From: Hymenobacter jeollabukensis
Lineage (GTDB): Bacteria > Bacteroidota > Bacteroidia > Cytophagales > Hymenobacteraceae
Reading direction: 5' to 3'
DNA length: 64,000 nucleotides
Assembly: GCF_005771675.1 (NCBI RefSeq)
Contig: NZ_VAJM01000006.1
Location: 62,001-126,000, forward strand
The notes below the pieces were generated by a model. The model saw only the letters and a list, made by a program, of their open reading frames with translations. It was not told the DNA's origin and made no database searches. The position numbers and the translations under genes are program-made. Each line of letters opens with the position of its first letter. The stretch's first letter is position 1. Positions 1 through 64,000 of this stretch are shown here, piece after piece.

Positions 1-441
1 GCGGTCGGCCACCCGGCTCTTGTGCTCCAGCGCATCCACGTTCAGGTCGACCAAACGGTGGGCGAGGCCGCGCAGGTAGCTGCGGTAGGGCGCCAGCGCG
101 GCGGGCACTGCGCCATTCTTCACGCGCTGCTGGTAGGCCGCCGCGGCCTGGGCCAGGCTGTCGATGACGGCCTGTTCGCCGGGCTCGGTCACGTTGGCAT
201 TGGCGCGGCTGAGCGCCTGGCCCAGCAGCGGCAGCCCGCCGGGCGCGGCCGGCTGGGTTTCCAGCTGGTCGATGGCGCGCAGCAGCACCTGGCCCACTTC
301 CACGGAGTAGACGTTGGTCTGGCGGATGCGGCGGGTGGTGTTGTCGAGGCGCAGCAGGGCCGTGGTGGCGTAGGCGCCCAGCACCAGCAGCAGGGCCAGT
401 ACCACGCCGAAGCCCAGGCTTATTTTCGTGCGGATGTTCAT
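1..441 (-). CDS. sensor histidine kinase, N-terminal part (cut by window edge)
   Basis: The gene starts at the ATG at 441 and runs off the left edge, giving 147 residues. The protein opens with MNIRTKISLGFGVVLALLL, a short basic stretch followed by one membrane helix (about residues 6-26). A periplasmic-looking helical region follows with the pattern LLRLDNTTRRIRQTNVYSVE. This layout is typical of KinB-like Bacteroidota sensor kinases, where the helix leads into a four-helix sensor before HAMP and kinase domains. The kinase domains are outside the window, so a methyl-accepting protein cannot be excluded. It is divergent from the AT-rich gene at 530. Pairing with the sigma-54 regulator at 7514-8881 would be speculation. 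Confidence 0.6.
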   Translation of the reverse strand, partial: MNIRTKISLGFGVVLALLLVLGAYATTALLRLDNTTRRIRQTNVYSVEVGQVLLRAIDQLETQPAAPGGLPLLGQALSRANANVTEPGEQAVIDSLAQAAAAYQQRVKNGAVPAALAPYRSYLRGLAHRLVDLNVDALEHKSRVADR

Positions 442-491
442 GGAGGAGCCACCGGGGCGGGGGAATCAGGGGGCAAGGTACCTTCAATAGC

Positions 492-499
492 TAACTTTG
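492..499 (+). promoter_or_regulatory. Bacteroidota -7 promoter element
   Basis: TAACTTTG matches the TAnnTTTG consensus of the primary Bacteroidota sigma factor exactly. It lies 31 bases before the ATG of the orphan gene at 530, inside AT-rich DNA. No clear -33 TTG is visible at the usual distance. Confidence 0.55.
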
Positions 500-529
500 A
501 TTGTAGTATTGATCTTAACATAGACTGGC

Positions 530-1057
530 ATGAACCCTTTATTGGAACATATCATAAATCTTGAAGAAGATCAGAAATACCAAGAAGCTTACGAATTCTA
601 CCGAGTTTTATATTCCGCCAACAAGCTGGACTACGATATATGGAAGAATTTTTATATATTCTTATGGCTTGCACTTGAGGAGACTCCAGAATTTTTTCAA
701 GAAAAAATAAATTTACAAAGCCTGCTTCCGACCATGCTTACTGAGGGAAAACAGAATTTCTCGACGCTGGCAGACTTTAATTTCATTGCAGGCTATACTG
801 TATCGATACTGCCTTATGAATTTGGTGAATTTAGTACCATGGAAGATGAAGCCACACGAATGCTACTTAAAGCATTTGAACTTGATCCGTCAAATACAAT
901 CTACAGAATGGTTTATTTAGGCAATAATTCCAGTAAAAGCGAGGAATACCTCAAGTCGACAGCTGAGGCAGGCCCTATTGTATTGCATAAATTCGCAGGA
1001 GCAGGGATGTTGAATAAATATTTCAGACAAGTATTATTTCGCTTAAATAAAGAATAG
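530..1057 (+). CDS. AT-rich hypothetical protein (175 aa)
   Basis: No family recognised. The predicted product is acidic, cytosolic and mostly helical, without signal peptide or membrane segment. A stretch near residues 105-125 (KAFELDPSNTIYRMVYLG) resembles a single TPR-like helix pair. Base composition is the striking point: the gene is rich in A and T and uses AAA, TTT, ATA and AAT freely, while all neighbours are strongly GC-rich. That suggests recent transfer. Lone small acidic AT-rich genes of this kind in Bacteroidota are often immunity proteins or remnants of toxin cassettes, but no toxin gene is beside it, so this is only a guess. A consensus -7 element stands 31 bases upstream. Confidence 0.75.
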   Translation: MNPLLEHIINLEEDQKYQEAYEFYRVLYSANKLDYDIWKNFYIFLWLALEETPEFFQEKINLQSLLPTMLTEGKQNFSTLADFNFIAGYTVSILPYEFGEFSTMEDEATRMLLKAFELDPSNTIYRMVYLGNNSSKSEEYLKSTAEAGPIVLHKFAGAGMLNKYFRQVLFRLNKE

Positions 1058-1150
1058 GGGTATTGAAAGCATCTACAATGGCATAAGTTCTTTTTATTTC
1101 AGTCGACCCCTATTTCCTAGGGAAGCTTTGCTTCTTGGCTTGGGTTCCTT

Positions 1151-1192
1151 CAACGAAGCGGTAGAGATGCTTCGACTGCGCTCAGCATGACG
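1151..1192. repeat. dispersed intergenic repeat, half copy
   Basis: The 42 bases contain CGGTAGAGATGCTTCGACTG followed by CGCTCAGCATGACG. They match the right arm of the complete palindromic copy at 36050-36130 apart from a few positions. Only one arm is present here. The preceding bases 1058-1150 hold no gene. Confidence 0.75.
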
Positions 1193-1204
1193 TTCTGAAA
1201 ACAA

Positions 1205-2029
1205 CTACGACCGCCGAATCTCTTCCTTCAAATGCTCCACGAAGCGGCCGAACTCGGGCTCAGCTTCCACGTTGGGGTGCCAGGCCAGGCCCATAGCGGC
1301 CAGGTCGTATTGGTGCTCTTTGGAGATGGTGGCGCCGGGGATGAGCTGGCCGGCGGCGTCGCGCTCGTAGCCCATGAGCCAGAGCGTATCGGAGAGGGCG
1401 GTGGTGGTCGAGAGGTCGTGGGAGACGATGACGACGGTGTTCAGCTCGTCCATGGTGGTGACTTCCACGATGATTTTCTTCAGCTCGTCGATCATAGCCA
1501 CGTCGAGGCCGGAGAAGGGCTCGTCGAGCAGGATGAGGTGCTCGGAGCAGAGCAGCTGCTGAGCAATGGCGCCGCGCTGGCGCTGGCCGCCGGAGAGCTG
1601 GGCGGGGAATTTCTTGCGGTGAGGCGTCAGGCAGAAGCGTTCGAGGAAGGCTTCGACTTCCTGCCGGGCGGCCTCGGGCTGGTGCTTTTGCTGGGCGGCC
1701 AGCAGCAGGTTGTCGGCCAGGGTGCGGTGGTTGAACAGGGGGTAGCGCTGCTGCACCAGGCCTACGTCGCCGGGGCGGACGGGATGCTGCTCCTCCCCGA
1801 CCTGCACGGCGCCGCTACTAGGCGGCGTAAGGCCGGCGATGATGCGGCAGAGCACCGATTTGCCGATGCCGGATCGACCGTAGAAGCCCACGACCTGGCC
1901 CTGGCTCATGCCGGGGCGCACCACGTTGCGCACCTGGGCGCTGATGTCGCGCAGCACCAGCTCGCCGTGGAAGGTCATGGAAATGTTGTCGAGAGTGAGC
2001 ACGGGCTCGTGGTGGCTGTATGGTGACAT
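1205..2029 (-). CDS. ABC transporter ATP-binding protein, nitrate/taurine-type
   Basis: A 274-residue ABC ATPase. Visible motifs are Walker A GRSGIGKS (51-58), Q-loop near 93, signature LSGGQRQRG (145-153), Walker B LILLDE (165-170) and H-loop VSHD (H204). All catalytic residues are intact. I chose the ATG at 2029 (MSPYSHHEPV) because the frame upstream is only read-through of a minisatellite. It is the last gene of a minus-strand cluster; the matching permease ends 357 bases upstream. The family energises import by NitT/TauT-like permeases. Here the cognate binding protein carries an OmpA domain, so the substrate, or whether anything is transported, is unknown. The leader directly before the ATG is G-poor, with the words CTCACCATTTCACCAACTC. 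Confidence 0.85.
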   Translation of the reverse strand: MSPYSHHEPVLTLDNISMTFHGELVLRDISAQVRNVVRPGMSQGQVVGFYGRSGIGKSVLCRIIAGLTPPSSGAVQVGEEQHPVRPGDVGLVQQRYPLFNHRTLADNLLLAAQQKHQPEAARQEVEAFLERFCLTPHRKKFPAQLSGGQRQRGAIAQQLLCSEHLILLDEPFSGLDVAMIDELKKIIVEVTTMDELNTVVIVSHDLSTTTALSDTLWLMGYERDAAGQLIPGATISKEHQYDLAAMGLAWHPNVEAEPEFGRFVEHLKEEIRRS

Positions 2030-2060
2030 AGTGAGTTGGTGAAATGGTGAGTTGGATTGA
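2030..2060 (-). repeat. G-poor start-proximal leader arm
   Basis: Read on the minus strand, the 31 bases before the ATPase ATG consist of CCAACTCACCATTTCACC and a repeat of the same words, almost without G. The 15-mer AACTCACCATTTCAC also occurs before the end of the element at 6465-6569 and at 43580-43594. Confidence 0.6.
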
Positions 2061-2076
2061 CGCCACCCGTGCCGAA

Positions 2077-2349
2077 GCCTCGGAACGCGGTGGTGGAAGC
2101 TTGAATACCTGCGGCCGAGCCTTGGAGCATCGGGGCGAAGCCTTGGTGTACTGCGTCCGCACCTTGGAGCATCGAGGCGCAACCTTGGACGACCGAGGCG
2201 AAGCCTTGGACGATTGAGTTCATGCCTTGAAGCGTTGCGGCGAAGCCTTGAACGATTGGGGCTATGCCTTGGAGCATTGCGGCGAAGCTTTTGACGATTG
2301 AGGCTATGCCTTGGAGCATTGCGGCGGAGTCTTGGGATTTTCGGTTAAA
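2077..2349. repeat. 21-bp minisatellite, about 13 units
   Basis: The word GCCTTGG or a near match recurs exactly every 21 bases, at 2077, 2098 (degenerate, shifted one base), 2119, 2140, 2161, 2182, 2203, 2224, 2245, 2266, 2287, 2308 and 2329. The plus-strand consensus is close to GCCTTGGACGATTGAGGCGA plus one base. On the minus strand each unit reads as seven codons of the type (M/I)(L/V)QGxAx, open through all units. The array fills the gap between ABC permease and ATPase and would be transcribed with them. I treat it as DNA repeat rather than a gene because the reading frame runs into the ATPase and has no convincing start. Confidence 0.85.
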
Positions 2350-2386
2350 AACGCCGCAGGTCTGGACTCAGCTTCCTTCCTACCGG

Positions 2387-3169
2387 CTACCCCTGCCCGG
2401 CGGCTGCCAGGGCCGAGTACGGGAAGAACACGCGGCGCAGCAGGCCGAAGAGGTAGTCCTGGGCGGCGCCGGTGGCCAGGATGACCAGCTGGATGGCCAG
2501 CACGCCGTCGAGGTGGAGGTAGCGGTTTTGCTTGTAGAGCAGCAGCCCGATGCCGCCTTCCGACTGGTAGAGCGTTTCCACCAGGGTAATCATCGTCCAG
2601 ATGATGGCGAAGTTCTGGCGGACCACTTCCAGCATCAGGTCCAGCTTGCCCAGCACCACCACTTCCCAGAAGCTGCGCCACTCGCCCAGGCCCAGGGTGC
2701 GGGCGTGGTCCATTTCCTCCTGGGTGGTCATCAGGATGACGCTGGTCATGCCGGTGACCAGGTACACGGTGGTGGCGAAGACGAGCACCGACAGCTTTAC
2801 CTCGTGGCCGGAGCTCATCATCAGGGCCATGAAGAAGGTGAGGCCGGTGAGGGTGAGGTAGCGCATCTTGGTGGCGGCGTAGGCCAGCGGGCGGAAGAAG
2901 GGCAGCGCCGTCAGGTAGGAAATCAGCAGGGCCAGCACCGTGCCGATGGCCAGGGCCTGCAAAGCGGTGGTCATGCTGGCCCACAGCTCCTGGATGAGGC
3001 CCTGCGTGGTGGTCAGGTCACGCAGGGCGCGTAGGACCTGGCCCAGGCTGGGGAACATTTGCACCGGGTAAAAGGCCCAGAGCAGCACCAGCACTAGCAC
3101 CTGCAGGGCTACCATCGTGGTGAAGACCGAGCGGCGCGGGGTGGCGTTGGGGGAGAACAGCTCTTTCAT
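2387..3169 (-). CDS. ABC transporter permease, nitrate/taurine-type
   Basis: A 260-residue integral membrane protein from ATG 3169 (MKELFSPNATPRR). Hydrophobic segments occur near residues 17-35, 65-90, 103-120, 125-147, about 185-205 and 220-245, fitting the usual six helices. The cytoplasmic coupling (EAA) loop is at about 151-170, with MDHARTLGLGEWRSFWEV. The length is normal for SsuC/TauC-type permeases. It stands between the binding-protein/OmpA fusion upstream (348-base gap) and the ATPase downstream (minisatellite gap). The longer frame upstream runs through a dispersed repeat and is not credible coding. Confidence 0.85.
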   Translation of the reverse strand: MKELFSPNATPRRSVFTTMVALQVLVLVLLWAFYPVQMFPSLGQVLRALRDLTTTQGLIQELWASMTTALQALAIGTVLALLISYLTALPFFRPLAYAATKMRYLTLTGLTFFMALMMSSGHEVKLSVLVFATTVYLVTGMTSVILMTTQEEMDHARTLGLGEWRSFWEVVVLGKLDLMLEVVRQNFAIIWTMITLVETLYQSEGGIGLLLYKQNRYLHLDGVLAIQLVILATGAAQDYLFGLLRRVFFPYSALAAAGQG

Positions 3170-3225
3170 AGGGACCGGCCTGGCGTAAGGCGGTTGGGGT
3201 GTTTGTTGAGAAGGATAAAGGCCGT

Positions 3226-3342
3226 CATGTCGAGCGAAGTCGAGACATCTCGCCGGATAGTAATTCCTTCGTTGAACGACGAATCTGCTATCTGACAGCA
3301 GCACGCAAGATTCTTCGCTTCGCTCTGAATGACGAGCTGGCT
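3226..3342. repeat. degenerate dispersed inverted repeat
   Basis: The region starts with GTCATGTCGAGCGAAGTCGA and ends with CTTCGCTTCGCTCTGAATGA. The two ends are imperfect complements around the core motif of the dispersed family seen at 1151 and 36050. It sits in the gap between the binding-protein/OmpA gene and the permease. Confidence 0.6.
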
Positions 3343-3410
3343 GATTCGAGCTTAACTCAGCAGCCGGCAAACCAGCCAGCCGAGCACGAAGCCGGCCTGG
3401 GCCGCTGCTT

Positions 3411-3441
3411 GCAGGCGCCCCGTTACCGGCGGGGCGCCTGC
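3411..3441. terminator. GC-rich hairpin between SBP/OmpA gene and permease
   Basis: GCAGGCGCCCCG and CGGGGCGCCTGC form a perfect 12-bp stem with a 7-base loop. There is no T-run on either side, so it may stabilise or process the transcript rather than terminate it. With the repeat at 3226-3342 it accounts for most of the 348-base gap. Confidence 0.5.
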
Positions 3442-3517
3442 GGCATCTTGCGGATAATCGGCTAGTAGATCGGGCGTAGGGATAAAGCACGCGGGATACC
3501 AGGGCCCGCAAGACCCC

Positions 3518-5296
3518 TTAGTTGCCGAGGACGATTTCGACGCGGCGGTTTTTGGCGCGGCCGTCCTCGGTGGTGTTGGCGGCCACGGGCTCCAGGGCGC
3601 CGTGGGCGTAGACCTGCACGCGGCCGTCGGGAAACGAAGAGCGACTTTTGGCCTCCAGCCAGCTTTTGACGGCCAGGGCACGTTGCTCGGAGAGCTGCTG
3701 GTTCTTATCAGCGTTGCCCACGTTGTCGGTGTGGCCGTGCACGGCGACTTTCAGGCGGCCGGCCACCACCAGGTCGTCGAAGAGGCGGTTGAGGTCCTGC
3801 TCGGCGGCCGGGGTGAAGGCGCTGCGGCCGGTTTCAAACTCGATGTTCCAGGCCCGCTTGCTCACGCTCTGGCGGATTTCGTCGTCGGCGACAAACTGCT
3901 GCTGCTCGGCCGGGGCAATGGTTTTGCCCTTGTACTGCGCCTGTAGCTTCTTCAGGATGCTCAGGTCCAGCATCTGGTCGAGGGGCACGTAGCTGGGCAG
4001 CTCCTTGGGGTAGAGCCGGCTTTGCACGTCGCCGAAGGTTTTGTAGACGGAGGCGTAGATGTTGGTGCCGCCGTTGTCGAGGCCGAACAGGGTGAGGTTG
4101 TCGGCGAAGTTGAAGGCCTTGCTGCCGCCCAGTTCCACCACTTCGCCGGTTCGGTCGGCTTCGCTTACGCCCTTGTAGTAGCGCAGCCAGTAGCTGCCGG
4201 GCTTGTCCTTGTCGCCATACACCTCGCTGGAAATATCCGCGGCGCGCTGCAGAGCTTCCGGGTGGCTTTTCACCTGGTCGCCGGCCACGGCCAGGGCGGT
4301 GATGATGCCGGTTACCTCTTTCTCGTGGGCGTCGTACCAGCGCTTCGTGGTGACCATGATGTTGGGCATCTGGTTGCTGTAGTCCTTGGTCGAGACGATG
4401 TTCACGAGCCCGCCTTTCTGCTTGGCAATGTTCACGTCGCCGGGCGTCCAGGTGGCTACCGCGTCGGCCACCACGTCGACTTTCACGCCGGTGCTGCGGC
4501 CTTTCACCACTTTCAGGCGCTGCTCGGGCTTGCCGAGGATGTATTTCTCGGCGGCCACCAGGAAGTCGGAGGCGGCCATGAAGTTCACCGCTTCGGGGTC
4601 GTAGGTCGTCTCGTCGGGGTTGACTTTGAGGCCGTTGTCGGCGCACCACTTCAGGGCAATATTCTGGTCCCCGTCGCGCAGGTAGCAGGCAATGGTCTTG
4701 CCCAGGGCCGATTTGGGGTTGTCGAGCCACTCTTTCGGGCCCATCAGCTTGTCTTCGCCGAACGACTTACCGGGGCTGTAGGGCAGAATCTGCAGGCCGG
4801 TGCCGGCTTTTTCCAGCTGCTGCTGCACGGCCGAGAAGGCCGGCAATCCGTCGCCCATGATGCTCACGATGAGGCCGGGCGTCTGGGGGTTGTTCTGCAG
4901 GTCGAGGGCGTTTTTCACCAGATCGGCCTGCATTTTGGCCACGTCGTCCTGCCGCACAATCTGCATGTCGATGCCGTTGGCAGCCATTGCCGAGCCTTCG
5001 GTGCTGCGCGGGCCACCGTTGGCCAGCATGGCGCCCATCTGCGAGTTCCAGGCCATTACTTCCCAGGTCACCGGCGTGCCTTTCTCGGCCGGCGTAGTGG
5101 CGGGCAGCGGGGCCAGCGGCACCGCCACGTTGGTGCGGGAGCCCCCCGCCTGGGTGGGCAGCTCGATGCTGTTCAGCAGCACCGACTGCGTTTCGGCTTT
5201 CTGGAAGACGGCCCCGCTGCTAATGAGCTTGTTGATGCCGAAGTAAGCGGCCAGCACCAGCAGCAGGCCGATGACGATTTTACCGCGAGTTGTCAT
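3518..5296 (-). CDS. membrane-anchored substrate-binding protein fused to OmpA domain
   Basis: A 592-residue fusion. An N-terminal membrane helix at about 7-23 (IVIGLLLVLAAYFG) lacks a cleavage site, so it looks like an anchor. Residues about 60-460 resemble a NitT/TauT- or phosphate-type periplasmic binding protein. Residues 481-592 are an OmpA-like peptidoglycan-binding domain with GHTDNVG (521-527), the LSEQRA stretch and the terminal GRAKNRRVE. The topology resembles MotB: inner membrane, then binding domain, then cell-wall anchor. The ATG at 5296 gives the anchor helix; the frame upstream is repeat DNA. It lies between the PspA-like gene and the permease. Database records do carry the name 'substrate-binding/OmpA family' for such proteins, but I know of no assigned function. 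Confidence 0.85.
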   Translation of the reverse strand: MTTRGKIVIGLLLVLAAYFGINKLISSGAVFQKAETQSVLLNSIELPTQAGGSRTNVAVPLAPLPATTPAEKGTPVTWEVMAWNSQMGAMLANGGPRSTEGSAMAANGIDMQIVRQDDVAKMQADLVKNALDLQNNPQTPGLIVSIMGDGLPAFSAVQQQLEKAGTGLQILPYSPGKSFGEDKLMGPKEWLDNPKSALGKTIACYLRDGDQNIALKWCADNGLKVNPDETTYDPEAVNFMAASDFLVAAEKYILGKPEQRLKVVKGRSTGVKVDVVADAVATWTPGDVNIAKQKGGLVNIVSTKDYSNQMPNIMVTTKRWYDAHEKEVTGIITALAVAGDQVKSHPEALQRAADISSEVYGDKDKPGSYWLRYYKGVSEADRTGEVVELGGSKAFNFADNLTLFGLDNGGTNIYASVYKTFGDVQSRLYPKELPSYVPLDQMLDLSILKKLQAQYKGKTIAPAEQQQFVADDEIRQSVSKRAWNIEFETGRSAFTPAAEQDLNRLFDDLVVAGRLKVAVHGHTDNVGNADKNQQLSEQRALAVKSWLEAKSRSSFPDGRVQVYAHGALEPVAANTTEDGRAKNRRVEIVLGN

Positions 5297-5477
5297 GATG
5301 GGTAGTGTGAAAAATGTGGTTGGAATGTGCGGAATGTGCGGAATGTGCGGAATGAGGAGAATGTGAGGAATGAGAAAATGTGGTATCTGATCTTTAAGTG
5401 GTTCAGCGTAACTGCGTCGACGCACTGTCCTCATTTTTCACATTTTTCACATTTCTCACATTCCCCCACATTCAACT
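5297..5477. repeat. stop/start paired-arm intergenic element
   Basis: The gap between the PspA-like and SBP/OmpA genes (both minus) is built of short tandem words. On the plus strand GGAATGTGC is repeated three times at about 5325-5352, with degenerate copies around it. CACATTTTTCACATTTCTCA lies at about 5439-5461. The two sides are imperfect complements, so the gap can fold. Read as mRNA, the stop-side arm is C-poor and the start-side arm G-poor. Confidence 0.7.
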
Positions 5478-6464
5478 CTAGTCCAGCAGCTTGCTAAAGG
5501 CGTCGTTGCTGGCCTGGGCGGTGGCGCGGGGCGTCTGGCCGACGGCTTTTTCGTCGAGCAGGGAGTTGAAGTCGCCCTTCTGGTATTTCTCCAGCAGGCG
5601 CTGGCCTTTCTCGCTCATCACCCCGTTCTGGATGTCCATTTCCTTCACAAAGGCCTGGGAGTAGCGCATGGCCTGCTTGATCTGGCCCAGCTTCATGGCC
5701 ATGTCCTGGGCCACGCGGTCGGTAGCCAGGTCGAAGAAGTACTTCTTGTCCGGGTCGCCGCGCAGGATGTTCATAGCAGCGCGCATGCCGCTGCTGGTGC
5801 GCTTCACCAACTCGTACTCGTCTTTCAGCAGGTTCACCTTGAACTTGGAGTTGTCGATCTGGCGCAGGGCGGCTTTCAGGATCTGGCGCATCACCAGGCT
5901 CACGTTGGCGGTGGTGGTCAGCATGGGCTGCAGGCGGGCGTTGTAGTCTTCGAGCTGGGCGGCGCGGGAGGCGTACTGCTCGGCGGCGTCCTTTTCGCCC
6001 TGGCGCTGGGCCGAGGTGGCCAGGCTCAGGTACTCCTGCATCTGCTGCTTGTTGCCGTCCATCTTGCGCTTCACCAGCTCGTGGGCGCCCTCCACGTGGG
6101 CCACTTCGGCGTCCATTTTCTTGGCCTCCTGCTCGGTGTTGCGGATGTAGTCCTGCATGATGCCGATGGGGTCCGTCTCGACGAAAATGCCGGCGGCGGT
6201 GCGGAAGATGCGCTGCCCGGCGTACCACAGGCCGGCCTTGATGCGCTTGCTGGTCACGAGCAGAAACATGGCGAACAGCGCGCCCAGCCCGATGCCGAGC
6301 TTCACCGTGTCGAACACCATGTCGACCAGGAACGGGACGATGGAGCCCCAGAAGTACACGCCGGTGCCGACGGCGCCCGCGAGGAAAATCCAGCCGGCTA
6401 CTTTTTCCGGCTTCTGCCACTTGGCGAGTCCAGCTTCGTGGTCAGTGGAAAGCATTGTGTCCAT
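5478..6464 (-). CDS. two-helix membrane protein with long PspA-like coiled coil
   Basis: Length 328 residues from ATG 6464 (MDTMLSTDHE); an internal ATG at 6455 is possible. Two hydrophobic helices lie near 23-46 and 54-72. The rest is cytosolic and highly charged, with predicted coiled coil at about 105-200 (for example EQEAKKMDAEVAHVEGAHEL) and a helical tail. The arrangement recalls PspA/IM30-type envelope-stress proteins, but with true membrane segments; similarity to that family is my impression, not demonstrated. It is the second gene of the ABC/OmpA cluster, so it could couple the transporter to membrane stress or act as a scaffold. Confidence 0.75.
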   Translation of the reverse strand: MDTMLSTDHEAGLAKWQKPEKVAGWIFLAGAVGTGVYFWGSIVPFLVDMVFDTVKLGIGLGALFAMFLLVTSKRIKAGLWYAGQRIFRTAAGIFVETDPIGIMQDYIRNTEQEAKKMDAEVAHVEGAHELVKRKMDGNKQQMQEYLSLATSAQRQGEKDAAEQYASRAAQLEDYNARLQPMLTTTANVSLVMRQILKAALRQIDNSKFKVNLLKDEYELVKRTSSGMRAAMNILRGDPDKKYFFDLATDRVAQDMAMKLGQIKQAMRYSQAFVKEMDIQNGVMSEKGQRLLEKYQKGDFNSLLDEKAVGQTPRATAQASNDAFSKLLD

Positions 6465-6569
6465 TTGGTGAAAAGGTGAGTTTGTGAAATAGTGAGTTTG
6501 ATGCGGTGATTCAGAAGCGGCGAAAGGGCGAGGAGTTGTTGAACTGCAACTCACCATTTCACCACCTCT
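6465..6569. repeat. stop/start paired-arm intergenic element
   Basis: The plus strand reads GGTGAAAAGGTGAGTTTGTG with repeats at about 6468-6500, and AACTCACCATTTCACCACCT followed by CTATTTCACC at about 6548-6577. The arms are imperfect complements. On the minus-strand mRNA the C-poor arm follows the stop of the 6570-7304 gene and the G-poor arm directly precedes the ATG at 6464. Confidence 0.7.
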
Positions 6570-7304
6570 CTATTTCACCGGCAGCGTGAGCAGAAAGCTC
6601 TGGGCGGCCTGGAAGTGGGCGTGCAGGTCGGCGGCGGCGCTGGCGTTGGCCAACTCGTAGGAAGCCAGGGCCGCCTGGGCTTTCTGGCGCTCCTCCCCTA
6701 GCTGCTGCTGGGCGGCCTGCAGCTCCTGGCTTTTGGATTCCAGCTGCCGGGTCAGCTCGGCCAGGTCGGCCTGCAGCTTCTGCTCCTGGGCCAGCAGCTG
6801 CACGATGACGCTGGGGCGGGTGTTGGGAATCTTGATTTCGCCGAGCTTCTCCTTGTGCCGCTCCAGCACCTTGTTGCGGTCCGACTGCAGGGTGCGCTCA
6901 AACTGATCGGCCGAGGCCAGCAGCTCCGGCACCGAGAGGCCCGTCACGGCCGCGAAGGCGTGGAAGGCCGTCTGGTAGAGCACCGGGCCCGACAGCCCGC
7001 TGGCGGCCATGCTACGCACCATCTTGCAGTAAGCGGCGAAGTCCTTGCCGTCGCCAGCCAGCAAGCCGTTGATGTGGTCAGTGTGGCGCTGCTCGGGCTG
7101 CGTCACGGCGGGCGCCGGCGGACTGAAAGCGGCTCCGGCCGCCGCGGGCCCCTGCGGCGCCAGCGGCGCAGCCGGCGCAAAGGCCGGGGCTACCGGCGCC
7201 GCACCCGGCAAGGGCCGGGCCTGCGGGGTGCTGGGGGCCGCCGCGTCGTCGCTTTCGACGAAGAAGTCTTTGGCGGCTTTGGCGATGTTGTCGAAGATGG
7301 CCAT
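6570..7304 (-). CDS. coiled-coil hypothetical protein, first gene of ABC/OmpA cluster
   Basis: A 244-residue soluble protein. The N-terminus (MAIFDNIAKAAKDFFVESDD) looks like an amphipathic helix. Residues about 25-75 are a Pro/Ala-rich linker. A helical domain spans about 80-150, and a coiled coil about 155-225 (for example LQADLAELTRQLESKSQELQ). There is no signal peptide or membrane helix, so it is probably cytosolic, perhaps membrane-associated through its first helix. I do not recognise the family. It starts the cluster; the AT-rich stretch at 7380-7450 upstream is the likely promoter region, though no exact TAnnTTTG stands out. Confidence 0.75.
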   Translation of the reverse strand: MAIFDNIAKAAKDFFVESDDAAAPSTPQARPLPGAAPVAPAFAPAAPLAPQGPAAAGAAFSPPAPAVTQPEQRHTDHINGLLAGDGKDFAAYCKMVRSMAASGLSGPVLYQTAFHAFAAVTGLSVPELLASADQFERTLQSDRNKVLERHKEKLGEIKIPNTRPSVIVQLLAQEQKLQADLAELTRQLESKSQELQAAQQQLGEERQKAQAALASYELANASAAADLHAHFQAAQSFLLTLPVK

Positions 7305-7461
7305 TGGAAAAGGCGGTTAGGGTAACGTCTTGCGGGACGCGGACCCTAAGCCAATCCAGATGCCGATGAGCCGATACCAAATCAGCAACCAATTATAGCA
7401 ACCTGATTATCAAAGTATAAAAATCAAATTCCACAAATTCAGCCGGGCCATAAAGCAGCCA

Positions 7462-7482
7462 ACCCTTCCGTTTTGGAAGGGT
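7462..7482. terminator. hairpin downstream of sigma-54 regulator
   Basis: ACCCTTCC and GGAAGGGT form an 8-bp stem with a 5-base loop, 31 bases past the stop of the response regulator. The T-run is poor (GCTTTAT on the minus strand), so it is a weak terminator candidate. Confidence 0.45.
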
Positions 7483-7513
7483 CGGCGTTGTCGAAACGGA
7501 GTTCTGAAAGGGC

Positions 7514-8881
7514 TTACGAGGCCAGGCCGTACTCCTGCAGCTTGCGGTAGAGCGTGGTCAGGCCGATGCCGAGTTGCCGGGCGGCCTCGGTTTTGTTGCC
7601 CTCGGTTTCGGCCATCACCTGGCGGATGTGCTGGGCTTCGAGGGCGCGCAGGCTCCGGTCGTCGGGGCTGAAGCCGGCCAGACCGGCCGCGGGGCTGCCG
7701 CTGGCGTGAAACTCGTCGGGCAGGTAAGCGGCGGCCAGGGGCTGGTCGGCGGGCGCCAGGATGGCGGCGCGCTCCAGCACGTTCTTCAGCTCGCGCACGT
7801 TGCCGGGCCAGTCGTAGCGCTGCAGCAGGCGCAGCGTGTCCGCGTCGAGGCCGGGCAGGCGCTTGCTCATGCGGGCGGCGAAGTAGCGCAGAAAGTACTC
7901 GGCCAGCGGGGCCACGTCGTCGGGGCGGGCCTTCAGGGGCGGCACCCCGATGGTGAAGACCGAGAGGCGGTAGTACAGGTCGGGCCGGAACTGCCCGTTG
8001 GCGGCTTCCTGCTTAAGGTTGCGGTTGGTGGCCGCCACCAGCCGCACGTCCACCTTGGTAGGCTTGGTGTCGCCGAGCTTGGTGAAGGTCTGCGTTTCGA
8101 GCACGCGCAGAAACTTGGCCTGCACCGACAGCTCCAGCTCCCCGATTTCGTCCAGGAACAAGGTGCCGCCCGAGGCTTCTTCCAGCAGACCCTTCTTGTC
8201 GCCCAGCGCCCCGGTGAAGGCGCCCTTGCGGTAGCCGAACAGCTCCGATTCCAGCAAGTCCTTGGGGAAGGCCGAGCAGTTCACCGCCACGAAGGGCTTG
8301 CCCTTGCGCGGCGAAGCCTGGTGAATGGACTGGGCAAACAGCTCCTTGCCCGAGCCGGTGGGCCCTTCCAGCAGCACGGTAGCATCGGTGGCGGCTACCT
8401 GCCGGCCCAGCGTTTTGGCCCGTTCCAGCGCCGGCGAGTGACCAATCATCGACTCAAAGGAATGCTGCTGGCCCACCTGCCGCTCCAGCTCGGCCACGCG
8501 GTAGCGCAGGCGGGCTTTTTCGGCGGCGCGCTCCACCAGCACCGGCAGCTGGTCGTTGGAGTCGCCCTTGGTGATGTAGTCGAAGGCGCCGTCCTTCATG
8601 GCCTGCACCCCGTCGATAATGGTGCCGTAGGCCGTCATCAGGATGATTTCCGAGAGCGGGGCCTTCTGCTTCAGGCGCGGCAGCAGCTGTACGCCGTGGG
8701 CGTCGGGCAGCTTCACGTCGCAGAGCACCACCAGCACCTGCGGGTGCTGCCCGAGCAGCTCCAGGCCCTCGGCGGCATTCACGGCCTGCAGCACGTGGTA
8801 GTCTTCCAGCTCCAGCAGGCGGGCCAGCAGCTGGCGCAGGCGGGGTTCGTCGTCGATGATGAGAATGGTGCCTTGGGGCAT
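7514..8881 (-). CDS. sigma-54-dependent response regulator, NtrC family
   Basis: A 455-residue enhancer-binding regulator with all three domains. The receiver domain is at 1-120, with acidic pair D10/D11, phosphoacceptor D55 (LCDVKLPD), T83 and K105. The AAA+ domain is at about 140-380, with Walker A GPTGSGKE (173-180), sigma-54 contact loop GAFTGA (220-225) and Walker B TLFLDE (240-245). A Fis-type helix-turn-helix lies at the C-terminus (EGNKTEAARQLGIGLTTLYR). Everything needed for phosphorylation and sigma-54 activation is intact. No kinase gene adjoins it; the partial kinase at 1-441 is 7 kb away. It is monocistronic, with a weak hairpin downstream. Its targets cannot be told from the window. 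Confidence 0.93.
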   Translation of the reverse strand: MPQGTILIIDDEPRLRQLLARLLELEDYHVLQAVNAAEGLELLGQHPQVLVVLCDVKLPDAHGVQLLPRLKQKAPLSEIILMTAYGTIIDGVQAMKDGAFDYITKGDSNDQLPVLVERAAEKARLRYRVAELERQVGQQHSFESMIGHSPALERAKTLGRQVAATDATVLLEGPTGSGKELFAQSIHQASPRKGKPFVAVNCSAFPKDLLESELFGYRKGAFTGALGDKKGLLEEASGGTLFLDEIGELELSVQAKFLRVLETQTFTKLGDTKPTKVDVRLVAATNRNLKQEAANGQFRPDLYYRLSVFTIGVPPLKARPDDVAPLAEYFLRYFAARMSKRLPGLDADTLRLLQRYDWPGNVRELKNVLERAAILAPADQPLAAAYLPDEFHASGSPAAGLAGFSPDDRSLRALEAQHIRQVMAETEGNKTEAARQLGIGLTTLYRKLQEYGLAS

Positions 8882-9164
8882 GGCGGCGAAGGGCGCGGCG
8901 AAAGGTGAGGGAGCAAGCCGCGGCGCAAAGGTGCCAAATTCCCCGGCTCGGCGCGGAGCCGCAGATTAACTCCCCGGCAGCTCACATCATCGGGGCCGCG
9001 GCCGGACGATTTCCCGGGGCCGCGGCCGGGCAGCCCGGCAAACTCCAATCAACCCCGGATCAGCGCCACATCATCGTGGCATTGAGCTGTACGTCAGCGC
9101 ACAAGACCTTTGCATTCGTCGCCATCAGACTGATGGGCGACGCTGCTCCTGCCCTTTCTGCGCT

Positions 9165-9647
9165 ATGAAAACCAACTTCGCTACTTCCCTGCTGGCCCTG
9201 CTCAGCGCCAGTTTGCTGCTCGGCCCCACGGCGGGCTGCCAGCGCCACGCCTTCAGCGGCCCCACGCCCACCCCGGCCGCCGCCCCCGCCGTGCGCCAGC
9301 TGCAGTTCGGCTACGGCAGCCGCTATTCCGGCCACCGCACCACCTACACCCTGCAAGCCGACGGCGTGCTACTCACCCAGGCGGGCATCGGGCTGCGGCC
9401 CGGCACGCCGGTAGCGGCGCTGCGCGTAGGCCCCGCTCAGGCCCGGGCCGCGCTGCGCCGCTTCGATGCGCTGCCGGACGACAGCCTGGGCTTTGAGCAG
9501 CCGGGTCAGCACTACTACTTTCTGGAAGGCTACACCGAAGCTGGCCAGAGCGTGCACCTGGCCTGGGGCGCCGCCGACACCACCGCCCCGCACTGCGCCC
9601 GGGTGCTCTACCGGCAGCTCAACGGCCTGCTCCCGGCGAATCTGTAG
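9165..9647 (+). CDS. small lipoprotein, unknown function
   Basis: A 160-residue protein with a lipoprotein signal: MKTNFATSLLALLSASLLLG leads into a lipobox ending at Cys25 (PTAGC). The mature part has mixed beta character (VRQLQFGYGSRYSGHRTTYT) and the string TYTLQADGVLLTQAGIG. It probably sits in the outer membrane facing the periplasm. No family recognised. It is convergent with the zinc-ribbon gene (24-base gap). The 283 bases upstream contain GACCTTTG at about 9108, a poor -7 element. Confidence 0.75.
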   Translation: MKTNFATSLLALLSASLLLGPTAGCQRHAFSGPTPTPAAAPAVRQLQFGYGSRYSGHRTTYTLQADGVLLTQAGIGLRPGTPVAALRVGPAQARAALRRFDALPDDSLGFEQPGQHYYFLEGYTEAGQSVHLAWGAADTTAPHCARVLYRQLNGLLPANL

Positions 9648-9671
9648 CCTGGTCAGCCTTGCACCCGCAGC

Positions 9672-10295
9672 CTACTCCTCGATGCGGTCGACGTCAGTCA
9701 GCTGGCCTTTGTTTTTCATGCTCCGCAAATCCAGCTGCGTGAGCGTGAACGGCTCCTTGCTGAAGTTGCCGGGCAGGTTGAGTTTGCGCAGGGGGTGCGA
9801 GTCGTCCGTTTCGTAGGCATTGGCCACCACGCCCACCGTGTTGGCCTGGGCCCGCACCACTTTCAGCAGCGAGTAGTTCTGGGTGGAGTCGTCGCGCACG
9901 GTGTAGATGTCGCCCACGCGCGGCGCCGCCAGGAAGGCGTCACTGTTCTGGGCTTTGCGGATGGTGAAGATGGCCGCCCAGGCAATGCCCATGGCCAGCA
10001 GCACCGCCCCCGACCACTGCCACCACGGAGCCCGCGTGGCGGCTTTCCGGGCGCGGACGGCCTGCTTCACGGCGTCGGCTTCCGCCGGAATCTTGCCAAA
10101 TTCCCAAGTGGCCTGACACTGCTGGCACTGCACCACGGCGGGCTTGCTGTAGGGCAGCACCGGAATCCAGTAAAGGTGCACGTAGCGGCTGAAAATGCTT
10201 ACGCGCAGCTGGTTGGCCGTGTGACAGGCCGGACAGGCCACCCCGGGCAGCGGTTCCGTCCGCACGTGCGAACCGTTCGTACCAAAAAAAATCAT
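9672..10295 (-). CDS. zinc-ribbon membrane protein
   Basis: A 207-residue protein. The N-terminus carries two CxxC pairs, CPAC (22-25) and CQQC (57-60), that would bind one zinc. Between them lies the aromatic stretch FSRYVHLYWIPVLPYSKP seen in zinc-ribbon 15-type membrane proteins. One membrane helix follows at about 93-112 (WSGAVLLAMGIAWAAIFTI), then an extracytoplasmic domain of about 90 residues with beta character. The function is unknown. The ATG at 10295 follows a short AT-rich leader. Confidence 0.75.
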   Translation of the reverse strand: MIFFGTNGSHVRTEPLPGVACPACHTANQLRVSIFSRYVHLYWIPVLPYSKPAVVQCQQCQATWEFGKIPAEADAVKQAVRARKAATRAPWWQWSGAVLLAMGIAWAAIFTIRKAQNSDAFLAAPRVGDIYTVRDDSTQNYSLLKVVRAQANTVGVVANAYETDDSHPLRKLNLPGNFSKEPFTLTQLDLRSMKNKGQLTDVDRIEE

Positions 10296-10431
10296 TGACG
10301 GAAGAATAAGGCGGCCTCATGACACGCTTTCAAAGGTATAGCTGCTCTGGTACTGAGCCGTCGATTGCCTGGCAAAAAATCAGTCATCATTTGCACTGCC
10401 GTTGACCGCAGTAGTTTGCCCCTAAACCATA

Positions 10432-10465
10432 AAAAAGGCCCCGCAGCAAGCTGCGGGGCCTTTTT
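10432..10465. terminator. bidirectional Rho-independent terminator
   Basis: AAAAAGGCCCCGCAG and CTGCGGGGCCTTTTT form a perfect 15-bp stem with a CAAG loop. It lies 19 bases past the stop of the DUF349 gene and carries T-runs in both directions. Confidence 0.9.
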
Positions 10466-10483
10466 CTTATTGCGTTACCAGCC

Positions 10484-13054
10484 TTAGCTACGCACCACGC
10501 GCAGCTGGCGCTTGAGCCGCTCGATGCGCACCTTGGCCTCGTCGATGCGGCCCTGGTACTCCTCGCGCAGCTGGCCAGCATTCTTCGAGCGGGCGAAGAA
10601 GTCCAGGTTGGTCTGCAGCGTGGCCACGTCGTTTTCCAGCTCGTTGATGTCGCGGCGCAGGTTCTGCTCCTTGCGGTAGAGCAGCTGCTGGGCCTCGGGG
10701 TTCGACTTCAGGCGCTGCACCTCCAGTTGGAAGCGCTGCTCGTCGCGCTCCACGTAGGTCAGCCCCGGAATGGTGTCGATGTACTTGCTTATCAGCTCCA
10801 GGAATTTCTCCTCGGCCTGGGCGCCGCTGCCGCCGCGGCGGCCCTGCTGCGGCAGTTCGCTCTGGCTCCACTCGGCCACCAGGGCCTGCAGTCCTTCCTG
10901 GGTGCCAGGGTTATCCTCCGAGAGCGTCGCGATGTGCGAGGCCACGCTATCGAGGCGGGCGGCCTGGTCCTGAGAGAGCTGCTGCTGGTGCTGCTCGCGC
11001 TGGCGCGTTTCGGTCTGCTTCCGCTCGAAGAACGAGTCGCAGGCGGTGCGGAAGCGGTGCCAGATCTTATCCGACTGCTTTTCGGGCACGCGGCCGATAT
11101 TCTTCCACTCCTTCTGCACCCGGATGACGACCTCGCGGCCTTCCTCCCAGTTCGGGTTTTCCAGCGCGGCCTCGGCCTGCTCGCACAGCGCGATTTTGGC
11201 CTTCAGGTTGCGGTTTTTCTCCTCGTCGAGAGCCTTGAAGAACTGGTTCTTGTGCTGGAAGAAGCCTTTGTAGGAAGCCCAGAACTGCTTGTTCATGGTT
11301 TCGGCCTGGCTGCGCGGCACCAGACCGGCGGCGTCCCACTGCTCCTTCAGCGTCTGCAGCTCATCGGTCTTGGCGCGCCACTCGTTCACCCGCTCGGTCT
11401 TGAAGTCGCCGAAGGGCAGAATCTGGGCCAGCAACTCCTGCTTGCGCTGCAGGTTGGCGTTTTCCTGGGCCGAGCGCGCGTCCACGAAGGCGCGCTTGCG
11501 GTTGTGCACCTGCTCCGAAGCCTGCAGGAAGCGCTGCCACAGCGGCTCGCGCATCTCGTTGGGCACCGGGCCCACGCCCTTCCATTCCTCGTGCAGCTGG
11601 CGCAGCTCCGTGAGGGCCTTGTTGATGCTCGGTTGCTGCACCAAATCCTCGGCGCGCTTGATCAGCGCCTCCTTGGCTTCGAGGTTGCGGCGGCGGTCCA
11701 GCTCCTTCATTTCGAAGAACAAGCCGCGGTTGTTGTAGTAGATGTCGAGTAGGGCGTGGTAGCTGTTCCACAGCTCCTGCGACTGCTGCTGCGGCACCGG
11801 GCCGGTGGCCTTCCACTCGGCCTGCAGGGTCTTGATGCGGGCCGACGAGTCCTTGGTTTCGGCCGACTCCACCAACTGGCGCAGCTGCGAGAGGAGGTGC
11901 TGCTTGTGGGCCAGGTTCTTGGCGCGCTGCTCGTCCTCGTTGCGAGCGTCGCGCACGCGGGCGTCGCGGTAGTCCTGCATGGCGCGGGTCACCTCGGCGT
12001 AGTGCTCGGGGCCGCTGAAGCTGAAGTCCTCGGCGTTGTTGCCGGCTTCGGTGAAGCGCTGACGGGCCGTGCCGCGCTCCGAGCCCACACCCTGCTCGTA
12101 CTGGCGGTGCAGGTCAAGAATCTGGCGGCGGTTCTGGCGCGCGTCGGGGCGGCGCAGCAGCTCCAGCAGGTAGGCACCCTGGGCGGGCTGGTCGAGCTTG
12201 GCGAAGTCCGGGGCCGGGGTTTCGGGCACGTAGTCCTCGTCGTCCTCATGGTGCGGGGCAACGTGCTCGGCGGCGTGAGCCGCCTCGGCGGCCGACTCAT
12301 TATTGGAAGTTGGCAGGGCGGCCAGCGGAGCGGGGGCATCTTCCAGCGCCTCGGCCGAAGCCAGGGGCTGCGCGGGCAGCGTTACGGCAGCGGGCTCGGT
12401 GGCCGGGGCCGGCGTCACGTCGGGCTGAATGGCGGGTACGGGCGGGTTGGTTTCCGAAGCCTGGGCCACGGCGCCGGGGCCTTCGTTGCCGTAGTGCTCT
12501 TCGGCACGCTGCTGGGCCGCCGACGGGGAATCAGCCTGGGCAACTTCGACTTGCTGCTGCTCGGCAAACGCCTTATTAGCTGCCGATTGCCCGTAGTCAG
12601 CTGCAGCGTCGCTCGAAGCTGCTTCGGCCGTAGCCACGCTGGCTTCAGCCGGTACCACCGGCGTCGGCTCGGTACCGGCCGTGCCGGGCTCCGCCGTCGG
12701 GTCGATGGCGGCCGGCGCGCTGTGGTCGGCGTGTTCGGTAATGTCCTCCGCGGCTACGGCCGGGCTGGGAGCGGCGGCCGGCTGGGCCGAGGGCGAAGCA
12801 GCCGCTTCCACGTCGGGCCGGGCGGCCGCGGTGGGTACCTCAGGCGCGGCGGCGGCCGGTACTTCGGCTGGCGCGGCGGCAGCCGGCTGGGCCGGGGCGG
12901 TGGCGGGTTGGGGTTGCGAGTCAGCAGGGGCATCGGCAGCGGGGCCGCCTTGCTGGCGGGACTGCGCGATTTCGGCCAGCCGGCGCTCCAGGATGCTCAT
13001 GGGATTATCCTGGTTCGACTCGGGGCGGTTGGGGGTTTCGTTCTCCGGTTGCAT
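10484..13054 (-). CDS. DUF349 repeat protein
   Basis: An 856-residue protein from ATG 13054 (MQPENETPNRPESN). Residues 1 to about 280 are a low-complexity Ala/Pro/Glu tail. The remainder is built of several DUF349 repeats of about 70 residues, each charged and helical with patterns such as LQAEWKATGPVPQQQSQELW and WKNIGRVPEKQSDKIWHRFR. A final coiled coil ends in RIERLKRQLRVVRS. DUF349 proteins are common in Bacteroidota and Actinobacteria, and their molecular role is not established. It has no signal peptide, so it is cytosolic. It is a single gene closed by a strong terminator. Confidence 0.88.
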   Translation of the reverse strand: MQPENETPNRPESNQDNPMSILERRLAEIAQSRQQGGPAADAPADSQPQPATAPAQPAAAAPAEVPAAAAPEVPTAAARPDVEAAASPSAQPAAAPSPAVAAEDITEHADHSAPAAIDPTAEPGTAGTEPTPVVPAEASVATAEAASSDAAADYGQSAANKAFAEQQQVEVAQADSPSAAQQRAEEHYGNEGPGAVAQASETNPPVPAIQPDVTPAPATEPAAVTLPAQPLASAEALEDAPAPLAALPTSNNESAAEAAHAAEHVAPHHEDDEDYVPETPAPDFAKLDQPAQGAYLLELLRRPDARQNRRQILDLHRQYEQGVGSERGTARQRFTEAGNNAEDFSFSGPEHYAEVTRAMQDYRDARVRDARNEDEQRAKNLAHKQHLLSQLRQLVESAETKDSSARIKTLQAEWKATGPVPQQQSQELWNSYHALLDIYYNNRGLFFEMKELDRRRNLEAKEALIKRAEDLVQQPSINKALTELRQLHEEWKGVGPVPNEMREPLWQRFLQASEQVHNRKRAFVDARSAQENANLQRKQELLAQILPFGDFKTERVNEWRAKTDELQTLKEQWDAAGLVPRSQAETMNKQFWASYKGFFQHKNQFFKALDEEKNRNLKAKIALCEQAEAALENPNWEEGREVVIRVQKEWKNIGRVPEKQSDKIWHRFRTACDSFFERKQTETRQREQHQQQLSQDQAARLDSVASHIATLSEDNPGTQEGLQALVAEWSQSELPQQGRRGGSGAQAEEKFLELISKYIDTIPGLTYVERDEQRFQLEVQRLKSNPEAQQLLYRKEQNLRRDINELENDVATLQTNLDFFARSKNAGQLREEYQGRIDEAKVRIERLKRQLRVVRS

Positions 13055-13117
13055 GGTTCTCTCTCGACAAACCCACCCGACGGGCCGCAACAGCGGCGGG
13101 CCGGGCAGGCTACATAA

Positions 13118-13687
13118 TCAGTTCAGGCGCGGGTCCAGGGGGTAGTTCGACAGCACGCGGTAGCGCCCGCCTTTCTCGCGCAAAATGGCTTGCCAGAAGG
13201 CATCGGTGGTCAAAGTAAACACTTTCCCGGCAGCATTCGGGTGCACTATCCAAGTCTTTTCCTGCACTTCGCCGGCCAGCTGGCCCGCCGTCCAGCCCGA
13301 ATAGCCGACGTACAGGCGCAAGTTGTTCTCCGTCAATTCGCCGGCCGCGATAAGGCCGAGCAGCATCTCAAAGTCGCCGCCCCAGTACACATCTTCGGCC
13401 AGGGGCTCGGCGCCGGGCAGGTCGGGGCGCTGGTGCAGGTAGTGCAGGGTATCGGGCTGCACGGGGCCGCCCACGTGCAGGGGCAGCGTGGCGGCCGGGT
13501 GCTCGTCGCCGCCGGGCAGGCTCATCGCGTCGCCCAGGCGCACGGTGGTCGGGCGGTTGAGCATCAGCCCAAACGTGCCATCTTCTTCGTCGTGGCGGCA
13601 CAGCAGCACCACCGACCGCTCGAAGTTCGGGTCGCCCAGGAAAGGCTGCGATATCAGAAGGCTACCGCTGCGCAGATTGGTGGCCAT
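13118..13687 (-). CDS. YqgE/AlgH family protein
   Basis: A 189-residue protein. The start [20 protein letters not shown] and the following [20 protein letters not shown] are the family signature. [15 protein letters not shown] is also typical. It is a small cytosolic single-domain protein of normal length; biochemical function is unsettled, although AlgH affects regulation in Pseudomonas. It is divergent from pdxH. CATCTTTG on the minus strand at 13741-13748 is one base off the -7 consensus. Confidence 0.92.
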
Positions 13688-13924
13688 GACGAAGGCGAAA
13701 TAAGGGTGAACGATAGGACCACTGACGCCCGCAGGCCGCGCAAAGATGCGCGAAGAATCGGGCCCGGCAAGTTGATGGGGGCTTTACCTCTACGTTGGGC
13801 ACGGCCCCGCAGGTTCCATTCGCGGCGGCCTTGCGTTTGCCAACTACCGCGGGCTCCGCTGGTTTATCGCCCCCGAACCACGGGCAGTGCACGGCAAACG
13901 CGTCGGCGCCCCGCAAATTGCGCC

Positions 13925-13932
13925 TACTTTTG
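13925..13932 (+). promoter_or_regulatory. -7 element of pdxH
   Basis: TACTTTTG matches TAnnTTTG exactly, 26 bases before the pdxH ATG at 13958. It supports that start over the longer open frame upstream. Confidence 0.65.
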
Positions 13933-13957
13933 CGCCCGAACCTGTTGCCGCCGCCCG

Positions 13958-14608
13958 ATGCAAGACCAAAACCTCGCCGACCTACGCAAAACCTACGCCC
14001 AGCACGAGCTGGACGAAGCCGCCGCCGACCTCGATGCCCTGCGCCAGTTTCGCCGCTGGCTCGACGAAGCCCTGCAGGCTAAGGTGGACGAGCCCACGGC
14101 CATGACGCTGAGCACGGTGGCGCCCGACGGGCAGCCCTCGGCCCGCATCGTGCTGCTGAAGGGCCTGCCCGACGAGGCCGGGTTCCTCTTTTTCACCAAC
14201 TACGACTCGCGCAAGGGCCAGGAGCTGGCCGCCGACCCCAAGGCCGCGCTGACTTTCTTCTGGCCGGCGCTGGAGCGACAGGTGCGGGTGGAAGGCACGG
14301 TGGAAAAAGCCGCTGAAACCGTCTCAACGGAGTACTTCCAGAGCCGGCCGCACGGCTCGCAGGTGGGCGCCTGGGCCTCGCCCCAAAGCCAGGTTATCGG
14401 CAGCCGGCACGAGCTGGAACGGCGCGAGCAGGACGTGGAGCAGCGCTTCGCGGGGCAGGACCCGCTGCCGCGCCCCCCGCACTGGGGTGGCTACGTGCTG
14501 CGCCCCAGCCGCATCGAATTCTGGCAGGGCCGCCCCTCGCGCCTGCACGACCGGCTGGTGTACGACAAAACCGACGACGGCTGGCAGCGCAGCCGGCTGG
14601 CGCCGTGA
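13958..14608 (+). CDS. pdxH: pyridoxamine 5'-phosphate oxidase
   Basis: A 216-residue FMN enzyme that oxidises pyridoxamine or pyridoxine phosphate to pyridoxal 5'-phosphate. The start [20 protein letters not shown] is the family opening. Other hallmarks are [33 protein letters not shown], the [13 protein letters not shown] loop and the C-terminal [12 protein letters not shown] with WQRSRLAP. Length is normal (about 210-220). An open frame extends to 13190, but it overlaps YqgE antisense; the promoter element at 13925 fixes the start here. Confidence 0.96.
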
Positions 14609-14717
14609 GACTTAATTAATAATTAAGAATGAAGAATTAATAATTGGGAGATTGGCTTACCGACGCCTCCCTAATTCTTTCATTGTTAATTATTAATTCT
14701 TCATTGTTAATTATAAA
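14609..14717. repeat. stop/start paired-arm element, AT-rich
   Basis: TAATTAAGAATGAAGAATTA with ATAATT at 14620-14645 pairs with 14688-14713 at 25 of 26 positions. A second partial copy of the right arm lies at 14671-14690. The left arm begins three bases after the pdxH stop; the right arm ends four bases before the DUF1015 ATG. Confidence 0.8.
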
Positions 14718-16016
14718 ATGGCCGAAATTCAACCCGTGCGCGCCTGGCGCTACAACCCGGAGCTGAGCCAGCGCATCGACGATTACGTGTCGCCCTTGTT
14801 CGACGTGGTGTCGGCGAAGCAGCGCGAGGCGCTGTACCGCAACCCGCTCAACAGCATCCACCTCTCGGTGCCGCGGCCCGGGCCCGACCCGGCCGGCGAG
14901 GCGCTGCGCCGCCTTACCGAGTGGGAGCAGTCGGGGGTGCTGCTGCAGGACGCGCTGCCGGGCATCTACGCCTACTACCAGTATTTCCGCCTGCCGGGCA
15001 GTGCGCGCGAGTACGTGCGCAAGGGCTTCATGTGCCACATCCGGGCCTACGACTGGGCCGAAAACGTGGTACTGCGCCACGAAAACACGCTGCCGGCGGC
15101 CGTCAACGACCGGGCCGAGCTGCTGGCGCGCACCCAGTTTCAGACCAGCGCCACCCACGGCCTCTACCGCGACGACGCCCACGAGCTGGAGCGCTACCTC
15201 GACGAGGCCATTGAGGACCCGCTGTTTGAAACCGAGGACTACCAGGGTGTGCGCGACGTGCTGGCCGTGATTCAGGACGCCGGGGTGATTCAGCGGTTTC
15301 AGCGGCTGCTGGCCGAGCGGCAGGTCATCCTCGCCGACGGGCACCACCGCTACGAAGGCTCCCTGGCGTATCGGCAGGCCCGCATGGCGGCCAACCCGCA
15401 GCACACCGGCGCCGAGCCCTGGCATTACCACCTGATGTACCTCACCAACGCGGCCTCGGACGATTTGCGCATCCTGCCCACGCACCGCCTGCTGCTGGAG
15501 CTGCCCGGCGGGCTCACGGACGCGGAGTTCCTGGTCCGGCTGGAGCCGTACTTCGTGGTCACGCCCAAGGACGACGCGTTTGATCTGCCCGAGGTCATAG
15601 CCGGCAAGCCCTGGGCCTTCGGGCTGTACCTGGGCGGGCTGCCCTACAAGCTGCGCCTGCGCCCCGAAGTGCACCAGCAGCTCGACTGGGACACCACCCC
15701 GGAGGTGAAGCAGCTGGATCTGACGGTGCTGCACTACTTCGTGCTGGAGCGCGCCTTGGGCATCGTGGGCATCGATGCGCAGCGGCAATGGCCGGGCGTG
15801 ACCTACGTACGCAACTTCGCCGAGGGCCTGCAGCGCGTGGATTCGGGCGAGGCCCGCGCCGTGCTCATCACCAACGAGGTGACCATGGACGAGGTGGAGC
15901 GCGTGTGCCATTCCGGTGCCGTGATGCCCCCGAAATCAACCTTTTTCTACCCCAAAACCCTCGGCGGCCTGCTCTTCACCAGCATCCGCGACGACGAGCC
16001 GGTGGGGCTGCTTTAG
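14718..16016 (+). CDS. DUF1015 family protein
   Basis: A 432-residue protein opening MAEIQPVRAWRYNPELSQRI, typical of DUF1015, followed by SPLFDVVSAKQREALYRNP. The conserved GHHRYEGSLAYR (near residues 210-221) and the ending SGAVMPPKSTFFYPKTLGGL are family signatures. These cytosolic proteins are widespread, and a link to serine metabolism (SerC-adjacent annotations) has been proposed, but no reaction is established. It is followed by maf across a paired-arm element and may share a transcript with pdxH and maf. Confidence 0.92.
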   Translation: MAEIQPVRAWRYNPELSQRIDDYVSPLFDVVSAKQREALYRNPLNSIHLSVPRPGPDPAGEALRRLTEWEQSGVLLQDALPGIYAYYQYFRLPGSAREYVRKGFMCHIRAYDWAENVVLRHENTLPAAVNDRAELLARTQFQTSATHGLYRDDAHELERYLDEAIEDPLFETEDYQGVRDVLAVIQDAGVIQRFQRLLAERQVILADGHHRYEGSLAYRQARMAANPQHTGAEPWHYHLMYLTNAASDDLRILPTHRLLLELPGGLTDAEFLVRLEPYFVVTPKDDAFDLPEVIAGKPWAFGLYLGGLPYKLRLRPEVHQQLDWDTTPEVKQLDLTVLHYFVLERALGIVGIDAQRQWPGVTYVRNFAEGLQRVDSGEARAVLITNEVTMDEVERVCHSGAVMPPKSTFFYPKTLGGLLFTSIRDDEPVGLL

Positions 16017-16155
16017 GATGAGTAGGTGCTGGCTGAGCAGATGAGTGGATAACGGCCCCTCTGGCTGCGAAAAAATTGCCTGCCACTAATTCCACGGCTT
16101 CTGTTTCCTGCCCATCTACTCATTTACTCACCTGACATCTACTCATCTAACGAAT
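16017..16155. repeat. stop/start paired-arm element
   Basis: GATGAGTAGGTGCTGGCTGA and GATGAGTGGATAA follow the DUF1015 stop. CATCTACTCATTTACTCACC and CATCTACTCATCTAACG precede the maf ATG. The two sides are imperfect complements, C-poor on the left and G-poor on the right. Confidence 0.7.
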
Positions 16156-16743
16156 ATGCGCCTGATTCTCGCCTCCAACTCGCCGCGCCGCCGCCAGTTG
16201 CTGACTGACCTCGGCCTGAGCTACGAAGTACGGCTGAAGGAAGTCGATGAGACGTACCCGCCGGAGCTGCAGCGGGCCGCAGTGGCCGAGTACCTGGCCG
16301 CCCACAAAGCCAGCGCCTACCGTGCCGATCTGCGGCCCGGTGAGGTGCTGCTGACGGCCGACACCATCGTGTGCCTCGACGAGCAGGTGCTCAACAAGCC
16401 GGTGGACGACGAGGACGCCGTGCGCATGCTCACCTTGCTGCAGGGCCGCGCCCACGACGTGTACACCGGCGTGTGCCTGCTCACCGGCGAGGGGCAGCAG
16501 GTGGTGTTTTCGGATCAGACGCGGGTGCATTTCCGCCCGCTCACGGAGGCCGAAATCCGCCACTACGTGCAGCATTACCGCCCCCTCGACAAAGCCGGCG
16601 CCTACGGCGCCCAGGACTGGATCGGGCTGGTGGCCGTGACGCGGCTGGAAGGCTCCTACTTCAACGTGATGGGCCTGCCGGTGCACCGCGTGTGGGAAGA
16701 GCTGCAGCGGCTCACCGGCGGGCAGCTGTTGCCCGGCGCATGA
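16156..16743 (+). CDS. maf: Maf family nucleotide pyrophosphatase
   Basis: A 195-residue protein opening MRLILASNSPRRRQLLTDLG, the Maf signature SxSPRR. TADTIVCLDEQVLNKP holds the catalytic acidic residue region, and GAYGAQDWIGLVAVTRLEGS with SYFNVMGLPVHRVWEEL is the C-terminal signature. Maf proteins hydrolyse dTTP/UTP or modified nucleotides and can inhibit septation. Its stop overlaps the ATG of the next gene (ATGA), so the two are probably translated together. Confidence 0.95.
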   Translation: MRLILASNSPRRRQLLTDLGLSYEVRLKEVDETYPPELQRAAVAEYLAAHKASAYRADLRPGEVLLTADTIVCLDEQVLNKPVDDEDAVRMLTLLQGRAHDVYTGVCLLTGEGQQVVFSDQTRVHFRPLTEAEIRHYVQHYRPLDKAGAYGAQDWIGLVAVTRLEGSYFNVMGLPVHRVWEELQRLTGGQLLPGA

Positions 16744-18488
16744 GCCGGCCCGCCGCGTCGCCCCGGCCAGCCTTTTTCCTAGCAATGGGGCTGCTGCTGG
16801 TGCTGGCCATCTGCCTTGGCCCCGGCCTGATTTTCGGCCTGAGCCACTACGCCGATGTAGCGCACCTGCGCCACGTGCGCTACCACGACGCGACGTTTCG
16901 TTACCTGCCCATCCCGCTCACGCCCGCCGGCTACGCGCAAGCCAAGCTGGCCTGGCTCGGCCTGACGCTGCTAGGCAGCACCGTGCTGCTCTGGCAATGG
17001 CGCCGACGCGGCCGTCTGTACCGAGAGCTGGCCGCGCTGCATCGGGAATGGCGCGCGGCCCCGCCCCTGCTGGCGCCCTGGCGGCGGCTGCGCCCGGCCG
17101 AGCGCCGCACCGCCCTGCTGCTCTTCGGCGCCCTGCTGCTGGTGCGCAGCTACTACCTGCTGCGCTACCCCCTCTACGGCGACGAAGTGGTGACCTACCT
17201 GAGCTTCGTGCGCGCAGGTGGGCTGGCCGCCGTCAGCTTCTACCCTATTCCGAACAACCACATCGGCTACAGCCTGATTTGCTGGCTGTTTAGCCTGGTC
17301 AGCCCGAATTTCTACTGGGCGACGCGCCTGCCCACCTTTCTCCTCAGCGCGCTGGGCACGGCCGGGGTGGGCCTGTTGCTGCTGCGCCACGTGAACTTCC
17401 GCGTGGCGGCGCTGACGGTTTTCCTGTTCGGCTTCTTCCCCTACGCCCTGTTTCAGTCGGTGGTGGGCCGGGGGTATTTTCTGCTGGCGGTGTGCGCGCA
17501 GCTGGGCTTTCTGGCGGTGCTCACGCTGCTGCGGCGCCCGATGCGGCCGCGCCTGGCCTGGGCGCTGCTGGTGGGCAGCAGCGTTGTCGGGCTGTACGCC
17601 ATGCCCTCGTACCTGCTCGTATTCGGCAGCCTGCTGGCGGGGCTGGCCGCTGACTTCCTGTGGCAGCAACGCCCGGCGCGACTTTGGTCGCTCGGGCTGG
17701 CGGGCATGGTCGTGGGCGGCGCGGCGGCGCTGCTCTACGCGCCGGTGCTGCTGGTATCGGGGCCGCGGGCGCTGCTGGCCAATGGCTACGTGGCGCCCGG
17801 CGCCGGCTACACGGCCGGCCTGACGGCCCTAGACTTCCTCGCACGCACCGAGGGACAGCTGCTCGGCGCCGGGCCGCTGGGGCTGGCGGTGGTCGGCGGC
17901 CTCAGCCTGGCAGGTCTGCTGCTCGGCTACCGGCAGCGGGCGCTGCTGCCGCTGGTACTGTTGGCGCTGGGCCTGCTGTGGCTACCCTACCTGCCGCTGC
18001 TGCTGCGGGGCGTGTACCCGCCGGCGCGGGTGCTGTCGTACCGGGTGTTCTTCCTGTTTCTGCTGGCGGCTCTACTTCTCGAAACGGGCCTGCGCTGGCC
18101 GCCGCTGGCGGCGCTACGGCGGCGGCCGGTACTGAGCGTAGCGCTGCCGGTGCTGGCCTGGGCCGGCGTGGCCGTACTGCTGTTTCAGCGCCGTGCCACT
18201 CAGGAAGCGGCCCGCAACGAGCGGGTGACGCACTCCTACGCCTGGCTGCGGGCCCACGGTGCCCGCCGCGTGCTGGTTGAAGCACCCCACTACCAACTGT
18301 ACCTGCAGTTTTTCAGCCAGACCAATCATACCGGGCTGCGCATCGATGCCGCCACCGCTGCCGAACCGGGGGCGCGGTACCAGTTTTACCTGCTGGATAA
18401 GGAGCAATACCGCAAGTTTCGGATTCCGCTGCCCGTCGTTTTCGAGAACGAGGACATTCGCATCTACCGCTGGCCGACGCCCCGGTAG
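16740..18488 (+). CDS. GT-C-like multi-pass membrane glycosyltransferase
   Basis: A 582-residue membrane protein from the ATG at 16740, overlapping the maf stop by four bases. About 11-13 hydrophobic helices alternate with basic loops. The stretch YPLYGDEVVTYLSFVRAG (143-160) places an acidic DE pair after the first cluster of helices, as in GT39/ArnT-type enzymes using polyprenyl-linked sugars. The C-terminal 110 residues form a soluble domain (GARRVLVEAPHYQLYLQFFS). Donor and acceptor cannot be told. A DUF2029- or YfhO-like protein is an alternative. Confidence 0.75.
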   Translation: MSRPAASPRPAFFLAMGLLLVLAICLGPGLIFGLSHYADVAHLRHVRYHDATFRYLPIPLTPAGYAQAKLAWLGLTLLGSTVLLWQWRRRGRLYRELAALHREWRAAPPLLAPWRRLRPAERRTALLLFGALLLVRSYYLLRYPLYGDEVVTYLSFVRAGGLAAVSFYPIPNNHIGYSLICWLFSLVSPNFYWATRLPTFLLSALGTAGVGLLLLRHVNFRVAALTVFLFGFFPYALFQSVVGRGYFLLAVCAQLGFLAVLTLLRRPMRPRLAWALLVGSSVVGLYAMPSYLLVFGSLLAGLAADFLWQQRPARLWSLGLAGMVVGGAAALLYAPVLLVSGPRALLANGYVAPGAGYTAGLTALDFLARTEGQLLGAGPLGLAVVGGLSLAGLLLGYRQRALLPLVLLALGLLWLPYLPLLLRGVYPPARVLSYRVFFLFLLAALLLETGLRWPPLAALRRRPVLSVALPVLAWAGVAVLLFQRRATQEAARNERVTHSYAWLRAHGARRVLVEAPHYQLYLQFFSQTNHTGLRIDAATAAEPGARYQFYLLDKEQYRKFRIPLPVVFENEDIRIYRWPTPR

Positions 18489-18557
18489 CAGCGGAGGCCA
18501 TTAGAAGCCCCTTGCCCCGATTTGCCCGCGTTGATCGGGCAAACTGCCCACTCGTTT

Positions 18558-19229
18558 CTAGCCACCAGCGGCAACCAGCCCGCGCGCAGCGGCGGCGTGC
18601 TCAGTCGCGTAGAGGGCCGGCAGGAACTGCTCGAAATTGCCGACTTCCTCCACGTTGTGCCGCAGCCAGGCGTAGCCCATGCGCGCCGTGAACACCCGGC
18701 GCTGCAGCAGCGGATTGAGCACGAACTGGCCCAGGCGGCTTTCGTGACCCACCTGCATGCGCGAGGTGTAGCGCGTGCCCTCCGCCCCTGCCGCAAACCA
18801 GTGCTCCAGGCTGAAGACCTCCACGCCCAGCACGCGGCGCACCAAGCGGATACCGGTCGAATCGAGCTTGACCACGTCCTCGGTGCTGTCGACCAGCTGC
18901 CGCGCGTCGCCGCCGAAGGCCTCCACGATGCGAAAACGGCTGCCCACGCCGGCCCCGCCGTGGGCGTCGGGCCGGGCCAGGGCCCAGTGAATGTGGTCGA
19001 CGGGGTGCCAGACGAGGTAGCGCGGGTATTGCTGCCCCTGGTACTGCATCGGCTCCCCGATGTGGCGAAACCACCATTCCAGCATGGCGGGCGTCACCCC
19101 ACGTACCGTGTCGTGGGCAATGGTCAGCTCGAACGAGCCGCGAGGCAGCCGCCGAAACGTGGTTTGGGCGGAATGCAGGGGTTTCAGGGGCCCGGCCAAC
19201 GGGCGGGGCGGCAACAGGGACCAGCTCAT
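18558..19229 (-). CDS. DAPG hydrolase (PhlG)-like protein
   Basis: A 223-residue cytosolic protein from ATG 19229. The motif AMLEWWFRHIGEPMQYQGQQ and the following YPRYLVWHPVDHIHWAL contain the WHPxDH pattern of the PhlG family, zinc enzymes that cleave a C-C bond in diacetylphloroglucinol. Further His and Glu residues (LEHWF, VGHES) could complete a metal site. A SRPBCC-like fold is the alternative reading. The length is shorter than PhlG (about 290), so the substrate is likely different. The ATG overlaps the stop of the small exported protein upstream (ATGA). Confidence 0.6.
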   Translation of the reverse strand: MSWSLLPPRPLAGPLKPLHSAQTTFRRLPRGSFELTIAHDTVRGVTPAMLEWWFRHIGEPMQYQGQQYPRYLVWHPVDHIHWALARPDAHGGAGVGSRFRIVEAFGGDARQLVDSTEDVVKLDSTGIRLVRRVLGVEVFSLEHWFAAGAEGTRYTSRMQVGHESRLGQFVLNPLLQRRVFTARMGYAWLRHNVEEVGNFEQFLPALYATEHAAAARGLVAAGG

Positions 19230-19525
19230 AGGTAGTGATTTGCAAAGACGGGCAGAGGTGCCCCAACCGCCACCAGCGTTGCCGCTGCGGGCCGCGCCGG
19301 CTCGGCGTAGGCCCGCAGCAGCCGGGCCAGCGCCCGAATGGCCGAGGGCCGCGTGGCTGCCGGGCCTCGGCCACCGCGTGCCCGCCAGCAGGCCTCGGTC
19401 GACCAGTCGCCGGCCGGGGCGGCGGGCAGCACCACCTGAGCGGCTGCCGGAGCCGCCACCGGGCGCGGGGGCAGTGCCGGGGTAGCGGCGAAGGGAAACA
19501 GCAGCAGGAAGGCGAACTTGTTCAT
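19226..19525 (-). CDS. small exported protein upstream of PhlG-like gene
   Basis: A 99-residue product from ATG 19525. MNKFAFLLLFPFAATPALPP is a plausible signal peptide. The mature part is Ala/Arg-rich with the segment STEACWRARGGRG and two or three Cys. No family recognised. The stop overlaps the ATG of the next gene by four bases, which suggests it is really translated. The gap 19526-19846 to the divergent gene holds nothing else but the promoter element at 19767. Confidence 0.5.
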   Translation of the reverse strand: MNKFAFLLLFPFAATPALPPRPVAAPAAAQVVLPAAPAGDWSTEACWRARGGRGPAATRPSAIRALARLLRAYAEPARPAAATLVAVGAPLPVFANHYL

Positions 19526-19766
19526 GGCGGGGAGGACTGGGCAGTGGCAGGGCGGCGCGCCCACCATCGGGGCAGCGACTGGAACAAAGGACCGCCGAAA
19601 AACCACCGGGCACAATCGCATAAATGGGCGTATTGGCGTCAGAACAGCCACTTTTTGATGTGATGCCGCGCTCAATCCGGGGCCTGCAGGCCAGCCGCCC
19701 CCGCACCGCCCGGGCCTAGCCGCCAGGTCTTGCTGCTCCGACGCCGGCCAAAGCGGATCGGAGCCC

Positions 19767-19774
19767 TACTTTTA
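19767..19774 (+). promoter_or_regulatory. candidate -7 element
   Basis: TACTTTTA differs from TAnnTTTG only at the last base and lies 80 bases before the ATG at 19847. It is the best promoter candidate in the 321-base divergent gap. Confidence 0.35.
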
Positions 19775-19846
19775 TGCCGCCGCCCCGTATGGGCGGGCGT
19801 TAGCAGCCCCGGCCAGCACCTGCCGGGCCCTTTCCGTTTGCCATTC

Positions 19847-21349
19847 ATGCTGCACAGCTTTCTGTTTGCCCCTTTCGACGACGCTGCAGCCGAAGCGCAG
19901 TTCGATGCCCTGCACGCCACCCTGCAGCCCCTGGCCGCCGGCGACGAGCCGCTGCTGCTGCTGGGCAACCTGCCGCTGGACGACGCCGGCGCCCTCGATG
20001 CGGTGCTGCTGCGGCCGGCGGGCATCGTGCTGCTGCAGTTTATCGGGCGCGGCGGGCCGCTGCACATTCCGGCCCTGAACCAGGGCGCGTGGCAGCTGGC
20101 CGGGCAGCCGCTGACGGGGCAGGCGGGCAGCGCAAACCCCTACGCGCAGTTTCAGCGGCAGCGGCGGGCCCTGGCGGCCTGGCTCACCGCCCAGCCCGCC
20201 CTCGGCCCCATCCGCACCGAGGCCATTGCCGGCCTGGCTCTCTTCAGCCAGCCCGTCACCTTCGGCTCCGAAGTCGAGCCGCGCCTGAACGCGCAGTCGG
20301 GCGCCGATAACTTTCAGCTCCTCAGCAGCCTGCCCCACCTGCCGCGCCGCCTGCAGCGCCTGCACCTGCCGGGCGCGGCCCTGCCCGCCGCGGCGCTGCA
20401 GCAGTGGCTGCGGCACCTGCAGGCCGAATCGGCCGGAACCGACTCCGCCGCCGACGACGCCGAAGACCAGCCGACCGATTTCTGGACGCAGAAAGCCCGG
20501 CAGCTCTGGCGCTGGCTGGGGGCCGAAGACATTCCGCCCGACACCGGCTACGCCGGCTACCAGCCCGACCCGGCCGCCGTCAGCGCCGCAGAAAAAGCGC
20601 GCTTGGAGCAAGTGCGCCAGCAGGTGCGCGCCGAGCTGGACCAGCACACCCAGGCCCTGACGGCCCGCGAAGTGGAGCGCGAAGCCACTATCCGGCAGTT
20701 GCAGCAACAGCTGGATCAGGCCGCCGCCGCCGCGCCCACCACGGCCGAGCTGCAGGCCCGCCTGGCGGCCGAGACGCGCGAAAAAGAAGCCCTGCACGAA
20801 GCCATGCAGCTGGCCCGCGTCGAGTCGGCGGCCCGCAACCGGGAGCTGGACGCCCGCATTGCCCAGCTCGGCGTGCTCATCCAGCAGATGCAGGTCCGGC
20901 CCGTCGCCCCGGCTCCGCCGGCCCCCGTGACCCCGCCTCATCCTGCCCCCACGCCACCGGCCGCCGCGCCGGCTCCCCGGCCGGTGGCCCGGCCCCGGGT
21001 GCGGCGCTATTCCACCTGGCAGCTGCAGCCCTGGCGGGCGGTGGCGGTGCTGGTGGTAGTGCTCGGGCTGCTGGTGGGTGGCTGGGGCCTGCTGCAGCTC
21101 TATCGGGAGCGGGCCCAACCAGCGCCGGACCGCCGCGAAGCCCGGCAGGTCAGTCCCACGGAAACCACGGACGAGCCCGCCGACCAGGCCGCCGAACCCA
21201 CCGAAGCCGCCCCTTCGGCGTTGGAAGAACGCCTCAACAACGCCGTCATCGACTCGACCGGCACCCAGACCGGCCCCGCGCCCACCGATTCGGTGCTGGC
21301 GCCCAGCCCGGGCTACATCGACCCGGATTCGCTGGAAAACCAGAACTAA
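19847..21349 (+). CDS. NERD-like protein with coiled coil and membrane helix
   Basis: A 500-residue protein from ATG 19847 (MLHSFLFAPFDDAAAEAQFD). The first 170 residues look like a nuclease-related (NERD-like) fold: LGNLPLDDAGALDAVLLRPA followed by GIVLLQFIGRGGPL. I infer this from pattern only. A coiled coil covers about 245-345 (VEREATIRQLQQQLDQ). A Pro-rich linker follows, then one membrane helix at about 393-413 (AVAVLVVVLGLLVGGWGLL) and an acidic Thr/Pro-rich tail of about 85 residues. With no signal peptide, the large N-terminal part is probably cytosolic and the tail periplasmic. Confidence 0.65.
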   Translation: MLHSFLFAPFDDAAAEAQFDALHATLQPLAAGDEPLLLLGNLPLDDAGALDAVLLRPAGIVLLQFIGRGGPLHIPALNQGAWQLAGQPLTGQAGSANPYAQFQRQRRALAAWLTAQPALGPIRTEAIAGLALFSQPVTFGSEVEPRLNAQSGADNFQLLSSLPHLPRRLQRLHLPGAALPAAALQQWLRHLQAESAGTDSAADDAEDQPTDFWTQKARQLWRWLGAEDIPPDTGYAGYQPDPAAVSAAEKARLEQVRQQVRAELDQHTQALTAREVEREATIRQLQQQLDQAAAAAPTTAELQARLAAETREKEALHEAMQLARVESAARNRELDARIAQLGVLIQQMQVRPVAPAPPAPVTPPHPAPTPPAAAPAPRPVARPRVRRYSTWQLQPWRAVAVLVVVLGLLVGGWGLLQLYRERAQPAPDRREARQVSPTETTDEPADQAAEPTEAAPSALEERLNNAVIDSTGTQTGPAPTDSVLAPSPGYIDPDSLENQN

Positions 21350-21370
21350 CAGCGCCCTAACACGCAAAAA

Positions 21371-21412
21371 CCGCTGCCGGCCGGACTTCCTGAGAAGCCC
21401 AACCGGCAGCGG
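21371..21412. terminator. hairpin between convergent genes
   Basis: CCGCTGCCGG and CCGGCAGCGG form a perfect 10-bp stem, flanked by AAAAA on the left and ATTTATAA on the right. It can serve both the gene ending at 21349 and katA. Confidence 0.7.
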
Positions 21413-21420
21413 ATTTATAA

Positions 21421-21488
21421 AGAGTTGTCAGTTGCGAGTTGTCAGAGTTGATGTAGCCACCCGCCTGACAACTCGCAACTGACAACTA
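21421..21488. repeat. perfect paired-arm element at katA stop
   Basis: The 23 bases at 21423-21445 are the exact reverse complement of 21465-21487; both consist of the heptamer AGTTGTC around AGTTGCG. The right arm ends inside the katA stop codon (TAG read on the minus strand continues as TTGTCAGTTGCGAGTTGTC). Confidence 0.85.
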
Positions 21489-23189
21489 GTACGGCTTGGC
21501 CTCGTGGGCTACGGCCTCGGCCTGGGCCACGGCTTCGGCGCCCGCCTTGTGGTGCCCGTTGCCCTGAAACTGCTGGCCGTTGCTGCCTTTGAAGGCTTTC
21601 AGGCCCTCGGCCAGGCGGCGGCCGTACTCGGCGTCGCACTGGGTGAAGAGCTCCACCATGCGCTGCTGCACCTCGGGCACGGCGCTGCTGATGGCGTCGA
21701 CCAGGTTGTTGATCAGGTCATCCTTTTCCACGTCGGAGTGCAGGCGCCACCGCTCCCCGGCTTGCTTGAAGTTGTTCTGCCGGTCGATGGGCTGGCGCAG
21801 CAGCTTTGCATTGTAGCTCGGGGTGTGGTCTTCGCCGGGCTTGGCGGCCTCTTTCAGCCCGTTCATGGAGCTGGGCTCGTAGTTGACGTGCTGGTTCTGG
21901 CCCGGCGCGGTATCCACGTGGTAGGCCATCTGCCCGTCGCGCTGGTTGGTGGCCACGTGCTTTTTGGGGGCGTTGATGGGCAGCTGCAGGTAGTTAGTCC
22001 CCACGCGGTAACGCTGGGTATCGGAGTAGGAGAAGGTGCGGCCCTGCAGCATCTTGTCGTCCGAAAAGTCCAGGCCGTCGACCAGCACGCCGGTCCCGAA
22101 GGCCACCTGCTCCACCTCGGCGTAGTAGTTTTCGGGGTTCTTGTTCAGGGTCATCATGCCCACCGGCAGGTGCGGAAACTGGTCCTCGGGCCAGAGCTTG
22201 GTGTCGTCGAGCGGGTCGAAGTCCAGCTCCGGGTGCTCGTCGTCACTCATCAGCTGCACGCGCAGCTCCCACTGCGGGAATTCGCCCCGCTCGATGTGGT
22301 CGTAGAGGTCCTGGGTGGCGTGGTTGAAGTTCTTGGCCTGAATGGCCTCGGCTTCGGGCTGGGTGAGGTTTTTGACGCCCTGCAGCGGCTCCCAGTGGTA
22401 CTTCACCAGGTGCGCCACGCCCTCCTTGTTCACCCACTTGTAGGTATTCACGCCCGAGCCCTGCATCTGCCGGTAGTTGGCCGGAATGCCCCAGGGCGAA
22501 AACAAGAAGGTGAGCATGTGCACCGATTCGGGCGTGTTGCTCATGAAATCAAAGATGCGGCCGCCGTCCTGCCGGTTGGTCACCGGGTCGGGCTTCAGGG
22601 AGTGCACCATGTCGGGGAACTTCATGGCGTCGCGGATGAAGAACACCTTCAAGTTGTTGCCCACCAGGTCCCAGTTGCCATCCTCGGTGTAGAACTTCAC
22701 CGCGAAGCCGCGCGGGTCGCGCAGCGTCTCGGGCGAGTGGCCGCCGTGAATTACCGTGCTGAAGCGCACGAACACCGGCGTCTGCTTGCCGGCGGTGTTG
22801 AACAGCTTGGCGCGGGTGTACTTCTCGATGGGCTCGTTGCCCACTTTGCCGTAGGCTTCGAACACGCCGTGGGCGCCGGCGCCGCGGGCGTGCACCACCC
22901 GCTCGGGCACCCGCTCCCGGTCGAAGTGGCTCATCTTCTCCAGGAAGTGGTAGTTTTCCAGCGTCGCGGGGCCGCGGTTGCCCACGGTGCGCAGGTTCTG
23001 GTTGTTGGTGACGGGGTGGCCCTGCCGGGTGGTCAGGGTCTGGGCGCCTTCGCCCTCCGCCGTGCGCCGGTCCTGGGAGGTGCCGGCGCCCGTCACGGCC
23101 GTACCAGTGCCGTCGACGGGCGAGTGGCCGTTGCCGTTGTGGTGGCCATTATGGCCGTTCTGCGGAGAATTGGGCTGTTCGGGGGTCAT
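21486..23189 (-). CDS. katA: monofunctional haem catalase
   Basis: A 567-residue catalase that disproportionates hydrogen peroxide. Catalytic His100 lies in [16 protein letters not shown]. The distal Asn is in the [14 protein letters not shown] stretch, and the haem-ligand Tyr in [20 protein letters not shown]. The core is that of a small-subunit catalase. The first 50 residues are an unusual Gly/Asn/His-rich tail ([12 protein letters not shown]) before the conserved start. I chose ATG 23189 over an upstream GTG because TATCTTGG, a near-consensus -7 element, lies at 23224-23231. The C-terminal extension is Ala/Glu-rich. No signal peptide. Confidence 0.96.
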
Positions 23190-23223
23190 GGGCGTTTGGG
23201 TTGAGGTTGTAGATGCAATACCT

Positions 23224-23231
23224 CCAAGATA
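23224..23231 (-). promoter_or_regulatory. candidate -7 element of katA
   Basis: TATCTTGG on the minus strand is one base from TAnnTTTG and ends 34 bases before the ATG at 23189. Confidence 0.45.
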
Positions 23232-23361
23232 CCCATTCTGTTTTTCTTTCGGAGAATAATTCTCCACTAGCCACCCGGCTTAACCGTAAAATAATCCGGC
23301 CCGGGCCCGGAGCAGCGCTGCTTCGGGCCCGGGCCGAAACCCGGTTGGTTACACGGTCTAC

Positions 23362-24519
23362 TTACAATTTGGCCTTCGAGGCTACCGCCGCCACGCACAG
23401 CCCCATTACCGCAATCAGCGAGTACGACATGCGCAGCGAGGTAGCCCCCGCTACCAGGCCGATAATGGGCGGCCCGATCAGAAAGCCCAGGAAACCAATG
23501 GTGGAAACCGCTGCCAGGGCCATGCCGGCCGACATAACCGTGGACTTGCCCGCCGCGCTGTACACCAGCGGCACCACCGACGAGGTGCCGAAGCCTACCA
23601 GCATAAAGCCGAACAGCGCCGGCCCCAGCGTCGGAAACGACACCGCAATCAGCAGGCCCACCGCCGTGAGGCAGCCGCTGAGCTGAATGACGGCCCTCGG
23701 CCCAAGGCGGGCCGTGAGCCAGTCGGCGCCGAAGCGGCCCAGGGCCATGGTGCTCATGAAGGCCGTGTAGCCGGCGCCCACCCAGCCCTTGTCGGCCTGC
23801 ACCACTTTCTTGAAGTACACCCCGCTCCAGTCGAACATGGCGCCCTCGCAGATCAGGGCGCAGAAAGCAATGGCGCCGAGGCTGAGCAGGGTGCGGTCGG
23901 GCAGCACGAACAGGGGCTGCTCGGCGGCATCTTCGCTGACCGAGTGCGGCAGCAGGCCATTGAAGCTGAGCATAGCCCCGACCATTATCAGCGCCAGAAT
24001 GAGCAGGAAGTGAAATTCGGGCAGCACGCCCCAGCCAATCATGGCCGTGCCGATGGCCGCGCCGGTAAAGCCCGCCAAGCTCCACATGCCGTGAAACGAG
24101 GCCATAATGGGCTTCGGGTACAGTGCTTCCACGCCCACCGCCTGGGTGTTGATGGAAATGTTCATCAGGTTGCTGGCAAAGCCGAACAGCACCAGGCAGG
24201 GCACCAGCAGCCACAAACTCGGCGCCCAGCCCAGGCCCACCAGCGCCGAGCTGTAGATCATGGAGCCGGCCAGGGCCGTGCGGCGGCTGCCGTACTTGTG
24301 CACCAGCCAGCCCGTGAGCGGCAGCGAGGGCAGCTGCCCCAGCGGAATGGCCAGCAGCAGCAGGCCCAGGTCGCCTTCGGTCAGGCCCAGGCGCTGCTGA
24401 ATGGTGGGAATGCGCGAGGCCCAGCTCGCGAAGATGAGTCCTTGCAAAAAGAACCAGGTCGCCACCGCCAGGCGGTGAGTACGCGGGGTTATCTGTCCCG
24501 GCAAAGCCAACGTAATCAT
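23362..24519 (-). CDS. MFS transporter, YbjJ-like
   Basis: A 385-residue major facilitator protein with about 12 hydrophobic helices. The conserved loop between helices 2 and 3 is WLVHKYGSRRTALAGS. The segment ISINTQAVGVEALYPKPIMA followed by SFHGMWSLAGFTGAAIG is typical of the YbjJ/fucose-permease-like branch. Substrate unknown. It is codirectional with katA 172 bases downstream. Two identical operator-like palindromes lie about 130-170 bases before the ATG, which hints at control by a LacI-type repressor and so perhaps a sugar-related substrate. Confidence 0.88.
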   Translation of the reverse strand: MITLALPGQITPRTHRLAVATWFFLQGLIFASWASRIPTIQQRLGLTEGDLGLLLLAIPLGQLPSLPLTGWLVHKYGSRRTALAGSMIYSSALVGLGWAPSLWLLVPCLVLFGFASNLMNISINTQAVGVEALYPKPIMASFHGMWSLAGFTGAAIGTAMIGWGVLPEFHFLLILALIMVGAMLSFNGLLPHSVSEDAAEQPLFVLPDRTLLSLGAIAFCALICEGAMFDWSGVYFKKVVQADKGWVGAGYTAFMSTMALGRFGADWLTARLGPRAVIQLSGCLTAVGLLIAVSFPTLGPALFGFMLVGFGTSSVVPLVYSAAGKSTVMSAGMALAAVSTIGFLGFLIGPPIIGLVAGATSLRMSYSLIAVMGLCVAAVASKAKL

Positions 24520-24648
24520 GAGAGTCCCGGCAAAAAGCGTTCAACCATCACGGCCGACGGGCCGCCTGCTTCTCGGGGTGGGAAATGGATTAGTGCAGTT
24601 CGGCAAAGTTACGGGGCGCCGCCGAAAGCGTTGGGGCGCGGAGAAATA

Positions 24649-24658
24649 CAAACGTTTG
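24649..24658. promoter_or_regulatory. operator-like palindrome, copy 1
   Basis: CAAACGTTTG is a perfect 10-base palindrome with the AAACGTTT core of LacI/PurR-family operators. Its twin is 31 bases away, centre to centre. Confidence 0.6.
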
Positions 24659-24679
24659 CGCTCCGATATTTTTTTCTCC

Positions 24680-24689
24680 CAAACGTTTG
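24680..24689. promoter_or_regulatory. operator-like palindrome, copy 2
   Basis: The second exact copy of CAAACGTTTG. The 31-base spacing is close to three helical turns, so two repressor dimers would bind the same face. An AT-rich spacer (GATATTTTTTTCTC) lies between the copies. Confidence 0.6.
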
Positions 24690-24740
24690 CCGGCCTTATT
24701 TCTGCCCTACCAGCGGGCCAGAGGCAACCGCCTAAAAAGC

Positions 24741-24768
24741 GAACAGGCGCCCCGGGGGGCGCCTGTTC
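24741..24768 (-). terminator. strong GC hairpin with T-run on minus strand
   Basis: GAACAGGCGCCCC and GGGGCGCCTGTTC form a perfect 13-bp stem with a 2-base centre. On the minus strand it is followed by GCTTTTTAGG, so it would stop leftward transcription coming from the EamA gene before the MFS promoter. The rest of 24520-25042 holds the paired operators, the 16-base palindrome at 24971 and no gene that I can support. Confidence 0.75.
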
Positions 24769-24970
24769 CACCTGCATCCGCCGGGCGGCGTTGGGTGTAG
24801 CGGAGGGCCGGCTGCCACTCCGGGGCCGCTCCAGCCGGAGCAGCGCCCACCCGCGAGTTAACCATTCCTCGGGCCTCGCGGCGGATGCGGGTATGTCATT
24901 TGCGGACAGCAGTTCGGCCTTGGGGCCAAAGTGCATATGCAATAAACAACATCTTTGGCTAATGTCACAA

Positions 24971-24986
24971 TCACATGAACATGTGA
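24971..24986. promoter_or_regulatory. 16-base palindrome
   Basis: TCACATGAACATGTGA has 7-base complementary arms around AA and lies in AT-richer DNA 57 bases past the EamA stop. It looks like a dimeric regulator site, but no nearby start codon uses it obviously. Confidence 0.35.
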
Positions 24987-25042
24987 AAAGCAAAACACCC
25001 TGGGCAGCGATACGCCAGGCCCTTCGTCGCCTGGAATCCGGG

Positions 25043-25471
25043 CTAGTGCCCGCGCGCCAGCAGCGCGATGCCGCCCACGATGAGCAGCAGCCCCAGCGCC
25101 TGCGGCAACGTCAACGCCTCGCGCAGCACCACCAGCCCGAGCACGGCCGTCAGCAGCACCGAACCACCCACGATTACCGGCGTGCCTACCGACGAGGGCA
25201 CGCCGCGGCTGAACACGACGAAGGTCAGGATTTCGCCCAGGCCCACGCTCAGCCCGGCCAGTGCCGCCAGCCATAGGCCCTTGCTCGTGACGGGCAGCGG
25301 CTGGCCCTGCAGCTTCAGGCGCAGCAGCCACGCGGCCCCCAGCGCGGCGGCCACCAGCTGCAGCACCACCGCGCCCACGGCGGCCGGCAGGTGGTCGGCG
25401 GCGAGCTTGATGAAGAAGTTGTACGAGGCCAGCGCCAGGGCCGTGAGCAGGGCCAGTACGAGCCAGGGCAT
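25043..25471 (-). CDS. EamA/DMT-type small membrane transporter
   Basis: A 142-residue protein from ATG 25471 (MPWLVLALLTALALASYNFF) with four to five hydrophobic helices. It matches one EamA repeat; the pattern ending LTLPQALGLLLIVGGIALLA is the usual last helix. At about 140 residues it is a half-size DMT protein that would dimerise. Substrate unknown. Its ATG is two bases after the stop of the DUF4259 gene, so the two are cotranscribed. A longer frame exists but has no better start. Confidence 0.85.
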   Translation of the reverse strand: MPWLVLALLTALALASYNFFIKLAADHLPAAVGAVVLQLVAAALGAAWLLRLKLQGQPLPVTSKGLWLAALAGLSVGLGEILTFVVFSRGVPSSVGTPVIVGGSVLLTAVLGLVVLREALTLPQALGLLLIVGGIALLARGH

Positions 25472-25473
25472 GG

Positions 25474-25881
25474 TTATTCGTCGTCCAGCTTCAGTCGTTC
25501 CAGCAGGTTCTGCTGCAGCGCCTGCCAATTGGCATAGTCCGCCGATTCAGCCCACCGCTGCTGCAGCTCCGAGCCCTTGAGCACCGCTTCTACGGCTTCA
25601 ATGGCCAGCTCCTGCAGGTCTTCCTGCCCGTCGGCGTCGAGCTGGGTGGTAGCGGGCAGCAAACCCACCGGCATGTCGGCGGCGGGCTTGCCGATAATGG
25701 CTGCGACCAGCTCGGCCGCGGCCAGGGCCTGGCTGGCTTCGTCGGTTTCGAGGGTGCCTTCTTCCTCGGCGGCAGTGGCCAGGGCCTCGTAGAGCACGGC
25801 CTCGTTCGGGCTTTTGCGGAAATCCTCGGCGAAGTCAGCCGCCGCGTCGTTGTCGAAGTTGTGGTAGTCCCAGGTGGCCAT
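25474..25881 (-). CDS. DUF4259 protein
   Basis: A 135-residue acidic protein. The opening MATWDYHNFDNDAAADFAED is the DUF4259 signature (W-x-x-x-F-x-N-D-x-A-x-D). The rest is helical with many Ala and Glu. Cytosolic; function unknown. It precedes the EamA gene by two bases and follows the small membrane protein by 87 bases. Confidence 0.85.
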   Translation of the reverse strand: MATWDYHNFDNDAAADFAEDFRKSPNEAVLYEALATAAEEEGTLETDEASQALAAAELVAAIIGKPAADMPVGLLPATTQLDADGQEDLQELAIEAVEAVLKGSELQQRWAESADYANWQALQQNLLERLKLDDE

Positions 25882-25968
25882 AGAGAAAGAGAAAAGCGGT
25901 CATTTGATTGAAAAGAAGCCGTGCCGGGTTGCTAGCGGCGCGGCGCATTAGCAGTAAGCTGGAGGTAG

Positions 25969-26289
25969 CTACGGATTCTTTTCGCTGGAGTAGTAACGCC
26001 GAGGCGTTCCGTTCTGCTGCGTCCTTTGCTGCACGGCCCGCTCAACAGTTCGGTAACTGCCGATGAAGCACAGAACAGCTACTCCAACCGGGAGCATCTT
26101 ACGCCACACGGCCGGCCCAGCAACGGAGGCACGAAATACAGCCACCATGACCAGCGTGACGCCTAAGAATAACACCCCGGCTATTGCCGGCGCCAGCCCT
26201 GTAACCAGACTGAAGTGCAGCACCGGCAGCAGGAGCAGCCAGGCCACCACGAGCAGCAGGCCGTTGCCGATGTTGACCAAGCCCCGCAT
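25969..26289 (-). CDS. small membrane protein behind gpsA
   Basis: A 106-residue protein with three hydrophobic helices at about 8-30 (LLLVVAWLLLLPVLHFSL), 32-52 and 64-80. The C-terminus is basic and polar. No family recognised. The ATG lies four bases after the gpsA stop, so it is in the gpsA operon. Confidence 0.7.
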   Translation of the reverse strand: MRGLVNIGNGLLLVVAWLLLLPVLHFSLVTGLAPAIAGVLFLGVTLVMVAVFRASVAGPAVWRKMLPVGVAVLCFIGSYRTVERAVQQRTQQNGTPRRYYSSEKNP

Positions 26290-26293
26290 TGGC

Positions 26294-27283
26294 CTACCGA
26301 AACTTCTCCTTCAGCAGCTCAATCTCCACGGCCGGCGCAATCTTCTCATACAGAATGTGGTAGGCGGCGGAGGTAATCGGCATGTTCACCCGCAGGTCCT
26401 TGTTGACCTCGTAGATGCTTTTGACGGCGTAGTAGCCCTCGGCCACCATGTTCATCTCCATCTGCGCCGACTTCACCGAGTAGCCGCGGCCCACCATGTT
26501 GCCGAAGGTGCGGTTGCGCGAAAACTGCGAGTAGGCCGTCACCAGCAGGTCGCCCAGGTAGGCGGAGGCCGACAGGTCGCGGGGCTGGGGATTGAGGGCG
26601 TAGAGGAAGCGGCGGATTTCCTGCACGGCGTTGGCCACCATCACGGCCTGAAAATTGTCGCCGTAGCCCAGGCCGTGCGCGATGCCGCAGGTCAGGGCAA
26701 TGATGTTTTTCATCACGGCGCAGTACTCGATGCCGTCGAGGTCGGCGGCGGCGTGGGCCTTCACGTAGCGGTTGCGCAGCAGCTGGGCGAAGTCCTCGGC
26801 CAAAGCCAGGTCGGGCGAGCCGATGGTCAGGTAGCTCTGCTTTTCCAAGGCCACTTCCTCGGCGTGGCAGGGCCCGGCTACGCAGCCCATTTTCTCGCGG
26901 TTCATGCGGAAGCGCTCCGACACGTAATCCGTCACCAGCTCGTTGCGGCCCGGAATCATGCCCTTGATGGCCGAAATAACGCGCTTGTTCTTGAGTGCGT
27001 CGCGGTCGAGCTTGTCCAGGGTTTCCTTCACGAAGGCGGCGGGCACGGCCAGCACCACCCAATCGGCCTCCTTCACCACTTCCTCCACGTCGATGGAAGG
27101 CGCGATGCGCGTCAGGTCGAACTGCACCGAGGAAAGGTAGCGCGGGTTGTGGCGCGTGGTGCGCAGGTGCTGCACGTCGTCCTTGTGGCGCAGCCACCAG
27201 CCCACGCGGGCGCCGTTTTCGGAGAGGATTTTGGCTAGTGCGGTGGCCCAGGAGCCGCCGCCAATCATGGCAATTTTTTCCAA
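26294..27283 (-). CDS. gpsA: glycerol-3-phosphate dehydrogenase [NAD(P)+]
   Basis: A 329-residue enzyme reducing dihydroxyacetone phosphate to sn-glycerol 3-phosphate for phospholipid synthesis. The nucleotide-binding loop is IGGGSWATALAKILSENG (7-24). Catalytic Lys lies in the AVMKNIIALTCGIAHGLGYG segment, and CVAGPCHAEEVA is the substrate region. Length is normal for GpsA. First gene of a small minus-strand operon. Confidence 0.95.
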   Translation of the reverse strand: MEKIAMIGGGSWATALAKILSENGARVGWWLRHKDDVQHLRTTRHNPRYLSSVQFDLTRIAPSIDVEEVVKEADWVVLAVPAAFVKETLDKLDRDALKNKRVISAIKGMIPGRNELVTDYVSERFRMNREKMGCVAGPCHAEEVALEKQSYLTIGSPDLALAEDFAQLLRNRYVKAHAAADLDGIEYCAVMKNIIALTCGIAHGLGYGDNFQAVMVANAVQEIRRFLYALNPQPRDLSASAYLGDLLVTAYSQFSRNRTFGNMVGRGYSVKSAQMEMNMVAEGYYAVKSIYEVNKDLRVNMPITSAAYHILYEKIAPAVEIELLKEKFR

Positions 27284-27299
27284 GGGGAATGCGGGGAAA

Positions 27300-27389
27300 T
27301 GTAGCGCGAACCTTCAGTTCGCGTAACCCAGCACGAAAGCCTTCCGGCGAAATCGTGCTGGGTTACGCGAACTGAAGGTTCGCGCTACA
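27300..27389. repeat. perfect 37-bp inverted repeat
   Basis: The arms 27300-27336 and 27353-27389 are exact reverse complements (TGTAGCGCGAACCTTCAGTT is the start of the left arm) around a 16-base spacer. It lies just upstream of gpsA. Perfect arms imply recent origin or active maintenance, as in REP/BIME or MITE-like elements. No target-site duplication is evident. Confidence 0.85.
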
Positions 27390-27423
27390 AGCGTACGAAT
27401 GGCCGATTTTAGCTAAAAAAAGC

Positions 27424-27461
27424 GAGAGGCCGGCCCGAACGTTCGTTCGGGCCGGCCTCTC
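27424..27461 (-). terminator. terminator of efflux adaptor operon
   Basis: GAGAGGCCGGCCCGAACG and its complement form a perfect 18-bp stem around TT. On the minus strand it is followed by GCTTTTTTTAGC. It lies 24 bases past the adaptor stop. Confidence 0.92.
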
Positions 27462-27484
27462 ATCGGCGGCGGTTCGGCCGCGGT

Positions 27485-28894
27485 CTATTCTTTGTCGTCG
27501 CCTTCGCCTTCCTTCAAGGCGGCGCGGTCCAGGGACTTAGCGTCCTTCACCTGCACCACGGCGCCGTCCTTCAGCGTCTTCGATACGGCCCGGAACGGCC
27601 CGCTCACCACTTCGTCGCCGGCCTGCACGCCCGAGAGAATTTCGATGTGGTCGAAGTCGCTGATGCCAGTCTTGACGGGCGTGAGCACCGCCTTGCCGCC
27701 GCGCACCACGAACACCACTTCCTCGATGTCGCCCTTGGGCTTGACCTCGTCGCCGGAGCTGTTGCCCCCGCGGCCACGGCCCACCTTGATGCCGCTGCCT
27801 TCCGACTTATCGTTTTTGGCAAAGGCGCTGTCCGAGCGGGTTGTCACGGCGGCCAGGGGCACGGCCAGGGCGCCGCTCTTGCGGTCGGTAATCACGTCGA
27901 CGGAGGCCGTCATGCCGGGGCGGAAGGGCACCACGGTGCGGCCGCCCACGGTACGCACCAGCTGCCGGTACGACTCGGGCAGCAGGCGCACGCGCACCTC
28001 AAACTCGGTCACGGCTTCGGCCGTCAGCGCGTCCTTGGCCGTGTTGGCAATGCTGGTCACGATGCCGCGAAACTTGAGGTTGCGGGCCGCGTAGGCGTCC
28101 ACTTCCACGTCGGCCGAGTCGCCCAGGTCCACGTTGCTCACGTCGTTTTCGTTCACGTTCACGCGCACCTCCATCGAGTTCAGATTGGCAATGCGCATGA
28201 TTTCGGTGCCGGCCATCTGCGAGGTGCCCAGCACCCGCTCGCCCTTCTCCACGTTGAGCTTGCTGACGGTGCCGCTCACCGGGGCGTAGATGGTGGTTTT
28301 GTTGAGGTTCTTGCGGGCTTCGTCGAGGCCGGCCTGGGCCGAGCGCACCGAGCTTTGAGCCGCCCGGATGCTGGCGCGGGCCGAGTTGATTTCCTCCTGC
28401 GAGGCGTCGTAGGCGGCTTTGGCCTGCTCGTACTCGGCCTGCGAAATCACCTTCTGCTTGAACAGCGAGGCGTTGCGGCGGTAGGTCAGCTCGGTCTGCT
28501 TGGCGTTGGCCATCAGCTGCTGCATGCGGGCCTGCGACTGGCCCACGTTGGCCTGCTGGGTGCCCACCATGGCCGACTGCTGGTTCACCATGGCCTGGTA
28601 GTTATCGGGCCGAATGCGCAGCAGGAGCTGGCCTTTGCGCACGGAGTCGCCCTCGTGCACGTACAGCTCCACGATTTCACCCGACACGTCGGAGGAAATC
28701 TTCACTTCCGTTTCGGGCTGCACCTTGCCCGAGGCGCTGACTTTCTCCACGATGTCGGCCGGGGCGGCTTTGGCCGTCAGCACCTCGGTGCCGGCAGGCT
28801 TGCCAATCCAGCCCTTTTTCTTGGCCACGATGCCTCCGCCAATCACGACCACCAACAGGCCGAGCAGGATGAACAACAAGCGGTTGTTTCGCAT
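27485..28894 (-). CDS. efflux periplasmic adaptor (HlyD/MacA type)
   Basis: A 469-residue membrane fusion protein. One N-terminal helix at about 6-23 (LLFILLGLLVVVIGGGIV) anchors it. The lipoyl-like halves are VSASGKVQPETEVKISSDVS and the GTVSKLNVEKGERVLG region, separated by a long hairpin at about 105-205 (QSQARMQQLMANAKQTELTY). Beta-barrel and membrane-proximal domains follow (VDVITDRKSGALAVPLAAVT). It bridges an inner-membrane pump and TolC. TolC is directly upstream, but no pump gene is in the window. Confidence 0.92.
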   Translation of the reverse strand: MRNNRLLFILLGLLVVVIGGGIVAKKKGWIGKPAGTEVLTAKAAPADIVEKVSASGKVQPETEVKISSDVSGEIVELYVHEGDSVRKGQLLLRIRPDNYQAMVNQQSAMVGTQQANVGQSQARMQQLMANAKQTELTYRRNASLFKQKVISQAEYEQAKAAYDASQEEINSARASIRAAQSSVRSAQAGLDEARKNLNKTTIYAPVSGTVSKLNVEKGERVLGTSQMAGTEIMRIANLNSMEVRVNVNENDVSNVDLGDSADVEVDAYAARNLKFRGIVTSIANTAKDALTAEAVTEFEVRVRLLPESYRQLVRTVGGRTVVPFRPGMTASVDVITDRKSGALAVPLAAVTTRSDSAFAKNDKSEGSGIKVGRGRGGNSSGDEVKPKGDIEEVVFVVRGGKAVLTPVKTGISDFDHIEILSGVQAGDEVVSGPFRAVSKTLKDGAVVQVKDAKSLDRAALKEGEGDDKE

Positions 28895-29016
28895 ATATCA
28901 ATGTTTGGAATGTGCAGAAGGGGGTTTGTTAATGAGCTGATGTGGGAATGTGCTGAGGTGCTAATGGTCGTTCTGTTACGCATTAGCTCTTCAGCACATT
29001 CCTACACCTCAGCTCA
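28895..29016. repeat. stop/start paired-arm element
   Basis: TTAATGAGCTGATGTGGGAA with TGTGCTGAGGTGCTAATG (28929-28966) pairs imperfectly with CATTAGCTCTTCAGCACATT and CCTACACCTCAGCTCATTA (28979-29017). On the mRNA the TolC stop is followed by the C-poor arm; the G-poor arm leads to the adaptor ATG. Confidence 0.75.
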
Positions 29017-30558
29017 TTACAAGTCGAGCGGTTTGCCCTGGTAGAAGTCGAGCACCTTGCGGCGGAAGATGTACTCGTATTTGGCCTGAATCATCGACGA
29101 CTCGGCGCCGGCCAGGTTGTTCTTGGCCTGGTTGAAGTCGGTGCCGTTGAGCAGGCCGTTGTTGAAGCGGATTTCCGCGTTGCGGTAGGCCGTGGTCAGC
29201 GCCTCCACCTGGCGCTTGTTCGAGGCGTAGCGGCGCTGGGCAGCCAGGGCGTCGGCGTAGGCCTGCTGAATGGTCTGGCGCAGGGTCAGGCGCGTCTGCT
29301 CGGCGCGCAGTTCGGCCTGCTTGGTGCCGATGACGGAGCGCTGCACGTTGGTGCGCGCCTGCCAGCCGTTGAGAATGGGAATCGTCAGGTTGAAGCTCAG
29401 CTGCTTGCCGATGTTGTTTTTCACCTGCGAGCCGAAGCCCTCGGGCAAGGTCTGGAAACGCGGCTGCCGGATGCCGGCAAACACGCCCGGCACCAGCACC
29501 GGCTGCCCGGTAGCCGGGTTCAGCTGGTAGATGAAGCCCGACGGGACGATGGTGGAGTCGCCGGACAGCTTGCGGGCAATGCGGGCCGAAGAGTAGCCCG
29601 AAAAGATGCTGGCCCCGAACGAAAGGCGCGGGTAATAGGCCCCGCGGGCCACTTCCACCCCGCGCAGGGCGCTCTGCACGCGCAAATCGGCGGCGCGTAC
29701 CTGCGGCTGGGTGGTCTGGGCAATCTGGTAAGTGCCGTCGGCGTCAGTGTCCATGGCCGGCATCTCGTCGGGGTCGGGCAGCTGCGGCACCACCAGGGCC
29801 AGCGAGTTGGTACGGGCCTGGTCGAGGTTGAGCAACTGGGCCACCTGCAGGCGGGCCAGGTCGCGCTGGTTCTGGGCCGTCACCACGCTCACTTCGTCGG
29901 AAGCCAACTGGGCCTGGGCGTCGAGCAGGTTGCTTTCGGCCACGGCCCCGGCGCGCAGCAGCTTCTGCGTGCGGTCGATCTGGGACTGGTCGGTGTTGAT
30001 GCGCAGCTGGCTGGCGCGCAGCAGCTCCTCGCCCAACAGATACTGCAGATAAGCCGAGGCCACGTTCAGCGAGAGGTCGTTGCGGGCCTGGTCGATGTCG
30101 AGCAAAGCGGCCTGGTAATCGAGGGCGTAGCGCTTGATGTTGTTGCGCACCTGAAAGCCCGAGAAGACGTTCAGGCCCGCGGTGGCCGAGAAGTTATTGG
30201 CCCGCGTGGTCTGGCTCTGGAAGGTGTAGGTGAGCGGGTCCACGTTGGTGCCGTAGTTCCAGGTCTGCGAGGCGTTGGCGTTGGCCGTGGGCAGCTGGCT
30301 CAGGCGGGTCTGGCGCAGCGTGGCCTCGCTCAGCTCGGCCTGCAGCTGCGACTGGCGCACCGTCAGGTTGTTCTGGATGGCGTATTCCACGGCCTGCATC
30401 AGCGTGAACGGGCCGGAAGGAGCGGCCTGAGGCACGGCGGCGGCCGGCGGCGCGACGGGCGGCGTCACCTGAGCGGCGGCGGGCAGGGCCAGGGTGGCGG
30501 CCACCAGCACCGCACCGGTGCGCAGGCCGCGTGGCAGAAGCGTAGCAGTTTGTTTCAT
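29017..30558 (-). CDS. TolC family outer membrane efflux protein
   Basis: A 513-residue protein from ATG 30558. A signal peptide is visible (MKQTATLLPRGLRTGAVLVA and the AALALPAAAQ-type cleavage region). The typical TolC opening FTLMQAVEYAIQNNLTVRQS follows. Two long helical repeats with TNLDxA-like patterns occupy about 60-270 and 300-500 (LDQARTNSLAL; YRNAEIRFNNGLLNGTDFNQ). It forms the outer-membrane channel for the adaptor encoded 122 bases downstream. Confidence 0.93.
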   Translation of the reverse strand: MKQTATLLPRGLRTGAVLVAATLALPAAAQVTPPVAPPAAAVPQAAPSGPFTLMQAVEYAIQNNLTVRQSQLQAELSEATLRQTRLSQLPTANANASQTWNYGTNVDPLTYTFQSQTTRANNFSATAGLNVFSGFQVRNNIKRYALDYQAALLDIDQARNDLSLNVASAYLQYLLGEELLRASQLRINTDQSQIDRTQKLLRAGAVAESNLLDAQAQLASDEVSVVTAQNQRDLARLQVAQLLNLDQARTNSLALVVPQLPDPDEMPAMDTDADGTYQIAQTTQPQVRAADLRVQSALRGVEVARGAYYPRLSFGASIFSGYSSARIARKLSGDSTIVPSGFIYQLNPATGQPVLVPGVFAGIRQPRFQTLPEGFGSQVKNNIGKQLSFNLTIPILNGWQARTNVQRSVIGTKQAELRAEQTRLTLRQTIQQAYADALAAQRRYASNKRQVEALTTAYRNAEIRFNNGLLNGTDFNQAKNNLAGAESSMIQAKYEYIFRRKVLDFYQGKPLDL

Positions 30559-30675
30559 CGGGCAGGCAGTTTCGGGGAGCGAACTAGGACGAACAATGGT
30601 ATCGGGACAGTCGGGAACCGGCTCGAACGCCCAATATCCGGACAATGATATATAAGTGGCGGCGCGGCCACAAGC

Positions 30676-31356
30676 TTAATCGATGCTGGGAATGTAGCGC
30701 ACCTGGTGCACCCAGCGCAGGTGGCGCAGGTACTGCAGGGAAATGTCGTTCAGGGGCGAGTCCATTTCGATGAACTGCCGGGCCACCTGGTTTTTGCCCT
30801 TGCGCGACACGTTCATGGTGGCAATGTTGCAGTCGTCGTGGGCAATGATGTCGGCAATGAAGGCAATGGAGCCTTTCACGTCGTCGGCATCGATGATGAG
30901 CGTGTGCAGCGCGGCCGAAAAGTCGCAGGGAAACCCGTCGACCTCCACGATGCGAATCACCCCGCCGCCCCGGCTCTGGCCCACCACGTCGACCGAAGTA
31001 CCGGCCTGCTCGTCGCGCAGCTGCAGCCGGATGGTGTTCGGGTGCATCGTGGACGCATTGCCCACGCCCTGAAACGTGTACTGTAGCCCGGCCGCCTGGG
31101 CGTGCTCGAAGGCCTCGCGGATGCGCTTGTCGTCGGTGGGGTAGTCCAGCAGCCCGGCCACGATGGCGCGGTCGGAGCCGTGGCCCTCGTAGGTGCGGGC
31201 GAAGGAGTTGTAGAAGGTAATGGTGGCGTGGGTAGGCAGCGAGCCGAGCACCCGAATGGCGGCGCGGGCAATGCGCACCACCCCGGCCGTGTGCGAGGAG
31301 CTGGGCCCGATCATCACCGGCCCGATCATATCAAAAATGGAGCTTTTCTCAGCCAT
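30676..31356 (-). CDS. sdaAB: L-serine ammonia-lyase, iron-sulphur type, beta subunit
   Basis: A 226-residue protein from ATG 31356. It opens SSIFDMIGPVMIGPSSSHTA, the beta-domain signature of L-serine deaminase. GNASTMHPNTIRLQL and the C-terminal ACT-like region (VKGSIAFIADIIAHDDCNIA) fit. With the alpha subunit it would convert L-serine to pyruvate and ammonia; no alpha gene is in the window, so it is encoded elsewhere. TACCTTTA on the minus strand about 24 bases upstream is a near-consensus -7 element. Confidence 0.92.
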   Translation of the reverse strand: MAEKSSIFDMIGPVMIGPSSSHTAGVVRIARAAIRVLGSLPTHATITFYNSFARTYEGHGSDRAIVAGLLDYPTDDKRIREAFEHAQAAGLQYTFQGVGNASTMHPNTIRLQLRDEQAGTSVDVVGQSRGGGVIRIVEVDGFPCDFSAALHTLIIDADDVKGSIAFIADIIAHDDCNIATMNVSRKGKNQVARQFIEMDSPLNDISLQYLRHLRWVHQVRYIPSID

Positions 31357-31628
31357 GAAAATTGCATGAAAGCGGGCTAAAGGTACTGCCCTGCCCCACA
31401 AAACCAACGGCATATTCGACCAACCCGCCAGCCGCGCGCCGGTTCCCGGCAATCCGCCATACCAAACCCGCGCCCGCTGCGGCATCGGCGCGCGGCCCAA
31501 CCTGCTGGTTCCGGGCAATACTCTGCACAAAACCCGGCTCCAAGCTGGCATTTTCTGTTCTTTTTCGTTCTTTGTGACTTCCCTCACCCACCCCCACCAC
31601 CCCCTACCTGCTTCCTCCCTCCCCCTCC

Positions 31629-32618
31629 ATGCCAAACCAGGAAGAGTTTTCGCCCGCGGTCCTCACCCAACTGCGGCGCTTACAGGAGAAGTATGCCGCT
31701 GATGGTCAAGACCTGGCTGGTTACCTCGAAGGCCTCTACCACGCTGATTACGTCAATTACTGGGACTACATCGAGCTGGACACGCTGCTTTCGCTCCAAC
31801 GGCCCCTCACCAAGATTCCCGACGAGCGAATCTTCATCATGTACCACCAGATTACGGAGCTGTACTTCAAGCTCTGCCTGGAAGAATACGAACAGATCGG
31901 CAACCTGCAGCAGCCCGCCCTGGGCGAACTGGTGCTGCGCCTGGGCCGCATCAACCGCTACTTCGAGAACCTGATCGACTCGTTCGACGTGATGGTCGAC
32001 GGCATGGACCGGCAGCAGTTTCTGCAGTTTCGCATGGCGCTGATGCCGGCCTCCGGGTTTCAGTCGGTGCAGTATCGCCTGATCGAAATCAGCTCCACTG
32101 ACCTGAATAACCTCGTCGACAAGGAGCAGCAGCGCCTGCTCGGCGAATCGGACAACCACGAGGAGCTGATGGGCTGCATCTACTGGAAAGCCGGCGCCAC
32201 CCTGGAAACCGACGGCGCCAAGACGCTGACCCTGAAGCAGTTCGAGGCCAAGTACCACCAGACCCTGCTCGACCACGCCGCCCGCTTCCGCCACCGCAAC
32301 GTGTGGGCCGTGGTGCAGCGCCTGCCCGAGGAGGACCGCCGCCACCCGCGCCTGCTGCGCCAGCTCAAGCAGCTCGACGTGAACGTGAACATCAACTGGC
32401 CGCTGATGCACTACAAATCGGCGGTGCGCTACCTGGAGCGCCAGGCTGGCGACGCGGTGCCCGCCACCGGCGGCACCAACTGGCGCAAGTACCTGCCCCC
32501 GAAGTTTCAGAAGCGCATTTTCTACCCCCAGCTCTGGACCGGGCAGGAGTTTGAGGACTGGGGCAAGAGCTGGGTGGATAAAGTGCTGGAAGAAACGGCC
32601 ATTGCCAGCTCCCACTAA
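31629..32618 (+). CDS. kynA: tryptophan 2,3-dioxygenase
   Basis: A 329-residue haem enzyme that opens the indole ring of tryptophan to N-formylkynurenine. The substrate motif YHQITELYFKLCLEEYEQIG (with the distal-pocket His) and SGFQSVQYRLIEI are diagnostic. A C-terminal NWPLMHYKSAVRYLERQ carries the probable proximal His, and the family TGGTNW follows. Cytosolic. No other kynurenine-pathway gene adjoins it. Confidence 0.93.
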   Translation: MPNQEEFSPAVLTQLRRLQEKYAADGQDLAGYLEGLYHADYVNYWDYIELDTLLSLQRPLTKIPDERIFIMYHQITELYFKLCLEEYEQIGNLQQPALGELVLRLGRINRYFENLIDSFDVMVDGMDRQQFLQFRMALMPASGFQSVQYRLIEISSTDLNNLVDKEQQRLLGESDNHEELMGCIYWKAGATLETDGAKTLTLKQFEAKYHQTLLDHAARFRHRNVWAVVQRLPEEDRRHPRLLRQLKQLDVNVNINWPLMHYKSAVRYLERQAGDAVPATGGTNWRKYLPPKFQKRIFYPQLWTGQEFEDWGKSWVDKVLEETAIASSH

Positions 32619-32635
32619 TTTTTTGCACTACGCAG

Positions 32636-32663
32636 GCGCCCGGGCATACCACTGCCCGGGCGC
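32636..32663 (+). terminator. terminator after tryptophan dioxygenase
   Basis: GCGCCCGGGCA and TGCCCGGGCGC form a perfect 11-bp stem with a 6-base loop, followed by TTTCGTT. Confidence 0.8.
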
Positions 32664-32711
32664 TTTCGTTATATTGCACCCGATAGCCGCCGCCCGCCGT
32701 TCTGCCTGCCT

Positions 32712-33203
32712 ATGAAACGCTTGCTTATCGCCCTGCCCCTGGCCGCATTTACGCTGACTGTTTCGCTGGCCGGCGGCACCCAAAGCGGCCCGGCGCCGCT
32801 GAACACCCTGCCCCGCTACGGCGGCGCCAGCAAATCCAAGGCCCTGCGCAAGCTCGACCAGGAGTTTATCAGCCAGTCGTTGAAGCAGTACCGGCAGGAC
32901 CGCCGCGCGGCCTCCGAAAGCTCGGTGTCGGAAGGCTGGAGCCACTTCTACGCCAGCGACGTGGCCACCAGCATCAAGCGCTTCAACCAGGCCTGGCTGC
33001 TCGATTCGACCAACGCCAACGTGTATTACGGCTTCAGCGCCTGCCTCACCGAGCAGGGCGAAGCGGCCGCCGCGCACCGCTACTTCCAGCTCGCCCAGCG
33101 CTACGACGTGCAGAACCAGGGCGCCAACAAGTACTACGAGCGGCTCACGCTGTATTACCAGAGCCGCAAGCAGACGGCCTCGCGCAACGCGGGAGCAGTG
33201 TAA
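32712..33203 (+). CDS. exported TPR-like protein
   Basis: A 163-residue protein with a signal peptide (MKRLLIALPLAAFTLTVSLA). The mature part contains helix pairs resembling TPR units: ATSIKRFNQAWLLDSTNANV and AAAAHRYFQLAQRYDVQNQG. Probably periplasmic; role unknown. TATATTGC at 32670-32677 is a weak -7 candidate. A perfect hairpin terminator follows. Confidence 0.8.
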   Translation: MKRLLIALPLAAFTLTVSLAGGTQSGPAPLNTLPRYGGASKSKALRKLDQEFISQSLKQYRQDRRAASESSVSEGWSHFYASDVATSIKRFNQAWLLDSTNANVYYGFSACLTEQGEAAAAHRYFQLAQRYDVQNQGANKYYERLTLYYQSRKQTASRNAGAV

Positions 33204-33223
33204 ACGCTGCTAAACTTATCTTT

Positions 33224-33257
33224 GAAGGTCTACGCAAGCTCATCTGCGTAGACCTTC
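33224..33257 (+). terminator. Rho-independent terminator
   Basis: GAAGGTCTACGCA and TGCGTAGACCTTC form a perfect 13-bp stem with an 8-base loop, followed by CTTTTTTTCC. Confidence 0.93.
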
Positions 33258-33295
33258 CTTTTTTTCCTAGACCGCTTAGCGAATCAGCTTAGAGT

Positions 33296-33769
33296 ATGGG
33301 TATTGCTTATTCCTACGAAGTCTTCGTTCAGTTTCGGAACGACAGCGCCTGCACGATTGGAATGGTGAATGGGGCTTTTGCCGAATTTCTGTCCAACTAC
33401 ACGGGCGCCGATAAAGTATATATTGAAAAGCAAGTACTTAGCAGTGTTAGTTTTGATTATTACAGCACCCGTTATGACATTAGCACTTTTGGGGTGAGGG
33501 AGGACGACAGTGACGAAGGTTATTCCCTATCCGTGCGCTATGAAACATCTGAGACCGGGAAAGTGAAATACCTGGGCTTTAATGATGCTATGTCCTGGAC
33601 CACCATACAGTTCCGGGACCATCAATTTGTAGAACGGGTGCTTGAGGATTTGTCCATCTGCGGAATAGCCAAAGCAATTTGGGCTTCACGGGTTCCTGAT
33701 GATTCTTTTGACGTGGTTTTTACCTACGACATAAATACCCCTGGCATCATGAAAATTTACGAATTCTGA
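33296..33769 (+). CDS. hypothetical protein, lower GC
   Basis: A 157-residue cytosolic protein (MGIAYSYEVFVQFRNDSACT) without signal peptide or membrane helix and with a mixed alpha/beta pattern. The acidic stretch REDDSDEGYS near 67-76 and WTTIQFRDHQFVERVLEDLS are the most distinctive segments. No family recognised. Codon use is less GC-biased than the neighbours (many GAA, AAA, ATT), milder than in the gene at 530. This hints at transfer. The upstream gap is the terminator of the previous gene. Confidence 0.7.
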   Translation: MGIAYSYEVFVQFRNDSACTIGMVNGAFAEFLSNYTGADKVYIEKQVLSSVSFDYYSTRYDISTFGVREDDSDEGYSLSVRYETSETGKVKYLGFNDAMSWTTIQFRDHQFVERVLEDLSICGIAKAIWASRVPDDSFDVVFTYDINTPGIMKIYEF

Positions 33770-33823
33770 TGAGGCTAAAGGTCGGATGGCCGCGGCACCT
33801 CCTGCCTCCGGAACCATTCGCCG

Positions 33824-33831
33824 TATCTTTG
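33824..33831 (+). promoter_or_regulatory. -7 element of FAD dehydrogenase gene
   Basis: TATCTTTG matches TAnnTTTG exactly, 57 bases before the ATG at 33889. Confidence 0.6.
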
Positions 33832-33888
33832 CCGTCTGACCCATTACCCTACCGGCTTGCGGGCCCAGCTCCCCGCCGCCTTACCTAG

Positions 33889-35460
33889 ATGCAAAAACGC
33901 GAAGTTGAAATCGTCCTCTCGCCCGCCGAGGCGTACGACGAGCTGGCCCGCTACCGGGCCCTATTGGATGCCGCCGGCCTGAAACCTGGCGAAGCTGATT
34001 TTGTCCACCTGCTGCGCCGCAGCATCGACGCGCGCGGGCGCAACGTGGGCGTGCGCCTGCGCGCCGACGTGTACCAGACACCCCCGCCCCGGGAGCTGTT
34101 TGGGCCCTGGGTGCAGTACCAGGACGTGAGTCAGGCCGCTAAACGTGTCGTTATCGTCGGGGCCGGGCCGGCCGGCTTGTTTGCGGCCCTGCGCTGCATC
34201 GAGCTGGGCATGAAGCCCGTGGTGCTGGAGCGCGGCAAGGACGTGCGCACCCGCCGCCGCGACCTGGCGGCGCTTAACAAGGAGCACGTCGTCAACCCCG
34301 ATTCCAACTACTGCTTCGGCGAGGGCGGCGCGGGCACTTACTCCGACGGCAAGCTCTACACCCGCTCCAAGAAGCGCGGCGACGTGCAGCGGGTGCTGCG
34401 CCTGCTGGTGCAGCACGGCGCCACCCCGGAAATCCTGGTCGACGCGCACCCGCACATCGGCACCAACAAGCTGCCCTACGTGGTGCAGGCCCTGCGCCAG
34501 AGCATCCTCGACCACGGCGGCGAGGTGTTGTTCGACACGCGGGTAGACGATTTGATTCTCGCCGACGGCCGCATCCGCGGCGTGGTGACCGGGCAGGGCC
34601 AGGAAATCCTCGGCGACGCGGTGATTCTGGCCACCGGGCACTCGGCGCGGGATATGTACGAGCTGCTGCTGCGCCGCCGGGTGCGCATTGAGGCCAAGCC
34701 CTTTGCCCTGGGCGTGCGCGTGGAGCACCAGCAAAGCCTGATCGATCAGGCCCAGTACCACCGCGCCGACCGCGGGCAGCTGCCGGCCGCTTCGTACGCG
34801 CTGGTGCAGCAGTCGGACGGGCCCGGGGGGCAGCGTGGGGTGTTTTCGTTCTGCATGTGCCCGGGCGGCTTCATCGTGCCGGCGGCCACGGCGCCGGGCG
34901 AAGTGGTGGTCAACGGCATGAGCCCTTCGCGCCGCGACTCGCGCTTTGCCAATTCGGGCATCGTGGTGGCCATCGAGCCGGCCGACATGAACCTGAAGCG
35001 CGACGGCGTGCTGGCCGGCCTGCGCCTGCAGCAGGAAATCGAGCAGCGGGCCTGCCAGCTGGCGGGCGGCACCCAGCTGGCCCCGGCCCAGCTGCTGGGC
35101 GACTTCGTGCAGAATAAGACTTCGCGCAGCCTGCTCGAAACCTCCTACCAGCCCGGCCTGGTGTCGGTGGCCATGGACGAGGTGCTGGGAGCCGGCCTGG
35201 CCGACCGGCTGCGGCAGGGCTTCCGGGCTTTCGGGCGCAAGATTCCGGGCTTCACCACCAACAACGCGCAGATTGTGGGGGTGGAAAGCCGCACTTCCGC
35301 CCCGGTACGCATCCCGCGCGACGCGGCCACGCTGGAGCACCCGGAGGTGCGCGGGCTGTTTCCGTGCGGCGAGGGTGCGGGCTTCGCGGGCGGCATCGTG
35401 TCGGCGGCCATGGACGGCGAGCGGTGCGCCGAGGCGGCGCTGGCGCTGTTTAGTGCTTAG
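33889..35460 (+). CDS. FAD-dependent dehydrogenase (COG2509 type)
   Basis: A 523-residue protein. The Rossmann loop VVIVGAGPAGLFAALR starts near 87. CFGEGGAGTYSDGKLYTRSK and VLATGHSARDMYELL are hallmarks of this uncharacterised FAD dehydrogenase family. The last part (GLFPCGEGAGFAGGIVSAAM) is the second FAD contact. An N-terminal domain of about 80 residues precedes the FAD fold. Cytosolic; substrate unknown. The C-terminal codons AGT GCT TAG are the first unit of the heptamer array that follows. Confidence 0.9.
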   Translation: MQKREVEIVLSPAEAYDELARYRALLDAAGLKPGEADFVHLLRRSIDARGRNVGVRLRADVYQTPPPRELFGPWVQYQDVSQAAKRVVIVGAGPAGLFAALRCIELGMKPVVLERGKDVRTRRRDLAALNKEHVVNPDSNYCFGEGGAGTYSDGKLYTRSKKRGDVQRVLRLLVQHGATPEILVDAHPHIGTNKLPYVVQALRQSILDHGGEVLFDTRVDDLILADGRIRGVVTGQGQEILGDAVILATGHSARDMYELLLRRRVRIEAKPFALGVRVEHQQSLIDQAQYHRADRGQLPAASYALVQQSDGPGGQRGVFSFCMCPGGFIVPAATAPGEVVVNGMSPSRRDSRFANSGIVVAIEPADMNLKRDGVLAGLRLQQEIEQRACQLAGGTQLAPAQLLGDFVQNKTSRSLLETSYQPGLVSVAMDEVLGAGLADRLRQGFRAFGRKIPGFTTNNAQIVGVESRTSAPVRIPRDAATLEHPEVRGLFPCGEGAGFAGGIVSAAMDGERCAEAALALFSA

Positions 35461-35493
35461 TGCTTAGTGCTTAGTGCTTAGTGCTTAGTGCTT
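35452..35493. repeat. AGTGCTT heptamer array at stop codon
   Basis: Six perfect units of AGTGCTT. The first unit ends in the stop codon of the FAD dehydrogenase. The region before the next ATG (GCACTCAGCACTATG) is complementary to the array in part, so this gap (35461-35607) follows the paired-arm plan. TATCTTGG at 35528-35535 is a near-consensus -7 element for the CoA-binding gene. Confidence 0.9.
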
Positions 35494-35607
35494 AGGCTGA
35501 TCTGCGGGCTGCTTGTGGCGTTGCACCTATCTTGGCAGTTGCGCGTATTTCCTTTACTCATCCACCCATTCTGCTTGGGTTAACCCAGGCACCAGGCACT
35601 CAGCACT

Positions 35608-35970
35608 ATGAACAAGAAAACCGTCGTCATCGGCGCTTCCGATAATCCCGCCCGCTACTCGTTTCAGGCCGTCAACCGACTGAAAAGCTACGGGCACGAA
35701 GTGGTGCCAGTGGGCATCCGCAAGGGTCAGGTGGCCGGCCTCGATATCCACGTCGACAAGCCCGACGTGAACAGCGTGGATACCGTCACGCTGTACGTGG
35801 GCCCGCAAAACCAGCCCGCTTGGTACGACTACATCCTGGATCTGAAGCCCAAGCGCATCATCTTCAACCCCGGCACCGAGAACTACGAGCTGGAGCGCCG
35901 GGCCCGCGAGCAGGGCATTCAGACCATTGAAGCCTGCACGCTGGTGATGCTGTCGGTGGGCAATTATTAA
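35608..35970 (+). CDS. CoA-binding domain protein
   Basis: A 120-residue single-domain Rossmann protein. VVIGASDNPARYSFQAVNRL and the C-terminal GIQTIEACTLVMLSVGNY are typical of the CoA-binding/YccU family. IIFNPGTEN is the loop near the nucleotide. Cytosolic; biological role unsettled. Confidence 0.9.
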   Translation: MNKKTVVIGASDNPARYSFQAVNRLKSYGHEVVPVGIRKGQVAGLDIHVDKPDVNSVDTVTLYVGPQNQPAWYDYILDLKPKRIIFNPGTENYELERRAREQGIQTIEACTLVMLSVGNY

Positions 35971-36049
35971 GGTAGCCTGCTTATAAGTAGCCCGTCATGT
36001 TACGACAAGCTCGACATGACATGCCCAAAGCCTGTTCGCCTCCCCAGAA

Positions 36050-36130
36050 CGTCATGCTGAGCCTGTCGAAGCATCTCTACCGAACGATACAACGAAGCGG
36101 TAGAGATGCTTCGACAGGCTCAGCATGACG
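36050..36130. repeat. complete dispersed palindromic repeat
   Basis: The arms 36050-36082 and 36098-36130 are exact 33-base reverse complements containing GTCATGCTGAGCCTGTCGAA. The spacer is 15 bases. Related partial copies are at 1151-1192 and 3226-3342. A smaller imperfect inverted motif (GTCATGTTACGACAAGCTCG) lies just before, at 35996. Together they fill the gap 35971-36178. Confidence 0.85.
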
Positions 36131-36179
36131 GCCTTTCTTGCCCCGAAATAGGCCCCAAACAGATCATCCCGTCAGCTAC

Positions 36180-36216
36180 AAAAAAGCCTCCGTGCCAAGC
36201 GCACGGAGGCTTTTTT
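36180..36216. terminator. bidirectional terminator between convergent genes
   Basis: AAAAAAGCCTCCGTGC and GCACGGAGGCTTTTTT form a perfect 16-bp stem with loop CAAGC, serving the CoA-binding gene and the SDR gene. Confidence 0.93.
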
Positions 36217-36231
36217 CGTGTCGGCGCGGCC

Positions 36232-37026
36232 TTACTCGGCGTTGCCGTACATGTTGGATTCGCCGCCGTCGATGGCAATGGTCTGGCCGCTGACGTAGGA
36301 GGCGTCGTCGCTGAGCAGGAAGGCCACCAGCTTGGCTACCTCTTCGGGCTGGCCGAGGCGGCGCGTGGGGTTGTGGCTGGCGTACTGGGCTTCGGCCTGC
36401 TTGGGGTCGGCGGGGTTCACCTGCTTGAAGGCCTCGGCCACCATGGGCGTGAGGATGGCGCCCGGGGCAATGGCGTTGGTGGTGATGCCGTAGCGGCCGT
36501 ATTCCAGGGCCGCGTTCTTGGTCATGCCCGACACGGCGTGCTTGCTGGCCACGTAGGGCATCTGGTTGAGCACCCCGCGGATGCCGCCCACCGAGGCCAC
36601 GTTGACGATGCGGCCGTACTGCTGCTTTTGCATCACGGGCAGCACGTAGCGCAGGCCGTAGTACACGCCCATCAGGTTGATGTCGATAACCTTTTTGAAC
36701 ACCGCAAGGTCGTACTCGGTGATGCTGGCCTGCTTGCCCTCGATGCCGGCGTTGTTGTAAAACCCGTCGATGCGGCCGAACCGCTCCACCGTTTTGTCGA
36801 CGTAGTTGCGCACGGCGGCTTCGTCGGATACGTCGGCGACGATGGTCAGCACCTCGGCTTCGGCAAACGCCTGCCCGATGGCCTGCTGCGCCTCCTGCAG
36901 GCTCTGCTCGTTGTAGTCGACCAGGGCCAGGCGGGCGCCCTGACGGGCCAATTCCTGGGCGGCGGCCAGGCCGAGGCCCATGGCCGCGCCCGTTATCAGC
37001 ACGACTTTTCCTTGCATGTTGCTCAT
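36232..37026 (-). CDS. short-chain dehydrogenase/reductase
   Basis: A 264-residue classical SDR. The cofactor loop is TGAAMGLG (12-19), NNAG is at 91-94, catalytic Ser145, Tyr158 and Lys162 (YVASK) are present, and IAPGAILTPM follows. D37 at the end of strand 2 suggests NAD preference. Substrate unknown; closest by pattern to glucose- or cyclohexanol-dehydrogenase-like SDRs. Divergent from the ECF sigma gene. Confidence 0.93.
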   Translation of the reverse strand: MSNMQGKVVLITGAAMGLGLAAAQELARQGARLALVDYNEQSLQEAQQAIGQAFAEAEVLTIVADVSDEAAVRNYVDKTVERFGRIDGFYNNAGIEGKQASITEYDLAVFKKVIDINLMGVYYGLRYVLPVMQKQQYGRIVNVASVGGIRGVLNQMPYVASKHAVSGMTKNAALEYGRYGITTNAIAPGAILTPMVAEAFKQVNPADPKQAEAQYASHNPTRRLGQPEEVAKLVAFLLSDDASYVSGQTIAIDGGESNMYGNAE

Positions 37027-37278
37027 GGTATTCTAAATCAATGTTGGTACATATAATACCGCTGGCAGCGGCATTTGTTCGGAAAACCAGCATTGTACCT
37101 TGTACGGACATGCGCCTTCATCGACCCGAAACCAGCCTACTAGGCGCGGAGGGCCGTCTGAGCAGCGCCGAAGTTGCACCTTGCGAAAAATTTTCCACCC
37201 GGCGGGCAACCCTGCTCCGGGCTTCTCCATCTAGCGCTTCAAACACCCCGCTCCTGCCCTACTCCTACTTTCTGAGCC

Positions 37279-37857
37279 GTGAACGAAGTCGAACTCATCA
37301 GTGCCTGCCGGCAAGGTAGCGTCCGGGCGCAGAAGCAGCTCTATGAGCGCTTCGCCGGGCTGATGCTGACGGTGTGCCTGCGCTACCTGCGCCAGCGCGC
37401 CGACGCCGAGGAGGCCATGCTCACGGGTTTCGTGAAGGTGTTCCGGGCCCTGGAGCAGTACCGTCACGAAGGCTCGTTCGAGGGCTGGATCCGGCGCATC
37501 ATGGTCAACGAAGCCCTCGGGCAGCTGCGCAAAAAGGAGCCGCTGCACCTGGCCATCGACGACATGGTGACCGACGTGCCCTCGACCCAGGCCACGGCCG
37601 AAAGCGACATGGCGGCGGCCGACCTGATGCAGCTGCTGAGCGAGCTGCCGGCCGGCTACCGCACGGTGTTCAACCTGTACGCCATCGAAGGCTACACCCA
37701 CCCCGAAATTGGCGAGATGCTGGGCATTTCGGAGGGCACCAGCAAGTCCCAGCTCAGCAAGGCCCGCGCCATGCTGCAGCGCCGCCTCGAAGCCGCCTCG
37801 GCTTCGGCTATTCCATCCACCTCAACCTCGACGCACCATGCAACCGGAAGATATTGA
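37279..37857 (+). CDS. ECF RNA polymerase sigma factor
   Basis: A 192-residue sigma-70 family factor with a GTG start at 37279. Region 2 contains LYERFAGLMLTVCLRYLRQR and FEGWIRRIMVNEAL. Region 4 contains LPAGYRTVFNLYAIEGYTHP followed by EIGEMLGISEGTSKSQLSKA, the -35-binding helix-turn-helix. It overlaps the next gene by 20 bases. That gene looks like its membrane anti-sigma partner, so this is probably an envelope-responsive switch. Confidence 0.93.
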   Translation: MNEVELISACRQGSVRAQKQLYERFAGLMLTVCLRYLRQRADAEEAMLTGFVKVFRALEQYRHEGSFEGWIRRIMVNEALGQLRKKEPLHLAIDDMVTDVPSTQATAESDMAAADLMQLLSELPAGYRTVFNLYAIEGYTHPEIGEMLGISEGTSKSQLSKARAMLQRRLEAASASAIPSTSTSTHHATGRY

Positions 37858-38773
37858 TAAGCTGTTTCGCGCCAAGCTCGAGCAGCACGCCACCCCGCCC
37901 CCGCCCTCCTTGTGGTACGACCTGCAGGAGCAGTTGGAGCCCGAAGAGAAAAAACGCCGCGGCGGCTTCTGGATGGCCATAGCCGCGGCCATCACCCTGC
38001 TGCTGGTAGCCGGCGGCGGCTGGCTGGTGTGGCAGCATCAGCCGCTGGGCCCCGGCAACGCCGGCCCGCTGGCTTCGGGCACCACCGGCGGCCCCGGCCA
38101 GCCGCGCCCCGCCGAAGCCCCCGCCACCACTGCCCCGACGGCCCCGAGCACGCCCGCTGACGCTGATTTTGGCGTCGACAGCACGGTGCGCATGCCCCTC
38201 GACCCGGCCACCATTGCCGCCCGCACTAACGCGGCCCCGACGAGCGAGGAAGCCGCGAAAAATTCTGCGAATTCGGCCGCTTCCCAGGCAACGGTCACCA
38301 ACCGCTCCGCATCTACCCATCAACAGCAGCAACTACTGGCCCGCACCGAGCGCGCTGCAGCGCCCCGGACCTCGGACCGGCCGGAAAAACCGGTTTTCCA
38401 GCCCGCCGACGAGCCTTCAGTAGCTGATGTACGCCAGGCCGTAGCCGCGCAACCGGCGCCGCAGCCGGCCCCCGCGCAAACCACCGCTTCGCTGACGCCG
38501 GCCGCCCCAGCCGGGGCCCCGGGCCTGCCGGCCGGCGCCATTGAAGTGGAAGTGCGCCAGCACCCGGAACAAGCCGTGGCTATGGCCCCGGCGGCCGCCG
38601 ACGAAGCCCCGGGCCGGACGCGGCCCAGCGTGCGGGGCGTGCTGCGCCAGATGCGGCGCGTGGCCCAGGGCGAAAAGCCCAACCTGGCCGAAGTCGGCCT
38701 GCCCGCCAACCCCGCTCTTACCCTGCAGGCCCGCGTGGCCGGCCACACCCTCACCAAGACGATTTCCCTCTAA
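37838..38773 (+). CDS. membrane anti-sigma-like protein
   Basis: A 311-residue protein from ATG 37838. Residues 1-45 (MQPEDIDKLFRAKLEQHATP) form a cytosolic helix region typical of Bacteroidota anti-sigma proteins that follow ECF genes. One membrane helix lies at about 48-66 (MAIAAAITLLLVAGGGWLVW). The remaining 240 residues are a Pro/Ala/Thr-rich periplasmic tail with a short ordered end (PSVRGVLRQMRRVAQGE). The anti-sigma role is inferred from position and topology. Confidence 0.7.
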   Translation: MQPEDIDKLFRAKLEQHATPPPPSLWYDLQEQLEPEEKKRRGGFWMAIAAAITLLLVAGGGWLVWQHQPLGPGNAGPLASGTTGGPGQPRPAEAPATTAPTAPSTPADADFGVDSTVRMPLDPATIAARTNAAPTSEEAAKNSANSAASQATVTNRSASTHQQQQLLARTERAAAPRTSDRPEKPVFQPADEPSVADVRQAVAAQPAPQPAPAQTTASLTPAAPAGAPGLPAGAIEVEVRQHPEQAVAMAPAAADEAPGRTRPSVRGVLRQMRRVAQGEKPNLAEVGLPANPALTLQARVAGHTLTKTISL

Positions 38774-38836
38774 TTGCCCGCGCCGCCCCGGCGCCCCGCC
38801 CCTTCCCTCTCCCCTGACTTTCTGCTTCCTCTTACT

Positions 38837-39979
38837 ATGAAACCTGCTTCCTTCTTCGCTGCACTTTCCGGCCTGCTGCTTTCCAGCTCCTTCGCCTCGG
38901 CCGGCAGCCTGGCCCGCGTGCCCGGCAACGACGACACCATCATGGTGAAACTGCCCAACCAGGTGTCGATGACCATCGTGGCCCGCAACAAGCAGCAGCT
39001 GCGCGAGATGAAAAACTACAAGCTCGACTCGCTGATGACCCTGCTCGACGCCTACATCACCCAGGCCGAAGCGGCCGGGCGCAAGGGCAGCAACGGGCAG
39101 GTGACCATGGAATTCTACCCCGCCAAGGACAAGCCCGGCAGCACCGCTGCCCCCGAGCAGGTGCGCGTGACGGTGCGCGGCTCCAAGCCCAACGCCGACC
39201 GCGTGGAGGTATTCATGAACAAGAAGCTGGGCGTGACGGTGGAAAACAGCGAAGACGCCAATGGCGACAACGTGAAGGTGACCATCAACAGCGACGCCAA
39301 GTCCGACTCGGTGAAGCACGCCAAGCGCGAGTCCAAGCGTAACAAGCTCACCGGCACCGACTTCGGCGTGGACCTGGGCCTGAACGCGCTGGTCAACAAG
39401 AAAACCTACGCCCCCGCCGGCGTAGCGCAGCCCTACGACCTGCGCACCTGGGGCTCCCGCTACGTGGCGCTGAACTGGAAGTTCTGGGCCCGCACCGGCC
39501 GCAACAGCCCGCTGTACTTCCACCTCGGCCCGGAAGTGGCTTTCAACAACTACATGCTGGAAGGCAGCCGCTACTTCGCCGCCAACGACGCGGCGGGCCG
39601 CACCGACATCGTGAAGGACGACGTGCGCAACCTGGAGAAGAGCAAGCTGGCCGTGACCACGCTGAACCTGCCGGTGGGCTTCACCCTCAAGTTCCGCGAC
39701 AAGGACAACGACGAGGTGTTCCGCATCGGGGCGGGCGGCTTTGCCGGCTACCGCATCGGGGCGCATACCAAGCTGAAGTACGAGCAGGAGGGCCGCACCC
39801 ACAAGGACAAGGACCGCGGCAGCTACAACCTGGAAGACTTCCAGTACGGCCTCTCCGGCAGCCTCGGCGTGAAGGGCTTCGACCTCTTCGTGAAGTACAA
39901 CCTGAACGACGTGTTCAAGGCCGACCGCGGCCCCAAAGCCCAGAACGTGAGCTTCGGCATCACCTTCAGCGACATCTAG
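38837..39979 (+). CDS. outer-membrane beta-barrel protein of sigma module
   Basis: A 380-residue exported protein with signal peptide MKPASFFAALSGLLLSSSFA. The second half has alternating beta strands (YVALNWKFWARTGR; FGVDLGLNALVNKK) and ends in NVSFGITFSDI, as expected for a beta-barrel. It follows the anti-sigma gene by 63 bases. The order sigma, anti-sigma, barrel is common in Bacteroidota. A regulatory or structural role is inferred. Confidence 0.75.
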   Translation: MKPASFFAALSGLLLSSSFASAGSLARVPGNDDTIMVKLPNQVSMTIVARNKQQLREMKNYKLDSLMTLLDAYITQAEAAGRKGSNGQVTMEFYPAKDKPGSTAAPEQVRVTVRGSKPNADRVEVFMNKKLGVTVENSEDANGDNVKVTINSDAKSDSVKHAKRESKRNKLTGTDFGVDLGLNALVNKKTYAPAGVAQPYDLRTWGSRYVALNWKFWARTGRNSPLYFHLGPEVAFNNYMLEGSRYFAANDAAGRTDIVKDDVRNLEKSKLAVTTLNLPVGFTLKFRDKDNDEVFRIGAGGFAGYRIGAHTKLKYEQEGRTHKDKDRGSYNLEDFQYGLSGSLGVKGFDLFVKYNLNDVFKADRGPKAQNVSFGITFSDI

Positions 39980-40107
39980 GCTGGATTGTCGGATTGCTGA
40001 ATTGTTAAATGGCTGGTCGTTCTGGATTCACAGAGCGGCCAGCCATTTTTAAATGCTCAAACGGTTAAATGGCTGACTGTTCTGATGAACCCTGAACGAC
40101 CAGTCAT
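39980..40107. repeat. paired-arm element between convergent genes
   Basis: Words GTTAAATGGCTGGTCGTTC (about 40002) and GTTAAATGGCTGACTGTTC (about 40064) alternate with complements GCGGCCAGCCATTTTTAA (about 40036) and GAACGACCAGTCATTTAGCC (about 40094). Read from either gene, the stop codon is followed by a C-poor arm. Confidence 0.75.
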
Positions 40108-40854
40108 TTAGCCATTTCTGAAGAAGTTATCCAGCAATATCGCCGCCGAAATGGCCACGTTCAGGCTTTCGGCCTGGCCGCGGCCGGGAATGTGCAGGCG
40201 CTGGGTGAGGCAGGCCTCCACCGGCGGGGTGAGGCCGTGCGACTCGCTGCCCATCACCAGCACGCCGGAGGGGCGCAGCTGCAGGCGGTGCACGTTGTCG
40301 CCGTGCAGGTCGGCGCCGTAGACGGGCAGCTCCTGGGGCAGCTCCTGCAGCCAGGCGGGCAGGTCGCGCTGCCACACGGGCACGCGGGTGAACGAGCCCA
40401 TGGTGGCCGAAACGGTTTTGGGGTTCCAGGCGTCGGCGCAGGTATCAGACAACACCACGCCCTGCAAGCCGTACCAATCGGCCAAGCGAATGAGCGTGCC
40501 CACGTTGCCGGGGTCGCGCACCTGGTCGAGGGCCAGCAGCAGCTGGCCGGGCTGCGGGCGCAGCGGCAGCTCGGCGGGGGTACGCACTACGGCGAGGCCC
40601 GCGTCGTTGGTTTGCAGCGTGCCCAGGCGCGTGAGTTCTTCGGCCGAAACCACGTCGACGGGCACGCCCGGGGGCAGGCGCAGGCCGGGGTCGGCGGCAA
40701 ATTCGGCCGTGAGCAGCAGCCGTTCGGGCTGCAGTTCGGAACTTAGCAGCTCGCGCAGGCTTTTGGCGCCTTCCACCAGGAAGGTGCCGAGGCGCTGGCG
40801 GTATTTTTTCTGGTGCAATTGCTGCACGTATTTAGCAACGGCTTTCGAAACCAT
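40108..40854 (-). CDS. TrmH/SpoU family RNA methyltransferase
   Basis: A 248-residue SPOUT enzyme that should 2'-O-methylate rRNA or tRNA. The N-terminal substrate-binding domain begins VSKAVAKYVQQLHQKKYRQR. The catalytic domain shows LALDQVRDPGNVGTLIRLAD (motif 1), GVLVMGSESHGLTPPVEA (motif 2) and AESLNVAISAAILL (motif 3). Its ATG lies six bases from the divergent start of the BamA-like gene. Confidence 0.92.
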   Translation of the reverse strand: MVSKAVAKYVQQLHQKKYRQRLGTFLVEGAKSLRELLSSELQPERLLLTAEFAADPGLRLPPGVPVDVVSAEELTRLGTLQTNDAGLAVVRTPAELPLRPQPGQLLLALDQVRDPGNVGTLIRLADWYGLQGVVLSDTCADAWNPKTVSATMGSFTRVPVWQRDLPAWLQELPQELPVYGADLHGDNVHRLQLRPSGVLVMGSESHGLTPPVEACLTQRLHIPGRGQAESLNVAISAAILLDNFFRNG

Positions 40855-40860
40855 TTTTCA

Positions 40861-43446
40861 GTGATACGACCCTTCGGCTGGGCGCCGCGGCGCGGAGTTA
40901 CTTGGTTAGCGGGAATGGCGGTGGCGGCGCAGCTGGCCGCGGGCTGCTCGCCCTTGCACCTGCTGGGCCCGAAGCAGCGCCTGCTCAGCACCGTACGCAT
41001 CGAGGGCGCGCGGCAGCTGGAAAAAGACCAGCTCGACGCCCTGCTGCGCCAGCGGCCCAACCGGCGCTTTCCGGTTCCGCAGCTCGCAATTTACAACCTC
41101 GGCTACACCTTCTACCATCCGCAGCGGCTGCAGGCCAAGCTGGACACCACCCAGCACGTGTACGCGGCGCGCATCGCGGCGGCCGGCACCGACTCGGTGG
41201 CCGTGGGCAAGCTGCTGCAAAAGCGCGAGCGGCGCATTCAGCGCCTGCAGCGCAAGCTCGACAAGGGCAACGCCATCATGCGCATCGGCGAGCCGCCGGT
41301 GATTTACGACTCGACGCTGACGGCGCTGACCACCGAGCAGATGGGCATTTACCTGCGCAGCAAGGGTTTCTTTCGCACCCGGGTGGCGTACACCGACAAC
41401 CCGCCGGAGCCACTGGGCTATTTCTCGCGGTTGTTTGGCCAGGCCGACTCGGTGAAAGCGCCGGCGCCGGGCACGCCGCGCAGCCGCCGCGTGACGGTGG
41501 AGTACCAAGTGCACGAAGGGCCGCGCTTCCTCGTCAAGCAGCTGCGCTACGACATTCCCGACACGGCCGTGGCCCGCCTCATCCGCGGCGACACCACCCA
41601 GCAGCTGCTGCACGTGGGCCAGCCCTACGACGAGGCCCTGATCGGGCAGGAACGCGCCCGGCTGGAAACCCTGCTGAAAAACCACGGCTACTACGACTTC
41701 CAGGCCCGCTACATCACGCTGGAGGCCGACACGAGCTTTGCGCCGACCACCGTGCGCCTGCTGGTGCAGGTGGCCAACCCGGAAAACGCCGCCCACCACC
41801 AGGTGTACCGGGTGCGCCGGGTGAGCTTCGTGGCCGACGCGGGCGTAAACCGCTTCGGGCTGCAGCGCGACACCGTGCGGCGCAACGGCATCGACTACCT
41901 GGCCTACAACCACCGCTTCAGCACCCGCATCCTGGACCGCAAGCTGCTGGTGCGCCCCGGCGAGCAGTACAGCCTGACGAATACCATCCAGACCCAGCGT
42001 CAGCTCTCCAACCTCGACGTGTTCCGCTACACGTCCATCAACTACCAGAAGCCGCCGGTGGCCGACTCGCTCCAAGGCGTGCTCGACGCGACGGTGAGCA
42101 CCACCCCGCAGAAACGGGCGCAGTACTCCTCCGAAATCGGGGGCACCTACGTAGCGACCCTGCCCGGGCCGTTCGGCAACTTCCGGGTGCGCATCCGCAA
42201 TGTGTTTGGGGGCGCCGAGGTGCTCGACCTGGGCCTGCGGGCAGGCCTGGAAGGGCAGTTTCCGCTAACCGGCAACACCAACAGCAAGCCGGACCAGCCC
42301 CAACTGACCACGCAGCTCGGGGCCAACGTCAACCTGATCCTGCCGCAGTTTCTGGTGCCCTGGCGCACCAACCACTACTTCACCAACTACAGCCCGCGCA
42401 CGCGCCTGACGGCCAGCGCCACCTACGTGGGGCGGCCGGAATACAAGCGCACCAACCTGGAAGCCTCGTACGACTACATCTGGGAGCGAAACGCCTACCA
42501 CCAGTTCATCTTCACCCCGCTCGACGTGAGCCTGGTGTTCACCAATAATTTCGACCCTGGGTTCCGCAAGACGCTGGAAAGATTACCCAACGGGGCGTCG
42601 CTGCTACGCTCGTTTCAGTCGGTGCTGGTACCGAGCATCAACGCTACTTCGCTCTACAACGACAACGACTTCACCCAGACCCGCGACGCACGCTACCTGC
42701 GCCTGTTTGCCGAACTGGGCGGCCCCTTCCGCGGCCTCTACACCGTCAACGGTGACTCCACCGACCACGACGTGGGCGGGAGCAACATCGCGGTTTATGA
42801 CTTTGTCCGCCTTAGTGCAGATTACCGCCGCTACCACAAGCTCAGTGCCCACCAGTTTCTGGTGTGGCGCCTCAACGGCGGCCTGGCCACGGCCCTGACC
42901 AATACCCGGCTCAACGGGCGCGCCGGTCAGCCGACGGCGTTTATCATTCCTTACGACCGGTACGTGTTTGCCGGCGGGGGCTCCAGCGTGCGGGCCTGGT
43001 ACCCACGCCGCCTGGGCACCGGCGGCTACATCCCCCGCGACAAGGACGGCAACCCCACCGACGCCGAAACCTTTGAACAACCCGGCGAAGTGCTGCTGGA
43101 GGGCAGCGTCGAATACCGCTTTCCGCTCTATGACTTCATCAACGGGGCCGTCTTCACTGATTTCGGCAACGTGTGGGCCTTGCGCGGCGGCGCCGGGCGC
43201 CCGGGCTCGACGTTCGAGTTCAACCGCTTTTACCGCGAATTTGCCGTGGGCTCGGGCCTGGGCCTGCGCTTCGACTTCACTTTCCTCATCGTGCGCCTCG
43301 ACTTCGCCGCCAAGGTCTACAACCCCGTGGTGACGCAGGGCAGCAAGTTCGTGTTGCCCAACGTGAGCGTGTTCAACCTCAACAAGCAGGATGGTTCCGA
43401 AGCCAACCCGGTACGCCTGAACATCGGCATCGGGTATCCATTTTGA
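40861..43446 (+). CDS. BamA/TamA-like outer membrane protein
   Basis: An 861-residue protein. I choose the GTG at 40861 because it gives a basic start and a lipoprotein-type signal (AVAAQLAAGC, Cys near 30). POTRA-like repeats cover about 45-430 (STVRIEGARQLEKDQLDALL; VTVEYQVHEGPRFLVKQLRY). A 16-strand-like Omp85 barrel follows, with FAGGGSSVRAWYPRRLG as the conserved loop region and the C-terminal aromatic NIGIGYPF. It probably inserts or exports outer-membrane proteins. A lipidated Omp85 is a Bacteroidota trait. An ATG at about 40915 would lack the signal's basic start. Confidence 0.88.
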   Translation: MIRPFGWAPRRGVTWLAGMAVAAQLAAGCSPLHLLGPKQRLLSTVRIEGARQLEKDQLDALLRQRPNRRFPVPQLAIYNLGYTFYHPQRLQAKLDTTQHVYAARIAAAGTDSVAVGKLLQKRERRIQRLQRKLDKGNAIMRIGEPPVIYDSTLTALTTEQMGIYLRSKGFFRTRVAYTDNPPEPLGYFSRLFGQADSVKAPAPGTPRSRRVTVEYQVHEGPRFLVKQLRYDIPDTAVARLIRGDTTQQLLHVGQPYDEALIGQERARLETLLKNHGYYDFQARYITLEADTSFAPTTVRLLVQVANPENAAHHQVYRVRRVSFVADAGVNRFGLQRDTVRRNGIDYLAYNHRFSTRILDRKLLVRPGEQYSLTNTIQTQRQLSNLDVFRYTSINYQKPPVADSLQGVLDATVSTTPQKRAQYSSEIGGTYVATLPGPFGNFRVRIRNVFGGAEVLDLGLRAGLEGQFPLTGNTNSKPDQPQLTTQLGANVNLILPQFLVPWRTNHYFTNYSPRTRLTASATYVGRPEYKRTNLEASYDYIWERNAYHQFIFTPLDVSLVFTNNFDPGFRKTLERLPNGASLLRSFQSVLVPSINATSLYNDNDFTQTRDARYLRLFAELGGPFRGLYTVNGDSTDHDVGGSNIAVYDFVRLSADYRRYHKLSAHQFLVWRLNGGLATALTNTRLNGRAGQPTAFIIPYDRYVFAGGGSSVRAWYPRRLGTGGYIPRDKDGNPTDAETFEQPGEVLLEGSVEYRFPLYDFINGAVFTDFGNVWALRGGAGRPGSTFEFNRFYREFAVGSGLGLRFDFTFLIVRLDFAAKVYNPVVTQGSKFVLPNVSVFNLNKQDGSEANPVRLNIGIGYPF

Positions 43447-43610
43447 GGAGTGCAATGGCGTGATGGGGAACCGGTGAGTTGAGGCTCACGCGGCATTCCC
43501 GCCAAACCCAATCAAGCAAACGGCCCCGGCAACACCAGTTGCCGGGGCCGTTTGTTCGTTTCGTGCGGTCAGAACGCTAAACTCACCATTTCACTATTTC
43601 ACCACCTCGC
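43447..43610. repeat. stop-proximal word arms between convergent genes
   Basis: GGAGTGCAATGGCGTGATGG with GGTGAGTTGAGGCTCACG follows the BamA-like stop. On the minus strand, GCGAGGTGGTGAAATAGTGA with AATGGTGAGTTTAGC follows the E1 stop. The 15-mer AACTCACCATTTCAC at 43580 is shared with the leaders at 2036 and 6548. Confidence 0.55.
43517..43554. terminator. bidirectional terminator
   Basis: CAAACGGCCCCGGCAAC and GTTGCCGGGGCCGTTTG form a perfect 17-bp stem with loop ACCA, serving both convergent genes. Confidence 0.9.
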
Positions 43611-45722
43611 CTAATACCCCAGCAGCTCCTGCAGGGCGGCCAGCGTCTTGTCGGCGTTGGGCAGCATCTGCCGCTCCAGCTCCACGTTCAGGGCAATGGC
43701 GGGCAGGTTGGCGGCGCCAAGGGTGAAGACGGGCGCGTCGAGCTGCTGGAAGCAGTGGCGCTGGATGCGGCCGGCCAGGCTTTCGGCGAAGCTGTTCATC
43801 AGCGGCTCCTCCGTCAGCACCAGCACCTTGCCGTGGCGCAGCGTGGCGGCCTGCACGGCCTCCCAGTCGAGCGGGTTCAGGGTGCGCAGATCCAGGATTT
43901 CGACCTGCCCGGGCAGCTGCTTGCTGGCGGCTTTGGCCCAGTACACGCCCATGCCGTAGGTGATGACCACGCAGGTGTCGCCCTGGGCCAGCTTGTCGGC
44001 GGCTGCTTCCTGCACCACGTGGGCCTTGCCCAGCGGGATGACGTAGCCGGCCTCTGGCTCCACGGTTTTGGCGTCTTCGGTGCCGGGCACCTTGCTCCAA
44101 TAGAGGCCCTTGTGCTCCAGCATCACCACCGGGTTCGGGTCGAGGAAGGCGGCGCGCATCAGGCCCTTCATGTCGGCCGCGTTCGAAGGATACACCACCT
44201 TGATGCCGCGGATGGTAAGCAGGGTGCTTTCGATGGAGCCGGAGTGGTAGGGTCCGCCCCCGCCGTAGGCCCCGATGGGCACCCGGATCAGGCTCTGCAC
44301 CGGGAACTTGCCCATCGACAGGTAGCAGGACTTCGACAGCTCCTCCACCAGCTGGTTCAGGGCCGGCCAGATGTAGTCGGCAAACTGGATTTCCACAATC
44401 GGCTTGGCGCCCACGGCCGACATGCCGGCCGTCGAGCCGACGATGTAGGCCTCCTGAATGGGCGTGTTGAACACCCGGGCGTCGCCGTACTTCTTGGCCA
44501 GCAGGGCTGCCTCGCGGAACACGCCGCCCAGCTCCCCGCCCACGTCCTGGCCGTAGAACAGGGCCTCCGGAAACTCGCGCAGAATGTCGTCCACCGCGTG
44601 CAGGGCCGCATCCACCATGATGGCTTTGTCGGCGCCGGCGGGGGCCCGTTCGCCGGCTTCCTCGGTCACCGCGGGCGGGGCAAACTCGTGGTCGGCGAAG
44701 GTGGCCGGGTCGGGGTTCGGGGCTTGCAGGGCGCGCTGGTAGTCTTCCTGCACGGTGGCCTGCGCGGCGGCGGCGGCGTAGCCCAGCTCGCCTTCCGAGA
44801 AGCCCTCGGTGAGCAGCTGCTGGTGAAAGCGCGGCAGCGGGTCGTTTTGCTGGTGCTCGGTGAGGTCGTCGCCGCGGTACCACTCGCGGCGCACGCCGCT
44901 GGTGTGGTGGCCAAGCAGCGGGCATTTGGCGTGCACCAGCACCGGGCCGCGGCGCTGCCGCACGTACTCGGTGGCGGCCTGCATGGTGGCGTAGCTGTCG
45001 ACGAAGTCGGCCCCGTCGCACTGCAGGCGGTGCAGGCCCTTGAAGCCGGCGGCAAACTCGTAGGCGTTCATGGAGCGCATTTCGCGGCCGGTAGCCGAAA
45101 TGCCCCACTCGTTGTCCTGCACCAGGTAAATCATCGGCAGCTGGTGCAGCGCGGCCATCTGCAGGGCCTCGGCCACCTCGCCCTCGGTCATGGCCCCGTC
45201 GCCGATGGAACAAAGCACGACCGGCTGCTCGGCCGCGGTCGGCAGTTGCTGCTGGCTTTCCAAATACTTCACCGCGTGGGCCATGCCCGTCGCCGGAATG
45301 GCCTGCATGCCGGTGGCCGAGCTTTGGTGCGGAATGACCGGGATGCCCGGGCGGCGCAGCGAGGGGTGCGAGTAGTAGGTGCGCCCGCCCGAAAACGGGT
45401 CGTCGCGCTTGGCCATGAGCTGCAGCATCAGCTCGTAGGGCTGCAGGCCCAGGCCGAGCATGAACGCGTCGTCGCGGTAGTAGAGGGCGCAGTAGTCGGT
45501 TTCGCGCAGTTGGAAGGCCGCCGCCAGCTGAATGGCCTCGTGGCCGCGGGCCGTGGCGTGCACGTACTTGGCCGTCACGGCCTTATTCTCTTCGTAGAGG
45601 CGGGCCATTTCGGCCGAGGTCTGCATCAGGCGGTAGGCCCGCAGCAGGGTGGCGCGGTCCGGGTGGGCGGCGCCGGCGGCAAAGTCGGTTTCGGAGGCTT
45701 CCAGGGCGGAGGTGGTTTGCAT
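43611..45722 (-). CDS. 2-oxoacid dehydrogenase E1, fused alpha and beta
   Basis: A 703-residue fusion. Residues about 25-350 are the thiamine-diphosphate alpha half, with GDGAMTEGE (174-182) and N204 in VQDNEWGIS completing the cofactor motif. Residues about 375-703 are the beta half, with VDAALHAVDDILREFPEALF, FGQDVGGELGG-like YGQDVGGELGG, the VPIGAYGGGGPYHSGSIEST loop and LRTLNPLDWE. In most bacteria the halves are separate subunits; single-chain forms occur in Bacteroidota. It would decarboxylate branched-chain 2-oxoacids or pyruvate. E2 and E3 are not adjacent. The ATG at 45722 is preferred over an upstream TTG. Confidence 0.93.
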   Translation of the reverse strand: MQTTSALEASETDFAAGAAHPDRATLLRAYRLMQTSAEMARLYEENKAVTAKYVHATARGHEAIQLAAAFQLRETDYCALYYRDDAFMLGLGLQPYELMLQLMAKRDDPFSGGRTYYSHPSLRRPGIPVIPHQSSATGMQAIPATGMAHAVKYLESQQQLPTAAEQPVVLCSIGDGAMTEGEVAEALQMAALHQLPMIYLVQDNEWGISATGREMRSMNAYEFAAGFKGLHRLQCDGADFVDSYATMQAATEYVRQRRGPVLVHAKCPLLGHHTSGVRREWYRGDDLTEHQQNDPLPRFHQQLLTEGFSEGELGYAAAAAQATVQEDYQRALQAPNPDPATFADHEFAPPAVTEEAGERAPAGADKAIMVDAALHAVDDILREFPEALFYGQDVGGELGGVFREAALLAKKYGDARVFNTPIQEAYIVGSTAGMSAVGAKPIVEIQFADYIWPALNQLVEELSKSCYLSMGKFPVQSLIRVPIGAYGGGGPYHSGSIESTLLTIRGIKVVYPSNAADMKGLMRAAFLDPNPVVMLEHKGLYWSKVPGTEDAKTVEPEAGYVIPLGKAHVVQEAAADKLAQGDTCVVITYGMGVYWAKAASKQLPGQVEILDLRTLNPLDWEAVQAATLRHGKVLVLTEEPLMNSFAESLAGRIQRHCFQQLDAPVFTLGAANLPAIALNVELERQMLPNADKTLAALQELLGY

Positions 45723-46277
45723 GCTGGGAAACAAGCGGTGGCGAAGGCCCGAAATTACGGGTTCGGGGGCAGATGCGCGGGGCCGGGCTCAAACGCCTGT
45801 TAGTTTTTTGGCTCCCTGGGCTTTTCCGGCGGGCTGCACCCCCAAAACTTCCTACTCAGGCTCAGCCCCGTCCTACCGCTCTGGGGGCCGCCGTACCGCT
45901 TCAGCGCGCCTTTGATAGCCCTACGGGCCGCCTGCTCCTGGGGGCAGCTGGTGGCCGAGGTCTTTCACTAGGAAACTCCCAAGGGCTACGGGCACTTCGC
46001 CATGACCTTCTCGCTGGTGGTGGAGCTGCCGAACCTGCGCCTGCGCAAAAAACGCCGAGCCGGTGCAGCTGCGCCGTTCCCACCTGCGCGACCAAGCCCG
46101 CCGGGGCGCACCAAAGCCGAAAATCCGCCACCTTTGCGGCTGACAACAAACACCCGGCGGGGCTGATTTTCGTCAGTCCGGCCGGCGGCGGCGGCTCCTT
46201 GTTTTGCGGCGTCTTCACCCCAAAATCCGCTGCCCCGCATGGACGCCCCGCTGTTTTCCTCCGCCTTAGCTCCCCTC
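45723..46277. other. 555-base intergenic region without a supported gene
   Basis: The gap between the divergent E1 and hemF genes. Near 45937-46060 one plus frame reads plausible protein (GQLVAEVFH, then stop, then ETPKGYGHFAMTFSLVVELP), as if a small gene had decayed. CACCTTTG at 46129-46136 is a weak -7 element for hemF. TAATTTCG on the minus strand near 45755 might serve E1. Confidence 0.4.
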
Positions 46278-47222
46278 ATGACGACTGATTCTGACCCGAC
46301 GCTGACGCCCTTCCGCCACACCGTGGAGCAGTGGATGCGCCAGTTCCAGCACTGGCTCTCCACCGAGCTGGAAACCACCGACGGCGCGGCCACCTTCCAG
46401 CCCGACGTGTGGCAGCACCACTCGGGCGGCGGCGGCGAGTCGCGCGTGATTCAGCACGGGCGCATCCTGGAGAAAGGCGGGGTGAACTTCTCGGCCGTGC
46501 AGGGCCAGATGAGCGAGCAGGCCGCCCGCGTGCTGCTCATGCCCGACCCGAACTACTTCGCCACCGGCGTGTCGGTGGTGCAGCACCCGCGCAGCCCCAT
46601 GGTGCCTATTTCGCACATGAACGTGCGCTACTTCGAGGCCGGCAACGGCGAGGCCTGGTTTGGCGGCGGGCTGGATCTGACCCCGATTTACGTCGACGTG
46701 CGGCAGGCGCGCTGGTTCCACGAGCAGATTGCCGAAGTCTGCGCCGAGCACGACCCCACGTACTACGAGCGGTTTAAAACCTGGGCCGACGACTACTTCT
46801 ACCTGCCCCACCGCCAGGAAACCCGCGGCGTGGGCGGCATCTTCTTCGACCGCCTCACCGTGGGCAAGGACGGCGACCGGGACCAGCTCTTTGCCTTCGT
46901 CAAGGCCGTGGGCGAGGTGTACGGCCGCACCTACTGCGAGCTGATGCGCCGCAACGCCGACCGGCCCTACACCGAGCGCGAGGTGCGGTGGCACATGCTG
47001 CGCCGGGCCCGCTACGCCGAGTTCAACTTGGCTTTCGACCGCGGCACCCGCTTCGGGCTGGAAACCGGCGGCCGCACCGAGAGCATCCTGATGAGCCTGC
47101 CCCCGCGCTGCGAGTGGCACTACAACCAGCAGCCCGAGCCGGGCTCTGCGGAGGACGAAACCCAGCAGTGGCTGAAAAAGGGCGTAAATTGGCTGGCCCA
47201 TTCGCCTACTTCGCTTGATTGA
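46278..47222 (+). CDS. hemF: oxygen-dependent coproporphyrinogen III oxidase
   Basis: A 314-residue enzyme that decarboxylates coproporphyrinogen III to protoporphyrinogen IX. Family blocks seen are GGGGESRVIQHGRILEKGGV, VPISHMNVRYFEAG, AWFGGGLDLTPIYVD, RGVGGIFFDRLTVGKDG and RYAEFNLAFDRGTRFGLETG followed by GRTESILMSLPPR. An in-frame ATG at 46239 would add 13 residues (MDAPLFSSALAPL); I prefer 46278 from the usual length. Its stop overlaps the next gene. Confidence 0.95.
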   Translation: MTTDSDPTLTPFRHTVEQWMRQFQHWLSTELETTDGAATFQPDVWQHHSGGGGESRVIQHGRILEKGGVNFSAVQGQMSEQAARVLLMPDPNYFATGVSVVQHPRSPMVPISHMNVRYFEAGNGEAWFGGGLDLTPIYVDVRQARWFHEQIAEVCAEHDPTYYERFKTWADDYFYLPHRQETRGVGGIFFDRLTVGKDGDRDQLFAFVKAVGEVYGRTYCELMRRNADRPYTEREVRWHMLRRARYAEFNLAFDRGTRFGLETGGRTESILMSLPPRCEWHYNQQPEPGSAEDETQQWLKKGVNWLAHSPTSLD

Positions 47223-47796
47223 CCACCTGCAGGCGCTGGACCGCTGGCTACTGGTGACGGCCAACACCGCCGCCACCCCCGGCCTCGACCGGCTCATGAT
47301 TTTCTTTTCCGACCGCCTCGTGTGGTTCCCGGCGTACCTGGTTATCGTCGTGGCCCTGAGCTACTACTTTGGCCGGCGCGCCACCCTGCTGCTGCCCCTG
47401 CTGGGCCTGAGCGTGGCCCTGGCCGACAGCATCAGCAGCCGCTTTTTCAAGCCCTACTTCGCCCGCCTGCGCCCCTGCCACGACCCGGACCTCTCGGCCA
47501 CGCTGAACTTGGCCAACGGCTGCGGCGGGCAGTTCGGATTCATTTCCTCGCACGCGGCCAACGCCTTCGCCCTGGCCGTGTTTCTGAGCCTGGCCCTGCC
47601 CCCGCGCTTCCGTTTCGTGAAAGCCATGCTGCTCGTCTGGGCCCTGCTGGTGAGCTTCAGCCGCATCTACCTGGCCGCTCACTACCCCTCCGACGTGCTG
47701 GCCGGCGCCACGCTGGGAAGCCTGCTGGCCTGGGGCTGCTACGGGCTATACCGCAAAGGCACCCAGCGCTGGTACCCGGCCCCGCCCACGGCGTGA
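47215..47796 (+). CDS. PAP2 family phosphatase
   Basis: A 193-residue membrane phosphatase with a TTG start at 47215 that overlaps the hemF stop by eight bases. The three phosphatase motifs are present: KPYFARLRP (KxxxxxxRP type), ISSHAANAFALAV (SSHxxN in place of PSGH) and SRIYLAAHYPSDVLAGA (SRxxxxxHxxSD). About five hydrophobic helices. It may act on undecaprenyl diphosphate or another lipid phosphate. Coupling to hemF is probably incidental. Confidence 0.88.
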   Translation: MIDHLQALDRWLLVTANTAATPGLDRLMIFFSDRLVWFPAYLVIVVALSYYFGRRATLLLPLLGLSVALADSISSRFFKPYFARLRPCHDPDLSATLNLANGCGGQFGFISSHAANAFALAVFLSLALPPRFRFVKAMLLVWALLVSFSRIYLAAHYPSDVLAGATLGSLLAWGCYGLYRKGTQRWYPAPPTA

Positions 47797-47856
47797 GTTG
47801 TCAGTTGTCAGTTGTCAGTTGTCAGTTGTCAGTTGTCAGTTGTCAGTTGTCAGTTG
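47796..47856. repeat. AGTTGTC heptamer array at stop codon
   Basis: Eight perfect AGTTGTC units from 47796, then AGTTGA. The first base is the last base of the PAP2 stop codon (TGA). Confidence 0.93.
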
Positions 47857-47864
47857 ACGTACCC

Positions 47865-47900
47865 AAAAAAGCCCTTCTGCGTTGGCGGAAGGGCTTTTTT
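47865..47900. terminator. bidirectional terminator
   Basis: AAAAAAGCCCTTC and GAAGGGCTTTTTT, with inner pairing across TGCGTTGGCG, directly follow the heptamer array. Confidence 0.9.
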
Positions 47901-47956
47901 ATGCGTGATTCCGCTTAGCGGGCTGGTTCCGTCACGCCGACGATGACGCCAAAGTC

Positions 47957-48259
47957 TCAGTCGGTCTGCGCCCAGCCCTGCCCGGCCAGCCAGCTGCTCA
48001 GGCGCCCCAGGCTGCGCAGAGGCTGCTGGTGCTCGTCGCGCCAGTACAGAGCCAGCGGCTGGCAGCGCGGGTCCACGCGGTACGTGACGAACCGGACGTC
48101 CGCTGCGGATGGCGTCTGCCGGGCCGATTCCGGCTGACAGGCTACGGCTGCCCAGCTTAAAAATAACCAGCTGACCATCGGGCGGCTAATTCTCAGCAGT
48201 TGCCGCGGGTCTGACACTATCGTTTTGCGCAAGCCGTATTGGGGGCAGGTTAGGGTCAT
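47957..48259 (-). CDS. small lipoprotein
   Basis: A 100-residue product if started at ATG 48259, which overlaps the stop of the preceding gene (ATGA). The segment MVSWLFLSWAAVAC is a lipoprotein h-region and lipobox; an internal ATG at 48178 would start exactly there but lacks basic residues. The mature part is short (CQPESARQTPSAADVRF to the end). No family recognised. The two genes probably form a coupled pair. Confidence 0.5.
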   Translation of the reverse strand: MTLTCPQYGLRKTIVSDPRQLLRISRPMVSWLFLSWAAVACQPESARQTPSAADVRFVTYRVDPRCQPLALYWRDEHQQPLRSLGRLSSWLAGQGWAQTD

Positions 48260-48889
48260 TGCTTCAGCCACACTACGCCGCGACGCCGAAAGGCCAGCAG
48301 GCCCTGGCCTTTTTTCACCCACACCGTTTCCACCCCGGCTGTTGCCGTGTCCAGCACCGTTAGTTCCAGCACATCGGCGACGGGGGTGGTCAGCAGCGTC
48401 ACCGTCGTTCGACGACGCACGGTGAACCGCTGGGGCAAATAGTCGCTCACGTATTCCTCCAAGGTGGAGTCGCGGCTGCCAAACGAGCTGTAGCCCCGTT
48501 CAGAGGAGGCCAGCGGGTTTACGCCGTAGTACACACTGCCGCCGTTTTCATCGGGCCCAGCCAAGCCTTCGTACTCCACATTGCACTGAAAAAGCGTGTT
48601 CAGCGCCGCGCAGGTATAATCGGTTTGCAGTTCGGTGTAGCAAGCGCACATGTGGCACCAACGCTTTTCAGCAGCGGCCCGGTCGTACTCGGTTCGCACG
48701 AGCTGCACGCTCCCGCCCTGGGCATTAACGTAGGTGTAACCGGGCTGCAGGTCGGCAAACCAGTGCCAGCCCATCAGCGGGTGGTCGAGCTGGAACTCCG
48801 CGCACTCGATGCGCTGACAACCTGCCATAAGGCTGGCCACGCTTACCGCTAGCCCCCCCCAGGCGCCTCGTTGAATACCTAGAGCTCAT
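48256..48889 (-). pseudogene. lipoprotein gene interrupted at a G8 tract
   Basis: From ATG 48889 the frame reads MSSRYSTRRLGG and then meets eight G residues (C8 at 48853-48860 on the plus strand), after which it is out of phase with the long downstream frame. With seven G the product would read MSSRYSTRRLGGLAVSVASL then MAGCQRIE, a perfect lipoprotein signal with lipobox SLMAGC. The downstream frame is intact to the stop at 48256 and encodes a Cys-rich periplasmic domain (KRWCHMCACYTELQ). So this is a one-base slip at a homopolymer: phase variation, a recent mutation or a sequencing error. A GTG inside the signal at 48840 could give a shortened product. Confidence 0.7.
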
Positions 48890-48983
48890 CGTATCATCAT
48901 TGCTCAACTTTTACATGAGCAACGCCCTCCCTCTGTAGTTGCAGCTCGGCGCCATTTATTTGCCCACAGTGGGGCCGGGCGCC

Positions 48984-49574
48984 TTACCGCCCCAGCAGCT
49001 TGGCCACGTACTTGCCCACGATGTCAAACTCCAGGTTCACCCGGTCGCCGGGTTGCAGGTGCTGGAAGGTGGTGTGCTCGTGGGTGTAGGGAATGATGGC
49101 GACGCTGAACCCGTCGTCGGTGCTGTTGAAGCAGGTCAGGCTCACGCCGTTGACGCAGATGGAGCCTTTCTCCACCGTCACGCGGCCGGGGCCGGTGGCG
49201 TGACGGAAGCGGTACAGCCAGGAGCCGTTCTGGTCCTCCACCGATTCGCAGACGGCCGTCAGATCCACGTGGCCCTGCACGATGTGGCCGTCGAAGCGGC
49301 CGTTGGCGGCCAGGCAGCGCTCCAGGTTCACCTGCCGGCCCTCGGCCCAGCTGCCCAGGTTGGTTTTCTGCAACGTCTCGTCGATGGCCGTGACGGTGTG
49401 CGTGCCGGCCATAGCGTCCAGGGCCACCACGGTCAGGCACACCCCGTCGTGGGCCACGCTCTGGTCGATCTGCAGCTCGCTGAAAAAGGGCGAAGCGACG
49501 GTAAAATGGCGGTTGGTGCCCTCAGTACGCACCGCGGTGATGGTGCCGAGGCCTTCGATGATGCCGGTGAACAT
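48984..49574 (-). CDS. ribE: riboflavin synthase, alpha chain
   Basis: A 196-residue protein from ATG 49574 (MFTGIIEGLGTITAVRTEGT), the canonical start. It has two lumazine-binding barrels: SVAHDGVCLTVVALD in the first and GSICVNGVSLTCFNSTDDGF in the second, plus NLERCLAANGRFDGHIVQGH at the junction. It converts two 6,7-dimethyl-8-ribityllumazines to riboflavin. The ATG is preceded by a G-poor repeat leader. No other rib gene is in the window. Confidence 0.96.
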   Translation of the reverse strand: MFTGIIEGLGTITAVRTEGTNRHFTVASPFFSELQIDQSVAHDGVCLTVVALDAMAGTHTVTAIDETLQKTNLGSWAEGRQVNLERCLAANGRFDGHIVQGHVDLTAVCESVEDQNGSWLYRFRHATGPGRVTVEKGSICVNGVSLTCFNSTDDGFSVAIIPYTHEHTTFQHLQPGDRVNLEFDIVGKYVAKLLGR

Positions 49575-49698
49575 CTTTGTTAATGTGCGGAATGTGATGA
49601 ATGTGCATAATGTGGTTGAATGCCCAAATGTTTGACGTAGCAATTCCTTGGCAAGTAGGAACAGCCACATTCAATCACATTTTCCACATTCCCGCACA
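49575..49698. repeat. stop/start paired-arm element
   Basis: TTAATGTGCGGAATGTGATG and AATGTGCATAATGTGGTTGA (49579-49620) pair imperfectly with CACATTCAATCACATTTTCC and ACATTCCCGCACATTAC (49667-49703). On the mRNA the sugar-transferase stop is followed by the C-poor arm and the ribE ATG preceded by the G-poor arm. Confidence 0.75.
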
Positions 49699-51165
49699 TT
49701 ACTTACCCCTGCCCTCCACGATGATTTTCAGCGTGTAGAGCATCACGCGAAAGTCCATGGCCAGGGACATGTTTTCGATGTAAAGGATGTCGTACTTCAG
49801 GCGCTGCACCATCTGCTCCACCGTTTCGGCGTAGCCGTACTTCACCTGGCCCAGCGAGGTGATGCCCGGGCGCACGCGGTGCAGGTGGCGGTAGTGCGGG
49901 GCCACTTTGGTTATCTGGTCGATGAAGAACTGCCGCTCGGGGCGCGGGCCCACCAGGCTCATGTCGCCCTTGATGACGTTCCAGAACTGCGGCAGCTCGT
50001 CGAGGCGCACCTTGCGCATGAAGCGGCCCCAGGGCGTGATGCGCGGGTCGTTCTTGCTCGACAGCGCCGGCCCTAGCCGCTCCGCGTCCACGTACATCGA
50101 GCGAAACTTGTAGATTTTGAAGGGCTTGCCGTGGATGCCGATGCGCTCCTGGGCAAAGAAAATCGGGCCCTGCGAGGACAGGCGCACCATTACGGCGGTG
50201 AAGGCGTACACCGGCCAGGCCAGCAGCAGAAACAGGGCCGAGCCGGCCACGTCGATGATGCGCTTGACGACTTCCTGCCACACCGGCAGCAAATCGTGCT
50301 TGATTTCGATCAGCGGGGTACCGAACAGGTGGTTGACCTTCACCGAGCCCAGCAGAATCTGGTACACGTCGGGCAGTACGCTCACGCGGGCGGGCGTGCC
50401 CTCCAGCTGGGCCAGCACCTGCTGAATCATGCGGTGCTCGGAGGGCTCCAGGGCCACCACCACCTGCTCGATGTGCAGGGCCCGGATCAGGGCCGGCAGC
50501 CGCTCGTAGCTGCCGCGCCGGGGCAGCTCAAGGGCCAGCTGCGGGTCGACGGCGTCGCCCACGGGCACGAAGCCGATGATGTTCAGGCCCAGGTGCGAGT
50601 TGGAGCGGTCCAGCTCGCGGAAGGTTTCCAGGGCCAGTGGGCTGGAGCCCACCAGCAGGGAGTTGAAGGAAATGACGCGGCGGCGCACCAGGCGCTGAAT
50701 GCTGGTAATGGCCCAGGTACGGAGCACGGCCGTGATGCTGAAGTGCAGCAGGAAATAGGCCGATATGGTCTTGTAGTAGAGCCGGTAGTTGCTCACGCCC
50801 TGGTCGTCGAGCAGCAGGGCGAAGAAGATGACCACCGCCCCCAGAAACGAGATGCGCGCCAGGCGGATAATCTCGCCCACCCGGGACTTGCGGAAAATGT
50901 CGCGGTACTCGCCGATGAGCGCGTACAGGGCCACCCAGAAGGCGGCAATCATCAGGGCCGAGCCCGTGAGGGTGAACAGCTGGTCGCCGGTAAAGCGGTA
51001 GCCGGCGTTGATTTCGCTCAGCAGGTACTTGCGCAGCAGGTAAAAGCAACCCCAGGCCAGCAGGCCCGCCCCGAAATCGGCGGCCAGCAGCTTAAACTTT
51101 TGCAGGGAGCGAATCAACGCGGCAGAAATGAAAATCGTAGAGAACCGAAACTCGACCGGCGGCAC
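49699..51165 (-). CDS. polyprenyl glycosylphosphotransferase (sugar transferase)
   Basis: A 488-residue enzyme that should load the first sugar phosphate of an exopolysaccharide onto undecaprenyl phosphate. Four N-terminal helices are followed by a CoA-binding-like domain (SFNSLLVGSSPLALETFREL), one helix (VAGSALFLLLAWPVYAFTAV) and the catalytic domain with FKIYKFRSMYVDAERLG, RKVRLDELPQFWNVIKGDMS and LVGPRPER. The start is uncertain: there is no ATG, and the -7 element at 51217-51224 excludes the TTG at 51219. I use the GTG at 51165. No other capsule genes adjoin it. Confidence 0.88.
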   Translation of the reverse strand: MPPVEFRFSTIFISAALIRSLQKFKLLAADFGAGLLAWGCFYLLRKYLLSEINAGYRFTGDQLFTLTGSALMIAAFWVALYALIGEYRDIFRKSRVGEIIRLARISFLGAVVIFFALLLDDQGVSNYRLYYKTISAYFLLHFSITAVLRTWAITSIQRLVRRRVISFNSLLVGSSPLALETFRELDRSNSHLGLNIIGFVPVGDAVDPQLALELPRRGSYERLPALIRALHIEQVVVALEPSEHRMIQQVLAQLEGTPARVSVLPDVYQILLGSVKVNHLFGTPLIEIKHDLLPVWQEVVKRIIDVAGSALFLLLAWPVYAFTAVMVRLSSQGPIFFAQERIGIHGKPFKIYKFRSMYVDAERLGPALSSKNDPRITPWGRFMRKVRLDELPQFWNVIKGDMSLVGPRPERQFFIDQITKVAPHYRHLHRVRPGITSLGQVKYGYAETVEQMVQRLKYDILYIENMSLAMDFRVMLYTLKIIVEGRGK

Positions 51166-51216
51166 CAATACCGCGCCGCCGTAGCTTTGCGGGAGGAAAC
51201 CACCGCCCGCCGCGCG

Positions 51217-51224
51217 CAAAGGTA
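51217..51224 (-). promoter_or_regulatory. -7 element of sugar transferase gene
   Basis: TACCTTTG on the minus strand matches TAnnTTTG exactly. Transcription would begin near 51210, which places the start codon downstream of that point. Confidence 0.6.
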
Positions 51225-51248
51225 GGGCGGTTTTGTCCGCCGTCCGCC

Positions 51249-51935
51249 ATGCCCGCCTTCCCCACCTCTCCCGCCGACTCCGCCCCCGACTCCTACCGCC
51301 ACCGCGGCCAGCGCCGCGCCCTGGTGACGGAGCTGAACCGCAAGGGCATCCGCGACGAGCGGGTGCTCGGGGCCATCGGGCAGGTGCCGCGCCACCTCTT
51401 CTTCGACCCGGCCTTCGAGTCGCACGCCTACCACGACAAGGCCTTTCCCATCGGCGAGGGCCAGACGATTTCGCAGCCCTACACGGTGGCCTGCCAGACC
51501 GAGCTGCTGCAGGTGCAGCCGGGGCAGCGCGTGCTGGAAGTGGGCACCGGCTCGGGCTACCAGTGCGCGGTGCTGCTCACGCTCGGGGCCGAGGTGTACA
51601 CCATCGAGTACAACCGCGTGCTCTTTGAGCGCACCCGGCAGCGGCTCGGGCAGCTGGGCTACCGCGGCGCCCACCTCTTCTGCGGCGACGGCTCGGTGGG
51701 CCTGCCCGCCCACGCCCCCTTCGACCGCATCCTGGTGACGGCCGCCGCCCCGGCGCTGCCCCGCCCCCTGCTGGAGCAGCTGCGCGTGGGCGGCCTGCTG
51801 GTGGTGCCCGTGGGCTCGGAGCAGACGCAGCGCATGGTGCGCGTCACGCGCGAATCGGCCGAGGGCTTTGCCCGCGAGGATTTCGCGGAGTTTCGTTTCG
51901 TGCCGCTGCTGGGGGCAGCGGGCTGGGGCGGATAA
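51249..51935 (+). CDS. pcm: protein-L-isoaspartate O-methyltransferase
   Basis: A 228-residue SAM-dependent enzyme that methylates isoaspartyl residues for repair. GEGQTISQPYTVACQTELLQ is the family signature before motif I, VLEVGTGSGYQCAVLLTLGA is motif I, and FDRILVTAAAPALPRPLLEQ is motif II. The N-terminal part RALVTELNRKGIRDERVLGA is also typical. Length is normal. Cytosolic. Confidence 0.94.
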   Translation: MPAFPTSPADSAPDSYRHRGQRRALVTELNRKGIRDERVLGAIGQVPRHLFFDPAFESHAYHDKAFPIGEGQTISQPYTVACQTELLQVQPGQRVLEVGTGSGYQCAVLLTLGAEVYTIEYNRVLFERTRQRLGQLGYRGAHLFCGDGSVGLPAHAPFDRILVTAAAPALPRPLLEQLRVGGLLVVPVGSEQTQRMVRVTRESAEGFAREDFAEFRFVPLLGAAGWGG

Positions 51936-52064
51936 GGGGCTCGTGGCGGGGCAAATCTGCCCATTTGTGCGTATCTTGGGCAACCCTTTGACCTTTAGCG
52001 TGGTCAGTAGGGCGGCGGGCTTATTTGGCGCGTCTACCACCCCCTTTTCACCCTAACCCCCTTC

Positions 52065-54221
52065 ATGTTACGCAAAGCTCTACCCGCCTTGTGGCTGGCC
52101 GCTGCGGCCCTGTTTGGCTCGGCCACTGAGGCTGTAGCCCAGCGCCAGCTGCGCCCGGCCCACACCTACGGCTTCCGCTGCGCCTACGACAGCGTGCAGC
52201 AAGACGCGTTCCAGCGCAACCCCGGCATGGAACAGGACTACAACAACTTCCTGAAGCGCGTGGCCCAGATGTCGCCGGCCGAGCGGGCCCGCATCAACGC
52301 CGCGCCCGACGTGGTGGTACCGGTGGTGTTTCACGTGATTCACAACGGCGGGGCCAGCAACATCTCCGATGCCCAGGTGCTGGACGCGCTGCGCATCATC
52401 AACCGCGACTTCAACAAGGAAAACCCCGACACGGCTACCATCGACGCGCGCTTCGTGGCGCTGGCCGCGCGCCCGGGCTTCCAGTTCCGCCTGGCGCAGA
52501 AAGACCCCAATGGTAACTGCACCACCGGCATCACGCACACCTACTCGACGGAAACGCTGGTGGGCGACGCCAACATCAAGAACGTCATCCGCTGGGACGT
52601 GAACCGCTACCTCAACGTGTGGGTGGCGGAGCGCGCCAACGGTGCCGGCGGCTACGCCATCCTGCCCTGCGGCGGCGGCTCCACCCTCGACGGCATCGTG
52701 ATTACCAACACGCAGTTCGGCAGCATCGGCCGTTCCTGCCGCACCAACTTCTGCATCCGCTCGCTCACCCACGAGCTCGGCCACTACTTCGGCCTGCGCC
52801 ACACCTGGGGCCCGACGAACACGCCGGCCGACCCGGCCAACTGCAACGTGGACGACGGCATTGCCGACACGCCGAACACCATCGGCTCCTCGGGCGGCTG
52901 CAACCTGAACGAGGCCTCCTGCGGCCCGGTGGCCAACACCGAGAACTACATGGACTACGCCAGCTGCGCCAAGATGTTTACCATCGAGCAGCGGGCGGTG
53001 ATGCGCGCCTCGCTGGCCCTGTCCTGCCGCTCCACGCTGGTATCGGCCGCCAACCTGGTGGCCACCGGCACCAACACGGGCTACGTGGCCCCGACCTGCC
53101 CGCCGGTAGCCGCGTTCAGCGCCACGAGCAGCGTCATTTGCCCCGGCGGCAGCGTCAACTTCGTGGATGGCTCGTACGGCAACCTGGGCACGGTCAGCTA
53201 CTCCTGGAGCTTCCCCGGCGGCTCGCCCAGCTCGGCTACCACCCAGAACGCGACGGTGACCTACGCCACGCCCGGCACCTACAACGCCACGCTGACCATC
53301 ACCGGTCCCAACGGCTCGAGCACCGTCACGCAGCAGCAGGTGGTGCGCGTGCTCGGGACCAACGCGGCCTTCCCCGCCCCGTACGCCGAAACGTTTGAGA
53401 ACGACACCTGGCTGGCCAATGCCTCGGACGCGGACAAGAACTGGCGTAACGAAGCCGCCGGCAGCGGCACCGAACGCTGGACGCGCCTGAACGGCGTGAA
53501 CGGCCCGAGCGTGGCCGGCACCTCGGCCCTGCGCCTGCGCCCCACCAACATCAGCGCCGGCGCCGTCACTACGCTCTACTCGCCGCTGTTCAACCTGACC
53601 TCGGCCGGCGGCGTCAGCGACTACCAGGTATCGTTTGATTACGCCTACGCCCGCCTGAACTCGTCTTCTTCTGACGTTTTGCGGGTAGCCTTCAGCTCCG
53701 ACTGCGGCGTGACCTGGACCACCAACCTGACCATCGCGACGGGCTTGCTGGTGAGCAACACCGGCGGGCAGCCGGTAACGGGCAGCTTCGTGCCCACGGC
53801 CTCGGAGTGGCGCACGCGCACCATCACGGTGCCCACGACCATGCAAGGCGCCGCGCGCCTGCTGGTGCGTCTTGAGCAGGTGGCCGGCGGGGGCAACAAC
53901 CTCTTCCTGGACAACTTCCGCGTGACCTCGCCGACGGCCACGCGCACCCGCGACATGAGCACCCGCAACTTCAGCGTGATGCCCAACCCGCTCACCCACG
54001 AAACGGCCGTGCAGTTCACCCTCGACCAGCCCGCAACGGCCCAGGTGCAGGTGCAGGATCTGCTGGGCCGCACCGTGCTGAGCTTGCCGGCCCAGCGCTT
54101 CGGCGCCGGCCAGCAGCAGATTGCGCTGGGCACCGAGGGCAAGCGCCTGAGCCCGGGCGTGTACCTGGTGCAGCTCACCCTGGGCGAGCAGCGCCTCACC
54201 TCGCGCGTGCTGGTGCAATAG
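52065..54221 (+). CDS. secreted M43 metalloprotease with PKD domain and T9SS tail
   Basis: A 718-residue exported protease. The signal peptide is MLRKALPALWLAAAALFGSA. The catalytic domain carries the extended zinc motif HELGHYFGLRH (236-246) and the Met-turn region NYMDYASCAKMF, as in cytophagalysin/pappalysin-type M43 enzymes. One PKD domain lies at about 347-430 (YSWSFPGGSPSS). A beta-sandwich of about 200 residues follows. Residues about 640-718 are a type A type IX sorting domain (MPNPLTHETAVQFTLDQPAT; LSPGVYLVQL). It should be secreted or surface-attached through the T9SS. TATCTTGG at 51972 is a near -7 element. Confidence 0.95.
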   Translation: MLRKALPALWLAAAALFGSATEAVAQRQLRPAHTYGFRCAYDSVQQDAFQRNPGMEQDYNNFLKRVAQMSPAERARINAAPDVVVPVVFHVIHNGGASNISDAQVLDALRIINRDFNKENPDTATIDARFVALAARPGFQFRLAQKDPNGNCTTGITHTYSTETLVGDANIKNVIRWDVNRYLNVWVAERANGAGGYAILPCGGGSTLDGIVITNTQFGSIGRSCRTNFCIRSLTHELGHYFGLRHTWGPTNTPADPANCNVDDGIADTPNTIGSSGGCNLNEASCGPVANTENYMDYASCAKMFTIEQRAVMRASLALSCRSTLVSAANLVATGTNTGYVAPTCPPVAAFSATSSVICPGGSVNFVDGSYGNLGTVSYSWSFPGGSPSSATTQNATVTYATPGTYNATLTITGPNGSSTVTQQQVVRVLGTNAAFPAPYAETFENDTWLANASDADKNWRNEAAGSGTERWTRLNGVNGPSVAGTSALRLRPTNISAGAVTTLYSPLFNLTSAGGVSDYQVSFDYAYARLNSSSSDVLRVAFSSDCGVTWTTNLTIATGLLVSNTGGQPVTGSFVPTASEWRTRTITVPTTMQGAARLLVRLEQVAGGGNNLFLDNFRVTSPTATRTRDMSTRNFSVMPNPLTHETAVQFTLDQPATAQVQVQDLLGRTVLSLPAQRFGAGQQQIALGTEGKRLSPGVYLVQLTLGEQRLTSRVLVQ

Positions 54222-54318
54222 CCCCAGGCTCCGCGTCGAACCCCGCAACCGCCCCCGCGCCGAAAGGTGCGGGGGTGGTTCATTTTTGGGCCGGGGCCGC
54301 GGCGGGGCGGCCGGGGCG

Positions 54319-54326
54319 CTATCTTT
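54319..54326 (+). promoter_or_regulatory. -7 element of thioesterase gene
   Basis: TATCTTTG matches TAnnTTTG exactly, 28 bases before the ATG at 54354. Confidence 0.65.
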
Positions 54327-54353
54327 GCGGCCGAATTTTCCGTTTTCCCTGCT

Positions 54354-54872
54354 ATGCGCAAACAGAAGCCCGTCAGCGAGTCCTCCGTGCGAATGACCGA
54401 GCTGGTGCTGCCCAACGATACCAACACGCTCAACAACCTGATGGGCGGCCGCATGATGCACCTGATGGACGTGGCCGCCGCCATTTCGGCCCAGCGCCAC
54501 TCCAACCGCATCGTCGTGACGGCCTCCGTCGACAATGTGTCCTTCCGCGAGGGCATCAAGCTCGGCAGCGTGGTCACGCTCGAAGCCAAGGTCACGCGCG
54601 CGTTCAGCTCGTCCATGGAAGTGCACATCGACGTGTGGGCCGAAGACATTCCCTCGGGCACCAAGATCAAGTCCAACGAAGCCTTCTTCACCTTCGTGGC
54701 CGTCGACCAGTCGGGCCGCCCCATCGACGTGCCCGAGGCCGTGCCCGAAACGAGCGAGGAAATCAACCACTACGACGGGGCCCTGCGCCGCCGGCAGCTG
54801 CGCCTGGTGCTGGCCGGCCGCCTCAAGCCCCAGGAAGCGACCGAGCTAAAAGCCCTGTTCGACTTGGAATAG
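54354..54872 (+). CDS. acyl-CoA thioesterase, hotdog fold
   Basis: A 172-residue hotdog thioesterase from ATG 54354. NDTNTLNNLMGGRMMHLMDV is the catalytic Asn/Asp region of the YciA/BFIT-type family, and VVTASVDNVSFREGIKLGSV is the second family block. It should hydrolyse acyl-CoA. Cytosolic, hexameric in relatives. The open frame upstream is excluded by the exact -7 element at 54319. Confidence 0.93.
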   Translation: MRKQKPVSESSVRMTELVLPNDTNTLNNLMGGRMMHLMDVAAAISAQRHSNRIVVTASVDNVSFREGIKLGSVVTLEAKVTRAFSSSMEVHIDVWAEDIPSGTKIKSNEAFFTFVAVDQSGRPIDVPEAVPETSEEINHYDGALRRRQLRLVLAGRLKPQEATELKALFDLE

Positions 54873-54946
54873 CCCGCGGATTCCTGCCCGCCGTTGGGTA
54901 TCTTCGGTGGCCGACGCCATTCGTTTCGCCTAGCTTTTTTTCGCCC

Positions 54947-55768
54947 GTGGACGACGCCACCCTCGCCTTTTACCAGCAGCTCTACGCCGGCACGCCCCTG
55001 TACGTGGTGCCCGAGCCCGGCGCTGCGCCGCTCACCGCCCCGGTAGCACCGGTGGCTCCAGTGGCAGCAGCTTCGCAGCCCGCGGCGGCTACTCCGCCGG
55101 CCGCTGTTTCTCCGCCGGTAGCTCCGCCTACGCCGCCGGCCCCGGTACCCCAGCTCGGAGCTGTGGCCGTTCCGCCCGCGCCTGCGCCCGAACCGGCCCC
55201 AGCTGCACCCGTCCGGCTGCCGTCGCTGGCCGATCTGCGGGCCGCCCGTACCGCGGCCGCTTCGCCCCAGCCGGAGCCCGCGGCCGCGCCCCCTACTCCG
55301 CCGCCCGCGCCAGCTTCCGTACCGCCCGCCGCAGCGGCACCCGCCCCGGCTGCCCCGCCCGCGCGCCAACCAGTCCCGTTCGATACGCTGGGCAGCAACG
55401 CCAACGGCCTGGTCCTGCTCGTGCGCCTCGACGACCCGGAGCGGCTGCCGCGCATTCAGCGCAACGTGTTCCTGAACAACATGCTCAAGGCCATTCAGCG
55501 AGTGATGGAGGAATGCGTCGTGGTAAACGTCCGCTCGCCCTACCCGGTGAGCCTGGAAGACCTGCGGGCCCGTGGCCTGGCGGTGCGCGAGGTTATCGGC
55601 TTCGGCAAAAACCTGCTCGACGTGGCCACCAAGCGCACCGAGCCCTACGAGCCCGTGCGCATCGGCGACGTGGCCTACCTGCCCGCCGCCGAAGTGGAAA
55701 TCATCGAGTACGACAACGGCCGCAAGAAACAGCTCTGGCAGGCGCTGCAACGGATGTTTCTGGGATAG
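54947..55768 (+). CDS. hypothetical protein with long Pro/Ala linker
   Basis: A 273-residue protein with GTG start 54947. Residues 1-20 (MDDATLAFYQQLYAGTPLYV) form a short helix. Residues about 25-150 are almost entirely Ala, Pro and Val. Residues about 155-273 form a compact alpha/beta domain (LVLLVRLDDPERLPRIQRNV; VVVNVRSPYPVSLEDLRARG) ending in WQALQRMFLG. The tethered-helix plus domain layout resembles adaptor subunits such as those of replication clamp loaders, but I cannot assign it. Cytosolic. The stop codon opens the heptamer array. Confidence 0.7.
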   Translation: MDDATLAFYQQLYAGTPLYVVPEPGAAPLTAPVAPVAPVAAASQPAAATPPAAVSPPVAPPTPPAPVPQLGAVAVPPAPAPEPAPAAPVRLPSLADLRAARTAAASPQPEPAAAPPTPPPAPASVPPAAAAPAPAAPPARQPVPFDTLGSNANGLVLLVRLDDPERLPRIQRNVFLNNMLKAIQRVMEECVVVNVRSPYPVSLEDLRARGLAVREVIGFGKNLLDVATKRTEPYEPVRIGDVAYLPAAEVEIIEYDNGRKKQLWQALQRMFLG

Positions 55769-55933
55769 TTGCCAGTTGCCAGTTGCCAGTTGCCAGTTGC
55801 CAGTTGCCAGTTGCCAGTTGCCAGTTGGTGTACTAGCCTGCTGACCAGGAGTTACAAAAAAAGGCTCGCGGCTTGCGCTGCGGGCCTTTTTTGTTGCCAT
55901 CAGTCTGACAACCGGCAACTACCAACTGACAAC
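55767..55933. repeat. AGTTGCC heptamer array and complementary arm
   Basis: About eight AGTTGCC units start at 55767, inside the TAG stop (55766-55768), and run to about 55825. The opposite side, read from the TlpA stop on the minus strand, is TAAGTTGTCAGTTGGTAGTT followed by GCCGGTTGTCAG, that is AGTTGTC, AGTTGGT and AGTTGCC units. The gap therefore folds into a hairpin around the terminator. Confidence 0.9.
55856..55892. terminator. bidirectional terminator
   Basis: AAAAAAAGGC and GCCTTTTTT enclose an imperfect GC stem (TCGCGGCTTGCGCTGCG) between the convergent genes. Confidence 0.75.
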
Positions 55934-57091
55934 TTACTTCAGCACCGTGGCCAGCTTGGCAGACAGGGCTTCGCCGCGCAGGTTTTTGGCGATGATGCGG
56001 CCCTGCGGATCGAGCAGGAAGTTCATCGGGATGGACTGCACGCCGTAGGCCTGCCCGGCGGCTGACTGCCAACCCTTCAGGTCCGAAACGTGGGTCCAGG
56101 TCAGGCCGTCGGCCTGGATGGCCTTTTCCCACTTGCCCTTGTCCTGGTCAAGCGAGACGCCGTAGATGGTGAATTTCTTGTTTTTGAACTGCTCGTAGGT
56201 CTTCACCACGTTGGGGTTTTCCTGGCGGCAGGGGCCGCACCACGAGGCCCAGAAATCGAGCAGCACGTACTTGCCGCGCAGCGAGCTAAGCGGCACCACT
56301 TTACCCGCGGGGTCGGTCAGCTGAATGTCGGGCGCGACGGTGCCGATGGCGGTTTTGCGCAGCGGTTCCAGCGTCTGCACCAGGGCCTTGGTGTAGCGCG
56401 ACTCGGGCTGGGCCTTCTTCAGCTGCGTAGCCATCGAGTCGGCGAAAGGGAAGTTCTCGTCGGCGTTGAAAATCTGGGGCGTGCCCAGGGCAAAGGCCGA
56501 CACCACCGAGGTCGGGTTCTGGCGGATCAGGTTCTTCAGCGCGCCGGTGTTCCGGGCCTGAGTGCTCATAAACCGGGCTTCCAGCACCTTCATCGAGTCC
56601 TGGCGGCCGGCCTGGGCATTGGCCTGGTAGCGCTCCATGATGCCCTGCAGCTGGCCGCTGCTGCGCTGCATCTGGCGCGTGAGCTGCTGCATCATCTCCG
56701 AGTCCTTGGAGCCCTTCACCGAGTAGTCGGCGGCCAGCTTCTGGGCGTCGCCGCTGAGCTGCATTTTGGTTTTGTTGTCGAGCACCAGCCACACTTCCTG
56801 CTTCTCGCCTTCCAGCTTCAGCTGGTAGAGGGCGGGCTCGGAGGCGGTGCCTTTCAGCGTGAAGCGGCCCTGCGCGTCGGTCGTGGTCGACTCGCGGGCC
56901 ACGAACTGGTTGTCGGTCAGCTCGGCCAAGGACACCTTGGTGCCGGCCGTGGCGTTGCGCAGCTGCCCGCTGATTTCGTAGCCGGTCTGGGCGGCGGCTT
57001 CGGTGGTCGACGACGAGGCGTCGGTGCAGGAGGTGGAGGAAAGGCTCAGCAGCGAGGCCACCAGAATCAGGCTGGTCATAGGGTATTTCAT
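55934..57091 (-). CDS. TlpA-like thiol-disulfide lipoprotein, paralog 1
   Basis: A 385-residue protein from ATG 57091. A lipoprotein signal ends at Cys22 (SSTSC). An N-terminal DUF4369-like beta domain covers about 40-130, a helical linker about 135-250, and a thioredoxin domain about 262-385 with the active site WCGPC (Cys285, Cys288). FWASWCGPCRQENPNVV is the usual TlpA/ResA core. It probably reduces periplasmic disulfides. Two related genes follow upstream on the same strand; identity is highest with paralog 2 (shared GVSLDQ, AIQADGL, VSDLKGWQS). Confidence 0.92.
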   Translation of the reverse strand: MKYPMTSLILVASLLSLSSTSCTDASSSTTEAAAQTGYEISGQLRNATAGTKVSLAELTDNQFVARESTTTDAQGRFTLKGTASEPALYQLKLEGEKQEVWLVLDNKTKMQLSGDAQKLAADYSVKGSKDSEMMQQLTRQMQRSSGQLQGIMERYQANAQAGRQDSMKVLEARFMSTQARNTGALKNLIRQNPTSVVSAFALGTPQIFNADENFPFADSMATQLKKAQPESRYTKALVQTLEPLRKTAIGTVAPDIQLTDPAGKVVPLSSLRGKYVLLDFWASWCGPCRQENPNVVKTYEQFKNKKFTIYGVSLDQDKGKWEKAIQADGLTWTHVSDLKGWQSAAGQAYGVQSIPMNFLLDPQGRIIAKNLRGEALSAKLATVLK

Positions 57092-57240
57092 GAAATCAGA
57101 AGTCGACGGCGGCGCGCCGGCAGACGCACCGAAGGCAGAACGACGCAAGTTGCCGATTTATGGTGATTTGTACACCAAAAGCCACCTGCCACAGCCCGGC
57201 TACAGCGGCGGGCCGGCGTTTGGTTCCCGGCCGGGCACGC

Positions 57241-58365
57241 TCAGTTCAGCAGCGCGGCCACTTTCCGTTCCAGTTGCCGGCCGCGCAGGTTTTTGGCGAT
57301 GATGCGGCCCTCGGGGTCGATGAGCACGGCGGCCGGAATGGCCCGCACGCCGTAGAGCTGCCCGGCCATCGACTGCCAGCCCTTCAGGTCCGATACCTGG
57401 GGCCAGACCAGCCCGTCGGCCTGAATGGCCTTCACCCACTTGTCGCGCTCCTGGTCGAGCGAGACGCCGTAGATTTCGAAGCCCTTGGCCTTGTAGGCGT
57501 TGTAGAGCCGGACCACGTTGGGGTTTTCCTGGCGGCAGGGCCCGCACCACGAGGCCCAGAAGTCAATCATGACGTACTTGCCGCGCAGGCTACTCAGGCT
57601 CACCACCTTGCCATCGACGCCGGCCAGCTGGATATCGGGGGCCGGGGCGCCCACGGCGGTGGCGCGCAGGCGGGCCTGGTTGGCCAGCAGGGCTTTGGTG
57701 TAGCGCGACACCGGCTCGATTTTCTGGTATACGGCCGTCACCGAGTCGAGAAAGGCCGCCTGGGCTTCGTCGCCCAGCAAACTCAGGGCGGCAAACGGTG
57801 CCAGGTAGGTAGGCCGGCGGGCCAGCGCCCGGGCCGCCGCCAGCTGGGCGGCTTCCAGCGCCCGCCGCTCCTGGTTGAGTGCGGCCCGGGTGGCCGCGTC
57901 CTGGGTGGCGTTGTAGCGCTGCATCAGCGCCTGCATTTTCTGCACGTTGGCCAGCCGGGCCTGCTCGTAGGCCATCAGCGCCTCCGCCTCGGGCGTGCCG
58001 CCTACTTTGCCGGTGCTGCCCAGCCGCTCGGCGTCGCCACTGACGTCGACGTGGGCACCCGGGGCCAGCGGTACGGCCAGCAGCTCGCGCTTCTCCGGCA
58101 CGGCCACGTAGTACACGGCCGCCTCGCTCACCTTGCCGCGCACCGTGAAGTGCCCCTTACCGTCGACGGTGCCCGAGCCGAGCACAGTTGCCGGTTCGGC
58201 CTGCGTATCGACCACGAACACCCGACTGCCGGCCGGCAGGCTCTGCAGGGTGCCGCGCACCTCGAAGCGGGAGTCGGCTTTGGCGGGCTTTTCGCGCTTC
58301 TGGGCCAGCGCGGGGGTGGTCAGCAGGGCAGCCAGGGCCAGCAGCGGGTACACGGGCTTGTTCAT
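57241..58365 (-). CDS. TlpA-like thiol-disulfide protein, paralog 2
   Basis: A 374-residue protein. The signal peptide MNKPVYPLLALAALLTTPAL is type I (ALAQ cleavage), not a lipobox, unlike paralogs 1 and 3. DUF4369-like domain about 35-115, helical linker to about 235, thioredoxin domain with WCGPC (Cys274, Cys277). The thioredoxin halves of paralogs 1 and 2 align without gaps over 102 residues from WCGPC. It may be soluble in the periplasm. Confidence 0.92.
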   Translation of the reverse strand: MNKPVYPLLALAALLTTPALAQKREKPAKADSRFEVRGTLQSLPAGSRVFVVDTQAEPATVLGSGTVDGKGHFTVRGKVSEAAVYYVAVPEKRELLAVPLAPGAHVDVSGDAERLGSTGKVGGTPEAEALMAYEQARLANVQKMQALMQRYNATQDAATRAALNQERRALEAAQLAAARALARRPTYLAPFAALSLLGDEAQAAFLDSVTAVYQKIEPVSRYTKALLANQARLRATAVGAPAPDIQLAGVDGKVVSLSSLRGKYVMIDFWASWCGPCRQENPNVVRLYNAYKAKGFEIYGVSLDQERDKWVKAIQADGLVWPQVSDLKGWQSMAGQLYGVRAIPAAVLIDPEGRIIAKNLRGRQLERKVAALLN

Positions 58366-58437
58366 CGGCTAACGGTAATGAATTGAGCCGAAAGATACGC
58401 GCCGGGCGTCAGCCTTGCACCAGGCCCGTGCGGCGAG

Positions 58438-59646
58438 TTAGTCGAGCGGAATGTACTCGGCTATTTTCTGCCCCAGCACCCAGCCCTGCAGACCCCGGGC
58501 CAGGATGCGGCCGTCGGGCCCGATGAGCACGGTGTGGGGCAGCGGAAACGTGCCGAGCCCGTAGGCACCGGCCACCGGGCTTCGCTGCCCCGCTAGCATC
58601 GCCGCGTGATGTCCCGGCAGGGCGGCCCGGTAGGCGGACGACCCAAACTCCCCTACCGACACATGCACAAAGCGCAGCCCGCGGCTGGCAAAATGTTGGT
58701 GCAGCCCGCGCAGGCCCGCCCACTGGCTGGCGTTGTAGGGGTCGGCCGGGTCCCAAAAGCTGAGCAGCACGTAGCGGCCCCGAAAGTCAGCCAACCGTAG
58801 GTCCCGCCCGTTGGTATCGGGTAAGCTGAAATTTGGAGCCTGTTTTCCGGGGACGGTTTGCTGCACGGCCCGCAGCCGCCGCAACAGCTCGCGGGAGACG
58901 CGCGCTTCGGGCTGCTGGCGGCGCAGCTGCTGACTGATTTCCAGCAAAAAGGCGTACTGGCCGGGGTCGATTATCAGCTCCCGCAAGGCTAGATAAGGGC
59001 CCAGATACTCCCGGGGCTGTTCCTGTCGCCGACGCTGGAGGTGGGCCGCCAGTTGGCGGCGCCAAGCGGTGTGCAGCTGTTCCCTCTCTATCAACCAGGT
59101 TGCCAGCCGCTCATCCGATGGACGCCGATACACCGTCTCCCCGTAGCCGCTGGAGTAGCTTACCGTCTCTGCCGGTCCCAGCAACTGCTCATGGCGGCGC
59201 TGGACGTTGGCTTGGTGCCGGGCTTGCAAGCGTTGGTATTCCATCCAGGCGGCAGCAGCCGGGGTGCCGCGCAGGGGCACGTAGGAATGCGGCTGGTACC
59301 GCTCCACACGCCCGACTTCCACCGTGTCGCCATTGGCCAGGGGCACGGGAGTGTATGGAGTAAGCCAAGTTGGGCACGAGGGGCAAGCCTTCCAGCCTGC
59401 CATCAGCTGATACACGCCCGGCTCCGGCACCCGGCCCTGCAGCACAAAGCTGCTGTCAGGCCCCACCCACGCGGAATCCAGCCGCGCCGCGGGTTGCCCG
59501 GGCAGCTGGTCCACGAGGTACACGGGCGTAACGGGCGGAAAATCCGAACGGGCTTGGCGCAGTACGTAGCCCGGCTCCTGAGCCCCTAGGGGGACACACC
59601 CCGCGCTACCCAAGCCCAGCAGCAGCCAAATTGTATTTCGGATCAT
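58438..59646 (-). CDS. TlpA-like protein lacking the thioredoxin CxxC, paralog 3
   Basis: A 402-residue lipoprotein (lipobox ending at Cys17, GSAGC). The domain order is the same as in paralogs 1 and 2, but where they have FWASWCGPC this protein reads FWDPADPYNAS, so both redox cysteines are gone. A CPSC pair instead sits in the N-terminal domain (Cys88, Cys91; WKACPSCPTW). The cis-Pro region (FPLPHTVLIGPDG) and fold residues are kept. It probably lost oxidoreductase activity, or moved it, and may act as a binding protein. Confidence 0.88.
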   Translation of the reverse strand: MIRNTIWLLLGLGSAGCVPLGAQEPGYVLRQARSDFPPVTPVYLVDQLPGQPAARLDSAWVGPDSSFVLQGRVPEPGVYQLMAGWKACPSCPTWLTPYTPVPLANGDTVEVGRVERYQPHSYVPLRGTPAAAAWMEYQRLQARHQANVQRRHEQLLGPAETVSYSSGYGETVYRRPSDERLATWLIEREQLHTAWRRQLAAHLQRRRQEQPREYLGPYLALRELIIDPGQYAFLLEISQQLRRQQPEARVSRELLRRLRAVQQTVPGKQAPNFSLPDTNGRDLRLADFRGRYVLLSFWDPADPYNASQWAGLRGLHQHFASRGLRFVHVSVGEFGSSAYRAALPGHHAAMLAGQRSPVAGAYGLGTFPLPHTVLIGPDGRILARGLQGWVLGQKIAEYIPLD

Positions 59647-59775
59647 AAATGAATACGGTGTGCCCAGGTAACGCTGCTCCCAGTGTTTGCGTGTGGGCGG
59701 CCGGCTGAATCACCCCAAGCTCAGCAGGACCTGGCACCGGAGTAAAAGCAGCGGCAAACTGCGACCGGAAACACA

Positions 59776-59808
59776 AAACCCGCCCGCCGTACTCCGGCTG
59801 GCGGGTTT
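59776..59808. terminator. hairpin after gatB
   Basis: AAACCCGCC and GGCGGGTTT pair around CGCCGTACTCCGGCT, 25 bases past the gatB stop. On the minus strand the stem ends in GGGTTTTGTGTTT. Confidence 0.75.
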
Positions 59809-59832
59809 GATGACTGCCTGGAAAACGGCCCC

Positions 59833-61293
59833 TTACGCCTGCTCCAGCTTGTCGCGCAGCAGCTGGTTAGCCAGCTTGGGGTCGGCTTTGCCCTTGGTGA
59901 GCTTCATCAGCTCGCCCATAAACATGCCGGTCAGCGACTTTTTGCCGGCGCGGTACTCGGCCACTTTGGCCGGGTTGGCGTCGATGACCTGCTGCACCAG
60001 GGCTTCCAGCTCGCCCGAGTCGGCTTGCTGCAGCAGGCCCAGCTGCTCGGCGGCGTGGGCGGCCGACTGCACCGGGTGCTCCAGCAGGTGCGGGTAGAGC
60101 TGCTTGGAGGCCACCGAGTGGTTGATTTTGCCCGCGTCGATGAGGCCAATGATGTCGGCCAGCTGCTGGGCGCTGAGCGGGAAGTCGCCGATGGTCACGG
60201 CCCGCTCGTTCAGGAAGGACTTCACCGGGCCCGACATCCAGTTGGCGGCGGCCTTGGCGTTCGGGGTCAGGCGCGTCAGCTCGTCGAAGAACAGGGCAAT
60301 TTCCTTTTCGGCGGTCAGCACGTTCGCGTCGTAGTCCGAGAGGCCCAGCTCGCCGGTGAAGCGGGCGTAGAGCTGCTGCGGCAGGGCCGGCAGCTCGCTT
60401 TGCACGCGGTGCAGCCAGGCGTCGTCGACGATGACCGGGGGCAGGTCCGGCTCCGGGAAGTACCGGTAGTCGTTCATCGTCTCCTTGGTGCGCTGGGCCT
60501 GGGTGGTGCCGGTGGTGGCGTCGAAGCCGCGGGTCTGGCTGATGACTTCCTCCCCGGCCTCCAGCAGCGCAATCTGCCGCTCGATTTCGTGCTCGATGGC
60601 GCGCTGCACGTTGCGGAAGGAGTTCATATTCTTCACCTCCACCTTGGTGCCGAACTTCTCGGCCCCGCGCAGCATCACCGAAATGTTGGCGTCGCAGCGC
60701 AGCGAGCCTTCCTCCATGTTGCCGTCGCAGATGTCGAGGTACTGCACCAGCTTCTTGATTTCGGCCAGGTAGGCGTAGGCCTCGTCGGCGTCGCGGATGT
60801 CGGGCTCCGACACGATTTCGATGAGCGGCACCCCGGCGCGGTTCAGATCCACCAGCGTCTCCGTTTCCCCGGCCAGGTGCATCGACTTGCCCGCGTCCTC
60901 TTCCATGTGGATGCGGGTGATGCCCACCGGCTTCACCGTACCGTCCGAGAGCCGGATGTCGACGTGGCCCTTGGTGCAGAGCGGGGTCTTGTCCTGGGTT
61001 ATCTGGTAGCCCTTGGGCAGGTCGGGGTAGAAGTAGTTTTTGCGCGCAAACAGGTTGTCGCGCGTAATCTGGCAGTTGGTGGCCAGGCCCATCTTGATGG
61101 CGTACTCCACGGCCGTGCGGTTGACGCGCGGCAAGGTGCCGGGGTGGCCCAGGGTGATGACGGAGAGGTTGGAGTTGGGCAGGGCGCCGTACTCGTTTTC
61201 GTCCGACGAGTACATTTTGCTGCGCGTGAGCAGCTGCGCATGCACTTCCAGGCCAATAACGGGCTGGTATTTCGATTTGATGCTGTCGTCCAT
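59833..61293 (-). CDS. gatB: Asp-tRNA(Asn)/Glu-tRNA(Gln) amidotransferase subunit B
   Basis: A 486-residue subunit of the GatCAB transamidase, which makes Asn-tRNA or Gln-tRNA. The start YQPVIGLEVHAQLLTRSKMY and RKNYFYPDLPKGYQITQDKT, HMEEDAGKSMH, GVPLIEIVSEPDIR and EGSLRCDANISVMLRG are family blocks. The C-terminal GatB/YqeY domain ends the protein. TACTTTTA on the minus strand at 61368-61375, 75 bases upstream, is a near -7 element. GatA and GatC are not adjacent. Confidence 0.97.
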   Translation of the reverse strand: MDDSIKSKYQPVIGLEVHAQLLTRSKMYSSDENEYGALPNSNLSVITLGHPGTLPRVNRTAVEYAIKMGLATNCQITRDNLFARKNYFYPDLPKGYQITQDKTPLCTKGHVDIRLSDGTVKPVGITRIHMEEDAGKSMHLAGETETLVDLNRAGVPLIEIVSEPDIRDADEAYAYLAEIKKLVQYLDICDGNMEEGSLRCDANISVMLRGAEKFGTKVEVKNMNSFRNVQRAIEHEIERQIALLEAGEEVISQTRGFDATTGTTQAQRTKETMNDYRYFPEPDLPPVIVDDAWLHRVQSELPALPQQLYARFTGELGLSDYDANVLTAEKEIALFFDELTRLTPNAKAAANWMSGPVKSFLNERAVTIGDFPLSAQQLADIIGLIDAGKINHSVASKQLYPHLLEHPVQSAAHAAEQLGLLQQADSGELEALVQQVIDANPAKVAEYRAGKKSLTGMFMGELMKLTKGKADPKLANQLLRDKLEQA

Positions 61294-61402
61294 GAATCAC
61301 TGGTTTCCGCGAAGCCGACCGGCCCCAGAAACTGGGTTAGTCGAACTACGGGGCGGAATGAGGGGCGTAAAAGTACGAAGCCGAACGGCTTGTTGGGTGG
61401 GC

Positions 61403-62188
61403 TTATTCGAGGCGAAACGTGACCGGTACGCCAAACTGCACGTCGACCACGTCGCCGTCGAGGCGGGCGGGCGTCCAGCCGCTGAGTGTGCGCACTACGC
61501 GCAGGGCTTCCGCGTCGAGCAGCGGGTGAGCGGCCTGGCTCACGTTCGCGTTCTGCAGGCGGCCCTGCCGGTCGACCACGAAGCTGATGAAGACCTTGCC
61601 CGTAATGTCGTTACGCTGGGCCTTGGCGGGGTAGCGGGTGCGCGTGGCTATTGCCTGCATCAGGCCCGTAATGCCGCCCGGAAATTCCGGAAACACCACG
61701 TAGGGCGCGTACGGCACGGTTTGCCCATCGGGACCGAAGCACTGGGCGGCGGTTTGCTGGCCGTCGGCGTACTGCTCCTGCCGGCGCAGCTGCCCGGTGG
61801 GATAATACGTGCGCAGCCAGCCGTGGCGCTTGTTGTTCACAAACTCCTCCTCGGCCAGCAGCTGCCCGCTCTCGTAGTAGCGCCGCTCGGTACCCTCCAC
61901 AATTTTCTTGCGCACGTGGGCGTAGGGCATCACCTGCCACACCTTGCCCGAGGGGTAGTAAGAGGTAATGATGCCGCGCACCGAGTCCAGCAGCTGCGTT
62001 TCGTCGCGGAAGCTGTGTCCGGGGCCGAAGCCAAAATCAGCGTTGAGGCCTTGCGCTTGGAAATGCTCATTGACCGTCCGGCCGCCCATGCCCTGCGCGG
62101 CCGACTCAGCCACGCCACCGGGCAAACTGACCAGCATCAGCAGGGCGCCAGCCGCCCCAAGGGCACGCTTCACAGAAGTACAAATCAT
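61403..62188 (-). CDS. exported MORN/YwqK-repeat protein with TonB-C domain, paralog 1
   Basis: A 261-residue exported protein. The signal region is MICTSVKRALGAAGALLMLV. Two to three MORN/YwqK-type units follow (YYESGQLLAEEEFVNNKRHG; TYYPTGQLRRQEQYADGQ). The C-terminal 85 residues resemble the TonB C-terminal domain (GKVFISFVVDRQGRLQNANV; LDAEALRVVRTLSGWTPARL). There is no N-terminal anchor like that of true TonB. Role unknown; 'energy transducer TonB' would be the automatic label. First of three paralogs. Confidence 0.85.
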   Translation of the reverse strand: MICTSVKRALGAAGALLMLVSLPGGVAESAAQGMGGRTVNEHFQAQGLNADFGFGPGHSFRDETQLLDSVRGIITSYYPSGKVWQVMPYAHVRKKIVEGTERRYYESGQLLAEEEFVNNKRHGWLRTYYPTGQLRRQEQYADGQQTAAQCFGPDGQTVPYAPYVVFPEFPGGITGLMQAIATRTRYPAKAQRNDITGKVFISFVVDRQGRLQNANVSQAAHPLLDAEALRVVRTLSGWTPARLDGDVVDVQFGVPVTFRLE

Positions 62189-62200
62189 GGGAGTATCGGA

Positions 62201-63049
62201 TTATTCCTCCCGGGCCGCCGTGCGCCGCGCGGGGTAATAGAAAAAGTCGCCCTCCAGCACGCTGCTCACCGGCTGGTCTTCGGCGGTGGCCGGGGCCAGG
62301 CGCGGCAGCTTGCGCACGGCCTCCAGCGCGGCGGCGTTCAGCTGCGCGTCGTCGGAGGCCAGCACGCGGGCGCCCTGCACGTAGCCCAGGCTGTCGACCT
62401 GAAACGCGACGTGGACCACGGCGTCGGTGGCGCGGGCGTAGGTTTTGGGCACAAACTGCGCGAACTGCTTCTGCAGGCTCTGAAACACCGCGGCCTGCCC
62501 GGCACCCTTGCCGGCCAGCCTGGCGCTGCTGCGGTAGCCGGGGCACACGTCCAGCGCCTGCCCGTCGGGCCCAAAACACTCGCTCTTGACCACGGCGCCG
62601 GCTTTGTTCTGCTGGTCGCGGCGCAGCTTGCCCGAGGCGTAGTAGGTTTTCATGGGGCCATCGGGCTTGCCGAGGCGGTAGCTCACCTCCTCGCGCAGCT
62701 GCCCGTTCGGGTACCACTCGCGCACCCGGGCGTGGGGCACCTGGCCGGGCAGCTCGCCGGCGTAGCCCGCGTCGAGCAGGGGCTGGTGGCCCTGCACGGT
62801 GAAGCGGCGCACGCGCCAGCGCACACCCAGGCTGTCGGCGCGGCGCAGGATGTCGTAGGCGTAGGCGCCCTCGGCCGAGGGCAGCGGCACCAGATTGCGG
62901 TCGAGGTAGCGCAGGGCCACGCGCTGGCCCTCGAGCTGGTCGAGGCGGGTTACCACTTTCACCTGCGCGGTGGCCGCGCTGCTCAGCCCGAGGGCCAGCC
63001 CGGCCGCGCCGGCCAGGGCGGCGCGGCGTTGAACATGTAGAGTAGCCAT
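62201..63049 (-). CDS. exported MORN/TonB-C protein, paralog 2
   Basis: A 282-residue exported protein (MATLHVQRRAALAGAAGLAL, Ala-rich cleavage region SSAATAQ). An N-terminal domain of about 80 residues (VVTRLDQLEGQRVALRYLDR) precedes MORN-like units (EWYPNGQLREEVSYRLGK; TYYASGKLRRDQQNKAG). The TonB-C-like end contains VVHVAFQVDSLGYVQGARVL and NAAALEAVRKLPRLAPATAE. It follows paralog 3 by 49 bases and precedes paralog 1 by 12 bases, so all three are probably one operon. Confidence 0.85.
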   Translation of the reverse strand: MATLHVQRRAALAGAAGLALGLSSAATAQVKVVTRLDQLEGQRVALRYLDRNLVPLPSAEGAYAYDILRRADSLGVRWRVRRFTVQGHQPLLDAGYAGELPGQVPHARVREWYPNGQLREEVSYRLGKPDGPMKTYYASGKLRRDQQNKAGAVVKSECFGPDGQALDVCPGYRSSARLAGKGAGQAAVFQSLQKQFAQFVPKTYARATDAVVHVAFQVDSLGYVQGARVLASDDAQLNAAALEAVRKLPRLAPATAEDQPVSSVLEGDFFYYPARRTAAREE

Positions 63050-63098
63050 GCGGGCAAGATACGAAGGCCGCCCGCTAAGCCCAGGTTACGCTTTTCGC

Positions 63099-63938
63099 TC
63101 AGGGCTTGCGGCGCTTGGCCACGGCAGGGCTGTAGAGCACGAAGCCTTCGATGGGGTCGGGCGCGAGGCGACCTTCCAGGCGGGCCGGCTCGAAGCGCGG
63201 CAGGCGGCGGATGGCCTCCAGCACGGCCGCGTTCAGGGCCTCGTCGTCGCCGCGCAGGATGCGCGGGGCGGTGGCCCGGCCCAGCGTGTCGACGTAGAAC
63301 GCGAAGTACACGATGCCCTTGCCGGGCCGGGCGTAGCCAGCGGGCAGGTAGTGCGGGTAGTCCTGGCTGAGCTGCTGCTGCACGTCGGGGCTGCCGCTGG
63401 TGGGCTGGGCGAAGGTGTGGTAGGGCGGGCACTCGGCCGGGTCGCCGGTGGCGGTGTAGCACTCGGCCCGCACGGCTTTCTGCTTGTAATAGTCTACGAG
63501 GCGGCGCGTCTCGCCGTTGGGGTAATAGGTCTGCAGGCGGCCCTCGGCCATACCCTTGCGGTAGCTGGCCTGCTCGCGCAGCTGCCCCGAGGGGTACCAC
63601 TGCCGGCTCGGCCCCTCGGGCACGCCCCAGGGCAGCGCCCCGCCGAAGCCCAGGGCCAGCAGCGGGCGGCGCGTGGTCAGGTCGTAGCGGCGCACACGCC
63701 AGCTGATGCCGGCGCTGTCGAGGCGCTGCAGCACTTCGTAGCTGGCGGCGCCCGCGGCCGCGGGCAGCGGGGCGCCGGCCGCGTCGTAGTAGCGCAGGCC
63801 GGCGCGCTTGTCCTGCAGCTCGTCGAGCACGGCCACGACGGGCAGATCGGGCACGGGATTATTTTGGGCGCGGGCGGCCAGGGGCAGGGCGGCGAGGCAG
63901 GTCAGCAGCGGCAGGCGGAGGGTCGAGCGTAGGGCCAT
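63099..63938 (-). CDS. exported MORN/TonB-C protein, paralog 3
   Basis: A 279-residue exported protein (MALRSTLRLPLLTCLAALPL). The layout equals paralog 2: N-terminal domain with VAVLDELQDKRAGLRYYDAA, MORN-like units (QWYPSGQLREQASYRKGM; TYYPNGETRRLVDYYKQK) and a TonB-C-like end (IVYFAFYVDTLGRATAPRIL; NAAVLEAIRRLPRFEPARLE). It is the first gene of the trio on the minus strand. The window ends 62 bases beyond its start. Confidence 0.85.
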   Translation of the reverse strand: MALRSTLRLPLLTCLAALPLAARAQNNPVPDLPVVAVLDELQDKRAGLRYYDAAGAPLPAAAGAASYEVLQRLDSAGISWRVRRYDLTTRRPLLALGFGGALPWGVPEGPSRQWYPSGQLREQASYRKGMAEGRLQTYYPNGETRRLVDYYKQKAVRAECYTATGDPAECPPYHTFAQPTSGSPDVQQQLSQDYPHYLPAGYARPGKGIVYFAFYVDTLGRATAPRILRGDDEALNAAVLEAIRRLPRFEPARLEGRLAPDPIEGFVLYSPAVAKRRKP

Positions 63939-64000
63939 AGGCGGGTGGAGCGGTGGTTGGGCAGGCCTATAAACGCAGCGCCCGCGCTTCCGTTGGGCGG

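Follow-up and report, generated by a model that had tools for sequence, protein, structure and literature searches.

Intergenic spacers of Hymenobacter carry long hairpins that are dispersed through the genome. We give an even chance to the reading that DNA copying (a step that we infer) builds or renews the two arms of these hairpin spacers jointly, after which they decay. The window analysed here is the 64-kb stretch C24:62001-126000 of genome G000, a 6.18-Mb draft genome with 65% GC. Gene edges are approximate, as they were obtained with our own codon-based ORF caller and no annotation was used. Rfam and tRNA scans of the window gave zero matches. In the gap 14609-14717, the pairing of 14620-14645 with 14688-14713 proposed by the sequence-only reading was borne out at 25 of 26 positions, and the gap folds far better than its shuffles both as RNA (-34.7 kcal/mol, z -7.7) and as DNA (-21.9, z -7.5). 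The same reading had assigned one common plan to 11 gaps (Table 1). At every one of them, the best stem scores higher than in any of 20 dinucleotide shuffles.

Table 1. Hairpin spacers of the listed gaps (window coordinates; scores are stem score against shuffle maximum).
Gap	Feature	Arms or arrays	Remarks
5297-5477	AATGTG-word hairpin spacer	~5313-5363 and 5423-5472	26 against 12; 9-mer arrays
6465-6569	GGTGA-word hairpin spacer	6466-6482 and 6548-6564	15 against 12; word also in G002
14609-14717	Gap between codirectional genes, AT-rich 7-mer word	14616-14645 and 14688-14717	inverted repeat 93%
16017-16155	GATGAGTAG-word spacer	16017-16050 and 16114-16147	G002 with a different matched word
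21421-21488	AGTTGTC-word hairpin, convergent gap	21423-21445 and 21465-21487	perfect
28895-29016	AATGTG-word spacer	~28933-28966 and 28981-29016	24 against 9
35452-35607	AGTGCTT array with weak partner arm	array 35450-35495, partner ~35584-35607	14 against 12, weakest listed gap
39980-40107	AAATGGCTGGTCGTTCTG-word hairpin, convergent genes		congeners with other hairpin families
43447-43610	Terminator-like hairpin inside outer GGTGA-word arms	hairpin 43510-43533/43538-43561, right-arm array 43583-43604	
49575-49698	AATGTG-word spacer	~49584-49618 and 49662-49698	G002 with an AATTAAG-word pair instead
55767-55933	AGTTGCC array with partner arm	array 55767-55827, partner 55905-55933	arms surround a terminator-like hairpin

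Among the window gaps of 40-260 nt, 15 of 32 beat all their shuffles where 1.5 were expected, and a sample of contig C1 gave 87 of 220 gaps (10.5 expected). A survey of 722 gaps of 40-350 nt, drawn from 1.3 Mb of G000, detected a significant inverted repeat (stem score of at least 14 and above ten shuffles) in 258 gaps, 132 of which have a loop of at least 12 nt. The arms are simple repeats, and accidental self-complementarity is raised when both strands carry the word, so that chance pairing of low-complexity, biased sequence had to be considered. This explanation is scarcely credible: it is refuted by the shuffle controls, a test that the sequence-only reading had named, with 258 of 722 gaps above ten shuffles each, and by the private matching across loci (z 10) described below.

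The arms follow a common polarity. In the 722-gap survey, the G-rich arm is the 5' arm in 88 wide-loop loci against 40, and tight stems show the opposite (36 against 85). When a motif occurs on both strands of a gap, the order is forward then reverse in 39 of 39 gaps for six C-poor families, a count made without an order filter; the AT-rich family has motifs that overlap both strands, and gives three gaps forward then reverse and seven mixed. The proposed succession of a C-poor first arm and a G-poor second arm is thus the general order outside the AT-rich family, but four left halves (35461, 39980, 43447 and 55767) lack the C-poor bias and a fifth, at 16017, shows it only weakly. By reasoning alone, a C-free arm has no G-C self-pairs and would hence pair with its own partner only.

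Concerning position, arms begin 1-4 nt downstream of stop codons; for the surveyed C-poor stems, the median distance is 2 nt from the stop codon to the stem and 12 nt from the stem to the next start. The two offsets are both of at most 10 nt in 20 of 48 non-divergent C-poor loci, versus 13 of 109 other wide stems and 9 of 168 tight stems. The claim that the arms abut stops therefore holds, but the second arm does not abut the next ATG. Because a distance of about 12 nt usually separates this arm from the start codon and arms are also found in convergent gaps (39980, 43447, 55769), the suggested coupling of translation is not favoured.

The arm words (7-9 nt) come from a limited set that includes GGTGANNT, AATGTGNGG, AGTTGYC, GTRACAN, AATTNNN, AGGAGNN, GTTNTTC and others. 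AATGTG is found at 5297, 28895 and 49575, AGTTGYC at 21421, 47796 and 55767, and GGTGA words at 2021, 6465 and 43447; this recurrence at three loci each contradicts the statement that the words differ at each locus. For families with a non-zero count inside genes, the words are enriched outside genes by a factor of 15 to more than 50, and the density of GGTGANNT is 0.60 per kb outside genes versus 0.01 within genes. Most families have no G runs, and G000 contains many families rather than one G-quadruplex-capable word. A long single arm of AGTTGTC (8.7 copies) directly follows a stop at 47796-47856, and an imperfect 42/21-nt tandem repeat (CCTTGGANNATTGAGGCGA) at 2109-2335 is probably coding or a degenerate array. 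A second genome layer is composed of the REP-like pairs GTCATGCTGAGC, GTCATTGCGAG and GTCATCCTGAGC, some of them nested in word arms (e.g. C1:687002). In the window, a perfect 33-nt pair of the CGTCATGCTGAGC type at 36050-36130 starts with CGTC like the CGTC-tagged REPs and is replaced by a variant in G002. A separate palindrome family is represented at 27300-27389 by a perfect inverted repeat of 37 nt (TGTAGCGCGAACC..) around a 16-nt loop, and the orthologous gap of G002 has related stems.

Public genomes were scanned with the pattern GTGAAATGGTGAG, 15-45 nt, CTCACCATTTCAC. This pattern recovered the GGTGANNT pair in 67 public stretches, of which 66 are titled Hymenobacter, so that the words do form dispersed repeat families, contrary to the sequence-only reading. 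The remaining stretch (L177:6148-6199) comes from a Hyphomicrobium MAG, that is from another phylum, and represents either a transfer or a misbinned contig. Of the 70 pattern matches, 32 share a core and have the same length of 69 nt. The exact words are clade-limited: the GGTGANNT pair is present in 13 of 100 genomes of the family, belonging to 2 of 6 genera, and the AGTTGTC pair in 2 of 296 genomes of the phylum, G000 included. In a sample of 80 kb from each of five other genomes, G303 (another genus of the same family) displays the same plan with other words, with four C-poor wide stems and a polarity of 7 versus 0; G197 (another family) has at least one clear case and the three further genomes show little.

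Both arms match at each locus, as had been claimed, and this match extends beyond the family word. The outer 12 nt beyond the GGTGANNT pattern, not used in selecting the loci, pair without a mismatch between the two flanks in 21 of 69 distinct loci, versus 0.4 expected from other loci (z 10.7). When loci with homologous flanks are merged, the 56 clusters give 16.6 versus 0.27 expected (z 10.1). With 29 of the 32 loci of 69 nt aligned without gaps (L134 and L156, which brought gaps, and L182 were left out), covariation reaches 95 two-sided cells versus 56.2, a value attained by none of 500 shuffles, and slid controls gave 25-34. A coarser exchangeability test on the 722 gaps, with a score that depends on arm length, found the own partner to be the best in 18 of 112 family loci (12.4 expected); its reading, that arms match merely via family membership, was reversed by the fixed-length 12-nt test, but we retain the result as a caution. 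Since the arms match locus by locus, either selection or a copying mechanism is needed, as the sequence-only reading had proposed.

The spacers turn over between relatives. In the comparison of 207 orthologous gaps between G000 and G002 (flanks about 94% identical), alignment fails for 56 of 105 that have a stem in at least one genome, versus 19 of 102 without a stem; for C-poor stems alone the values are 8 of 22 versus 19 of 102, which is not significant (p 0.09). Pairing is nevertheless kept at the same gaps, an outcome set beforehand as a test: the 75 non-alignable gaps have a stem in both genomes in 40 cases, in one genome in 16 and in neither in 19 (p 9e-6). The corresponding numbers for codirectional gaps are 18, 14 and 15. 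Among seven congeners, the gap 14609-14717 contains the AT word in G002 and G006, another matched word in G005 and G007, a weaker stem in G004, a single arm in G003 and no arm in G001. In the next gap, the matched words of G000 and G002 are unrelated, and the adjoining protein is 97% identical. At 28895-29016, the AATGTG word is retained in G002 and G006 and absent in G003, G004 and G007. Five genomes represent four kinds of hairpin at 39980-40107: AAATGGCTGG in G000 and G001 (in G001 as a near-perfect palindrome), AGGAGTCAGG in G002, a GTCATCCTGAGC pair in G006 and a plain hairpin in G004.

These comparisons bear on RNA-level selection, according to which the hairpins would be bidirectional terminators or mRNA 3'-end protectors with the pairing kept on the transcript. 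The strong covariation across loci is what such a role would give, and so are the non-alignable convergent gaps, 19 of 20 of which keep a stem in both genomes. The intact GGTGANNT loci (n=66) are divided into 33 convergent, 32 codirectional and 1 divergent, as a 3'-end function would predict, and mRNA-end protection or another 3'-end role may apply to these loci. However, the survey found C-poor stems in 43 of 667 codirectional, 9 of 170 divergent and 5 of 181 convergent gaps, the last being gaps in which a terminator stem may mask them. The 14 alignable C-poor loci contain 79 single-sided and 7 two-sided changes versus 4.5 expected, 2 of which keep the pair; at this modest power, the compensatory change looked for between relatives shows no excess. 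Tight terminator-like stems have 52 single-sided and 14 two-sided changes versus 4.0 expected. Substitutions per site amount to 0.106 in C-poor arms, 0.124 in loops and about 0.13 in stem-free gaps, so that the arms evolve near the spacer rate, only slightly slower than stem-free gaps (p 0.04), whereas the values for tight stems are 0.103 in arms versus 0.261 in loops. Read along transcription, the mismatches of 43 codirectional C-poor survey loci display no preference for G.U (43 G.U versus 44 A.C, with modest power), and neither do those of the named loci (31 versus 37); the counts for tight stems are 56 versus 41 in the survey and 23 versus 8 at the named loci. We therefore hold RNA-level selection to be rather improbable as the general explanation. 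Copying, template switching included, fits better than selection because there is no excess of G.U or of paired changes and the arms evolve near the spacer rate. Arms that covary between loci and yet decay independently through time indicate birth or renewal in the matched state and not maintenance by selection.

Ordinary non-autonomous transposition would insert MITE or REP-dimer-like units as a whole, and the arms would be the terminal inverted repeats of these units. It would account for dispersed families with a fixed-length core and for another family at the same slot in congeners, and a clear insertion of a GTCATCCTGAGC-type unit was detected at C24:147392 (gap of 336 versus 138 nt). Nevertheless, stemless congener gaps are about as long as those with a stem (median difference of 3 nt for 11 cases in 6 gaps, in distant congeners, some with decayed arms), which argues, on these few gaps, for rewriting in place. 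Plain transposition also offers no concerted change, which the many distinct and perfectly matched arm variants require. The best stem of 43447-43610 belongs to a terminator-like hairpin (43510-43561) enclosed by the word arms, and at 55769-55933 a native terminator lies within the word arms; the loop of both would-be elements is thus native terminator sequence. In G004, the terminator of the latter gap is present without arms. More generally, congeners keep terminator-like hairpins at these two gaps, and the surrounding word arms differ or are absent. The Y1 transposase (PF01797) was found in 6 of the 8 genomes of the congener set and not in G005 and G006, yet both carry such arms. The sole copy of G000 is not flanked by GGTGA or GTCAT, the motifs searched. 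Taken together, these observations make transposition an unlikely origin of the C-poor spacers. The reverse transcriptase PF00078 was found in 2 of the 8 genomes, and not in G002. Neither of these enzymes is common to all carriers, and both were rejected as a required partner.

Each hairpin combines a few copies of a C-poor 7-9-nt word in the 5' arm with their reverse complement in the 3' arm. In the copying reading, a polymerase fold-back or a template switch is the most likely step, with one arm serving as the template for the other. Slippage on the tandem word would then lengthen the arms until coding sequence is met. The hairpin would decay, uncorrected by selection, and another hairpin may replace the old one; spacers without promoter constraint would tolerate such rewriting. 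Homogenisation of inverted-repeat arms by template switching is described as an established process in the parts of PMC8604942 considered here. This process likewise gives matched arms without selection, but it is described there for short arms in yeast coding DNA, and not for tandem-word arms that fill a spacer. Spacer inversion, which intermolecular switching is known to produce, was detected in none of 51 loop pairs (14 forward-homologous, 37 neither), and no renewal or copying event was caught directly. The copying reading leaves the fixed core and the single polarity (G in the 5' arm) unaccounted for. SbcD is present in G000, so that the tolerance of palindromes is not due to its lack.

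The known systems nearest to these spacers are convergent tandem-word repeats. In Xanthomonas and Nostoc, the heptamers GGGAATC and GGGGA(T/C)T are reported as G-rich spacer words of unknown function; two Xanthomonas genomes have 70 and 75 convergent heptamer pairs forming inverted repeats, few of them between divergent genes, and the repeats flank the same genes with a length and sequence that vary between relatives (passages of PMC4692102). As in those passages, the Hymenobacter words are short, far denser outside genes and subject to a common orientation rule, the G-rich strand reading from the gene edge into the spacer in the 39 of 39 gaps. The same passages describe one word per genome, whereas Hymenobacter has many families, whose arms need not allow G-quadruplexes; private arm matching and word replacement, seen in Hymenobacter, are absent from them. 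TAACTGA direct repeats, reported from Beggiatoaceae, cyanobacteria and five Bacteroidetes, are also intergenic heptamers with a fixed orientation, situated just upstream of starts; in Flexibacter litoralis, a set in the reverse orientation directly follows a stop. They differ in being mostly single arms, with a single inverted set in BOGUAY, according to the sections of PMC4679880 consulted.

CGTC- and GTAG-tagged REPs and their dimers are likewise dispersed intergenic palindromes in head-to-head pairs; CGTC-type REPs are reported from Bacteroidetes and some dimers lie within longer palindromes. Their stems are short and fixed (8-9 bp for CGTC), whereas the C-poor spacers have long tandem-word arms, and the GTCATGCTGAGC-type pairs of G000 are nearer to REPs than the C-poor spacers are (PMC3733652, in part). 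The MITE BrickBuilt of Porphyromonas gingivalis, also from the Bacteroidota, combines tandem repeats with an inverted-repeat element, but its repeats are internal (23 nt) and its ends fixed and IS-related, whereas in Hymenobacter the repeats are the ends themselves (PMC4596501, in part). A search of the open-licence literature by title and abstract start found no description of these Hymenobacter spacers. Within that literature, the kind as such is known, and what appears to be new is that arms match privately, that many words are interchangeable and that one replaces another at the same slot.

Strong covariation across loci need not indicate a selected RNA; here, covariation through time was not detected. 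Spacer repeats of the heptamer type are on record from several phyla, without an accepted origin. It is tentatively possible that bacterial spacers free of promoters are continually rewritten into long hairpins by copying: a C-free word would grow inward from one gene edge, its reverse complement would be written at the other, and the pair would be renewed or swapped for another word over species time. Under this reading, the three-letter polarity common to Xanthomonas, Nostoc and Hymenobacter would be the trace of a single general reaction of replication or repair and not of many element families. Because Hymenobacter combines family-specific words, private matching and same-slot replacement in close relatives, the birth, decay and exchange of such spacers are observable between strains.
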